Source: Owenia fusiformis (Eukaryota > Annelida > Polychaeta > Sabellida > Oweniidae). Taken from it: DNA of 64,000 nt. The position numbers and the translations under genes were made by a program. The stretch covers positions 10,393,598-10,457,597 of the forward strand of contig CAIIXF020000001.1 in NCBI GenBank assembly GCA_903813345.2. Reading direction: 5' to 3'. The notes under the pieces are model-generated. The model made no database searches. It was not told the DNA's origin and saw only the letters and a list, made by a program, of their open reading frames with translations. Each line of letters opens with the position of its first letter. Position 1 is the first letter of the stretch. Below are positions 1 to 64,000 of the stretch, piece after piece.

Positions 1-1472
1 TCGTCAACAGTACTTGCCTTTGTTTGCCTAATAAGACAATTCAAAATTTAAATTTAAAAGACAAATTTCGCGACGATAAATATTCGCGATTTTACTACAT
101 TCGCGAACAAAGCAAAATTAAATCGCACGCAAACATTACCCGGAGTACAGTATTTAAAATCTTAAACCTCCATATTAAGAACTAATAACTAATGGATTGT
201 ATTATGGAGAACCATATATATTTATCAATAATGTACAAAACAATTTTTTAATATTTGCTAAATATTGTCAAATTAAAAGGATAAAAATAAAGTATTTTAA
301 GTAAACCTTGACCATGTTTTCAAATGTTGTGTCTCAAGTTACATTTACATATATATCTAGTATATAAAATAACTAAAAACTCAATTTTTAAAGTTTGAAT
401 TGTCCTAATCTTTTGGATGAAAATGTCCAAACATCAAACAATTTTAAACAAAACATTTGCAATTTTGAGAAAAAGTTTCCCCAAATATTCTGATAAATGG
501 CATTCATAGATAAAAATATTTTTCAATAAAATTTAAGTCAAAATATACTATAAGACATTAATACATTGATCTAGTTCCCATAAATCAGCATTAACCTCAA
601 TCATGATTTTATGCAAACCTATTTCAAACTAAATGGATGATGTATCAACAGATTTGCTTGAAACAATTGCAAGTTTTAGTTGCTGTATAAATCTGGCCTT
701 TTACAACTCATGCATTACAACAAATGTTATGTCAACTCTGATTACTGTACTGAATTTCAAAACAATGTTTTTTCTTTGATTTTTTATGAATGGGCCTATG
801 TAAAATTTAGTGATGCAGGAAACCCTAGGCACATTCCATTTTGGTAGTTTGTTTAAGTGTCAACCTTGACTGATAAACAAAGGAAGATTGACCACAGGGA
901 ATATTTTGTATATTGAAAAGGACAGTTGAAAGAAACTTAAAGCTATTTCAAGTAAAAGTTAGAGAAAGTTAAATTCTTTGAGATATTGAAGGATAAAATG
1001 TGCATAGGTTTCCTGTACCACTCAAGTTTAGCTAGATATAATATAAAAACTTTTTAAATAAATAAGCTTTTTGAAGTTCTGGATATGAATCAGAAGTTGT
1101 CTTAACATTACACTGTTGGAATGCTCTAAATTATAAAGTTATATTGCAATTAGTTCAGATCTTCTGAGACAACCCTCCTATATCCAGCTAAAATTTGACT
1201 TTAGTTTTTATCCATCCATTTATATATCCAGTAAAACAAGTGTCAGTAACAGTTCCACTACGATACTGCATAGAGTGAGTGTATGAGCTATGTTCACAAT
1301 CATAGAGCAACAGTTTGATGCAAAATGAAATCAGTCGGGTATCCCAATGTCCTTAATATTTTGTCCAAATGCAGTTCAGTTAATACATGTAATACAAATA
1401 TATCCTTGTAATTCTTCTTTTTATAATAAATATACTAGAAATTCAGAACTTAGGTCAACTATCTCTGGGCCG
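1..1472. other. No gene recognised (downstream of VCPKMT)
   Basis: AT-rich sequence beyond the stop codon of the minus-strand VCPKMT gene. I see no conserved protein segment, long open frame or clear terminal-inverted-repeat element here. No obvious minus-strand poly(A) signal lies close to the stop, so the 3' UTR end of VCPKMT could not be placed. Confidence 0.5.
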
Positions 1473-4400
1473 TCACCTCTTTGTGAATTTAATGATATGT
1501 ATGTCCTCACTCCGATAATGGGGGTCTTGTTTTTCTTGTGGAATTTCCTCAGTTGTGAATGCTTTATTGATGAGCTGTAAAATACAACATGAAAAAAATC
1601 CTCAATTAAACTTTTGATTAATTAAAAAGTATAGATCATGCAACAGGGTGTTTGTTGATGAATAGGAGTGAACTGCATGTGAATTCAGAAGTTGATGCAG
1701 TCAATATACACTCTGATCTGAGATCTATATATTATGATTATAATGTGCCTGAAAGATGGAAATGTCCAAAAGATATTAAATCAAACTTTATATTAATCAA
1801 GAGCAGAAAATGTTTATAAATACCAGGAAATCCAGTGAAATTGTATCAAAACAATGCATTGACATGCAAAATGTCACCACCTGCCATTTATTATAGACAC
1901 TGACCATTGAATGGTGTTACAGATGCCAAACACTAAACACCATTCACAAAAAGTTGGAGACTATAACAATATGTCACCACTTCTGGTGGTGGAATAACAA
2001 AAAATGATGTTATTGCAAGTGGTTTCTATTCTCCATGTAATCCAACTTTGTCTCCACACATTATAATTCTAAGCTAGGTTATACAAATGGATTCCATTAA
2101 CAGAACAACCCAAAACTGCAAAAATGACAACCCAAAACTGCAAAATGACATTTTATCATCTGCAAAATTAATCAAATCAAATTTGATCAATATTATAATG
2201 ATAACTTGCCCTTTCATCAGATGTATGTCAAATGTAATCAATTTTGGAGCTGAAAATCTCAAGTGACTGTAAAATACCCAAAAGGTTTATGGGTACAGAG
2301 GCATGTAATTCCTGTTGATTTGAAACTGACTTCAAGATACAGGGCATTTTGTCAAAAATGATAGGATCCACTTGTTTAACAGTGAAACAGATAATCGACT
2401 ATTCAAAGAGAAAAACAGTGGTGTATGTATGCAGTAAGCATTTACCAAAAAGGATTTATAAGGGTAAAGTACCTGAAAGAATTTTTTCTGTAGCATAGGT
2501 TTATTGCCAGTTGTTCTCTCCTCATAACAACACAAAACCATTGTCTCAGGTCCTGATAAATCTTCAATTGTCTGTACAAGTGGCTCCAAGCTCTGAAAAT
2601 CATATAAGAGAACTTTTAAGGTTTTATCTTGGTATATCAGGCCTGTAGCCAGCTTTTGCCAATGGGGATTCACTTTTCAAAAAATTCCATGGGGATTCAA
2701 ATTTGACAACTTTGGCCACAAAATCACTTGAAAAATGCACAGTTTGGTGGAAAACTGCATGATTTTGATCAAATATTTGGCCGAGGAGGGGGTGGGGACT
2801 AATAGCAAGGAAGAGAGTCAAGACATTTCTTTTGCCCATTAAGCATAAGCCTGAACAATTTGAACCCAATCAGTCTGACAGTATTTGAATTATCACCTGG
2901 ACAGATGAACAAACGACAGCACAAATTAATGAATGGATTGATGGATGGATTCTCTGTCGTTAAGATTGATAATTACATGACGTTTCCTTCTACAGGTATT
3001 TTCAAAAGTGGTGTCCATATTGTTTAAGAAAACCTATTTTCCAATAAGCAGTACATTCTTTCAGTCTGCTATATTATTTCACATATGAATTTACAGAGAA
3101 ATAGAAAGACAGGGCTTCACTATAATCTAATAACTTCATTCCTTGGGGTGATAGTCATATACAACTGTAATAATATGAGGTTATATAATGGTTCTTTCTG
3201 TATATCGTTTTTATACTCGAGTGAGTATATGATATATTCACAAGTGAGCGTAGCGAACGAGTGAATATATTATATTCTCACGAGAGTATAAAATGCACGA
3301 TATACAGAATGAACCATTATATAATCTTATTATGCCACTCTAAGTTCTAGTTGATTCGAACACAATCATAACAATTAAAAACCATAAAAATATCCCATAG
3401 CCAACTCAATAATGTTGATGTTGATCTCGAACCATTTATGACGTCACTTGATTCTAGGAAATCATGAAAATTTTCATGATTTTTCTATTCATTAGTTCCC
3501 AGAATGCACTTCTACAGTGGTATACGCTGGAGTGTATACGGAGGAGTTGTATACGATGACGATATACCACTCTCCACTGTATATCGTTGTTATAGACCCA
3601 TGTTATACAACTGTAATTGGACTTAGAGTGGTATAAGCGTTGGTATACCTCTTCATAATATATACAGTCTGCTAGAAGTAGAATATCGACAGGAGACTTG
3701 AATGATGAGATGTCTTCTCCCCACTTTAGTTCTTTTGCTACAACAGTTCCAGTTATATTTTCTGCATTGTTCTTTATATTGAGATCCATCAATGGTAGAA
3801 ATTCCTTCAGATCTGTAATTGTGACATTGCCTCTGAAAAATCAAGAAACAAATGTTAAGTGTAAAAAACAGAAACAAGGCATAAACAACCAAAATGTCAC
3901 CACCTGCCATTTGTTACAGATGCCATGTTACAGACACCATGTTACTGATGGCAGATGCCGAAGACCAACCACCGACTGCTCTCACAAAAAAAACTTGTGG
4001 TGGTGACATAAGCACATAATAACTTTACAGTAGTATAGGTGAATCTAATATCAAATATTTTAACCACATGAACCAGGGTATGCTGTCTTCCTGCATAGAC
4101 GTAACAAAGGTGATATGTGGATGTAACTGCCTTGATGACTTGCCATTTAAGAAAATGTTATGGTCCAAAAATGATCCATTGAATGAAGAGCTCTGTCCAC
4201 GTCTACATGCACATGGATGTGGTGGACATCATTAAAATGCCCACATCTATGATGTGAGGGGCCTTCATAGAAATAAAGCAAGCAAGTACCAAAAATTATC
4301 TTGACAATTGTATGCTCTGCTTGACTTACTCGAGTCTCTAGCCAATTCTTGGCTAGAAGTAATTTCATCTGGAAAACTGTGAACCATTTGAAAAAAGCTG

Positions 4401-5797
4401 GCCGTCGTGTTATAAATTTATTAAATATTTTAAAAATCGCCAGATGAATATATCATAAAATAAAATGGAACTGGCTAGGCTTCTTGATGAGATATTGCAT
4501 GATTTCGTCAGGATTTTGTCTAAAATTAAAATAAATGGCTCCAAGAAAAATTGCGATATTCGAAAACTGGACAAAATGTCGTTATTGTCTGACATTAGTA
4601 ACTGGCTGTAAATTCTAAGTTAGTGATCTAGAAGATGTGAACTAATACATTGATCACTTCATGTGTGTTTTGGAATTTTTGGTGAGGTAATAAGATAAAT
4701 TTTATGATTACGACACATATACAGCAGTAAAAAAAACATGCAGGGATTCATCTTTGGACTAAGGCCACGATATAGTGGCAGTGGCCTTAGAAGAAGGTAA
4801 TGCTTGACCACATGTAAAAACTAATCAAAGAAGATGGGAAAACTTTGTCCTTGTGGGCTTATTGACACCATGGGCTCTATCAGGTGGTAGAGCCTTACCT
4901 TCTTCTAAGGCCACTGTATCGTGCGTGGCCTTCCAGTACAGATATATTCCTGCATGAACAACTGGTCATGTTGTAATCATAAAATTTGAAATCATATGTC
5001 CACCATTTTTCCACATCACAATTTGAATTGCGAGTTTTGGTCTTATTACCTCACCAAAAATTCCAAAACACACATAAAGTGATCAGTGTATTAGTTCACA
5101 TCTTCTGTATCGTACTTAGAATTTACAGCCAGTTACTTATGTCAGACGTTAACGACATTTCGTCCAGTTTTCGAACATCGCCATTTTTCTTGGAGCCATT
5201 TTGTTTTAATTTTAGACAAAATCCTGTCGAAATCATGTCATATCTCATCAAGGAGCCGAGCTGGGTCCGGTTTGATTAATGATTTATTTATCTGGCGATT
5301 TTTAAAATATTCAATTAATTTATGACACCCCAGCCAGCTTTTTTCAAATAGAGTTCACGTATTCCAGATGAAATCCCCTCTAGCCAAGTATTGGCTAGAG
5401 ACTCGAGTAAGTAGAGCCCATGTTGACACCTGATGAGATGTGTTCATGTGTGATAACATAGCAACTTTTACTAAACAGTACTTGATTCTCTCAAAAGAAA
5501 TCTGAATAGAAAATAAACAAAATACTGATAATTTCACAAACTGACAAACCCTAAACAAGCAGCTTGAATCCCAACCGCTCCAGTTCCAGAACCGAGCTCC
5601 AAGATTATTTTTTCTTTCATACTGGATTCCCCTGCAGAATTATGGAAATCAGGCATTTCTAGATAGCACATCAATACGAGAGCGGCATCCCAAACAACAC
5701 AACCAACATCTCCTGTTGAACATTGGCTTATATTGAGTGACGAACCGTTTTTTCTTTCAAATTCTCTGACAAAAATATTTTCCATGGAGGCTGCCAT
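1473..5797 (-). CDS. VCPKMT: VCPKMT (METTL21D): protein-lysine methyltransferase
   Basis: Four coding exons on the minus strand: 5797-5550, 3832-3649, 2592-2473, 1574-1473; total 654 nt, 217 residues, close to the roughly 230 of the vertebrate protein. The family is a seven-beta-strand SAM-dependent methyltransferase that trimethylates a lysine of the AAA ATPase VCP/p97. Visible hallmarks are GDVGCVVWDAA near the N terminus, SAM motif I (ILELGSGTGAVG, exon 1), the TITDL acidic loop opening exon 2, KWGEDI followed by the METTL21 D-x-x-Y motif in LLLADCIYYEE (exon 2), CCYEERTTGN (exon 3) and HYRSEDIHIIKF close to the C terminus (exon 4). All junctions are GT-AG and phases close (248+184+120+102). 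Introns 1 and 2 carry palindromic repeats. The start MAASMENIFVREFERK lies where the family starts. Identification is firm; exon edges are manual. Confidence 0.93.
3181..3324. repeat. Hairpin repeat in VCPKMT intron 2
   Basis: Arms of about 28 bp (TTATATAATGGTTC...TATATCGT and its reverse complement, one or two mismatches) close a 144-bp foldback. The interior is itself rich in short inverted steps. A second inverted pair just downstream (about 3334 CCACTCTAAGT and 3620-3632 ACTTAGAGTGG) suggests another small element of about 300 bp. No coding potential. Confidence 0.6.
3894..4009. repeat. Short MITE with ATGTCACCACC ends
   Basis: A 116-bp stretch bounded by perfect 11-bp inverted ends, ATGTCACCACC and GGTGGTGACAT. 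The same end motif recurs near 1880, at 10942 and 12730 (ends of a large array-bearing element) and in variant form near 12813 and 18660, so this is a repeat family of the host genome. It lies in VCPKMT intron 1, 62 bp upstream of exon 2 on the minus strand. Confidence 0.6.
4324..5412. mobile_element. 1.09 kb palindromic (foldback) element in VCPKMT intron 1
   Basis: Two long inverted arms (roughly 4324-4810 and 4890-5412) meet around a short centre. The outer ends read ACTTACTCGAG and CTCGAGTAAGT. Recognisable mirrored blocks are CTAGCCAA.TTGGCTAG, TCTGGCGATTTTTAAAATAT, TTGGAGCCATTT, TAATACA.TGATCACTT and GGCCACTG..CCTTAGAAGAAGG. The arms differ by scattered substitutions and short indels, so the insertion is not recent. 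Open frames in the arms are mirror images of each other and not genes. No transposase is present. Confidence 0.75.
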
Positions 5798-6239
5798 TTT
5801 GACACGTCACATGACTGTCACATGACTCTGGGTCAAATTGCCCTTATTCTATCTTTATATATTCTGGACTGTCTGCTAAAGTTTACTATTACCCCTTTCG
5901 GACTACAAACAGTATTGATGGAATATGTTCTCCTCAGACTGTGCCCACATTCGCGTGAAAATGACCTATCACATTTGCACTTTTAGCAGACGAATTATTT
6001 GTTTGTGGCGTGTCACAGATCATTTGACCAATGAAATTATTGAGCCTTTTCACTTCTTTCCAATTTTGTAACTCAAAACATTTTCAAACATGTTTGCATC
6101 TAACCTATTTCTAGTAAGATCGGTGAGTATACAAATTAGTTTATGTTACACGATTATAGACCTGTTTTTGATGCTTACGTTTAAAGCTGACAATAGTCAC
6201 AATTATCCCAGTATCTTCATTGACGAATATAAGTGTAAA

Positions 6240-6260
6240 GGGGGGGGGGGGGGGGGGGGG
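6240..6260. repeat. Poly-G tract (21 G)
   Basis: Uninterrupted run of 21 guanines in the VCPKMT-SHMT2 intergenic region. Comparable G or C runs are at about 21084, 47191 and 54078. Such tracts can form quadruplexes and are error-prone in assemblies, so the exact length is uncertain. Confidence 0.9.
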
Positions 6261-6542
6261 TTAGATTTGTAGGCATTTGTCCAGTAGTTACCAGCTGCCA
6301 GGAGTCAAGACTGTATCAGCCCTGCGGCAGACTGAAAGTACCCATCACAAAGTCTTGTTTTTGAAAACCTAAAACCTCATGCCATCGATGCTGATGCCAT
6401 CTAATTGAAATCCCATGCCGAAACGTACATTGTACCGAAAACCAATAGACCGACGCGCATTGTATCGAAAAATAATATTCCAATGTGTGTTGTACTGAAA
6501 TCCATGTGCGTTTTACTGAAAACCATTGCTGTTGTGTATACC

Positions 6543-6577
6543 ATGGGCTTTCAACTAATTTCTAATTGAAAGCCCAT
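6543..6577. mobile_element. Ultra-short palindromic insertion, copy A (35 bp)
   Basis: Palindrome with 12-bp arms ATGGGCTTTCAA and TTGAAAGCCCAT around an 11-bp loop. It is flanked on both sides by the 9-bp direct repeat GTGTATACC (6534-6542 and 6578-6586), exactly what a 9-bp target-site duplication would look like. Copies B and C share the same arms. Confidence 0.65.
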
Positions 6578-6635
6578 GTGTATACCCCGGGGGGTTCACT
6601 GTGTACAAAATTTGGCGGGGGTCCTAGGCTGAACC

Positions 6636-6663
6636 ATGGGCTTTCAACTAGTTGAAAGCCCAT
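6636..6663. mobile_element. Ultra-short palindromic insertion, copy B (28 bp)
   Basis: Perfect 28-bp palindrome built from two 14-bp arms, ATGGGCTTTCAACT and its reverse complement, with no loop. It is flanked by the perfect 9-bp direct repeat GGCTGAACC (6627-6635 and 6664-6672). Same arms as copies A and C, different target sequence. Confidence 0.65.
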
Positions 6664-8193
6664 GGCTGAACCCTCAGATATCAATATATTCCCATACCAA
6701 AATGTCAAATTTGGATGTGTTTCCATACCAACCGATATAGTGCCCAAAAGCCATACCAAATGCCCAAATATGAAACCAATGCCATTCCAAATGTCAAAAT
6801 ATAGGAGCATAGTCATATAAATCTGACCCTCGTATGATGTTATTTGTTGTTATTTTTTTCTGATTTGGATATTTATTTTTCTTATTTTCTTGCATACGAG
6901 GGTCATAAACACTAGCGCTTGTATATTGCGGGAATTGCTTTCCTGGCATGTCTACCCAACCAAATTCACACAAATGATAAATTAATTTCTTTGCTTCAAC
7001 TATAAAGTATTTAATCTTACCTTAGGCACGTAAAACGCTTGGTAATTGAAGAAATATAAGCACGCTGCTAAATTTTAAAATTTTCTCATTTTGCCTACCA
7101 AGGTCACTTCCGGGATAATCTGATAGTCTAGATGTAAAACTATATCAAACGAAATCATAAGTTTTTGTTACACAAATATTAGAGAGATTTCGCACCTAGT
7201 GAAAGCACAACTTATAACGTATACTTATACTTATAGGTAAACGTACAAGGTGTTTCATAATGTGGGCTTTTCGTCAGGAAGGATCTTCTCGGACTGTAAT
7301 AAATACAGGTCAAAGGGATGCCATTTGTACTTTCTTGAATTGTAGCATGTTTAGTTGATCCAAATGTCTTTGTCTAGAATAAAATAGGCTCATATAAAGT
7401 ACATACATGTTATAGACCCATCTCTTCTCAAATTGACTTTTTGGAGATGCTCGTTATGAAACACCCTGTATGTGTTGAGCTACTGAATTTACTGTTTCCA
7501 GGAATTGCTAGAACCTACTGGTTTGATTGGTGTTTCAAATTGATGGTTAAAGTATTTGATTGGATACTGTTCCCACTCAGCATTTTAAAAAATGCTTGCG
7601 GTCAATTGTTCCACACACGTGTAGGCAAATCTTTATACGGAGATCCAACTGTATACGTTATCATCTACGTAAATATACCGTTTTATAAGTTCATTGAACT
7701 TATACTGATCATGAAAACATTGAAATAATCAACTTGTTTATGTAATGACTCACTTTAAAGAATCATGACTCACTTTAAAGGATCGTGTTTATAATACACT
7801 ACAATTACAAGGACACGGAAGCAAGCATTTAATCATAATGTGCATAATCTACACCTGCAGATGACAGTGCATTCACAGTCTCTAGTTGATGGAGCTTTTC
7901 TATAATGGGAATAGTTATGTTCCATTAAGTACAATTTAAAATTGATTTTAGTAAATATAATAGTTCGACATGACCCTTTAAACTATACGTATACGTATAA
8001 GTTGTACTTTCACTTATGTGCGAAATCTCTCTAATCAGTTGAAAGGGAAGCAGTGTCGTTGAGAAGGGAAGTTATTTGGAAAAGTTATTGTTTCAAAATG
8101 AGAAAAGTAATAAGTGGCAGAGAACGGCTTTGGAATCGATCTCTGTGTAATAAATAATTATGATTCCGTTTCGATACATGTTATACATTTAGA

Positions 8194-8225
8194 CTACCGG
8201 AAACAACATTCAGCAACATGGCGGG
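8194..8225 (+). promoter_or_regulatory. Putative SHMT2 core promoter motifs (ETS, YY1-like)
   Basis: ACCGGAAAC (ETS-type core) is followed about 20 bp later by CAACATGGCGGGC, which resembles the YY1 element that often sits at the start of housekeeping transcripts. No TATA box precedes it. The mirrored arm also has an ETS-type site, CCGGAAGTGAC on the minus strand near 7108-7118. Assignment is by motif and position only. Confidence 0.35.
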
Positions 8226-8281
8226 CGATAATGAAAATATAATTCAATTGATTATATTTCATCAATTATCAAGCGTTTTAC

Positions 8282-11200
8282 ATGTCTAAGGTAAGATTTA
8301 ACACTTTGGTGTTGGAGCTAAATAATTACGTGATAATTTGTGTGACTTTGGTTAGTATGGTAACTATATTTACCAAGACAGGCCAGAAAAGCGTTTACTG
8401 CAATTTGTTCCATATAATATCTACGACCGTGTATGCAAAGAAAATGATAAAAAATAAATATCCAAATAAGAACAAGGAATATCGAAGAACAGCATACAAC
8501 AGTCGGATTTATATGACTAATAGGAGCAATGCCATACCAATGACATGACTGGTCCAAAGTAGAATATTTCCCAGGAAAAAAGCTATTTATTTAAACTGAA
8601 GAAGGTCCCAGGAAGAAGTCGATCTTTGAGGAAATGAACCAAAACAACCTCATATTAGGATATGTGTAACTACTAGACCAATTCCATACCATAATTGTGA
8701 GATAACATATTTTCCATGACCATTCTCATACAAGAAAGTTGAAAAATCTGACCATTTCCATCCCTCAAAAGTCATAATGAGGGGGCATTCTCATACCACA
8801 TCCTAAAATGTGGGTCCATTGCCATACCAAATGTCAAAACAGGTACCCCATGTGCACTGAGGATCCCCGTCAAGGTTTATATACAGTGAACCCCCCGGGG
8901 TGTATACCGATCTGAGGCCCGGGTATACTGTCATTAATAATTCTTATCCATTAAAGCTTATAAAAATCAGTCTCATTCTTATACATCTAAGTTATCTAGT
9001 AAAGGAGAGCTCTCAGTATAATATACATGTATACACCACGCATTAACATCTCAGTACTCTAGCGGACATTTCTAACATATTCCTGGGCCTCAGATACCAA
9101 TAGTCCGACACCATGATGTGATGTAAAAAGGCTTGTAATAGAAGATGTATGAAGGGTAGAAAATTATGATAGATATTATTGAAAATCATGCACATTTAAT
9201 CATGAAGACCAGGCAGGAAATAGCAACAGAATGCTATTCTAAATAAGCTTCATCAAGAAAGGGAACTCAAAACTGCAAACATCCTAAAATCACAGCCCAT
9301 TAAGTCAAACCTTCATGTAGAAGTTTTAAGTCTGCAAAACTATGTCACTTATTTATTATTTAGGTTAAGTTTGGATCAAAATAGATTTAGAATACAATGT
9401 ATTATATATCGTAAACAAAAGGGGTACTCAATGATAATAGCTTGCGAAGATATTTCGTGATTTATAATTAAAGTTCTGTGCGTAACACTTAATTTTCCAG
9501 TCCCTGAAAATTTGATTCGATTTTGTTATGAATGATATTAAAGAACACAAATAAGCTTTCCAATGGTTTGATGTAGATGTGGCTAGCTATTTCAAACCAT
9601 ATGTAACATTGTCAGTCAGCAAAAAATGTTTTGTCATCTATTGATTAAGTTCAATGCATAACGATTGATTAGGTATTTCAAATCATAAAAATGTATGTAC
9701 TGTTGTCAGTTTGTGAAAGTATTTCATCATCTAGTACACAATTCGTTACATTTAATTTCAATTCAATTTACTGTATTTTCTTATTACATTTTTATCCCGT
9801 TTCTCTGCCCTTGAGAAGGGATCCTTGAATTAAAGGCTTGACAACACTGAATGAATGTTAGAATTGTGGCGGCAACTTTTTTTAATTGGCTACCATTTTC
9901 GAAGATTGTTCTAAATCAAACGTCTTTTGGCCATTAGGGATATTCCTATAAACTATTGAGTTGTTTTCCAAATAAATGGACGGACAAACAGACAAACAAA
10001 TGGGCGGCTTTTTTGGATGACAGGTTGTTCTTGTCTCAAAATACATGTTCTCTCGTTTGTAAGTATTTTTGTCAATTCTAATTAATGAATATCACGTATC
10101 AAAACTTAAAAAGTGTCTAATATTTTACTCCAAATAAACTTTAAATATCCCGTGTTAGATATGTGTGCATTATGACATTTGGTATAACGTTTTTCGGTAC
10201 AATGCGCTTCCATATAATGGGTTTCGGTATGCACGTCGGTATAATGGGTTTCGGTATAATGCACGTCGGTATAATGGGTTTCGGTGTAATGCGCATCGGT
10301 ATAATGGGTTTTGGTATCGTGCGCATCGGTATAATGGGTTTCGGTATAATGCGCGTCGGTATAATGAGTTTTTGTATAATGCTCACTTTGCTCTATTATG
10401 TTCACATCTCTAAGATTTTAAAAATCGCTCGCAAATTTTTCATTTTAGGTTGGCAAGTCTGCTATTAGAGTTATATGAACAAAATATTACCCATGATGCA
10501 TTTCCCAGGGGAACTCTTGCAATGTGTAGCTCCTTTTGCTGTGACCTCCCCTTTCATTATAAATAGAACCCCTGGGTTAATCTTGGTTACGCCCCTTGTA
10601 TACCCTGTGTACTATTACATTTTCAGGTGACTAAACCACTGTATAGTGCTTCAGTCTTACGCTCAGTGTGGACAGGTCAAGAACCACTGGCCATAGATGA
10701 TCCAGAAGTTAATGCGCTTATCAAGGAGGAGAAAAGTCGGCAGGTCAATGGCTTAGAGCTCATTGCATCTGAGGTACAGTTATAATATAACTTTCATCTG
10801 CATTTATTTATAACCAATAGTGGAATACATATACAATTTAGGTAAGGCAGAATGCAATTGTAAGTAATTTATAAGATGTGTTGTTATTATGATATCTATT
10901 AAGGAAACATGTATCAGCTCTTTGATGTTTTACCACTCATTATGTCACCACCAAAAGTGGTGACATATTGTTATGGTCTCCGTTTTTTTGCGACGGCGTC
11001 CGGCGGTTGGTGGTTGGCGTCCGGCGGTTGGCGTCCGGCGTCTGTAACAATTTCTTACAACTTCCTATAACTTAACAAATACTGTTTAGACTGACTTCAA
11101 TCATTTTCTAAATCATCTACATGTTCTCAGAAGTTCAAATCTGACTTTAGATTTGACATTTGACCTTCAATGACCTTCTCAAGGTCAAAAAGGTCTTTTT

Positions 11201-14200
11201 TCAACTTGCTTCACATTGACTAAATTTTTTTTCAAAATCATCTACATGTTCTCAGAAATTCAAATCTGACTTTAGATTTGACATTTGACCTTCAAATCTG
11301 ACTTTAGATTTGACATTTGACCTTCAATGACCTTCTCAAGGTCAAAAAAGGTCAAAAAGGTCTGTTTTCAACTTGCTTCAAATTGACTAAAAAATTTTTT
11401 CAAAATCATCTACGTGTTCTCAGAAATTCAAATCTGACTTAAGATTTGACATTTGACCTTCAATGACCTTCTCAAGGTCAAAAAAGGTCAAAAAGGTCTG
11501 TTTTCAACTTGCTTCAAATTGACTAAAAAAGATTTTCAAACTCATCTACGTGTTCTCAGAAATTCAAATCTGACTTTAGATTTGACTAAAGATTTGACAT
11601 TTGACCTTCAATGACCTTCTCAAAGTCAAAAAAGGTCAAAAAGGTCTTTTTTCAACTTGCTTCAAATTGACTAAATTTTTTTTTCAAAATCATCTACATG
11701 TTCTCAGAAATTCAAATCTGACTTTAGATTTGACATTTGACCTTCAATGACCTTCTCAAGGTCAAAAAAGGTCAAAAAAGTCTGTTTTCAATTTGCTTCA
11801 AATTGACTAAATTTTTTTTCAAAATCATCTACGTGTTCTCAGAAATTCAAATCTGACTTAAGATTTGACATTTGACCTTCAATGACCTTCTCAAGGTCAA
11901 AAAAGGTCAAAAAGGTCTGTTTTCAACTTGCTTCAAATTGACTAAAAAAATTTTTCAAAATCATCTACTTGTTCTCAGAAATTCAAATCTGACTTTAGAT
12001 TTGACTTAAGATTTGACATTTGACCTTCAATGACCATCTCAAAGTCAAAAAAGGACAAAAAGGTCTTTTTTCAACTTGCTTCAAATTGACTAAAATTTTT
12101 TTTCAAAATCATCTACATGTTCTCAGAAATTCAAATCTGACTTAAGATCTGACATTTGACCTTCAATGACCTTCTCAAAGTCAAAAAAGGTCAAAAAGGT
12201 CTTTTTTCAACTTGCTTCAAATTGACAATTTTTTTTTTTCAAAATCATCTACATGTTCTCAGAAATTCAAATCTGACTTTAGATTTGACATTTGACCTTC
12301 AATGTCCTTCTCAATGTCAAAAAAGGTCAAAAAAGGTATTTTTTCATCTTGCTTCAAATTGACTAAATTTTTTTTCAAAATCATCTACATGTTCTCAGAA
12401 ATTCAAATATGACTCTAGATTTGACTTTAGATTTGACATTTGACCTTCAATGACCTCCTCAAGGTCAAAAAAGGTCAAAAAGGTCTTTTTTCAACTTGCT
12501 TCAAATTGACTAATTTTTTTTTTCAAAATCATCTATATGTTCTCAGAAATTCAAATCTGACTTTAGATTTGACATTTGACCTTTAATGACCTTCTCAAGG
12601 TCAAAAAAGGTCTGTTTTCAACTTGCTTCAAATTGACAAATTTTTTTTCAGAAGTTCAAATTTGACTTTACAAGTTCTCAGAAATTCAAACCTGACTTAA
12701 GTTTGAACTCATAATATTGTGAGCAACTAGGTGGTGACATTTTGTCATGTTAATGCCTTGTTTAAGATTGGCAACACCCACTTTTATCTAAATTGTCCTT
12801 ATTTTACCAGAAGTGGTGACATATTGTTAAAGTCTCCAACTTTTTGGCATCTGGTGCTCTACAATTGGTCGTTGATATTCGGCAAAATTGGCATCTGAAA
12901 CAAATGGGAAAAAACAAGTGATATGTTGCAGTCAGTGTTACTGCATTTCAATATTACTCAGAATAATGCAAGCTTTTTTTATATCAATTCCACTCAAAAA
13001 ATTTGATGAAGTTTTTCTTTCACCTTTGTTTTCAGAACTTTGCCAGCAGGGCTGTTTTGGAGGCTGTCGGATCCTGTCTGTCAAATAAATATGCTGAAGG
13101 CTACCCAGGTGCTAGGTAAGCATGATATTCACAAGGCTTTACACTAGAGTGTAGGACCTCACCTTATTTGGCCTGCTCTTAGCCTACATGTATTTTGTAT
13201 CAATAAAAAAAGGTGTAACAAGACAGACAAAGTAATCACTTCTCCCAGATTTGCCAAAAACATTTCAACCATACCTATCTTTCTGACAAATTATGAATGG
13301 AGTCCATTTCTAGGGTATGTCTCCTTTTGATGGGATTTGCTACACTTACTGTGACAATGCCATATTTTTAAGTTTTCCCTGTATATCAGTACTTTCATTT
13401 CTTGACACTGAATGGTTGACCTTTGCAAAAATATTGAAAAGGCTTGATTAGTTTATATACAAGTTAAGTAAATAAGTTGTACATTTGTATTTTCAGATAT
13501 TATGGTGGTAATGAGGTCATAGACAAGATTGAGACATTGTGTATTCAGAGGGCTTTGGAAACCTTCAATCTCGATCCAGAGAAATGGGGTGTAAATGTGC
13601 AGCCCTATTCTGGCAGTCCAGCTAACTTTGAGACATATACTGCTTTACTGAACCCACATGATAGGATCATGGGACTTGACCTCCCAGATGGAGGACAGTA
13701 AGTTAACATCTTTGGGGGTATAGAAAACATTTTGCCTAGCCCTGCGGGGTGTATTCGACAATATTACCCCTGCTCTTTGGTGTATATTTCTTAAGTAATA
13801 AGATGCTCTCCTATGTTTACCAAGCTTTTTCTGTATTATAGAAGTAATAATGTATTGTGCAGTGAGATTGGTTGCGTAGAGTCAGAACTTCTAGGATACA
13901 AATTCACTATTAGACCAAGATTAGAAAAGGTTCAGTTGATATCATGTATAACATTATGGAAGAAAATGTCTGGTGATTTGAAAGCTATCCAATCTAGAAA
14001 TCGAGCACATCATACATAGAAGTTAAATTTTAATATCTCTACCAGAGGTTCTAAATCAATACATGTTGTATGCATCAATTCAATCTTATTTCAGTTTAAC
14101 ACATGGCTTTATGACTGATACAAAGAGAGTATCTGCTACTTCCATATACTTCGAATCCATGCCTTACAGACTCAATGTAAGTTCTATGGAAATCACAGAT

Positions 14201-17200
14201 GTTATATTTTTATATGTATGTTCAACGAATTGATCCATACTAATCATGTGGGATACGGTTGTCATGACAATGCCCTGATTTTGATCATTATTGAATAGCC
14301 TTTGGGTAATTCATTCAGATTCCAGGAAAATTTAGCCAGTGAGAAATGTAAATACTTTTCTTGCAAATTATATATTTTTTATCTTAAAGACATGTTCCAG
14401 CCTTCAGTTTGCTATGTTTTCTGTTGCAGCCAAGCACAGGGTACATAGACTATGATAAGATGGAGGAATCCGCTAAACTATTTAGGCCAAAGATGATGAT
14501 AGCTGGTACCAGTGCATACTCAAGACCTTTGGACTATGCAAGGTTCAGGAAAGTAAGTATCTTGTATATCATTTTAGGTAAGGTTCTCAACCAGGTAGAC
14601 CAGGGTCCAGGACTTTTAAAATTGGGACTTACATAATGGGAGCATATTGAAATCAAATGGGCTCTGTAGCCACTTAAAAGAGAGGCTTGCACACACCAGA
14701 AATTCATTTTCTCCCATCTTATAGTGTCTTAGACCATAATTTTCTAAATTGTAATGCTTCTTTCCCAGACAGCTGAGGTGGTAGAGCATTAACCTCAGGT
14801 TCTTTGGTCCTGAATTCAATGGTATCAATACAAGTTCAGATGATTGATATATGGCCACCTTTGGTACCCCTTAAGTGTTCAACTTCTTGAGACTCATTTA
14901 ACATTATGTCAGTTGGTCTTCGGACTCTGAAAAGTGTTCCACTAACGGAGGTGTTCCACTTCTAGAGTTGTTCCACTTTACAGGTTTCACTGTACTTACA
15001 ATATGTGTTTTCCTCAAGGTATGTGATGATATAAAGGCTGTATTACTAGCAGATATGGCACATATATCTGGTCTTGTTGCTGCTGGAGTCATGCCTGGAC
15101 CATTTGAATATGCAGATGTTGTAACCACCACAACCCATAAGTCACTCAGGGGTCCCAGGTACCAGACTTATACAAAATATTGAAAATAAATACTGTGTGT
15201 AACTATAACTGCTGTATATTTGTAATGGGGGTGTGGGTGGATTATCATACCCCTCATATCATATACATCATTGCCTCATAACATGTTGCAGAATTACATG
15301 AATTTTACATTAAGATTGATATTTCACTTGAAAAATGTAATATACCCAAAATGAGGGACAATTTTACAATATGACAATTTTAGTATATACACTGTAATAT
15401 AGTTAAAGGAATATTCCTTGCCAAACCATCTCTCTCCTCATATGGAGGCTATAACTATATATATGCTTGCCATGTTTAGCAAAACACGCAAAAATGTTTT
15501 GATATGGTCAAATTTGATCACTTAGAAATGTGATGCTCAATTCCAGTAAGCTGCCATCTTTTAAAATTTCACATAGGAAGTGATGTCATTGACTCTCAAC
15601 TTTGCATATAGCATTAGGTGAGGAGCTATTAAGAATTACAAAACCAGCTAAATATTCTTTTTCAACTCTGTATCTTATTTAATCCTTCTGAAAATTTCTT
15701 CTTTTATTCTAAGTGGACAAGCCCTGAAAATATTTTTGCACAGAAAGTAGTGATCACTTGTCTAGAAGTGATTTTGTGCTACTTTCCTATACTGTTATGG
15801 GCAAGGTTATAGAAGTTGAGAGTTGATGACATCACTTCCTGCAAGAAATATTAAAAGATGGCAGCTCACTGGAAATAAGCACTAGATTTTTAAATGATCA
15901 ATATTGACCATATTAAAACATTTTCCCATGTTTTGCTAAATATGGAAACTATATATATGATTATAGCTACCATATCAAGAGAGAAAGGGTCTGGCAAGGA
16001 ATATTCCTTTAAGTATGATCCGAATGAAATATGATTTCAGAAAAATCCTCATTATTTTATTTTCAGGTCAGGGATGATCTTCTTCAGAAAAGGAGTGAAG
16101 GAGATCAATAAGAAGACTGGGAAGGAAGTTATGTATGATTATGAGAAGAGAATCAACAATGCTGTATTTCCAGCTCTACAAGGTGGGCCACATGAGAACC
16201 AGATAGGTGCCTTGGCTGTTGCACTTAGACAGGTAAATAAAAATGGATTATATGTTTTTTTCAATATACAATTTCAGTAAATACAAAATTGATAAAAATG
16301 TCTGCATTTTCAATCAGATTGATTTGAAATTTTCAGTTTTTGGACATTCAGGATGAAAATCTAGATCCTATTGATATGGACAAGTTGCACAGATTTGTCT
16401 CATAAATACACCCACTTTGAGCAGAGTTGACCAGTTATGCTTATTGTATCAGTAAAAGCCAGTAAAACGGCTGTTAACAGTTCATTAGGGTGGAATCGGA
16501 GATAGATAGTTTGACCCAACCCCATATCTCTCCAAAATAAATAGTCAATGAATTAAACATGTTGCACAACATATGATTGCAGGCAAAAAGTCCTGAGTTC
16601 AAGGAGTACCAGTTGCAGGTTTTGAAGAATGCTGATGTTCTCGCCAAGGCACTTGTCAGTAAAGGCTACAGTATTGTCTCAGGTAAAGGAAAAATGTGCC
16701 CCATAATAAATGAACTGTTCAACATTAAGTCTTGTTTCAATATTTTCATACAAACCAATAAGTAAAATTGATTGGGTGAAACTTTCTTGTTCTACAATAT
16801 AAATTTTAAATGAACAAAAGCTTATTAAACCCCCTAATCATATGGATTAATGTATTGACATTGATTCCAATTGAACATGCTGTAGCAATTATATATATGT
16901 ATTATACATTATGTTCTGTGGCTTTTTAGGGGGTACACAAAACCATCTTTGTCTGCTTGATCTCAGACCTCAAGGAACAGATGGTGCAAGAATGGAAAGA
17001 ATGTGTGAACTTTGCTCAATCACAGTCAACAAAAACACTTGTCCTGGTGACAAAAGTGCAATGAAGCCAGGAGGCCTGCGATTAGGTAAATATATTCTGT
17101 ATTTCCTTTATTCAAAGCCTCTGAGCCAGTTTGGGTCTGGATTGGCTTATTATCAGCTCACAGTCACCATTTTAGTGTCAATTTTACAGTATTTTAGGAA

Positions 17201-20200
17201 CAACATATAAAACTGTAATATTATATTAATATGACATTGTTTTTAAATGCAAAAAGTTATATATAGATTAAGTTGAAAATCTGAAAATTGTGTCCATCTT
17301 AAAAAATGGTGGTTGTTACATCCTATTTTATGATTTTTGCTTTAACTGGAAAGGAGTGGTGCAATTTTATTCATATTTGATATGTGAATACTCATAAGCA
17401 TGGCACATTGTCTTATGACACTTTGACTAGTAGGTGGGCCATTTTGAAAAAAATTACCTTTTTTACTTTGACTCACAAACTACAGTAGAACCTGCTAAGT
17501 GGAACATCTCCGTAAGTGGAACACCTCGCAAGTGGAACGCTTTTTCAAAGTCCCGTTTTAAAAACCCATTGACTTAATGTTAATTGAACCTCTGTAAGTG
17601 GAACACCTCCAAACTTGAACAGTGAACACCCCATATTGAAAAATTAACCTGCTAAGTGGAACAGTCAATTTTCCATAAATTTCAATAGTGATACTTATGT
17701 AAACAAAATTAACCTCCAACAGTGATACCTGGGTATGAAAACAGGTAATAACGTGATAATTGGCAAATTAGGATTTTAATGGATTAGCATTAGCATATGG
17801 TCAATTGGATTAACCTCCTGTAGAGATCAACATGTGATGCTACCACTAATTAATTTGATAATTAGCAAATTTTAATTTCATAAGATTATCATTCAGCAAA
17901 TTGGATTAAGAGATTGACATGTGATGCTCTTGCCTCTTAGACTCTTGCTGTTTGTTTCATACTTAATAAGTAAGCTTAAGAATGTCAGTTAAAAAAACAA
18001 ATGAATTATTAGCATTAGGAACAAGTCTTTAAAACTTAATTGCCTTATCTTAGTGTCTGAGACTGGCAGAATGAGGAGGATTGAGAATGTCAGAAAACAT
18101 TTTTGGTAGAATGAGGAGGATTAAGAATGTCAGATACCTTTTTGAGTAAAACAAATGGATAATTAAGGCTTTATAGCTGCCCTGCAATGATCGGAGAATC
18201 TTATATTCAGTGATAGATATCAACTCTATATTTAATCCTGTATGTTCGTTAAATCCCCGCGAGCCCAAAACCTCCGTAAGTGGAACACCTCCTAAGTGGA
18301 ACGCTTTTTGGCAGAACGGAGGGTGTTCCATTTACACAGGTTCTACTGTACACTTTTCCCATGACAATTTGAAAAAATTATTGAGGGATTTTGTAAAAAT
18401 GGCAGCCAATTGGCTGTTAGATGGAAATTGCTTTGGCTTGGCATTGTTGTTATCTTGTTAACATTTTGTACCAGTTTTGAGATATAAGAGCTCAAAAACT
18501 GAAAAAATCAAGTTTCCAAATATTTCAAGGTCAAATTTCAACTTGCTTCAAATTGCAATCTGATTGCTTGCAATCTTGATTTCTAGTTATCACTCATTAT
18601 CTGTTTTTGTTGGCAGTCAGGGATCTGTAACATTTGATACAATTTTGGAACCATTTGCAGGTGGTGGCATTTTGTCATGTTATTAATTTATTGATACATG
18701 TCATAATTTAGTATTTGTAATCTACTTCAAAGAGGTGTCCGTTCATATCCCCTACTAGAAGATTGCCCTGATGACCTATAGTCACTGCCATAGGTCCAGC
18801 CAGTCCATCACCCCTAGTGAGGAGATGTTGTAAGAAGTTCCCATCTGAGCTGATTAAACTGACTCTATGATTCCAATAGTCAGCTACTATGATGTGCTCC
18901 CCATCAGAACACACTCCATGTGGAGAGTGTAACTGTCCTTCTTCTGATCCAATAGTACCATACTGCAGCAGCTTCTTACCCTGTCTGCTCACCACTGTGA
19001 TACAGTCTCTACCCATATCGGACACAATCACATTGTTGTTGTTACTTACTGCAATGTAATGAGGCCAATCAAACAATTCTGTATCTGATGTTGTATGCAG
19101 CTTTTCGCCAGTTTGATAGTTTATGTGTGATATAGTCTTAGTATATGTGTCGCTAACAACTAACTCACCATCACTATTACATGCAATACCACTTAGATTA
19201 GTGAATGGTGTGGTGATGTCTTTGATGTGCTGACCATCTTGAGCGTAGATGCAAATAACTCCATTACCATCACCATCACCATCGTCACTACCACTTATAA
19301 ATGCTAGACAGTTATCAGGTGTAAGTGTGACACATCTCATAGCCTTCTCTATTGTCTTGATCAGATGCAAGTCAAATTTGATTTGTACACATTTCTCTCT
19401 TACAAATACTAACCACCGTGCATCTACAGCTACTACATCATGAATGTAATTTAACAAATAAGATGCTTTAGATTGTTTTAAACTAGTCTTCCTGAATTTT
19501 GGTTTTTTTACGTTCAATGACACAGGAATCCTCTGTGTAGAATAAGAACCAGTAGAAACCTGACCAACCATTCTACTCTTGTTATATCCTGTATCCTGGT
19601 GACTTGTGACATTTTGGTGATCTCCCATCTTTGAATATCTTGTTGCAGATTGACTTTCAGTGTCGCTCTGACCAAGAAATGTGGGCTTGATTCTCTCAAC
19701 TTCTTTAGTTAGAGCTGATCTGTGTTCATGAGCATCATCAGTAATTGGGGTCAAGATATTAGATTGATTTAGAACATTGATGTCACCCTGGGGACTCTCA
19801 GTACTGAATGGGCTTTGGACACTCATTTCACTAAGTGCACTTGGTGGATTTCCATAATTCAATCGGCTTTGAACACTCATAGCACCCTCAACACTTGGCG
19901 GGTTTCCATATCCTATTATCCAAAATTCATTTTGTCTTTCAGGAAATCCTAGAGAAATAGATCAAGAGGATGGTGTAAATAAAGAAGGTTGAGCAATATA
20001 TGGTGTTTTGCTTTGTAACACATTCTACGTTTTGATTATAGTGAGTTTGGGTTTAAGGTACATAGAAAAAATAAATGTGAAGGATGGTCAAAACTGTTAG
20101 CTATAATAAGTGTTCTATATCTGTTGATTCTGAATTGTATCATATTTTTATTTATAATCAATGATAGTGGAAAACTGATAAACAGCATAATTTGAAAAGT

Positions 20201-23200
20201 TATTATTATTTATCAAATATTATTATTATTTATTTAAAAGATTCATAAAAAGTGTTTTTTGAAAATAATGTATAATGTGTTTTACAACACATAGTGCTGT
20301 ATTTGATCATCTAAATTGTATAACTTTTGATGTTAAATGGCAGGAAATTCAAATATGTAAAAAAATTAAAAAACAAGAGGAACAACCTTTTTTTCTAAAG
20401 TCAACTTTTTTGAAGAAATGACTCACAATAATATTTGGATGCTTAATAAACAATAATGTCAAACTTGGCGTGGGGCCTTTAAGGCTAAGAATCTTATTTT
20501 TTATACCCAGTGGAAAACATTTTTTGACTTGTATACTCAGAATTTAATTATTATATAAGCCAATGCGTAAAATATAATATAAGGTATGTGATCATTTTGG
20601 ATGTTTCTGGCTAAGAGGCTTTTTCTTAGGAGGTAGTATGATGTAAGCACTGATTATCTACCTACCTAGTTTAGTCTTGACATACTCCTCCACTTTTCTA
20701 GCAAGATCTTGTCTTTTTGCTTCCCTCAAGGCTTTCCATAACATCTCTGCCAGTGGTGCACCAGGTTGTTGCTTCTTCTTCCACTTTGTGAGCATTTCAT
20801 AGCCCCATGTACTGGCATCCAGTTGATGTGTCTTTTGGACACTGACCAGTTCATCATCTGTGAAACCAAGGTGGATCCCAATTGATTTAAACTGCTTTCC
20901 CATCTGTTGACCAATTTCTAGAAGTAGGGCAGTGTGGTACCTATCTGCAATAAAAGTGTTTTTGTCACACAGTGTTTTGGACTTCATGAAAAAGAATAAG
21001 GCTGATACTAAGATAAACTGATGTAATACATTTCAGGTATAGCTGGTTTCCAAAAGTCAACAGTTGTTGATAACTTTGTAAAAGGGGGGGGGGGGCAATT
21101 GGTGATTTGAAAGTGAGAGAATTTTTATCCCCCGAAACATTTAAATAGAGGTTATATCATCTTGGATGAATACAGAATACTCTAATTAAAAAAGGAAATT
21201 ATCCTATATCAAGAGACAATAGAACTGAGTGATGTAAAAAGGTAAAAAAGAAATGAAATCTTCAGTACTGTCTCACTTGTATTAGACTGTTCACATTCTG
21301 TCACCATCCCAGCTAGGTCATTTCTATTTGCTTTTTCTAGTGCTTTGCATAATTTCTCTGCCAGTGGTGCATCAGATTCTTGCTCCTTCTTCCACTTTGT
21401 GAGCATTTCATAGCCCCATGTACTGGCATCCAGTTGATGTGTCTTTTGGATGTTCTTCAGTTCATCATCTGTGAAACTAAGGTGGAGCCCAATTGCAGTA
21501 AACTCGTTTCCCATTTGTGGACCAATTTTCAGAAACAAATGTGTATAATACTCATCGGTATCTATCTGGTCACCAGTTCTTACATCACTTTCCATTGTAA
21601 GAGATCTTTTTGCTTGTCTAGTTTATGTTGTACATTGTCGAGCCACTTCAGTAATAGAATATGTTACTCCATCTCATTGATTGAGTGATTACTTTATTGG
21701 TATAGTCCTCACCATCATGTTAATTCTGTCAAGAGAATGGTCATATTTGTTATCTTAATTGCATAGATGTTACTGTTCATATTTTTACTTACTAAGTATG
21801 CATCTCAAATCAAAAGAAATTAATGATACTGACAGTACCTCAGAGAGTAAATGACAGCCATCACACTGTATGAAAATTAGCGTAACCCAGCAAAGTGAGC
21901 AATTTGGATGGAATTCAGAGAGAGATTCAGTAAAGGATTGGTATCGATATGGAGAATTAAATTCAACAAAGTTTTTCTCTTAAACCAATTATTGAAAACA
22001 TTCTGTAAAAAACATGGTCCTTTATGTAATGTTGATTGATTGACAACAATTTAATGCGAAAATAATTTATATATATTTTATATAACTGTTTTTGTTAACA
22101 TTGTTTGTTTTTAGTGCAATTTATTGTTTTTTGTTCCTTTTTACCATTTCTTGAGAATGAAATAAAATATCTTTCCGAAGCTTGATAGGACAAAATAGCA
22201 TATACAACATTTTCTTAGACTTCCCAAAATTATAGTTGTACAAAGGAAATTTTGGTTGATTTAACAAAAAGTATTCAAAAAATTAAAACAAAAACCAACG
22301 AAATAGATAAAAACTAAGATAAACCTTTAATTTCATTAACGAGATACTTTTTTTAAATCAACCAAACTTTCCTTTGTATAATTACAAAATTGAGAGACAT
22401 AAACATGTTGTGTTTATGTCATTTTGTTTCAAGGAGGTTTGGATAGATGTTTCATTTCATTTTGAACATATGAACAATATAGAGAACAATATAGAGAAAA
22501 GTATATATATCTACAGGGTGTCAAATAAGTCTGTTCTCCCCCCTTAACTTTTTTATCTTTAAATTTATCATACTTTCCCATATATCATTTTGAAGCTCAT
22601 TGAAAATGCTGATCACCCTCAAAAAATCAAACATAAACTCCTCCTAATAAAATTGCTACAATGTTTCTTGTAAGGTTGTAGTTGACCTTTGATTACGTCA
22701 AAACAAGTAAAATTACCAGGTAATAGTGAATGAAAAGTGAAAAGTTGATACTGCAGTGACAATGCCAACATTGGGTGATTTCGATGTTTCCCAATATCGT
22801 TACAGAGTAAAATTTGTTACATTCAGGGGAGCCTTTGAAGCAGGGGAATCTTTCATCACAAAATAGTTGATAACACCTAGAATCAAACGTTCTGAATGAT
22901 TTATACGGGATCTTATCCTCGTAGAACTGAGGCCATCTGGGCTGCTGGGGGAGACATGAAGACTATTAAAAAAGTGAAATATGGACATTACTAAAAATAC
23001 TCTAAAAAATTTGGAATTTAACCAATCACTCTGAGATTTGGTGTGTGATCAGCAAATTAAATTCCCTTTAAGATGATATATACCAACCCTATGTTATCTC
23101 TGAATTAAAAAAGTTAAGGGGGGAGAACAGACTTATTTGACACCCTGTATTTCAAATTATATTGTTACCATTCAAAAGATGGCCATTAAATTGACAATGT

Positions 23201-26200
23201 GTAAAATTTTCAGAATGTTTTGATGACTGGTTTAAGAGAAACGTGTGTTCAAAAAGTTCGCCATATCGATACCCATCCTTTAAATATTTTTGTAATATAT
23301 GAATTTTCACAAAATTATCCAAATACTGAAGTACAAATGAGGTCATTCGAGACCAAAATCAAGCCAATCATATTAGTATTAAGTATTTTCCTAGTTAATC
23401 ATGATAAATATTCAAATGTAAATCATTAGACCCATTAAATTATAAATTGTAGTAACCATAGCAGCTGAACTATGTGAGCTGAAAATAACAGAATTTAAGA
23501 CATACCGTATTTGCTAATTTTTAGACAGTTTTTTTTCCTTTGACTGAACAATGTGTGCTAAAAAAATTTAAACACAGAAGAACATTCGTAATGTTTTTGA
23601 AAAGCAGCTATACGGTTCAAAGTCAAACATTTTCAAGTACACATTATTTACGAGTTTTGTTAAAAATTAAACCTACACACATTATGCTTAACATGGATGA
23701 AACCCCCACACAAAATTGGTTGTTGTCCTGTTCGAGGGATATAGAGAACATCTCTGTCCATCCGTCCATTCCGTCAACATTGGCTGCACAAATTAAAATT
23801 GCTATTCGTATTGAGTCATATTCACAATATTCACATTGATTTTTTTTGTATATCCATTGTGTCTATTTGACCTGTCAATGCCATTTCCAAAGATAGCCCG
23901 GTTTCCAAGAAATTGCCAATTTTGAGTAACTAACTCAGTAACTTAGTACCTACTGAAGTTTAAGTCTGACTAACTTAAGGACTTAGCTTGTATTCGCGAA
24001 TGCAAATGACGGCTACCAGCTATCGGGTTGATTGCAATTTGAGGGAAAACTCATTTAAATATGAATAGTACCTGCCTTGCTTCCCGTTAGCTACCATCTC
24101 TCACTTTACACCCGGTCGCTGGCCTAAATAACGGGTTAATTTGCCTATTTAGCAGCATGTAACAATGACCTGTGTTCTGTTTGCCAATTCGACAGTTTTA
24201 TTATAATCGGTCATTTCATCCACAACATCCGCAACTGACGGGTTGTTTGTAATTACAACTTCAAAATGACGGTTTAATCTTTGAAAATTAATAGGTTACT
24301 AGTAATCCGGTAGCTGCTAGCCGCTATTTGCATTCGCGAATGCAAGCTAAGTAACTAATAGTTTTTTTCTGGATAAAGTTAATCATTTCCAAACATTATC
24401 CGGTTACAATTCACTGTGTGAGCACAGGGCTATGGGTCCTTTATATCAGCATGTATTTGGAATACTAATCTAGTATCATGAAAACTGGTCTATAATTCAA
24501 TTTTCATCAATAGTACAGTCACAATGAAGCACCTGTGAAAAATATTAACGTGATCAGGGAATGGCACAGAGGTAGCAATTCGCTTATTCTGAAAAGATTG
24601 CCAGTTTGTATATCCAATTATAGATAATTATAGTGCTCTTTTTCTCATTGTAACAACATTTCGTCCCATTATTTCCACATTGTTACAATTGCATTTTTGC
24701 TGATATTGAGAAATCAGAGGTTGAAGTTTGGGTCATCATAACTTTTGAGTCAGAATTTTTTAAAAAATTATTTTTTGGTGGTAATCATGTGTATATGTAG
24801 GCCTTGCAGAGCAAAAATCACTGATTAACAATAAATAAAACACATCTTTTTTATGGTTTCTTGTTTTTGAAATATCAAAATAATCCTGAAAACGGAATTT
24901 TTATTCACTTCCATTTTATTATTGTCTCATATACCATTATTCTGCCCATCTAATTATAAAGAATATGACTTGTGTTCCATTTTGACTGACAGGTACAGGA
25001 CTGGATAATCTTGTTTTTTTTTGCTTGAATGCTGATTTTCAAAATGGCCGCTCATTTAAAAATGGCGGCCATTTTATTGCCGATTTTACAGTAATTTAGG
25101 TGCAATATGTAAAACTGTATTAGCAATATGCTTTAAATGTAAAAAAATTATTCTGGGTAAATTTTAAGGTGGCCATTTTGGATTTTCCGTCCTCAAATTG
25201 TGTCGGTAAAGTCTTGTCTACTCATTTTCAGGATAACCATTTGACGGGATCACCCATTGGTGGGGACGTTTTGTACACATTTGTGTTCTTGTTTTAACCT
25301 TTCTTTTGAAACAGGGCTTTTATCGGTTAGCCAACGGCAAGGGGTCATCTGCATGATAGAAAAATAGAAAAAAGACATATCGCTGATAAAAAATTGGAGC
25401 CCCATCTCCCTTTTTCTGTCGCTGGCAAGTGAAATCGGTTTCAAGAGTTTTAGATTTAAAAAGTTATGACAACCTTTATCATTTTTTCACGTTTTTGTAA
25501 ATGTAAACAAAGGAGGTTGGGACCCTAAGGCTTTTTCATTATTCTATCGACAGAGATGTGTTTGGTGTCTATAGAGAGTAGAATCAATTCCCTAGAGCAT
25601 GTGCTATACAGTATCGCCGTGCGAACTTGCTGTGCCGTAGGACATAGTCACCATTTTTCATGAAATGGTATGATTTATTCCGTATTAATGTCAACAAAAC
25701 CATTAATACGGAACGGTGTAAACAGGACCGTGATATGCACTCTCCATTGGGATCTCCCCAGGAGAAAAAAATAATTCATCTGACCTATATTCAGCACTGT
25801 ATTGATGTATAGGCCACTTATTAGGGTCATTATTCAATCATTTTTTTTTATTTTATTTTTTTATCAATTCATTTATTAATTCTTCATACATAACACAGCA
25901 AATCCTACAAAGAAAAGCTAGACAAGGCAGGAGGATCTTTTGATATGCAATCTATGTAAATAATTATGTTGAATTATATAGAAATAAATAACAATAACCT
26001 ATAAAAAAAAAATATGCCTAAAATGAGAATTGTTGAATGAAGTTGATTTGAATCAATTACTCAACACCACTGGATTTCCAGATGATAGAGTCCTATATGA
26101 TTGTCACAGTCTCAAAAACCTAGTCATTTAAACAAAAATCATTTGCATCCCTTAATTCATATTGCTTGTTTCTTGTCATGAATTTGAAGTTTTGGCACAT

Positions 26201-29200
26201 ATTGTTTGTTGTTTATTCTAGAATTTTTCCATTATTTGTTCCTCTCCATCACAAAATCATAGGCATCCGAATCATACATATGATCCACTCCCAATCCATC
26301 AATGAGGCGCAAATATCTTTCCCTACATGTTGCGAGGTTGAAGTTGGTAATCGCTGCTACATCATATGTTGAGATAGAATCAGTGTTTGTGAGTTTGGAA
26401 TATTCTTCATTTTCGCATTGTTATGTCCCCACCACATAGTGTGGGGCCATATTGTCAGCCTAGGCGCGTCCGTCCGTCCGTCCGTCTGTCTGTCTGTTTG
26501 TCTGTCTGTCCGTCTGTACGTCCGGCAGTTTTCTCCTAAACCGCTACAGATATCACCTTCAAATTTTCAGGGATAACTTATGAGTGCATACAGATGTGGA
26601 CAAAAAAGTTTCAACTCGATACCTACTTCCTGTCAGCCATTTTGAAGTCAAATGCTAAAATCCTTGTCTGCAAACTTTAAGAAAAATGGCTTCACTGTTG
26701 CTTTTAAAACTTTAATATCCTGTTCAACTCACTTGATTCTAGATCTGATTAGGTTTTGGACCTGTTAGCCCAGTCATGGCAGCCATTTTGAATGTCTTAA
26801 GAAAAGTTAGCGTGCGATAATACTTTGTATCATATTGAATGGTGTTTTTGAGTTTTCATACTTAGACTATTTAGTAGCTTTATAAAAAATTTCAGGTGTA
26901 CTTTATTGTAAAAGCCTATGTTATTGTTAACAGTAGTTATATGTGCTAATTTTGTAAAAAGAAATCAGCAAAAACTTATAATCACTTTTTTATTGTCGGC
27001 CATTTTGGATTTTTCCATCCTAAAATCTTGTCTGTAAAGTCTTGTCTATGCGTTTTCAGGCGAACCATTTGGTAGATCATTTCCAAATTTTCAGGGATGT
27101 TTCTTAGTATGAAAATCTAGATCTGATTAGTTTTTTGGCATTCTGGGTAAATGTAAAGGCAGCCATTTTGGATTTTCCGTCCTAAAATCTTGTCTGTGAA
27201 GTCTTGTCTATGCATTTCCAGGTGAAGCATTTGGTAGATCAATTTCAAATTTTCAGGGATGATTCTTAGTATGAAAATCTAGATCTTATAAGTTTTTTGG
27301 CATTCTGGGTAAATGTAAAGGCAGCCATTTTGGATTTTCCGTCCTAAAATCTTGTCTGTAAAGTCTTGTCTACGCGTTTTCAGGTGAACCATTTAGTAGA
27401 TCAATTTAAAATTTTCAGGGATTATTCTTAGTATGAAAATCTAGATCTGATTAGTTTTTTGGCATTCTGGGTAAATGTCAAGGCAGCCATTTTGGATTGT
27501 CCGTCCTAAAATCTTGTCTGTAAAGTCTTGTCTACGCGTTTTCAGGTGAAGGGTTTGGTAGATCAATTTCAAATTTTTAGGGATGATTCTTAGTATGAAA
27601 ATCTAGATCTGATTAGTTTTTTGGCATTCTGGGTAAATGTCAAGGCAGCCATTTTAGATTTTCCGTGCTAAAATCTTGCCTGTAAAGTCTTGTCTACGTG
27701 TTTTCAGGTGAACTGTTTGGTAGATCAATTTCAAATTTTTAGGGATGATTCTTAGTATGAAAATCTAGAACTGACTAATTTTTTGGGCATTCTTGGTAAA
27801 TTTTAAGGTGGCCATTTTGCATTTTCCGTTCCAAAATTGTAGCAGTAAAGTCTTGTCTACTCATTTTCAGGATAACCATTAGATGGGATCACCCATTGGT
27901 GGGGACATATTGTACACATTTGTGTTCTTGTGTTGATTTGTTGTCGGATTGTTTCTTGATGTTGACACTGCAACCTCTGTGTTTTTTATCCAAATTGTTT
28001 GTTTTAGTGGCGACATGTTGCACTTTTATTTCAGTTGCACTTGATCGGTGTCTTTTTTGTTTCACATCTGTTTGCATCCTAACATTCACTTTTTTTTTAT
28101 TCTGTCTCTAGGATTCCGCAATTGCAATATTGAAATAAATCTACTGTCGAAGTCACCTTTTTTTGCTCTGTCAGTTTCATTGTTATTGTTTACAATTTCA
28201 CTGTTTCCATTAGTTCTGTTTTTAAACAAGTCTCTATTTAGTACAGGCGTAACAGATGTTGACTGTTCATATAATCCTAATTCATTTTGTTCATGGTGTT
28301 TAGGTTCACTCAATAGTTTTTGTTAGAATTGTAATCCCTTATCCTATTAGCATCTCTCATAAGTCTACTTGGTGACTTGGTACTGGTTTGTGACCTTGGG
28401 TTGCCAAAATGGTGTGCTTTATATTCCAATGTAATAGTAGTTCCATTGTTTGTTGAATTTATCTTGTATCCTCCTAGAATGCACCCTTCGTCTTGTAACT
28501 CACTAATCAGATGCTCAACAATCTTGGGAATCATTGTTTCTTTTTATTTTCTGCAATGTTCAATATTATGTCACTGATTTTTACCTTTTTTCACAAGCAC
28601 TTTTTTCTCCTGTTTCTTTGTTGCTTGACCTTTTCGTAATCATAATTTCGTAATATAATTCAATCATGAAGTGTAGAGGCATAGATTCCAAACCAGGAAG
28701 TATTTTTATTTAAAATCCATTTGCATCCTACGCATCCCTACATCTTATCCAAATATGTTACTACATTATGAAATAAATTGGTATATTCTTTGGTTTTACA
28801 GAGTTGTATGATTTTTGATAAGTGTAAAAGTTGCTTTTGGAGCATTTTTCTATAGCCATTTTGTAGGGAAAAAATGATGAAAAAATGTACAATCTTTTAA
28901 TTTTAAGTATGACCTGAATCGATTGCAAACTTCATAATTGCACATTTGATGAGATAAACCATTTGTGTCATATTGTGAAATTATAAAGTTTGCAATTGAT
29001 TCAGGTTAAAGTGTATTTTTGGTATTTTTGTGATAATCAATGGAAACCAATGGCCTCTATTGGGATCTGCTGATATCCTCATGTTAAGTCAATGATGCAC
29101 AGCCCATTGTAAGTCAATTCAACCTTACTGAACTAAATGGCCCCTATCTCAGCCAATGTGTGCCAAAGCACTTTAATACTTTTCAAAGAATTTTATGACA

Positions 29201-29894
29201 TTCTATTCTTCATGCTACACCTAAGAATGATTCATTTTGACCATAGGGGTATTTGCCAAAAAAACACACATCTTCCTTTGAATCAAGCAAATTCATATTT
29301 TGTAAGTACGTATTAACTGTGTTTTAGGTGCCCCTGCTCTAACATCAAGAGGTTTCAAGGAGGCAGAGTTTGAGAAGGTGGCTGACTACTTAGACAGGGC
29401 TGTCAAGTTAACACTAGAGGCTCAAAGCAAATCAGGTATATCAGCTGTGAATCAATATTTCAGAATGATATCTACATCCCCCAAAAATGATAGCAACTTA
29501 CACTATCAATGGGAAAATGTTCTTTATTCAATGTTTCAGAAATGTCTTGTAACGTTTGATATTTTTACTTACAGAAATAAAAGTTTGTATTGTCAGCTCA
29601 AACAGTTCCCAAAATTGTCCCTCTTTAACCATCTTATATTTTTTGTGAATCTTGAAAAATTGAATGGAAACGATAGCCTATTCTAAGAAAATTACTTTTC
29701 ACATTTTGCACTTCATTCGTAGTTATACAAATCACATTTTGTATCGTTATATTTTTTATGTTCCAGGAACTTTAAAAGAATTCAAGGCTGTTGTGTTAGA
29801 AGATGCTGAGTTGAAAGGGAAAATGGCTGAACTCTCAAAAGATGTCTCAGAATTTGCTAGTAAATTCCCCATGCCTGGTTTTGATGAAATATGA
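8282..29894 (+). CDS. SHMT2: SHMT2-type serine hydroxymethyltransferase
   Basis: PLP enzyme that interconverts serine and glycine while charging tetrahydrofolate. Exons: 8282-8290 (tentative), 10627-10773, 13036-13115, 13497-13697, 14095-14176, 14430-14552, 15019-15158, 16067-16232, 16583-16682, 16930-17085, 29328-29435, 29767-29894; 1440 nt, 479 residues, all GT-AG and in phase. Landmarks: WTGQE then [61 protein letters not shown], and [12 protein letters not shown] with the PLP-binding lysine (K255 in this model). WTGQE and the C-terminal FPMPGFDE resemble mitochondrial SHMT2 more than cytosolic SHMT1. The first exon would supply only MSK; with the following basic [13 protein letters not shown] it could form a short presequence. 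Another, unseen first exon is possible. Intron 10 (12.2 kb) contains an opposite-strand gene. Confidence 0.93.
10190..10385. repeat. 30-bp minisatellite in SHMT2 intron 1
   Basis: About six head-to-tail copies of a 30-bp unit, itself two 15-bp halves (GGTATAATGGGTTTC and GGTATAATGCGCGTC, with variants). Because 30 is a multiple of 3 the array is stop-free in several frames on both strands, giving misleading repetitive open frames. A diverged, inverted relative lies at about 6415-6535, outside the left end of the palindrome. Confidence 0.85.
10942..12740. mobile_element. Array-bearing repeat with ATGTCACCACC ends, SHMT2 intron 2
   Basis: The ends are ATGTCACCACC (10942-10952) and GGTGGTGACAT (12730-12740). 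Inside are about 11 tandem units, each containing TCATCTACATGTTCTCAGAA, TTTGACATTTGACCTTCAA and TTCAACTTGCTTCAAATTG. Unit starts, taken from the CATCTAC motif, are near 11113, 11239, 11407, 11543, 11691, 11826, 11962, 12110, 12246, 12381 and 12529. No open frame of note. A fragment of the same unit lies at about 18535-18675, next to the nested gene. Confidence 0.8.
15407..16009. mobile_element. 603-bp MITE flanked by TTAA, SHMT2 intron 7
   Basis: Long inverted arms (about 200 bp each) begin AGGAATATTCCTTG and end CAAGGAATATTCCT, with TTAA directly outside on both sides (15403-15406, 16010-16013). TTAA targets are used by piggyBac and Kolobok transposons. Mirrored inner blocks include AAGTGATGTCAT, AAGATGGCAGC and CTATATATA. 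No transposase open frame. Confidence 0.75.
17483..18348. mobile_element. 866-bp pogo/Tigger-type MITE, SHMT2 intron 10
   Basis: Ends CAGTAGAACCTG and CAGGTTCTACTG are perfect inverted repeats flanked by TA on both sides, matching the TA target and CAGTAGAACC-type termini known for pogo/Tigger elements. Subterminal AAGTGGAACACCTC repeats occur at both ends. The interior has no transposase, so the element is non-autonomous. Confidence 0.75.
18708..21595 (-). CDS. Death-Death-NHL protein, nested in SHMT2 intron 10
   Basis: Three exons on the minus strand: 21595-21277, 20944-20666, 19948-18708; 1839 nt, 612 residues, all GT-AG and in phase. Residues about 10-95 and 107-199 are two Death domains sharing GFTDDEL-like and [18 protein letters not shown] segments; the second sits alone in a 279-nt symmetric (phase 1-1) exon. 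Residues about 200-330 are a Ser/Gln-rich linker with a duplicated YGNPPS..MSVQS motif. Residues about 360-612 form an NHL beta-propeller ([39 protein letters not shown]). No RING or B-box is seen, unlike TRIM-NHL proteins. Death domains are adaptor modules and NHL propellers bind RNA or protein, so an innate-immune or cell-death role is conceivable but inferred. A minus-strand AATAAA at 18693-18688 lies 15 bp after the stop. No family symbol can be assigned; extra 5' exons are possible. Confidence 0.8.
22514..23147. mobile_element. 634-bp mariner-type MITE, SHMT2 intron 10
   Basis: Perfect inverted repeats of about 42 bp, beginning CAGGGTGTCAAATAAGTCTG, with TA on both outer sides. TA target plus a CAGGGTGTC end is typical of Tc1/mariner elements. 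The interior has no transposase. The perfect arms suggest a fairly young insertion. Confidence 0.8.
23981..24353. mobile_element. 373-bp inverted-repeat element, SHMT2 intron 10
   Basis: The ends ACTTAGCTTGTATTCGCGAA and, inverted, TTCGCGAATGCAAGCTAAGT mirror one another for about 50 bp with several mismatches (TTCGCGAATGCAAAT is exact in both). No open frame. Superfamily not assignable from the ends. Confidence 0.65.
26423..27908. mobile_element. Array-bearing repeat with ATGTCCCCACCA ends, SHMT2 intron 10
   Basis: The ends ATGTCCCCACCA and TGGTGGGGACAT are inverted. The left part has a (GTCC/GTCT)n tract. The rest is about six tandem units of about 162 bp containing GCCATTTTGGATTTTCCGTC, TTGTCTGTAAAGTCTTGTCT and TATGAAAATCTAGATCTGAT. 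A truncated second copy ends at 25265 and is followed by the same GTACACATTTGTGTTCTTG, so the repeat unit extends beyond the apparent right end, into the broken open frame next to it. Confidence 0.7.
27889..28534 (-). pseudogene. Decayed retroelement-like open frame
   Basis: On the minus strand three coding-like stretches in shifted frames follow one another: 28534-28310 (begins [17 protein letters not shown], has a [14 protein letters not shown] segment), 28313-28086 and 28089-27889 (ends [12 protein letters not shown]). Composition is Lys/Asn/Ser/Arg-rich and hydrophilic. The last residues run into the right end of the array-bearing repeat at 26423-27908, and the same ending (EHKCVQ.VPTNG) recurs in the truncated copy near 25250. 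I read this as a frameshifted accessory protein of a repeat family; the exact family is not recognised. Confidence 0.35.
28912..29006. repeat. Small hairpin repeat, SHMT2 intron 10
   Basis: ACCTGAATCGATTGCAAACT and, inverted, AGTTTGCAATTGATTCAGGT close a 95-bp foldback with one central mismatch. It lies about 320 bp upstream of SHMT2 exon 11. No coding content. Confidence 0.6.
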
Positions 29895-30051
29895 ACCACG
29901 TCTGCTTGGATTTGATGATATGTAAAATTCACATTTTAATTTTGGAGCAGTTTAAGGAAAGGGTAGAAAACTGGAATATGAATCTTCAAATGGGATTTTG
30001 TGTAAATTGTGCCTGATACCCATGAATGTGAACATATATTAGTCAGCAATT

Positions 30052-30068
30052 AATAAACTGCAAATAAA
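30052..30068 (+). terminator. SHMT2 poly(A) signals
   Basis: Two AATAAA hexamers, 30052-30057 and 30063-30068, lie about 160 bp after the SHMT2 stop codon. They give a short 3' UTR and are the likely polyadenylation signals. Confidence 0.7.
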
Positions 30069-30940
30069 ACGATATTAGATGGACTGATCTCCAAACATAT
30101 CTATGAATACATCATGTTGTTCTTTTTCCATTTGGCTAAATAAGGAAGAGGAGCAAAAACCAAAATCATGAACATTTTTGACAAATGCTCAATATGCATA
30201 CAAGTATACATGTGTAAATGTATCCATTTGTAAAGAGCAATCAGCATTAGTGACCGATGAAATATGCATTGAATGAATCTCCATATCAAGATAAAAGCAT
30301 TATCGTACAATTGTTATTTTAATGTATATGGGTTATTAAGAAATAAAATTGTCCAACATGTCGCTACTGTCAATACATGTGATATGGACTTCATGTAAGA
30401 AATGTATAGATTAAGTTGAATGAAATTGTCGACTTCTTCAGTGTTTGAGTATTGATAATGAACAATTGCATAGGAATTTTAATTGTCTATTCTGAATCCT
30501 TTTTGTAAATAATGATAATTGATTGGCCCTTTAATTTTATGATTTGAAAGTAAACTGTTCATACATGTCTAGTTTTCCCAGGGATCCATATTTGGTGCCA
30601 CATTTATGAATCCTTGAAAAGCCATTATAACAACTGCAGAGATGTAAGTTGCAATGATCCTAAAAACAAACAAAACAAACCCCAGAATCAAATTAAAGGC
30701 CCAAAGCAGGTACATTGGCTATTATTTATATGATTTGGACTAGACAGTTAAAATAAAAAAATTCTGGATCCAAGTGATATTTTTATTTTATAATATTTGG
30801 TGGAGGCGGAACCAACGGGAAAGCAAGCTGGAGAGAAGTGTAAGTTCAAAAATCAAAACATATTGATGTATTAATATTTGATTTATTTTTATATAATTCT
30901 ATTATGTATACAGGCTAATGCTTATATAATGTGGTACATA

Positions 30941-31093
30941 GTCATACACCATAGTGTATAGTCATACACCATAGTGTATAGTCATGCACCATAGTGTATA
31001 GTCATACACCATAGTGTATAGTCATGCACCATAGTGTATAGTCATGCACCATAGTGTATAGTCCTACACCATAGTGTATAGTCATGCACCATA
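30941..31093. repeat. 20-bp tandem repeat (about 7.6 copies)
   Basis: Direct copies of GTCATACACCATAGTGTATA with A/G or A/C differences at two positions. The second half of each unit contains an inverted step (TACACCATAGTGTA), so each copy can form a small hairpin. No spacers separate the copies. It lies about 1 kb downstream of SHMT2. Confidence 0.95.
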
Positions 31094-32437
31094 TTTTTTT
31101 CTCCCAGTTTATTTTTATTACATGTTCCAGTAATGGTCAATCAGTAACTGAGACATGCTATGTTGAATCTGTCTGTTGAATCTGTTAATGCAAAATTGTA
31201 CTAACAAATAAATCTATATTATATAGTAAATATTTCATATCAATGTTTTATTTCATTTCTTGAATTATACAATATAGAGTAAGAATAAGAAAACGACAAT
31301 TAAATCCTTCTTAAAATACACCAAGATTGTATTGGTAATTATGCACATTATATATCAAATTGTGCTGTAAATTTTTACAGTAGAATGAAATAATCAAACT
31401 ACATGTTCACAAAATAACCCCATAGCCAATACAATATCAGTACAATATTCATTAATAATCCAACTTGTCTCTCTATCCCTTTTTCTCACAAAAGTGATCT
31501 TGTTAAAATTCACGCACGTTTACTTTCTACATGATGAACAGGATATAAAAATAAACAGTTTTGCTTACCCTCAATTAATGGCAAATAGATGACTCAAAAA
31601 CTATGTTCAACGCATGACACATAGGTATCATGTATGTCATGACACACTTAATTAATCTTCCAGAATATAATTATATCGGAGTATATGAATACCAGTGCGC
31701 TATAGTCTACTACTGAATTCTAGTTAACAAAAAAATATTTGGTATGTGGTCACAACTCATCCTTGCAAACATGCAATATATAGTTTACTAGTTACAATAC
31801 ATAAAATATCTCATTTAAATTTTTGAATCAAAATATATTTATTTACATAACCTAAGTTGGTCATGGTATAATAAACTTACAATCCACATGAACTACAGAG
31901 GTGTTGACTACGTAATGTGATGCTACAAATCAATATTAAGTAAAATCACCTCAAGTATCATTAAAATTATGCAAGACATGCCACAGAAAATACAGATATG
32001 TATATGAAAGAATGTTTCTCCCTGTATGTTCACTGTCTTCAAATCTGTTGATCTATAGCTAAAGGACAAGGACAATATATCAATATATACACACAAAAGT
32101 GATTTGTTAAATTTAGGGAGGGGGTAAACCCCATGGCATCATATCACGTAATAAATGCAAATTTTGCCAAAGGGAGACAATACTATCATCTAGTTATTTT
32201 TACCATGTTATGTAAAAATCAGTGACTTGATAAAATACTGGTATGTTTTGTTCGGTGGAATTTGCTGCTCCGTGGAGTTGCTGTTTTTTTTAGTTAAATT
32301 TGGGGTTGGGTTAAAGTCCATTGCTTTTCTAAAAACGAATAAATTTTTTATGAGAGCAAATTTTAATTTGAAAAGAAATCAGGAAAAGTTCAATCATATT
32401 TTGTGTGAGACAAGGGGGTCAATCTGAAAATTAAGTA

Positions 32438-32898
32438 CTGTAAAACGGGTAATTTTGACACCGGGAAATTTTAGCGATTTTTCAATTTTAGGGGGTTTTA
32501 GCGCAGGAAATTTTAGCGAAATGAAGATTAATCTTTAAAAAACCAAATTAGCGAAATGCATTAGAAATTTTATCATTTATGGCAGAAGAATGAATAACGG
32601 ACATGACAGAGGAATTATCAAAATGTAAGACTTCTAACGCACATGGTATTGGTCCAAACTACTGTAATCTCATCTGACTAATCACAAAATCACGGTAGCA
32701 TTTAAAATCGTTGATTTTTCGGTCGAGCACTGAACAAAAAGCTCCTTAAATACTAGATAGTATTCATGTAGTTTCCCGGGAATTTGTAAATTTTAGCACC
32801 CGGTTTATTTATTTTAACCCCGGTTTATTTTAGCGAAACTATAGCGATCGCTAACAATCGCTAACAATTACCCCTCGCTAACAATACCCGTTTTACAG
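32438..32898. mobile_element. 461-bp MITE with CTGTAAAACGGGTA ends
   Basis: Ends CTGTAAAACGGGTA and TACCCGTTTTACAG are perfect inverted repeats flanked by TA. Both subterminal regions carry ATTTTAGCG-type repeats in opposite orientation. It sits in the SHMT2-SLC35B1 intergenic region, 145 bp beyond the SLC35B1 stop codon. The rest of 30069-33042 shows no gene; a repeat-end fragment at 32245-32293 is described among the findings. Confidence 0.75.
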
Positions 32899-33042
32899 TA
32901 TTCAATTTAGTTTGTGGGTGTACATTTGATATATTGACCTGATTCCTTTTAGGAATGAGAAAATTGTCTAGATATAACCTTCCCCAAACATTTATAAGTA
33001 TACAAAAATATCCTAGCTGCTAGTACCTAAATATCACATTGG

Positions 33043-36000
33043 TTAACTCTTTTTCTTGGCCTTTCCATAAATTGAATCTAGCCCAAGGCCTATAAAGACC
33101 AGCAAAGTTCCTACCCACTGTCGGCCTAACATTGGATTCCCAAACAGAAACACAGAACCGAGAATTGTGAAGAATTTCCTGGTTGTTGTGACGATAGAGC
33201 AAGTCAATGGACCGAATGATGTCACTGTGATGAAAATGAAGTTCTGGAAATAAAAAATTATTTTCAATATACATAAGTATGTTCAATTCTTATGTTTTAA
33301 TATGGTAGTAGTATATGTAGCAAACTTGTGTAAATTATACAATGCAAGTAATTTCATGAAGATCAGATAACAAAACATGCACAAAATACACAAGTGCATC
33401 TTTAAGATGATGATTATTTCTTTTGAAAAATCTGGAAATCCAGTGGTGTTGAGTTATTAAATGAAATCAACTTCTTTTATTCAATTTGAATTTTAGACAT
33501 ATCAGATGATCCTCTTGGCTTGTCAAGCTTTTCTTATAAGAATTTGCTGCATACGTATGAAGAATAAATATCAAACCAGAAAAAAAACATATTTTGAAAA
33601 ATTAAATGAATATTGAACCATGGAATATATACATATAATTGCAGTGGGCTACTAAAGCTAATTCAGTGAATCTGCACCAGATTTAATTTGCACTGAATAA
33701 TACAACACATCATTGGTAAATAAATAAATACAGCTGATTCTGTCTGTACAAGAGCTATTTGCTATTTCAATACCTTTGTTTTAATTCCAACATATGAATT
33801 GATATCAAACTACCACCACCTCCTAGCAACTGTGTTAATCATTTGTTCGTTGTTGCAAATGCAACATTTAACAACAAATATTGGTGGCTATAACAGGGAT
33901 GTGTCACCATACTAAGAATTAATGATGAAGACTTTACTCACCTGACCGAGTGCACTGGCCACACTGAAGCTGACCATGTTGATGAGGACTGTGGGGTGTC
34001 TCTGCACAAACCCTAGGAATGCTATACCCTCACCAGTGAGCACAAGACCTGAAAGCAGCATATGAATATACTATTATACAGTAAAACCTGTCTTAGTGAA
34101 CACCTCTCTCTAGTGAACACCTGTCTCTAGTGGACATCCTCCCTACACACATACTCTACTGGCGTCTGTATAAATTACCCTCTCTGTGGTTATACCTACC
34201 AACACTGAACTTTTTCTTTTGGGCAAAAAATGTTCAATTACACAGGTTTCATATTTTACTATTTAGGGTACACTTTATACTATTCACTTAACAACTATTC
34301 ACAACTAAGCTGCATGCACATCTGCATTTTAAAAAGAAAATTCTTGGACAACTTAATAATAAAACAGAAATTGAGTTAAACGAATAAAGACTGAATGTTT
34401 GTTATTGAAAGTTAATTTCAATAAGATAAGATTTCAAATGGACATGAGGTTCAATTCAAAAAAATTTGACAAGACTACAAAATAAGCTTTGTGTGAAAGA
34501 TGTGATACGAAGGTTAGGAAATGACATACTTGTGCCTAGCCATAGTATGGACCAGGTGTTCATATTGAGCATCATGTGGTGGGCCTTGGTCATATGCTCA
34601 GTCCTCATGCGGTCTTGAGAGGCCCCTGTTAGACCATCTAAGGTGAGAGATATAATCTGAAATAAGAGATATAGTTATGTCAGTTTGTGGGTCTTGAGAG
34701 GCCCCAGTTAGACTATATAAGGTGAGAGACACAATCTACAATGAGAGATACTGTACCCTCACCATTTTTCCCCCACACTATGTGATGAGAGGGCGGGCAT
34801 AAATTTGAGGCCGTTCAACAAATGTGCATGAAAATACAATTGAAAGTGGAGTCAACTTACCAATAAAAGTTCTCCAAAGCCAAACAGAGTATCTGAAGAA
34901 GCAGCTGTAGATTTTTTATCTTTATACATAAATAGGGCCACCCCACTAACAATGAGGAAGACACAGAGGTATTTGGCCAATGGATAGCGCTTTCTTGCTA
35001 ATAGGACTCCAAGTATCATCACAGGGATGGGCTTTATAGACTTCCCCAGCACCTACAGAAATAAACATCAATATAACTGCATCTTTAATGACCTGTTAGA
35101 AACATACACAGTGATTTACAAGGAAATCTTCTAAAATTCAATTGCAACATTATAATATCAGAGAATAGAAAAATAGAAATGATGCACTGCAGACTCATGC
35201 TGTCATGTATTTGCAGAAATGGAATATTTTTCCATCTGATTTTTGACATCATGGAAAAACTATAAATCTGATGATGCAGACTAACCTGAGTAGGGTATGG
35301 GACATGCTGTAGGGAGTGATTACTGGCCAACATGGCACCAAGATAGGTGAGAGAACAACTGATATAGAACCATATTGGAGTCTTATCTTCACCTGGTTTG
35401 GTTACAGCTATAGCTGCAACAAAACAATAAATAAATTACGTATATATATACGAGGGGTGATCAGGAATTTCTGGACCGTTGGCTCTATTTTTGCCATTTT
35501 TTATCCTTTCTTAGTGATTTTTTCACACAATTTAACCCAAATATAGAAGACCCTGTATATTGTACTTATGTTATTGTCCAGAACAATCAAATCAAATCTT
35601 TGTCACTACAGGTATGTCAAAGTATAAGAGAATAAACAAGTACAGTGTATGTAGGCATTCAAGCTAGCCTTTCACTTGAAAAGGGAACGAAAAATTAAAC
35701 TTACTTGCTCTGGCAAATATAGCGTTGATGATACATTGAACAAACACTAATGCTAGTGTGTATGTGAACTTTTCTTGTGTTTCTCCCTCTCCATATTTCC
35801 CCTTTGTACTGCAAATACAAAATTATTTTTATGAAAAAAATTAAAAAAAACTACATGATGAAACTACATGTACAATTAAAGCAAGGAAGATTACAGCCCG
35901 GTTATATGGTTTTCTTGTATATCTTGTTTTATTCATATAATAGATTGTGATTCTAATCTTCAAATAATTTTTTCTTTTATGCATAACAGTTACAGTGTTC

Positions 36001-38299
36001 TCATATGATGGATGATTCAATTTCATGTTGCTCTCAGTACAATCACTGAAATGTATAGTAACATTTTAAGGATATTATTAAACCATTCAGATATTATCAA
36101 AATTATTTAATAAAGAAAACTTAGTTCAGTTGCCATGTTCCTTCTCTGGTATATTCCTCATTATACAGATTGTTCAATAAGTAAAGCTAATTTTGCTCTA
36201 AAACTTGTTTATCACTGCCCATCATGCATTCGCATTCTTACAAGCATATGACATTTTCTAACTACAATATCCTGAAAAAATGTTATTGGAAAATAGTGGA
36301 AAAGTGGTTGCAATAGCAACCCGGAAATGGGTTTCGCAAAGCAATGGGTAAAATAGTGCCATTGGATACTTGGCTCATATTGGATGGTATTTTCAATGTA
36401 ATGAAAGTGACAGCTGTTTTGAAAAGCAAGAATTCTTGAAATGTGTAGTTAATTTAGCTTCTGGTGGACTAATTGCATTGATTATTTTTTGTAAACAGAA
36501 TTTCAAAAGAAAAATCATAATACAATTTCCTAAAAATAAGATCTTATTTAATATATGCTTCCATCTTAATTTTTGAGGGTATATAAGCAATGAAAAATTG
36601 TATATTCAAAACAATCCACATGTATATTTGGTTATTAAAGGGGTCAATAATGGCTTAATTCCATGTTATTTAGACTGAGATTTCATAATTTTAGGTACAA
36701 AATAAAACTGTTTTGCGTTAGTATAGTATTTTCACAAGACATCGTTTCATAAGTCATTTTTTCATGCTAAAAAAGTCTATAATTACTTGAATCATTTTGA
36801 AACTCATTTATTGAAGTTGTGTTATAGGTTTCAAAATATTAAAGTTAAATTGTTTTTTAATTGAATACAAACTATTTTGAGCATTATTATAAAACTTTAA
36901 TTCTGGTTCTGTGAAGAATTCAAGATCAGTACATCTACAATTAATTCTCTTGCACAGTTCAATATTTGATTGACAGCTCTATTTTTGCATCTTCCATATT
37001 TGGGAGTGAAATTGATGGCCTGTATTAAAACTTCAAGGTCAGGCTGATCTGGTCACCCTCTAAGACAATTTAAAATCAGAATATTGCCTGAAATATTGAT
37101 CAGTTCTTTCTTTATTTTCTCAGTTATGACATATTTATAGAAAAATTGACCTTTCAAATCATTATTAGTTTTTTAATATCAGTTAATTTGAGAGGTTTTA
37201 ATCACAATCTTTTTTATTTGAAAGGAATTTTTTACAGTATTTTATAGGACTATTTTGTCAAAGAATTTCTGATGGAAATCCCAGTTTCATGATTGTGATG
37301 TTACAAATGATTAATGTTTCTTAGTACACTCTAACAGCCTGTAGCCAGGAGGGGGATTCGACCCTACCCCCCCCCACACACAAAAAAATCTTTCAAAAAC
37401 ATATGTGATTTTGGGCCAATTTGTCAAATTTGAACCCCACCTAGAATTTATTAAAAATTGACCACCCCTTAGAAAAGTTAGCTACAAGACTGGTTTAAAC
37501 ATCCATATGTTAAACACATTCAATTTTAAGAAATATTGATGTTTAGAATATTAAGTAAAACATTAGGACTACATATATAGAGGTTATTTAATGGGAGGGA
37601 TGGAATATGAATTTTATTTCAAGGGAACATATGATATTGACCAAGGAAAATATGATATTGACCGAGGGCGACAGCCCGAATGTTAATATGATATTTTCCT
37701 AGGCCAATATCATATTTTCTCGAAAATTCATATTCTATCATGACCATCAATAACTTATTTATTCCATAATATTTTTCTGAAATTTGTTTTGTTTTGTCAT
37801 CACCCAATGATGGTGGCATTAAATAATATGGATCATAATATACCGTAATAACACAATATTAAGTCTCATGACATTTTCTGATAGTTCTGATACATGATTT
37901 TGGATGATACGGGATCCAATACGGGATCTGATACGGGATTTTGGCTGACATGGGATCTGATACAGGATTTTTCCTGTTATTTTCCCGAGGAAAACATGTT
38001 ATTATGGAATAAATATGATTATACTATAAACACCCTATCAAAATAACTCACATCATCTCCTGTATTATCCCATAGTAAAAGTAGCATACCAGAATCCCAG
38101 ATGCACAAATGAACAACTTCAATTTACTTTTACTCTCATAATTTTCTCTTTCCAGGGCTTCTTTACTACCAGATACATTAACATCCACTGATACTTGGCC
38201 CATCTTTTCTTGATCTTTCAAATTGTTAGTTTCCACAGTCTCTTTATCAGAGAAAATGACAGAATCCTTGGTGTTTTTTAATAGCTCCTCATCAGCCAT
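33043..38299 (-). CDS. SLC35B1: SLC35B1: ER nucleotide / nucleotide-sugar transporter
   Basis: Seven minus-strand exons: 38299-38052, 35808-35705, 35413-35286, 35052-34861, 34656-34530, 34048-33942, 33243-33043; 1107 nt, 368 residues, all GT-AG and in phase. SLC35B1 is a multi-pass ER membrane transporter (ATP/ADP exchange and UDP-sugar transport have been described). Conserved landmarks: [26 protein letters not shown]-type [10 protein letters not shown] with [76 protein letters not shown] and [15 protein letters not shown]. The N terminus has about 50 extra acidic, Lys/Ser-rich residues before the first membrane helix compared with the short vertebrate form. The C terminus ends KKKS, which fits a KKxx ER-retrieval signal. 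It faces away from the bHLH gene beyond the gap. Confidence 0.95.
34079..34260. mobile_element. Pogo-like MITE in SLC35B1 intron 5 (sister copy in AGBL5)
   Basis: Starts TA then CAGTAAAACCTGTC, followed by TAGTGAACACCT-type repeats and CACATACTC.ACTG, and ends at a degenerate inverse ACAGGTTT. A close copy with the same order of blocks is at about 59682-59860 in AGBL5 intron 3. The right border is approximate. Confidence 0.6.
37560..38000. repeat. Hairpin and short tandem repeats in SLC35B1 intron 1
   Basis: AATATGATATTGACC and its inverse GGCCAATATCATATT form a foldback at about 37635-37720. Degenerate copies of GATACGGGATC.GATAC follow at about 37895-37975. The remainder of this intron (35809-38051) shows no recognisable coding segment. 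Confidence 0.5.
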
Positions 38300-38500
38300 G
38301 ATTATCCATTTCAGTGTGTAATAAAATCATTTAGTAACTAAGCATATGTAGAGTTATTTCATCAACCTACTACATACATCTGCACCATATGCTGAAATTC
38401 TGATGCATGTAAATTACTCTATTATTGATTAATGATTAGACACAAGATTTTCTATAATCCTCAAGTTTTAAATATATTTGTTTTGACATTCAGCCTCTAT

Positions 38501-39000
38501 NNNNNNNNNNNNNNNNNNNNNNNNNNNNNNNNNNNNNNNNNNNNNNNNNNNNNNNNNNNNNNNNNNNNNNNNNNNNNNNNNNNNNNNNNNNNNNNNNNNN
38601 NNNNNNNNNNNNNNNNNNNNNNNNNNNNNNNNNNNNNNNNNNNNNNNNNNNNNNNNNNNNNNNNNNNNNNNNNNNNNNNNNNNNNNNNNNNNNNNNNNNN
38701 NNNNNNNNNNNNNNNNNNNNNNNNNNNNNNNNNNNNNNNNNNNNNNNNNNNNNNNNNNNNNNNNNNNNNNNNNNNNNNNNNNNNNNNNNNNNNNNNNNNN
38801 NNNNNNNNNNNNNNNNNNNNNNNNNNNNNNNNNNNNNNNNNNNNNNNNNNNNNNNNNNNNNNNNNNNNNNNNNNNNNNNNNNNNNNNNNNNNNNNNNNNN
38901 NNNNNNNNNNNNNNNNNNNNNNNNNNNNNNNNNNNNNNNNNNNNNNNNNNNNNNNNNNNNNNNNNNNNNNNNNNNNNNNNNNNNNNNNNNNNNNNNNNNN
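38501..39000. other. Assembly gap (500 N)
   Basis: Exactly 500 N, which looks like a placeholder size. It removes the 5' part of the bHLH exon, including its start codon, basic region and helix 1, and probably the promoter between SLC35B1 and this gene. Confidence 0.99.
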
Positions 39001-42000
39001 GGTACCACCAGACACAAAGCTATCCAAACTAGACACTCTAAGACTAGCTTCTAGTTATATAGCACATTTAAAACAGATTCTCGATGACGATAAGATGGAG
39101 GGTAATGAGAACACTGGACCGGAAAGTCCCGTCATTGACACTGAAAACAACAATAACACAATAAATGGGCACGTTCACCCGCTCAATCTGGTAGGTGTGA
39201 CTCCTAGCATTTTATTCTCTCTTTGAACAATCTCATGATTTCAATAATTGATATCGAATTACTTCATCGATGTTTGTGTTATTGCTATTACGTTATATAT
39301 TGAGTGTATTTTGGACATCTACGGCAAAAAACTCTGAAGTGTTTAAAGTAAAATGTTCTTCAACATAATATGAACTATAGCAGAAGGGAATTCAAGATGC
39401 AGAATTTTTGTCTCGTTTTAGTTTATAGATTAACAGTAGATGGATATGACAAGTGATGCTGTGAGCAAAAATATTGGAAAATTGTGACAACATGACTGTT
39501 TCAATGTTATTCTCAACTTGTCTGTCTTTTACTGCCCCTTTAACAGCCATGTGTTTCTTCCATTGTTTACATCAGCAATACACCATTCTTCACTTACTTA
39601 CTCGTGCTTAGTGCTCAGTCCGATCCAGGATGAAGATTTTTTCTCAAATTTAGGTCGTTTAGAATTGCACATTTATCGACGTAAGATAAACACTATAACC
39701 CGGCAAAAGACTCCCACCTTACACTTCTAAAGTCCTTTAATTTTAAATTGGTGTTTTTACATAATTGACAAAACATTTTAATAGGCTACCCGTAGCTCTT
39801 TGTTCATCTTGAATCAATAGACTAAGACATAAATATTTTTTAAATCAGAGACATAAAAACATATGTCTTATATATGTCTCTGTTTAAATATGACAAATTC
39901 TTTTATTTGTGAATGTGTTGATTTTACAGGGGTTACATATCTGTAGAATATTCAAAACCGAAGGCAGTTTTTCACCGCTTGCATTATTTAAAATTAATGT
40001 TAACATAAAAGAATATCTATTATTTTAAAAACATCATTGACATTGGGTTATACAACAATTAAAAATCCATTACATATTCTGAGAGAAACATTAAAGAGCA
40101 TTTGCTAGTTGTGTATTAACTCATCTGAGAAAATTAAGGGGAAATAGTGGTTGCTATCACAATAAAAATATGTCTTTATTCAAATTAATTTGTAAAATAA
40201 ATACCATGTAAAGGTTAAATCATGTAAAGTCAAATTCAGGGGGTTTGAAAAACACATAAAATGGAATTAAAAGAATTTCAATGATGTTTACTCATTTATC
40301 AATGTCGTCATCCACAGATGAGTTCAGAAGACATATAAATGGATGGATTGTCAAGGAACCAGCTGCAAAAATAAACGCAAGCAAGTGATTCAATCACACA
40401 CCGCTTGCCTGATAACACCAGTGTGATAAGATACACCGCCCTCCATAAGTTCTGCAACTTGAAAAAGTCCTCTTTTAGATCATTTATCAAAGCCTGATTA
40501 TGCATTTGCGATTTCAAAAATCATCAGATTTGTCATAATTTTCTGAACTATTGAAATACAGGAATAAATAAAATTAAATGAAGATTCAAACATTAACATG
40601 CTCATCACGCGGGTGTCAAATGATGATTTTCGGTTACCTAACTTATGTAGGGGAGTGTACATCGGTATGTTCTAAGAAGCAACTCCAAATGCAGCATTGT
40701 GACTTGTTTTACATGAACTTTAGAATCTATTTAGTTTTTCTCGGAGAGAGTTTGGAAACAGGTTCTGGGTGGCTTCCCTCGCTAACAAATACTAATTTTA
40801 TAGCAAATAGTACAAATAAGCTGAATTCAACCGATTATAGAGGCAGGATATTACGAAAATTATCTGACAATATCGTCACTTGAATGAGTGTCAAACAGCA
40901 AACGCGTCAATAAGAATAATTTTTTTGTTAATGAGCTTAATATAACTTTAAAAACTGTATTTTGGCTAGGATGAAGAAAAGATTTGATTCGAGGTTTTGG
41001 AAAGAACTTGGCATTTTTTCTTTCAGACAATATGTGGGTGAACATAACGGAGAGAGAATAGTTTTTCGAAAGGGAATTTGTAAACGTTCCTCTTCAGGGT
41101 GGTGATGTTTTTCAAACTATTATTTCTTCATCCATCCTTCAAATATCATCTTCAAATCATCATCATACTGTTTAATTATAGCAACTCGTGGTGGATGGGT
41201 GTTAAGTAATTAATCTTTCCAGAGCAGTCATTCTACCAAGGCCAGTCCTCCTATCAATTAAACCATATGTAACGACCCATCTTTAACGGCTGTTCAGAAT
41301 TAAAGTTATATAATCTTAAAATAATTGTTGTAATAACAACTCTTTGATTGAGACCAGATGATAAATGACACAGTACATCTTTAGCTTTCTGATGCGATAA
41401 TAGTTGACGTTCTAAAGATTCCATCTTCACCCTACGCAGACGGTGCTTGCAGATAACGCTTGGTGTGGATGTGGATTTAACGATCATTATCACACCGAAG
41501 TTCGTGGGGGATATAGAGAAGCCGTCAGTTCGTTCATCCGTCCGTTTGTCCCGGCGATATCTCAAATACCGGTAGACGGATTTGATTCAAATTTTGTAGG
41601 CTAATGCGGTGCCGTATGGGTGTAGGGCCTCTGCCCGGGAAGGAATTTTCAATATGGCCGCTCAATTCAAAATGACCGCCATTTTTCGTATAAAAGGTAA
41701 TCCTTTATTTGACGGGTTTGGTTCAAGTTTTATATGCTAATGCCTAGGGACAAAGTAGCTTTGCTCATGAAGAGATTTTCAAGATGACCACTGAATTTCA
41801 AAATGGCCCCCATTTTATCGTAAAAACTTTTTGATGATTTGGTTCAAATTTTATGTGCCGATGCCTAGGGACACAGTAGCTTTGTTTGAGAAAGTATTTT
41901 CAAGATGGCAGCTGAATTTCAAAATAACCGCAATTTTGATAGTAATCTTTGGATAAGTCAAATACCAGTGAACTGATTTAGTTCAAATTTTATATGCTGA

Positions 42001-45000
42001 TGCCTAGAGACACAGTAGCTCTGTTCGAGTAAGACTTTTTAAGATGGCGGCTGAATTTCAAAATGGCCCTCATTTTTCGTAAACAACGTCATCTTTAATA
42101 ACTCAAGAACCAGAGTGAGCGGATTTGGTTCAAATTTTGTATGCTGATACCTAGGGACACAATCATTTTGTAGCTCTATTCGAGAAAAAATCGGCGTCGG
42201 TGAATTTCAAAATGAACCCTATTTTTCAAACTCAAATGCCAATTGACGGGTTTGGTTTAAATTTTATATGTTGATGCCTAGGGAAAAATAAATCTGCTCA
42301 AGGTAAAACTTTCAAGATGATGGTTAAATTTCTAAATGGCTGCCATTTTTCTTTAAAAACGTAATCTTTGATAACTCAAATAATACTGGATGGATTTGGT
42401 TCAAAATCTATATGATGATGCCTAGGGACAAAGGAAGTCTGTCCGAGAAGAAATTTTCAAGATGACAGCTGGATTAAAAATAGCCGCGATTTTTAGTAGA
42501 AGTATGTTTTATTTGATAAATCAAACACCAGAGGATGGATTTGATTCAAATTTTATATGCTGATGCTTAGAAATTTTGTTCGGTGAGATTTGCTACTCCG
42601 TGGAGTTGCTGTTTTTCTAGTTTATTTAGATTCGTGATATTTTATAAACCAAGCCGTGTTATGTTCAATTTTATTCAAATATGTGTAGGTGATACCTAAT
42701 AGAATAAAATAGTTGTATTTATGTTGTTCATTCTATAGCAATGCAATCACGGGGTACCATCGAATAATTTTGGCAACGTACCGGAGAACGACATTTTACT
42801 AAGAAATGGCAATAATTTAGCACAATATATTTTTTAACTAGAGTTCTACTTTGATTTTGACAAAAGTAAGTATTCCATGCAATGGCTATTTCATTCATGA
42901 GTTTGTAGGAATTCTGTTGGAACCCAGTTCTGATCAAGTACGAAGTTATTGAAATCGGCGCAGTCGGACTTTACTCCGAAAGATGGTTTTTCGATTATAA
43001 CTTTTTACAACATTTAAGTATAGACTTATGAAAAAAGTACAGAATAGTCCTTATACTATTGAATAATTCTGTTATTTCTGATTCACACGACTCTGATTTG
43101 TTTAATTAAAAAAAAAGTTTTAAAAATATTATTTAGGAACGTAACCGGAGCTGGGAACGTAACCGGAGCAGATCAGTTGAATTATATAATTTAAAAAAAT
43201 AAAACATATGATTTAAAGCATATATATTAATAAATACGCATTCGAACAATCCCGTATGTTTTTAAATTAGTATATGTGCTTTAAATATATTTTAATTTTT
43301 TTGATTAAATAATTCAACTGATCTGCTCCGGTTACGTTCCCAGCTCCGGTTACGTTCCTAAGTAATATTTTTAAAACTTTTTTTTTAATTAAACAAATCA
43401 GAGTCGTGTGAATCAGAAATAACAGAATTATTCAAAAGATTAAGGACTATTCTGTACTTTTTTCAAAAGTCTATTCTTAAATGTTGTGAAAAGTTATAAT
43501 CGAAAAACCATCTTTCGGAGTAAAGTCCGTCTGCGCCGATTTCAATAACTTCTTACTTGATCAGAACTGGGTTCCAACAGAATTCCTACAAACTCATGAA
43601 TGAAATAGTTATTGCATGGAATACTTACTTTTGTCAAAATCAAAATAGAACTCTAGTTAAAAAATATATTGTGCTAAATTATTGCCATTTCTTAGTAAAA
43701 TGTCGTTCTCCGGTACGTTGCCAAAATTATTCGATGGTACCCCGTGGCAATAGGCATTAAATAGGCATTTATCTTTCACTTTCAAAAAATGTGAAGAAAT
43801 AATGAAAAGATGGGCAGGTAGATGTTTAACCATGTTTGGTAAAATTACTCTCGTAAAATCACTAATGCTCTCACAATTTGGATACATTATGCAAAGTTTT
43901 ATTTTGTCAGAGAAGATTATTAAACGGATAAATTGTTTGTTTTTTAAATACATCTGGTCAGGTAACAAAGGTGTGTATAAAGAAGAAGATGTAAAAGGTG
44001 TAGTAGAATGTATTAAAAGAAATATATTGATACAGGGCAATGCAAAGGGAGGTCTAAATATGATAGATGTGAAACATTTTCAAGATGCTTTTGCAATTAA
44101 ATGGATTAAACTTCTACTTGATAGAAACAAAGCAAACTGGAAAAAACTCCCAACCTATCTTATTGACAAAATTTGTCAAGATTTTTCTATTTTACTGTCT
44201 AATGTTGAATTTAATCAGGTAAAAGGACTAGAAAGAATTAAGTCCTCATTTTGGACAGATGTGTTGAAAACATGGATTATGTATAATTCAGTTAAAAGTA
44301 GTCCATATATATCAAATAACAAAGACTTGTTGTACAAGAACAATCCTTTATATTTTGATAACTGGCATCAAAAAGGTGTGTATAAAATAAATGATGTATG
44401 TAATGTAAACAATGAACTATTAAGCTATGATCAAATTGGGCAAAAAGTAGGTTTTAATGGCCAGACTTTTCTTCAATACAATTTACTTAAAGGAGTTTTT
44501 AACAAGTTAGACAGAATCAAGATTGAGACATTAAAAAACAGTGAAAGCAAAATATATTTTAATTGTATTCCTGTACAGAAAATCAATGTGCAATCAATAA
44601 GAAAAGGGTTTGTAAAAAACAGTTTAACAGAATCCAAATCAGAAGAGTATTGGTCTGAGCAGTTTGCTCAAACGGATTTCTCAGATTTTTATAAGATTTT
44701 GTTTAAATGTAACATTAGCAATAATGTTAAAGAATTTATATTTAAATGTTTTAATGGAGCCATATGGACAGAAAAAAAATTACCAAAAATTCAGAAGTCA
44801 AATGGAATTTGTAAAATATGCAATGTTGAAGCAGAAAGTCATAAACACTTATTTGTCAATTGTACGAATGCAAAGGAATATGTAAATACTCAAAATTTAA
44901 AGTTTTCTGAACAAGAAATTTTATTTTATAGCAATGAAGGAGATTTTGAGAGCAAATGCCATAGAAACCAGCTAGTGTTTAAACACAAGTTTGAAATTTG

Positions 45001-48000
45001 GAAAATTAGAAATAGTAAAATCTATAACCAATAAGTTCTGTATTCCTGTATAAGTACCAATGTAACCATTGTATATTATGTAAAAATTGTATAAATGTTG
45101 TTTCAATGTTAATAAATTAATTTAAAAAAAAAAAAAAAAATCTTTCACTTTTAGACCAAATAACAATTAATGGTGCAAGAATTCGCTTGGTGATACCATT
45201 TGCCATCCAAGTCTAATCATGATACAAAAAAGTGTAATATTTGGTTTCTGTCTGAGCCCTTTTTAAGATACTGCTTTTATAAACATTATTGATACTATAA
45301 TCAATTCATCCACTTTAAAGAATGAAATAAACCATTAAATTAACAATAACAACAAGCGAATATATCACTTATTATCACGTATATTTATAAGGCTGTGTAT
45401 CTTTATTTGAAAATCAAAGCCAATTCCAATTATGGCTACCTAAAATGTAATATAGAAGGTCACGTGACAAAAAGGCACCCCTTGTCTATTTCAATTGATT
45501 TTTATGAATATTTTATACATTTTCGGTAGGACGGTAATATTTTTTATTTCACTTCAAACAATTTCTCTCTAGCTCATTATATCTGTCAATATCAAGAAAA
45601 TTACCGAGATGCCAGAAGGTAGTTACCAGATTCACCGTCAGATATCAGATATCATGACAGGTATATTGGAAAGTTCCCTAAACTTGAATATTCATCAGTT
45701 CTAGTGGATCAATTATCATATTACCCTTCTGTCCAGTAAAACAAAATAATCTCTGCCCAATAAAAGAAAATACATTTTACTTTTTGTGATTTTATAACAT
45801 GGGGTCTATGGGGAATCTCCCCGACCTAGAAGTCACATTTTCAAAGAACAATGTTTGAACTGTTGAAACTACATTTGAGTTGTACTTTCACATACGTTGA
45901 TTTCAAATATGATATCACCTTCACTGAATTTTAAATATTCTTACACGCATCTAGTCTATTGACAGGGTTCGTACACACCTGGAAATGTCAGGGAAATTGA
46001 TTTATTTTTCCAGGTGCTGGAAATGTCAGGGAATTTTAAAATTGGGTCAAAAAGGGCCAAAAATGTCAGGGAATTTTGAAACAGTAGATGTGTCAGGGAA
46101 ATGTCAGGGAATTTTGTATCAATGTTGAAAGAATAATGTTCCAGCAAAATACATTTTAGGGCTATGACAGGATATAAGTGAAATCCAAAATCATCTAGTT
46201 GTTTCCACAAATAGCAAATCTTTTCATTAGGGTTGGTTGAATAACATTAGATCTGGTATTGTCTATTTGTAAGAACAGTGTGAACATTACACTGAAACTG
46301 AACAATAAAAATAATGTATAGATGATTTAATACAATTATGCTTTTTTGTTATGTAGTAAGCTTAGTCTTAGTTAATTACTGGTATATATTTCATGGTTTG
46401 ATGAGGGGTTAATCTGAGGGGGGGGTGGGAGGTGAAAAACAAAAAAAAATCTGGGAGCTCTTTACAATGTAAAATTGTATTTATATTAAGAAGCTGTCTG
46501 TTCGACAGTCCGATCGTACGTCAGTCTTTTCAACTTTCAGGGGCTTTGCCAATTTTGAAAACCTTAGCACATGGAAGTAGGCAACCAAAATGTGTGTGGG
46601 GTACTATTAACAGTTTTTGAATTTGGTCCAAATTTTTCTTCTTGTAAAGATGAACCCAGCATTTTACTTTGGCTCAAATTTTGTATGATGTAGCCTTAGG
46701 GACAAAGGACCTGCTCAAGAAGAAATATTCAAGATGGTCTCTGAATTCAAAATTGCCACCATTTTTTAATGAAATTTTTGATAATTTACAGAAACTTGAT
46801 TCCTGATAACACAAAATACTGATTATTTGATTTGGTATCATAGGCCTGAGCCTTTTCGTGATCTGGTGATGCTAATTGAGAAGGAACTTCTAATATGGTG
46901 TCAATTGTTTTGGTGTAATTTTCCCAAAAGGGAGAAGACAATAGTAATGCCAGGTTATTGCTATCATATAATGTTCACAATGATAGTATTCAATAGAAAT
47001 ATGTTTCATTAGGTGGGAATTGCCCCTCAAGTGAGTTGCTATTTTTCTAGTAGGATTTAGATCAAAATTTTAAAGTTTCAGTTGTCATTTGGATTCATTA
47101 CAAAACATTAACAAATTATAGTTTGAAATGCTTAGAATGCACCATATACAATTGTCAATTTTGAAAAATTTCCGGGGGTGAACCCCCGTACCCCCCCCCC
47201 CCCCTTCTGGTTTTCCTTCGCTCGCAGTGATGCAAACCCCAAAAGATGCACCTCCTTGTTGACTATGCCCCTGTACATGTATGTTTACCTTTGGCCTTAT
47301 GCAATGTAAAATATGTAATATTAAAAAATAAAATGTATCAGGAATAAATTGGTGAATAAGACTGCCTGTACAAGTAATTAAGTCATGAGAAATGGTACTG
47401 AAGTAGAAACCCCAAATGTTTCATAATAAGTCTTTTTGTCTTGAATAATACAGTTGTTTGAGACTTTTTAGAGGGCGCGCGAGGAAAATTAGATCTGGAA
47501 ATTTCCTTTTTTGCCTGGAAATGTCAGGGAATTGTCAGGGAAATTCATTTTGAAAAAGGTGTACGAACCCTGATTGAGCAGCAACGTTTGAAAATAAATC
47601 AGATTCAGCATTTAGCTCCGTCATGTCCGTTGTAAATATAGAATTTACAAACTTAAAAACTCGGGCATAAGGAATAAAATTGCATTGTGAGGTTACCGAG
47701 GATATGAGCCCTATTCAAACTTTACAGAACTTTATTTCATATCACTTCGATGTCTTGTTATCATTAGGTCTGGTTGCGGTATGATGGTTTACCGCAAGGC
47801 ATGGTTCCTACACGTGCTTATGTTTAGAGACATAATCGTGTTGCGCACTTCAGTCTCCTTTGGCATTGGGGTCATGTGATGCGTAACAGGGACACGATCG
47901 TGTCGTGCATCGATCTCGAGCCTTCTGGATGCGTTGGGATTATGTAATGGTAATACAGGCTGTAATAGGGACATGATCGTATCGTGTATTAATCTCTCGA

Positions 48001-48590
48001 GTCTTCTGGATGCGGCGGGGTCATGGAATGGGTAATAAGGATATGATTTTGTCGTGCATTGATCTCGAGTCTTCTGGATGCGTCGGGATCATGCAATGAG
48101 TAATGGATATGATCATGTCGTGTACTAGTATTGATCTGAGTCTTGAATGCGTCGGGGTCATGTAATGGGTAATAGGGATCAATGATCGTGTCGTGTATTG
48201 ATATGAGTCTTGGATGCGTCGTGGTCGTGTAATGGGTAAAATGGATCAATGATCGTGTCGTGTATTGATCTCGAGTCTTCTGATTGCGTCGGGGTCATGT
48301 GATTGGTGATAGGAATCATGTTAGAGAACTTCAAGTTATGACATAGTACTAATATAATTTGTTTCAAGAGGAATGACAGCATAGAATAAACCAAGAGTAC
48401 TGTGTTGTTTTGTTCAATAATTCCTTTCCATTCTTTTCTTTGATTTTAAATTACTGTATCTTTATATTTCCAGACGTGGCCATTCAGTTTCACCACCAAA
48501 ATGGCGAGCAGCTTAGATGGAAAACAAACGTTTGCCACAAACAACTCTTTGAAATTGGAAAACATCACACACGAACTAATTGCATCTTGA
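39001..48590 (+). CDS. TCF21: TCF21/musculin-type bHLH transcription factor (5' end in gap)
   Basis: Two exon pieces are visible. 39001-39190 starts inside the helix-loop-helix ([20 protein letters not shown], then AHLKQIL), which matches the loop and helix 2 of TCF21 and musculin almost residue for residue, and ends after HVHPLNL at a GTAGGT donor. 48474-48590 begins after a TTTCCAG acceptor in the same phase with TWPF, completing the family hallmark HP(V/L)NLTWPF, and stops after 38 residues (ending ITHELIAS). The linker between helix 2 and HPLNL is about 25 residues longer than in vertebrates and Asn/Glu-rich. Proteins of this group pair with E-proteins on E-boxes and specify mesodermal, muscle or visceral tissues. 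Everything upstream of the loop is lost in the 500-N gap. The 9.28 kb intron holds an array repeat, a palindromic element, a LINE, a hAT-like element and a tandem array. TCF21 versus MSC cannot be decided. Confidence 0.85.
41491..42620. mobile_element. Array-bearing repeat in bHLH intron
   Basis: Begins CACACCGAAGTTCGTGGGGG with a (GTTC/GTCC)n stretch and ends TTGTTCGGTGAGATTTGC...GTTTTTCTAG; CACCGAA and TTCGGTG are short inverted ends. The interior is about eight degenerate units of 100-130 bp, each with TTCAAATTTTATATGCTGAT, GCCTAGGGACA, TTTTCAAGATG and TGAATTTCAAAATGGC. Related unit sequence appears at 46650-46770. Confidence 0.65.
42748..43746. mobile_element. 999-bp palindromic element with 5-bp duplication
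   Basis: Nearly perfect inverted arms of about 440 bp start CACGGGGTACCATCG and end CGATGGTACCCCGTG, around an AT-rich centre of about 110 bp. GCAAT is present on both outer sides (42743-42747, 43747-43751), consistent with a 5-bp target-site duplication. Near the centre each arm carries the direct repeat GGAACGTAACCGGAGC twice. Matching open frames in the two arms (about 69 and 67 codons) are mirror images, not genes. No transposase is present. Confidence 0.8.
43783..45140 (+). mobile_element. 5'-truncated LINE (reverse transcriptase C terminus)
   Basis: An uninterrupted open frame of about 410 codons (43802-45034, open from the element's 5' border) encodes the C-terminal part of a non-LTR retrotransposon ORF2. 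The region after the palm begins with [19 protein letters not shown], has an FKYIWSG motif and a [19 protein letters not shown] segment, and ends with a zf-RVT type C-x2-C-x8-H-x4-C knuckle ([18 protein letters not shown]). A short 3' UTR with AATAAA leads into a 17-A tail (45124-45140). TCTTTCACTTT flanks the element on both sides (43772-43782, 45141-45151): a target-site duplication of 11-12 bp. It is therefore a dead-on-arrival copy; the intact frame and exact duplication indicate recent insertion. A poly(A)-tailed L1/Tx1-like clade is possible. Confidence 0.9.
45963..47572. mobile_element. 1.6 kb hAT-like element in bHLH intron
   Basis: The ends CAGGGTTCGTACACACCT and AGGTGTACGAACCCTG are inverted, each followed inward by copies of GGAAATGTCAGGGAA. 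CAGGG ends are common in hAT transposons. The flanks share only ATTGA (45958-45962 and 47573-47577), shorter than the 8 bp expected for hAT, so the superfamily is tentative. No transposase frame. A C-rich run is at about 47191. Confidence 0.55.
47826..48320. repeat. Tandem array of about 62-78 bp units upstream of bHLH exon 2
   Basis: About seven degenerate units containing GATCGTGTCGTGTATTGATC, CTCGAGTCTTCTGGATGCGT and GGGTCATGTAATGGGTAATA. The array ends about 150 bp before the bHLH exon 2 acceptor. Long minus-strand frames across it are repetitive and not genes. Confidence 0.85.
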
Positions 48591-48869
48591 AACCCATGCG
48601 CACATCTTTAGTTTTGTAAATTGTGGGTATGAGTGGGTCGGAGATCAGTGGACTGGTAATCGTTACTGCCACATGGACTGAGATTAGTGATTGTATAGTG
48701 ACTCAAATACAGAGAGAAGGAACTGTTTTGGAATTGGTCATTGTAAAAGACAATTGGTGCAACTCGTTTCATGCATTGATCGCCGTTCCGTTACTAGTCA
48801 TTTTTTGGGATAAGCTGAAAAATCTCTATCCGAATCCATCCTGAAGCACCTTGAATGTGAAGAAATATA

Positions 48870-49608
48870 TGTGAACGACCGAACGACTAGATTTGTGGTG
48901 TACGTCAATTTATTCACTTTACAGAGCCAGAGGGGCTAGAAACAAATCATAACAAGCAATTACAATATAATAATAACATTGCATGAAATGGCATTGGCAA
49001 GGCTTTTCAATATTACAGTATGAAATGGCATTGGCAAGGCTTATCAATATAACAGTACGAAATGGCATTGGCATTGGCAAGGCTTATCAATATTACAGTA
49101 CGAAATGGCATTGGCAAGTTTATTTGAAACACAATCTAATTTGACTATTTTACATTTGACAACATGAATGCTAACTTAATTGAATGTTTGGCATGTTAAC
49201 TTACAGAACTGGCTCTTGCTTTGAGCTTGAGGGAAATGTGGGAACCAATGGTGGTGAATCTGTGGCCTAACACACTGCCTGAATAAAAATTACAATACAT
49301 TTCTAAGTTGACAAAAATACCATAAATGATTGGTAAAATATCAGAAATATGTGTTGTATTTAATCAAGTAATATCTAATAAAGCATATAAAAGTAAAATA
49401 AAGAGTGGATGGCTTACCAATATGAACGATTGTGGATGATTTTGTAGATTTTCTGGAGAGGTAAAAATATATATGTGGCTATTGTAGTGACTGTAAGCAA
49501 GAGGAAGTTGCACATTTATGTGCCAGCTATTTATGTGAATTGAAACATGAAATCTATATAGTGCCATCTATAAATGCAACTATAAACTTTAAAGTGCAGC
49601 TGGTCACA
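48870..49608 (-). repeat. Left LTR (3' LTR if the element is minus-strand)
   Basis: 739-bp long terminal repeat. It contains its own small tandem motif, about four copies of GAAATGGCATTGGCAAGGCT separated by TATCAATATTACAGTAC. A TATAAAAG box and AATAAA are present on the plus strand near 49386-49400, so promoter direction is not settled. Confidence 0.9.
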
Positions 49609-50298
49609 TCCACGCGGACAACGTTGACAGACCATCACAGTTAAATATTACTTTGTTTTTATGACCAAAAGTGTACATGGTTATACAATTCTAAAGTTAA
49701 ATGTTAATGAATTCTGAGAATTATGCCTTTAAAACATATGCCATTAAAAGTAATGCTTTTTACATAAATGAATGCCAAAATAATGCCTTAATATGCCATT
49801 TTACATTTTAATACAAAATGTGTTGCCATTTACTGGCTTTTTAGCCCAAAATGTACACCCCAAAATACAAAAATACCTTAACTATGTGCAACTATGTACA
49901 TACCGGCGCGCAAAACACTATTGCTTCAGAATATATTTGTGGTTTTAGGCCACTTATGAAATTGAAATACATTAAGAGCAAGTTGTGTTATCGTAATATG
50001 TAATTCATACACTTTTTATGTGCATTTTAATTGGTTTATAATATCATACACTTTATATGTGCATTTTTAAGATCATTAATTCAAAAATGGGCTTACATGT
50101 ATAAGTGATCCATATTTGTAATTAGTTATATTAGGCAACACAATAATAGTAATATTAATGTAAAAACTCCTACATTACCGACCAATTAAGATAAGTAATT
50201 ATACTGTCTACCGACCAATTAAGGCAAGTAATTTTACTAACATAACCGACCAATTAAGGCAAGTAATTTTACTGATATATCTTCTCATACAATTAATA

Positions 50299-50685
50299 CT
50301 ATGTATATGTTAACCTATCAGGCTTTTGTCTTATTCTTGTTGACCTTCGCAGAGCGGATGGGTCCTCCTCCTCCCTCTGATTTTTTGAAAAAAGTAAAAT
50401 TTCAAAACTGCCATCAGAACTAGAGTCATCACTGTCACTTTCAGAAGTTGTAGATTCATTTCCACTAGATACTTCATGGTCAACGTCATCAGAATCCGAA
50501 GTGTCATCATTAGATGTAGCATATAACTTCAAGTTTTTTAAATTCACAACCTGAGTATCCAGTCTGAGTATATCCTCATCTTGCTGTTTCTTCTCCTTTT
50601 GCAGCCTCATGTACGCCTCTTTGTATTTGTCCTCACTTGTTGGTGTAGCCATCCTTATGTGCGTATTGTACTCAATTTGTATCAA
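50299..50685 (-). CDS. LTR-element open frame with integrase-tail-like C terminus
   Basis: 128 codons. The N-terminal half is Lys/Glu-rich and probably helical (KEAYMRLQKEKKQQDEDIL); an internal Met (MATPTSEDKYKEAY) could be the real start. The middle is a very acidic Ser/Asp/Glu stretch. The C terminus ends ALRRSTRIRQKPDRLTYT; a basic R-R-S-x-R-x-R-x-P-D-R-L-x-Y tail is common at the extreme C terminus of LTR-retrotransposon integrases (family knowledge). It may be all that remains of pol after internal deletion, fused to other sequence. Function unknown. Confidence 0.5.
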   Translation of the reverse strand: MIQIEYNTHIRMATPTSEDKYKEAYMRLQKEKKQQDEDILRLDTQVVNLKNLKLYATSNDDTSDSDDVDHEVSSGNESTTSESDSDDSSSDGSFEILLFSKNQREEEDPSALRRSTRIRQKPDRLTYT

Positions 50686-50734
50686 TAAAGTATGATAGTA
50701 GTATATGTACTATTTTTGTAATACCAGGTATACG

Positions 50735-51330
50735 TGATGTGTGAAATAATTTGAAACACCCTATAGTTAAAGTATAACTCTATAATTAATAGAGTTAAAA
50801 ACTATTAAAACCAGGTATATGTTTATAGTTGTATGAAATATTTTAAGACACTCTTTAGTAGAAAGATTGTAAGTATAACTCTATATTAACAGAGTTAAAA
50901 ATCTATGATACCTGGTATAAGTTTATATTTGTATGAAATAAATTGGGACACCCTGTAGCAATAAATATTGTAAGTGTATCTCTAATATAAACAGAGTTGG
51001 AAATGTGTAACACCAGGTAAGCTGTATGAAACAAATTGGAACACCCTGTAGCAATAAATATTGTAAGTGTATCTCTAATATAAACTGAGTTGAAAATGTA
51101 GGACACCAGGTAAACTGTGTGAAATAAATTGGAACACCCTGTAGTAATAAGGATTGTAATACTTCCTCTATATAAACAGAGTTGAAAATGTAGGACACCA
51201 GGTAAACTGTGTGAAATAAATTGGGACACCCTGTAGTTTTAAGAATTGTAAGACTATCTCTATATAAACAGAGTTGAAAATGTAGGACACCAGGTAAACT
51301 GTGTGAAATAAATTGGAACACCCTGTATTT
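50735..51330. repeat. Tandem array 1 inside LTR element (about 92-bp units)
   Basis: About seven units containing AAATTGGAACACCCTGTAGT, TATAAACAGAGTTGAAAATG and GGACACCAGGTAAACTGTGT. Units become more divergent toward 50735, so growth or homogenisation was probably strongest at the 51330 side. Confidence 0.85.
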
Positions 51331-51849
51331 GTAGAGTGGAACCGAATTTGAATAATCTACTACAAGGTTTTTTTATGTTTGGGCAACCTGAGCCTAACTA
51401 TGAAACCTAACCTAGCCTAAGTGAAAATTTTTTTGATCACCTTGTGTTACCTTGAAGCTAATATTTAAAAACTACCCTGTACTTGAGATGATTTGATTTT
51501 TACACTAATACCGGCATGACACAGTTGCACATGTAAGGTTTACAATAACACTGGGGTACTTCATACACAAATACCTGCTTAAAATATACCTGGTCAGCAG
51601 TACATATATGCAAGACGATATAATACCTGTATGTACTTTAATATGAATTCAATAAATGGGGATAAACTGAAGTTCAATTATCAATGCACACTGAATCAGC
51701 AAGAATTCATACAGCTGTGTAGTACAGTGTCAATGTTTCTCAACCTGCAATCAGCTGATTTAGAACTTGGATAACTATCAGTTCAGTTGATCATAATTGT
51801 CGAATATCAAGAGTCAATAATGTACATGTGAATTTTCACCTTTTCAACC

Positions 51850-52180
51850 TAATTGTTAAATTGCTGAATATCAGAGTTCATGTGAATATCAATGTTCATG
51901 TACATTTTCACCTTTTCAACTTTAAAAATTGAATATCAGAGTTCATGTGAATATCAATGTTCATGTACATTTTCACCTTTTCAACTTTAAAAATTGAATA
52001 TCAGAGTTCATGTAAATATCAATGTTCAACCTAATTGTTGAATTGCTGAATATCAGATCAGAGTTCATGTGAATATCAATGCTCAACCTAATTGTTGAAT
52101 TGCTGAATATCAGAGTTCATGTGGATATCAATGCTCAACCTAATTGTTGAATTGCTGAATATCAGAGTTCATGTGGATTT
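51850..52180. repeat. Tandem array 2 inside LTR element
   Basis: Six or more irregular copies of GAATATCAGAGTTCATGTGA followed by ATATCAATG and either TTCATGTACATTTTCACC or CTCAACCTAATTGTTGAATT; unit length alternates around 50-65 bp. Confidence 0.75.
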
Positions 52181-52424
52181 TCGTGGATCGGGACCACTGT
52201 GACTTGTATTGTCAATCTGTAGGTTTTGGCTGTTCTAGTGTTCACATTTGAGGGTAACTCTGATATTGAATATCATGATAATCAATTATACATTACATAT
52301 CTGTTGTTGACTTCGGGATGCTGCATATACAGTACATCTGTTATCATCTGTAACGTGATTGTCGATCTTAGTTGTCCAATCTTGGTTGTCGAATATCGGT
52401 TCAATCTCGGATATTGAATCTCGG

Positions 52425-52625
52425 TTGTGGAATCTCGAACCTGGAATCTCGGTTATCGAATCTCGAACCTGGAATCTCGGTTATCGAATCTCGAACCTGG
52501 AATCTCGGTTATCGAATCCCTGACATGGAATCTCGGTTGTGGAATCTCGGACCTGGAATCTCGGTTATCAAATCTCGGACATGGAGTCTCGGTTGTCTAT
52601 CCCAGATATAGAATCTCGGTTGTTG
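52425..52625. repeat. Tandem array 3 inside LTR element (28-bp units)
   Basis: About seven copies of a 28-bp unit containing GGAATCTCGGTTATCGAATC and TCGAACCT. It lies close to the putative primer-binding site of the minus-strand element, that is in its 5' leader. Confidence 0.85.
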
Positions 52626-52686
52626 GATTACAGTTCTTCTCTGGCTCTGCACTTTGTTGTTGTTGTTGTTAGCCCGCAGTACCATA

Positions 52687-53425
52687 TGTGAACGACCGAA
52701 CGACTAGATTTGTGGTGTACGTCAATTTATTCACTTTACAGAGCCAGAGGGGCTAGAAACAAATCATAACAAGCAATTACAATATAATAATAACATTGCA
52801 TGAAATGGCATTGGCAAGGCTTTTCAATATTACAGTATGAAATGGCATTGGCAAGGCTTATCAATATAACAGTACGAAATGGCATTGGCATTGGCAAGGC
52901 TTATCAATATTACAGTACGAAATGGCATTGGCAAGTTTATTTGAAACACAATCTAATTTGACTATTTTACATTTGACAACATGAATGCTAACTTAATTGA
53001 ATGTTTGGCATGTTAACTTACAGAACTGGCTCTTGCTTTGAGCTTGAGGGAAATGTGGGAACCAATGGTGGTGAATCTGTGGCCTAACACACTGCCTGAA
53101 TAAAAATTACAATACATTTCTAAGTTGACAAAAATACCATAAATGATTGGTAAAATATCAGAAATATGTGTTGTATTTAATCAAGTAATATCTAATAAAG
53201 CATATAAAAGTAAAATAAAGAGTGGATGGCTTACCAATATGAACGATTGTGGATGATTTTGTAGATTTTCTGGAGAGGTAAAAATATATATGTGGCTATT
53301 GTAGTGACTGTAAGCAAGAGGAAGTTGCACATTTATGTGCCAGCTATTTATGTGAATTGAAACATGAAATCTATATAGTGCCATCTATAAATGCAACTAT
53401 AAACTTTAAAGTGCAGCTGGTCACA
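52687..53425 (-). repeat. Right LTR (5' LTR if the element is minus-strand)
   Basis: 739-bp direct copy of 48870-49608, offset 3817 bp at every position checked. No difference was seen by eye, implying recent insertion or gene conversion. Confidence 0.9.
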
Positions 53426-53802
53426 TATAATTTAATGCGGCATTTCGAACGGATCATGATGAGCATAAATATTGTAATATTGTAAATATTGTAAATTACA
53501 TGTAAATAAATTAATCATTGGTTTATGTTATATATAATTTTTGAGGTTTTTTACAATATTAGTAGCATTTTCTTATACATCAAAAAAGCTGTAGGTTGAA
53601 ACATTGTCTTAAAAGGTTGATGTACCTATGTGCCTCTTACCTCTTCTCGAGTCATATTATGGTTACTCTCACAATTTAACTCCAGCTAGTATAAGAGTTT
53701 CACTTTGGATTTATATTTTTCATTTTCATCTTTGTAGTTGTATCGCTTTCAACGTTTCCAGGGTTTTAACAAGTAAACGTTTTTTATGTCCACTATCATT
53801 TA

Positions 53803-53964
53803 GCATATCATTTTATCTTTGATTTTTTTCACTGTAATTAATCCACACATAGCTAGGCAAAGTGTGTCCGATTCCAACCCATCCGAACACAGTATTTCAT
53901 ACATCTGCACTGTGTTATATAACCAACAAATTACAGTGAAAAAATCAAAGATAAAATGATATGC
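53803..53964. repeat. 162-bp hairpin element
   Basis: GCATATCATTTTATCTTTGA plus TTTTTTTCACTGTAATT is mirrored by AATTACAGTGAAAAAATC plus AAAGATAAAATGATATGC, giving arms of about 36 bp around an 88-bp loop. No gene is seen in 53426-54142. Confidence 0.7.
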
Positions 53965-54142
53965 CTCAACTTCACACTCGATGCTACGCATCTCGAAAAG
54001 GTTGAAATAAACCTTATTTTTGATAAGTCCAGATTGCACGAGTCAAGTTAAGTTATCCAAATGACCAGCGATTGGGCGGGGGGGGGGGGTTGTCCAGAGC
54101 TTTAAAGCAATACAAAGCTACAGTCAGCTGACGATTTCTTAA

Positions 54143-55999
54143 AGGCCCCGTGCAAAGTTTGAAAATTTAGTTAATTATTCAAATATTACTTCTTATTTTT
54201 ATGACTTGTAATGATCTGTTTAAGACTTTTTCAGTAATGATGTGACTTTTGAAGAAAGTTGTTCATCTTATATTAGCCTATAATTTTCAACAAATTATAC
54301 AAAATTATTTCTGCTTGCAAGGACAGCTTCAATCTTTAAGACTGAAATAAGTGATTTTCCATTGAAATTGGATATTTTAGCTTGGTGCTTTCAATTTGAG
54401 AATACTTAAATAGCTGCATAATAAACAACCGATATCTTTTATATAGCCTAGCACTTGCTAATAATACCCCATGGTTAATTAATGAACAGATTTAGAGAAT
54501 TCGGCTTATCTATTTGTCAAAAAGGTACTTTTTTGGGACCGGGCCTATCAAATTATGGTCCTACTATCCATTGATTTATATGGTGACCTAAATACAACCC
54601 TTTCCTTCATTATCTTATACGCAATAAGGGCCACTAAGGGCCGTTAAGAAAGGGGACCATAATCCCTGGGGGACCATCATTTCTTTCACACCGGTATAAA
54701 CTTTTTTAAAACTATTGTGATGACACTCTACTAAGTTGTGATGACATTCAAGTGGCAAATGTTCTGTCATTGGGATCGTCAATTTTTTTCGTTCGGTATT
54801 TCCTAATAGCTAAACTTTTAATACGCAAAACTTTCATAACAAAGCAATATTGTTGGCCTATCTATGTTTTAAATATATATATTTTATATACAATTGGATT
54901 CAATCCCGGGATTCAATAAACACTAACATTTTACAAATGCTTTATTCTGAATCAGTTTCAAGGTAAGTTTAAGCTTAGTGTGTATGTTAGGAATGTTTTG
55001 CAATTTTGAAAAGTAGATATAGACCACTGCATATTCTAGTTATTCATACATTCTAAAGAATTATCAACCCATTGCACAAAATTTGTCCAATATTTCACTG
55101 CGCATGCGCAGAACCATTACTTCCGGTTTTCCAAAGCCTATGGGATTTATAATGGAGACATTTTTCGAACGCTTACTGTGCGAATGATATTGATTTGCCA
55201 CCTTAGTCATCTCAGGTTTCTATAACTAGACATCAACCTTTACTGATTTAACATGTTTTAAGCAATGTACACATGCACACTTTTCGGCCAATTTGTTTTG
55301 AAAAAATCATGAGGAATTCATGCATGACTCCATTGAAATCCATTAGAAATGGCGTCAAAATGGTGAAATGAGGATATTCAACGGTCTGGTAGAGGTACTT
55401 AAAATCATATGGTATCTTAGTCATCTCAGGTTTCTGTAACTTTGAAGGTAGATCTGTTTGATTCCGTTGAGATTAGAATCCTCATACCTTTAACTTTTCG
55501 GCCAATTTCAAACAAAATATGATAACTTTTGGTGATATAACTGGTTCATTACATTGGAATGACGTCAAAATAAAATAAGACAATCTCAGTTTCTATGGCA
55601 CTGACGTCATGACGTCAGATTTATCTTAAGATCTCAAATATGACGTCATGTTTAATCAATGAATGACATCTATCGGCTATTCGACCAATTCTGTGCAATG
55701 CCCCAATTCAATTCTAGGAACACTAACTTCACTGGCGGATCTGGTGGGGGGGGGGCTGGGTTGGGTGGGCCTAGAAAAAAATTTTGGGCCAAAAAGGCCC
55801 AATGAATAGCAAGTGCCCAAAGGCAGCGATGTCGTTGATCACACGAAAACTGTCATGAACTCTTGAAAGCCCATGGTGACATTTACGATTTTATTTGAAA
55901 CGAATTCATTATATTTGTGAAAACTTTCAAATAGCAAATTTTTAAACATTGGGCAAGACAATACAAAATTAGCCAAAGTGGTAACTTTACATGGGGCCT
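54143..55999. mobile_element. 1.86 kb TTAA-flanked element
   Basis: The ends AGGCCCCGTGCAAAGTT and, inverted, AACTTTACATGGGGCCT are preceded and followed by TTAA (54139-54142, 56000-56003). TTAA targets are used by piggyBac and Kolobok. Inside is a duplicated block (CTTAGTCATCTCAGGTTTCT at about 55202 and 55419). Left-end fragments of the same family recur twice near 60339-60475 in AGBL5 intron 4. No transposase is recognised. Confidence 0.6.
55099..55126. promoter_or_regulatory. NRF1 palindrome beside an ETS site
   Basis: TGCGCATGCGCA (perfect NRF1-type consensus) followed after 8 bp by ACTTCCGG (ETS core). This pair is typical of CpG-type housekeeping promoters and lies 3.5 kb upstream of the AGBL5 start codon. 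It also lies inside the TTAA-flanked element, so it could simply be transposon sequence. Confidence 0.25.
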
Positions 56000-56438
56000 T
56001 TAAATATTATTCCCATGAAGACATATTTTGCGATCTCATTTTTAGTGCAACATAGTCACATGACCAGCAACGGAAAAACGGTGAGTTGAAATTTTCCACT
56101 TTGACGCTGATTTCTGCTGAGTTTGTGAGATTTAACGAAGCAATGCACTGATATCTAAAATAGCTACATATCCAAAATTGCATATCGATTGTATGAAATA
56201 TATTTAATGGTGCAGTTATTGTGAAATATTAGTTTGAAAATAAATGTTGACAATTTACTCTATTATCGGCCATTTTGAATTTTTCTGATTTATTTTTCTG
56301 GTAGCCTAGTTTTAGAGAATACATTACGAATTAAATGCATGCGAGAGATCCAAAAGCGTAAGTAGGTTACAGCATGTAGAATCCAAAAGATTTAAAAAAC
56401 AGTGGTGGATATCATTTGGCTTTATTTTCTGAAGTGTG

Positions 56439-57035
56439 TAGGGCTGCCATCGAACTCAAATGTCAGTGTCGACAGTCGAACTCTGCTGTCGAAAATATTG
56501 TCGACAATCGAACTTTCCAGGGAGAAAAAATCATCGGGAAAAAAAGAAAAATTATTTCTGTGTTGTTGGTTCGTTTTTTCCAAATCTTTCAACACAAATA
56601 TCACTATCGGGGAAAAGCTTCATATAACTTATATTCATATTGGTATGTAATTGCCTAATATTGTTACTAAATGCCAAGTTAATAGAATATTATAGACGAA
56701 AATGGGACAAATACCTGCAATGTTTCGACCGGGATTTATTTCGACTGCTCGGGCGAAATCTCGTACAACGTCTCGCAAGAGAGAAGAGAAGTCATGAAGG
56801 GAACTTCCGGGTGAATTTATTTTTTGAAAATGAAATGAATGTGAACAATATTTCCGCAGAATACGCGCACATAACACGTTGAAATGTGTATTGAAATGTA
56901 TTGGGGCCATTTGGATATTTTCAAGTAAGTATTGATATCGTTTGCTGTCGACATGACGGGAATTTTTGTCGACTTCGTTGTCGAACTTGCATTTTGACTG
57001 ACAAGTCGACGTTCCGACTAATGATGGCAGCCCTA
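56439..57035. mobile_element. 597-bp hAT MITE with 8-bp target duplication
   Basis: Ends TAGGGCTGCCATC and GATGGCAGCCCTA are perfect inverted repeats. GAAGTGTG lies directly outside both ends (56431-56438, 57036-57043), the 8-bp duplication expected of hAT transposons. The subterminal parts are rich in GTCGAC steps. Open frames inside are short and overlap on both strands; no transposase. Confidence 0.88.
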
Positions 57036-57220
57036 GAAGTGTGTGTTGGGAAAAATCTGAAATATAGCCCTACAGTCGGAGACATTAATAAACCTCAACC
57101 ATCAGTTGTCAAAAGTTGTCCCAATGAGCTAAATTCTAAGTTTCATGTCTCAAACTCTCCCAAGCGGAAGAAAAATAATTCCCGTCCAATCTGTCTCTAA
57201 GTAGCACAATAAATGAATCC

Positions 57221-57249
57221 ATGGGCTTCAAATAGAGTTGAAAGCCGAT
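57221..57249. mobile_element. Ultra-short palindromic insertion, copy C (29 bp)
   Basis: ATGGGCTTCAAATAGAGTTG then AAAGCCGAT: the same arms as copies A and B with three or four changes. It is flanked by AATGAATCC (57212-57220) and GATGAATCC (57250-57258), 8 of 9 bases matching, consistent with an older 9-bp target duplication. Confidence 0.5.
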
Positions 57250-57258
57250 GATGAATCC

Positions 57259-58013
57259 AAAGCTTCATACCTGCAAATGATGGATAAATTCCTACCAAAT
57301 CAAACGAATGTTTTCACGGATCGCTATGTTTGTGATCCAAGGAGGATGGACTCCCAGAATGCAACATCAGTAAACCTTTTTTACTCGTGACAGGTTTCAA
57401 AATGGTGGAACGGCATTTTGAAAGTTGGCACGTGTCATGTTGCATTCTAGGAGTCAATCCTCCTTGCAGTGTAATCAGGCTCCAAAATCACCTCAACATT
57501 TGAAGAGTCTGCATTAACATGTGAATATCACTTCACATTTTCAAGGTCCTATTTGTCATTATGGACACAAATTCCACTATATTTGTACGTTCCAGGACGG
57601 AGAAAATAGAGCACTCAATTCACTGAAGTAGGAATTTATGACATACATGACAGAATGTCTTTTTCATAGTGTTAGTCATTATTTATGTTCACCACTTTAA
57701 TAACAAGGAATCATTTTTGATTACAAAAAATCGAGTCGAGTTCTCTATGCCCCACACATAAGGTACATGTAATAAATCTAGGGTGCCTCTTAATGTATAA
57801 TATTTGGTGTTCATGCAACACACATTGTGATTTATTTCATAAGAATATGAATACAGCTGTACTGTCTTTACATAAAGTGTGTATAAGAGGTTATATCACT
57901 ATGACTTGAAATATGCCTGAGTTCTCCCAATATAGGCCGACCTTGCGAGGCTCTATATTTAGGCAAGAACGAAGAGGCATATATTACGTCTTAGTGACAT
58001 AATTGAATTATTA
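57259..58013. other. Upstream of AGBL5: hairpin, otherwise no gene seen
   Basis: Contains an inverted pair, AAGGAGGATGGACTCCCAGA near 57340 mirrored near 57445-57465, spacing about 100 bp, that is a small foldback of about 130 bp. Nothing else recognisable. A 5' noncoding AGBL5 exon could be in or upstream of this region; a TTAATTCCAG acceptor-like site is at about 58532-58541. Confidence 0.4.
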
Positions 58014-58241
58014 CATACCTTTATTCCAATGCCTACTTTGTATCAGTGACGTCATACTGTACATCTGTGTACGAGTAGAATTTGAACGAAATGAAACATG
58101 ATGTTGTGATATTGTCATGTTTATCAAAGAATCTTATATCAAAATGAGGTAAGGGGACTATATCGATGAATCGGGCAATATCGATGGATTTAGCCCGCCA
58201 ACTTTCCCATTGACTTCCATACAAATGCTTCGCTAGGTATG
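58014..58241. mobile_element. TA-flanked MITE (228 bp), copy 1
   Basis: Ends CATACCT and AGGTATG with TA outside both. Shares blocks with copy 2 at 63347-63537: ACATCTGTGT, AGTAGAATTTGA, GAAATGAAACATGA, GGGCAATAT.G and TTGACTTCCATACAAATGCT. TA target duplication suggests Tc1/mariner mobilisation. Confidence 0.7.
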
Positions 58242-58672
58242 TAATACTCGAGATACATGTATTTAGACCAAAGAGCGGCTACTATATCAACAAATAAATA
58301 CTGCTGGGCTAGGCATAAACCTTAAGGTATTTACTACTGATCTGAGGTCTATATTACATGAAAACTCACCAAAATTTTTTGAATATTTGTTATGGCCCGC
58401 CATGACAATGTCCCCCAATTATGACATCACATATTACTCATGTTACCAGATGTTGAAATATTGACTTCGCTCACAGTTTATAGAAGGCGTGAATACAGTC
58501 ATGTTTGAATTCTGTTTATGTCACATCTGTTTTAATTCCAGCTCCTTTCAATGTTCAGTTGAATGTAAATGGAAAGCATTACAATTAACATTGAAAAATA
58601 AGCAGGACACATAGATACTAGCTGACACTGCCATTGTATGAAGATGATGAAAATGATGGCATTGTAAACAAG

Positions 58673-61600
58673 ATGGAAATCAGATGTGGAGGGCTACTTT
58701 TTTCTTCCAAGTTTGACTCTGGAAACCTAGCTAGAGTTGAAAAGGTCACAAGAGATGATGACGATTCAGAAGGTAACAAATCAGCGTTTTTCTAGGGATA
58801 TTACGTCATAGGCCCCTACCCTATTTTGCTTTACTTGAACAGCTAAAATATATACCTCAGAGATACCTAATCCTACATGTTTACTGTACAAATCGGCTGA
58901 ATCGATATAATCGAATCGATTCAATTGATACATATTGGTCAAATATTTACAAAGATTGCATTTTTGTTTGCTCCTTTATAATTATTATTGTATCTTATTT
59001 AAGGTGCTGTAACATTCATCAGTGGTTCAGATGTGAAGTGTGACTATGAATTCAATGCTTGGACAAACCCAGATTGTGGAGGAACACCCTTCGAGAATGG
59101 AAACAGGTTTGTACATGTATCTGAAAGCCGAAAAAATATTTGAAGAGAGTATTGGGAAATTTACCAAATATTTGGTTCAGGGTGTAATTTCACAGCCCTT
59201 TGTTAGATCGAAAACCTTACTTCCTCTTATGCTGTCCTCTATTATCTATATCCATTTACAGTAAAAAGATATTTATGTACATATAAAAGTAGCCAACATC
59301 AGTTTTAGATTTTGGCCTTGAAAATTACTTCCAATATGTCCAGAATAAGATTTTTAATCTGAGAGCTGATAGCATCAAAACTGTAAAATAACTGTATAAT
59401 AGTGAGAGGGTAATGTGGCTGCCTTGTTGTTAACATTCAGTATAATTTTCATTCACTATTTCAGGTCCTGGTTCTACTTTGGAGTTAAAGGTGCATCTGG
59501 GGGTAAGGTGATAAAGATCAACATAATGAACATGAACAAACAGGGTAAACTGTACAATCAGGGACATGCCCCTCTAGTGAAGACTGTACCTGGCAAAACA
59601 AGATGGGAGAGGATACGAGATAAGCCTTCTTGGGAGGTACAGTAGAGCTCTTATTAAAACATGCATACAAAGAGGCAATTACAGTAAAACCTGTCATAAT
59701 GAAAACCTCTCCTTAGTAAACACCTGTCTCTAGTGGACACCCTTCCTACGCACATACTCCACTGACTTCTGTATAAATTTTCCTCTCTGTAGTGAATACA
59801 TACCAACACTGAGCATTTTTTCTCAGCTAAATAATTTCAATATACTCAGGTTTACTTTACATGTAATTTTTACCATATCAAAAATCAAAAGTCAATTTCA
59901 CAAGTAGTAATGTTAATCAAAGTTATCACAATCAATTGGTGATAACTGTATGGACCGATAATCTAACATAGCAATTAATACTGTATTTATTCACATAGCT
60001 TTCTTATTTTATTACATTTCAGATGGTTGATGGTCAGTTTATATTGACGTTCACTCATCGTTTTCTTGAGTTCAGAGGTGCTACTACTTACTTTGCCTTC
60101 TGTTTCCCACATTCCTACAATGAGGCACAGGAGAAGATGAATGTCTTGGATTCAAAATTTGATCACTGCAAAAATTTGACTCCAAAAAGGTACTTGATTC
60201 AGATAGAGGTGTTCTTCCTTAACTTAGTACATGTACATGTAGGTACTTTGAAATTTCTAGTACATGCATTCTTTTGATATTGTGCCTGTACATCTCTACA
60301 TCCTAGGACTGGTATTTAACTTAATGATAGATAATAACTTAAAGACCCCATGCAAAGTTTGAAGATATTGTTTTTAATAATGATTCAAATCTCTTATGAC
60401 TTCTTGTTGTCATTTATGGTTGTTTTCTAACTTAATAATAGATAATGACTTAAAGGCCCCATGCAAAGTTTGAAAACATATTTTCATTATAATAATGATT
60501 CATGTATCATTTGTTGTGAATTAAAACCACATACAAACACTGTACGAGGTGAGATGTCATATCATGGTAAAATTATTTTCAGGAATCATTAATGATTTTA
60601 ACTTCTCGTACTTGTTGCTTTATCTGTCATTCCAGCCCCCCAGACAGTATTTACTACCACAGAGAGCTACTATGTAAATCCCTAGACAATCTCCGTGTAG
60701 ATCTGCTCACTATTTCCTCCTGTCATGGTTTGACAGACGAGGAGGAACCAAGATTTGACTCAAAGTTATTTCCAGATACTGATACGCCAAGATGTAAAAT
60801 ATTCAAGAATAAAAGGGTATGTTGACAAGGACATGTTCCATGCATTATTTTCTGAGATTGACTCAATGTCTTTATAAATCAAAATGATGTCATTGATGTT
60901 TATCTTAAACTTGATCATTGAATGTGTTTGACTTCCTTTGAAAATTTAAATTGAGGGTACTTAAAAGTAAATGGCAAATACAGTGTACATGTATGTTCAA
61001 AACGAGGGTATTTTAAAGGCAGAATCTGATCTATATGGGGTGACAAAATTACAAGCAACATGTATAATTGACCTACCAATCTATCCCTTACAATATCAAA
61101 TACAATATCTCCCAAAAGATTCAAAAAGTGCAAAAATGAGTGAAAAAATGTTTAAATTCTTCCATATAATAAGAATGGTAACCATTCTTATAGAAAAATG
61201 ATACATTGTTGTAAAAATCTTTAGTTTTCCTGGAATAAAGTATGCACTTTTGTGATTTTTAGAAAATAGACATGACAAGGAATGACACGAGCCAAGAATA
61301 TTCTGAAATTGAAACAATTTTTTGTTTAGCCTGCTCGCTATATCTGATTCTCTCTTTAAAGTAGATGACAAAAGTATCTTGTAGTAACATATATTCCAGA
61401 TTCATTGAATATAAAGGAATTTTTGTTCATTGAGATCTGCTACTTCATGGAGTTTCTATTTTCTATTTTCTATGTTTTCTATGTTAAATGTATTTCAGGT
61501 ATACTTCCTTAGCTGTAGAGTTCACCCTGGAGAGACCCCAGGTCAGTTTGTCTACAATGGATTCCTCGACTTCATTCTTAGGGAACACGACCCTAGAGCC

Positions 61601-63947
61601 ATTCAACTACGGAGACAATTCCTCTTCAAGTTAGTCCCCCTGTTAAATCCAGATGGCGTCTACAGAGGCCATTATAGAACAGATTCCAGAGGGGTAAATC
61701 TAAACCGGATGTACCTCGATCCAGACTTCAGTATATATCCAACTATTTATGCCGCAAAAAGTATAATGGTTTATCATCATGTGCATAATAGAAAAGATAA
61801 ATCGCATAATCCAGTATGTGCCAATAGAAATGTAAACAATTCTGCAGCAGCTAGGAAATCACATTCCAAAAGCGAGAACCAAGAAAGACCAAGCCTGCAG
61901 GACCCAACACTAACCACACAATCAGATACGATAACTATAGCTCCAACCATGGAATATAGAGACAATGGGACCACAGGAGTGTCCTCGAGGGATAAAACAT
62001 ACACATATGTATACAATGATATTTTAAAGAACTCGGAAGAACAAAACAAAGAAATAGATAGAACCAAACAGACTGGTTCAGTAATCCAAAGTGCCAAACT
62101 CAATGAAACCCAAAGCATTATCAAAAACTTCTCCGATATGGCTATTTCCAATCAGATACCAACTGCTGCTACTGATTTAAAAGAACAAACTAATGCTATT
62201 GTAAGTGAAGATACATTTAGTGATGATGATGATGCTACTGAGCATCTTGGAAATGAGGGATCTGAAGATGACGAAGATAATGCTGCACCAGTGTCAACAG
62301 GTAATTTGGTACCACAGAGCTGTCCTCAAAAGTGCTCATACATTTTCAATTCATTTTCAGTCTTTCTTAATTATCTGCTCTAAATATACTTAAAAGGAAA
62401 ACCTCACTTTATATCACTTCTTTAAGATTTCAATACTTGTATTGTGAAATTAATTGAATATTTTTTTGTAGCTTATGGTGCTATACCATGTTGCATCTTT
62501 TGTATTAAATACATTATGTAAAATAATTAACTTAAAATATGACAAAGGCAATACCCTTTTCATTCGTTTGACTTCGCTTCTCAGAGTAGAGCTTCGTCTT
62601 CACTCTTTCAGTTTTCCTGGGCTGTCACAGGCACCAATCTTTGGGGCGGGGCTGCTAAACTGTAATATAGTCTATACTAGGCAGAGTGTAGTTCACAACT
62701 AGATTCTGTGTGCAGGGTACAAAGGCACATGTCCTAGTTCTAGATAATATGATTGCCCTCCCCTTTGTTGGACCATTTGTCTTACCTACAGTATATACAG
62801 TAGCTGCATATAAAGTTCATATTTCTCCAATTTTCTAGGGAATGTGATTGCCTCCTGTTGTTTTAAGACCCCTAGATTTACCCCCAATATATCCAATAAC
62901 TGGTTATATACATATTTCTCATATCCTCTAGGTAATGTGTTTGCTCCTCACCTCTGTGACCCTAAACTTCTTAAGATACCTCCTGATGAGAGTGGGATTG
63001 CATTCTATGTAGACCTACATGGACATGCATCTAAGAGGGGCTGCTTCATTTATGGCAACCACTTCACTGATGAGGAATCTCAGGTCAGTACTAAGAAACA
63101 AACCATGTTTTTTAGAATCAATGTATTTGAAAATATATGTTGTACCTGTAAAGTTTTGAAGTCAAGATTTGAAGAAACTCTAAATGACCACCACTTTTGT
63201 GACAATTATGGATTGATTTATCAACAATTTGTTTGTTATTGGAAGAATGTACAATTGTGGATACAATAATAATATTTCCACGTTATTTTTCCACTAGGAT
63301 GCCAGTAAAGTAAACCCGACATTGTAAAAACATAACTGATGTATTACATACCTTTATTCCCATGGCTACGTTGTTTGTTGGATCAATGATGTCACACATC
63401 TGTGTGCTAGTAGAATTTGATGGAAATGAAACATGACATCATGATATTGCCACGGTTATTAAAGAAAACGGGCAATATTGGTGGATATAGCCCATTTACT
63501 TTCTCATTGACTTCCATACAAATGCTCCCTAGGTATGTAATAATGTTTCACATTGCAGATTGAAAACATGTTATATCCAAAGTTGATCTCCACAAATACA
63601 GCACACTTTGATTTCACTGGCTGTAACTTCACAGAGAAGAACATGTATACAAAAGATCGCAAATCTGGTACATCAAAAGAAGGAAGTGGGAGGGTCGGCA
63701 TGTACAAATCTATAGGCATTTTACATAGGTTTGTAGCATTGCATATTGTTTATGTTTTACATTTTGTGTACTTCTAGGTTGAAAATATGCTCTACCCCAA
63801 GCTTGTGTCTATCAATACTGCACATTTTGATTTTACCGGGTCTCTGTTCAGTCAAAAAAATATGTACACAAAGGATAAGAGGGATGGGTTATCCAAGGAA
63901 GGGAGTGGGAGAGTTGGGATGTACAAATCAATAGGAATTTTACACAG
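58673..63947 (+). CDS. AGBL5: AGBL5 (CCP5): cytosolic tubulin carboxypeptidase, 3' end outside window
   Basis: M14 metallocarboxypeptidase that removes the branch-point glutamate from polyglutamylated tubulin. Exons: 58673-58772, 59004-59106, 59465-59636, 60023-60189, 60636-60816, 61499-62300, 62932-63083, then 63559-63728 or 63778-63947; all GT-AG and in phase. The N terminus [20 protein letters not shown] starts like vertebrate CCP5. Landmarks: [25 protein letters not shown], the CCP-specific N-domain [20 protein letters not shown], zinc ligands H250 and E253 in [31 protein letters not shown] with LNR, and the third ligand H538 in [13 protein letters not shown] roughly 170-residue acidic, Ser/Thr-rich insert in exon 6 separates the two halves of the catalytic domain; vertebrates have a shorter one. 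The catalytic Glu motif and the tail lie beyond the right edge. Confidence 0.95.
59682..59860. mobile_element. Pogo-like MITE in AGBL5 intron 3
   Basis: Second copy of the element at 34079-34260: TA then CAGTAAAACCTGTC, CACCTGTCTCTAGTGGACA, CACATACTCCACTGAC and a right end with CTCAGGTTTACTTTA. Right border approximate. Confidence 0.6.
63347..63537. mobile_element. TA-flanked MITE (191 bp), copy 2, abutting AGBL5 exon 8a
   Basis: Ends CATACCT and AGGTATG flanked by TA (63345-63346, 63538-63539). Its right end is 21 bp from the first base of AGBL5 exon 8a, so the branch point of that exon probably lies within or at the border of the element. Copy 1 is at 58014-58241. Confidence 0.7.
63559..63728 (+). 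CDS. AGBL5: AGBL5 exon 8a (alternative exon)
   Basis: 170 nt, phase 0 in and 2 out, acceptor CATTGCAG, donor GTTTGT. Encodes [11 protein letters not shown] to YKSIGILH (56 full codons), the segment between the third zinc ligand and the catalytic Glu. It keeps the [14 protein letters not shown] sequence closest to vertebrate CCP5 (GCNFSEKNMY). Confidence 0.9.
63778..63947 (+). CDS. AGBL5: AGBL5 exon 8b (alternative exon)
   Basis: 170 nt, the same phases as 8a, acceptor CTTCTAG, donor GTACAG. Encodes [11 protein letters not shown] to YKSIGILH, 45 of 56 residues identical to 8a. The differences cluster in [10 protein letters not shown] and [11 protein letters not shown]. The intron between 8a and 8b is only 49 nt. 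The frame is fully open, with no sign of decay. Confidence 0.9.
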
Positions 63948-64000
63948 GTACAGAACCAGTAAATGACATCGATAGTTAATTTTATTTATGGTAACTAACT

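Follow-up and report, generated by a model that had tools for sequence, protein, structure and literature searches.

In the annelid Owenia fusiformis, the AGBL5 gene probably contains two homologous coding exons, 8a and 8b, that duplicated long ago and are mutually exclusive in splicing, so that a single gene would yield two isoforms of the carboxypeptidase CCP5. The pair lies within the 64,000-nt stretch of DNA that we analysed, referred to here as the window. The exons are 170 nt each, stand in tandem 49 nt apart, are both entered in phase 0 and left in phase 2, and are identical at 45 of 56 residues and 121 of 170 nucleotides; coordinates, lengths, phases, residue identity and gap were all correct in the original prediction. 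Mutually exclusive pairs are recognised as adjacent, homologous internal exons of similar length and the same phase, and 8a and 8b have each of these properties. A protein search of the whole genome, with E values accepted up to 10, found the segment in two places (5.6e-33 and 1.0e-25) and in no third; the pair is therefore neither a chance resemblance nor an echo of the assembly.

Domains, motifs and the nearest solved relative all agree in pointing to AGBL5/CCP5, an M14 cytosolic carboxypeptidase, as the identity of the gene. It lies on the plus strand with its start codon at 58673, and the window ends inside it; traced further along the same contig, it reaches a stop codon about 5.5 kb past the window end. 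Exon ends were set by eye at GT-AG sites, after which the frames join along the entire gene. The boundaries up to exon 10 are supported by conserved protein; toward the C-terminus they are placed with less confidence. The spliced protein matches PF18027 (CCP N-terminal domain) and then PF00246 (Peptidase_M14), both over the cut-off, and it contains HPGE, DLHGH and YTLECNYN; we take HPGE to be the zinc-binding motif, the His of DLHGH to be the third zinc ligand and the Glu of YTLE to be catalytic. The PF00246 match covers residues 198-332 only, and the exon-8 region alone (149 aa, 8b form) matched no Pfam model. Because the Pfam matches stop short of this region, its assignment rests on CCP5 chains. 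The solved relatives were two CCP5 sequences (E 1.4e-72 and 2e-72) found in 10 structure entries, such as 8v3m and 8v3q, and the sole other hit below 1 was an unrelated protein at 0.36; a profile search for other CCP structures returned nothing but CCP5 below E 0.29. In the alignment the DLHGH His (window codon 63018-63020) falls at residue 434 of chain 8v3q and the YTLE Glu at residue 516. The exon 8 segment corresponds to residues 456-511, and so lies between the third zinc ligand and the catalytic Glu, as had been predicted. The solved chains have Ala at residue 516, where the worm protein has Glu, in keeping with a catalytic-Glu mutant. Profile scans for relatives in viral and prokaryote contig collections gave 28 and 36 pattern stretches with none confirmed, as expected for an animal gene.

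Table 1. Features of the AGBL5 locus around the exon pair, in window coordinates unless stated otherwise.
Feature	Position	Strand	Basis
AGBL5 coding exon 1, from ATG	58673..58772	+	spliced translation; PF18027 on spliced protein
AGBL5 coding exon 2	59004..59106	+	spliced translation
AGBL5 coding exon 3	59465..59636	+	spliced translation
AGBL5 coding exon 4	60023..60189	+	spliced translation
AGBL5 coding exon 5	60636..60816	+	spliced translation
AGBL5 coding exon 6, with HPGE and Peptidase_M14 match	61499..62300	+	spliced translation, profile match
AGBL5 coding exon 7, with DLHGH; strong donor CAGgtcagt	62932..63083	+	spliced translation, site scores
Interspersed repeat copy, ending 16-18 nt before exon 8a	63330..63540		
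Exon 8a (IENMLYPKL...GCNFTEK...DRKSGTS...GILH)	63559..63728	+	genome protein search, pair alignment, spliced translation
49-nt intron between 8a and 8b; YTNAY motifs, A at +24/+31 from donor	63729..63777	+	
Exon 8b (VENMLYPKL...GSLFSQK...DKRDGLS...GILH)	63778..63947	+	genome protein search, pair alignment, spliced translation
Start of 2125-nt intron toward AGBL5 exon 9	63948..64000	+	
AGBL5 exon 9, with catalytic Glu (SYTLECNYN)	G000:C1:10459670-10459805 (begins at 66073 in extended window numbering)	+	

We then asked what each combination of the two exons does to the reading frame. With 8a alone or 8b alone, the spliced frame stays open into exon 9. With both together the codon at 63932-63934 becomes a stop, with 13 nt of exon 8b still to follow, and with neither a stop is reached at 66139, 66 nt into exon 9, because 170 is not a multiple of 3; the claim that inclusion or omission of both breaks the frame thus stands. 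Several exon junctions follow the stop in either case, and mRNAs with both exons or neither would presumably decay. Retention of the 49-nt intron stops translation at the intron end (ORF 63544-63777). We therefore propose that exon 7 would be joined to either 8a or 8b and then to exon 9, giving two forms of CCP5 that share the zinc site and the catalytic Glu but not the stretch immediately preceding that Glu.

The intron between the exons suggests how the choice could be enforced. The only motifs in it that fit the branch-point consensus YTNAY have their A at +24 and +31, counted from the donor of 8a. That donor and the likely 8b branch point would then lie too near each other for simultaneous use, so that 8a would rarely be joined to 8b. 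One report on OGDH (PMC7969005) puts the steric limit between donor and branch point at about 50 nt, and a survey of human exons applies such a limit (PMC5740500). The intron is also unusually short, since all other coding introns of AGBL5 are at least 231 nt. Introns elsewhere in the genome, estimated roughly for two protein families, have a median of 386 nt (81 estimates) and a minimum of 83 nt, for which the raw gap is 44 nt, so that one intron near 49 nt is possible. These values were taken from exon-level matches of M14 (all 93 rows) and myosin (80 of 92 rows, giving 31 estimates, with 12 tandem exon copies left out), and merged matches were screened in 18 hand-picked rows and all 93 M14 rows; three M14 matches contain about 30 extra nt, room for a very short hidden intron. 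Introns of 49 nt are readily spliced in some animals. The exclusive choice could also be enforced by competing RNA structures of the docking/selector type. Among inverted repeats of at least 12 nt, the only pair in 63084-64000 consists of the two ends of the repeat element next to exon 8a, and the stretch downstream has eight pairs, most of them within a minisatellite and none touching 8a or 8b. This minisatellite lies in the intron that separates 8b from exon 9 (L001:987-2559; 64389-65961 in extended window numbering) and consists of 31.5 repeats of a 50-nt unit. The unit has the acceptor-like sequences ttcttacag and ctgttccag, and the array ends about 110 nt before the real exon 9 acceptor.

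Both exons have long been under selection at the protein level, as the original prediction held and as can now be quantified from saturated fourfold sites, a low dN and similar numbers of private changes. Identical bases number 47, 48 and 24 of 56 at the first, second and third codon positions, and where 8a and 8b encode the same residue, 25 of 45 codons differ. At fourfold third positions 12 of 15 differ and 3 are identical, a Jukes-Cantor divergence with a 95% lower bound of 0.88; dN is 0.159 (NG86), and dS was not computable. Synonymous sites have not been levelled, as they would have been by gene conversion. When we simulated an unconstrained copy at d 0.45, a stop arose in 88% of 20000 runs, and not one of the 20000 stayed stop-free with 45 of 56 residues kept; at d 0.2 only 0.2% did so. 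Compared with human CCP5, 8a has four private changes (positions 1, 25, 35 and 36) and 8b has five (10, 22, 23, 26 and 34), which gives no difference in rate between them. Nine changes are common to 8a and 8b and two positions differ in all three sequences; the common changes suggest either that the duplication is younger than the divergence from vertebrates or that the copies were partially homogenised early on. Exclusive use of the exons, as first proposed, is thus well supported by the anatomy of the pair and by selection on both copies, and from these we infer that it operates in vivo.

The splice sites of the two exons differ in quality. Under a hand-written consensus matrix, the donors reach 3.4 for 8a and 5.6 for 8b, and the acceptors 6.5 and 7.3; elsewhere in the gene donors span 1.7-9.9 and acceptors 1.6-8.6, ranges that include all four values. 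The 8a donor ranks only eighth among the GT sites of 63084-63990, below two within exon 8a itself at 63693 and 63685 (5.4 and 5.1). The best acceptor-like score in that interval, 7.6, belongs to the AG at 63298, far inside intron 7, and exceeds those of both real acceptors; the matrix therefore discriminates poorly. No YTNAY motif lies 10-48 nt upstream of 8a, while two precede 8b; among the 11 other internal exons, one lacks the motif at 10-48 nt and three at 15-45 nt. The original description of good splice sites for both exons accordingly holds for 8b, and for 8a insofar as its sites fall within the gene's range, but 8a is the weaker at both ends.

Next to exon 8a lies a copy of an interspersed repeat, with at least 42 further genomic matches among those listed for a 601-base query, several of them longer on the left; all the listed matches lie on contigs numbered C1-C12. 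Compared with a consensus built from 10 other copies, it differs at 14 of 190 sites (7.4%). Since the repeat ends 16-18 nt from 8a, any 8a branch point farther off would be repeat-derived. The repeat also holds an acceptor-like site at 63533 (score 5.4), use of which adds 26 nt and shifts the frame. We had considered reading 63344-63540 as a TA-flanked terminal-inverted-repeat element that parted a CTGAT branch point from 8a, and dropped this because ACATAACTGATG is itself repeat sequence, preceding the same point in several copies. A second copy of the repeat lies at about 57990-58244, and the two copies near AGBL5 share the right end GGTATGTAA.

Given this adjoining repeat with its acceptor-like site, 8a might see little use in this individual. 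The main rival to our reading goes further and holds that only 8b is now used, 8a having been functional over most of its past and then disabled by insertion of the repeat against its acceptor. The weaker scores of 8a, its lack of a YTNAY at 10-48 nt and the alternative site at 63533 would all fit, and so would the youth of the repeat: in 59% of simulations an unconstrained copy acquires no stop at d 0.074, so that a recent loss need not have left stops and the intact frame of 8a is no proof of use since the repeat arrived. For such use, only the lack of excess private changes argues, with four in 8a against five in 8b where about nine would be expected had 8a drifted freely since then. The 8a acceptor moreover keeps its AG and is the third best in 63084-63990. 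We consider the loss of 8a unlikely, though it is the alternative that we take most seriously.

Alternatively, the pair could serve as an off switch, in which double inclusion makes an early-stop mRNA that tunes the level of CCP5. The stop at 63932, with several exon junctions after it, is of the kind that this would call for. Such a switch would have no need, however, to keep the protein sequence of both copies through saturated synonymous divergence, and the 49-nt intron speaks against efficient joining of 8a to 8b; we regard the switch as very improbable. The idea that the second copy arose through an assembly or haplotype error, or through retroposition of a fragment, has nothing but general possibility in its favour and is contradicted, to the point of negligible probability, by 49 differing bases in 170, a single occurrence of each copy in the genome, and separate splice sites and flanks.

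If 8a and 8b are used as alternatives, what would the two CCP5 isoforms do differently? The exon 8 segment of 8v3q is identical to 8a at 41 of 56 residues and to 8b at 40 of 56. Human CCP5 has one form of this segment, 8a-like at C477/N478/E481 and 8b-like at S480/R490/D491. The exons differ at segment positions 1, 10, 12, 22, 23, 25, 26, 34, 35, 36 and 38. The differences had been described as concentrated in a short loop; they do cluster, but modestly: positions 22-38, a span of 17 residues, hold 8 of the 11 (scan p 0.025, the scan length being picked post hoc). Against the nine shared changes the clustering gives a Fisher p of 0.07. They flank an invariant KNMY and precede an invariant SKEGSGRV. 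In M14 enzymes the corresponding segment precedes the substrate-pocket strand, and altered substrate handling between the isoforms is therefore plausible. More speculatively, they may differ in substrate preference or rate and be used in different cells, for example in multiciliated bands, neurons or sperm. The original prediction likewise supposed that they might favour different tubulin tails or proteins.

From its family membership, the worm enzyme is predicted to remove branch-point glutamates from tubulin, the activity reported for CCP5 in the accessible text of PMC5269731. One could imagine two deglutamylases from one gene: the 8a form would stay near vertebrate CCP5 and act on branch glutamates, the 8b form, with S/L/Q in place of C477/N478/E481, would prefer another chain length, linkage or non-tubulin substrate, and a cell-type splicing programme would choose between them. 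We offer this tentatively and think it rather doubtful.

Pairs of homologous exons kept mutually exclusive by frame and by steric distance are already a known phenomenon. As far as the accessible part of the report goes, exons 4a and 4b of vertebrate OGDH form such a pair, enforced by branch points near the donor (PMC7969005). Like the worm pair, they stem from an ancient exon duplication in an enzyme with a restricted intervening intron, and donor and branch point are less than about 50 nt apart, 25-41 nt in human OGDH and a predicted 24-31 nt in worm AGBL5; the intron itself is 118-131 nt in birds and mammals, compared with 49 nt here (PMC7969005). Besides the different gene and animal, the cases differ in that branch points and RNA isoforms were mapped for OGDH, according to the same text, and are predicted from sequence for AGBL5. 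Among 629 human clusters of mutually exclusive exons, the survey gives potential steric interference for 57 (9%) and lengths not divisible by three for 377 (60%) (PMC5740500). The worm pair would combine both locks, although the human clusters were validated by RNA.

For AGBL5 itself, PMC5269731 describes mouse CCP5 splice variants (DQ867034-DQ867036) that differ at exon 4 and the C-terminus. These are variants of the same gene with differing activity on tubulin, one with an extra N-terminal segment having none, but they differ elsewhere than at worm exon 8 (PMC5269731). Further unannotated mouse Agbl5 variants are mentioned in the available part of another report (PMC10953240), and AGBL5 is not named in the main text of two surveys of exclusive or tandem exons in human, one of them PMC5740500. 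The mouse variants DQ867034-DQ867036 and these main texts agree with the earlier statement that no such pair is known in vertebrate AGBL5. Within the accessible parts of the open-licence literature on AGBL5/CCP5 splicing, carboxypeptidase exon duplication, glutamylation, tandem or exclusive exons, annelids and Owenia, we found no AGBL5 exon pair of this sort. Mutations in human AGBL5 are associated with retinitis pigmentosa in the sections available of two reports (PMC9513239, PMC12418683).

Owenia probably uses mutually exclusive splicing elsewhere too. At a myosin heavy chain locus (L015; G000:C9:37986009-37994334, minus strand) one motor exon, covering profile positions of about 18-84, is matched 12 times in tandem. 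Stretches between possible splice sites there are most often 157 nt long (10 times), again not a multiple of 3. The locus has the look of a large mutually exclusive exon cluster, probably of a muscle-type myosin. The muscle myosin gene of another annelid, Capitella, has seven clusters of mutually exclusive exons according to the accessible part of PMC3912159, and the Owenia locus is therefore a likely positive control for such splicing. Three matches to the annelid erythrocruorin linker, at 38.1, 30.7 and 28.4 bits and thus close above the cut-off of 27, fit an annelid genome; a search of the assembly for the COX1 family gave no match. Two features elsewhere in the window were seen in passing. 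Neighbouring minus-strand ORFs at 20661-21032 and 21212-21622, which we take to be death-domain-like, have strongly similar stretches and form another tandem duplication, and a plus-strand ORF of 426 residues (43754-45031) presumably resembles the end of a LINE reverse transcriptase.

The saturated synonymous divergence of 8a and 8b predicts that a pair of this type will be present in other annelids. As the exons differ at 11 of 56 residues in a catalytic segment, they would provide a ready-made swap experiment on the specificity of CCP5. If the two isoforms are indeed made, the tubulin code would be editable by splicing inside the catalytic domain of a deglutamylase.
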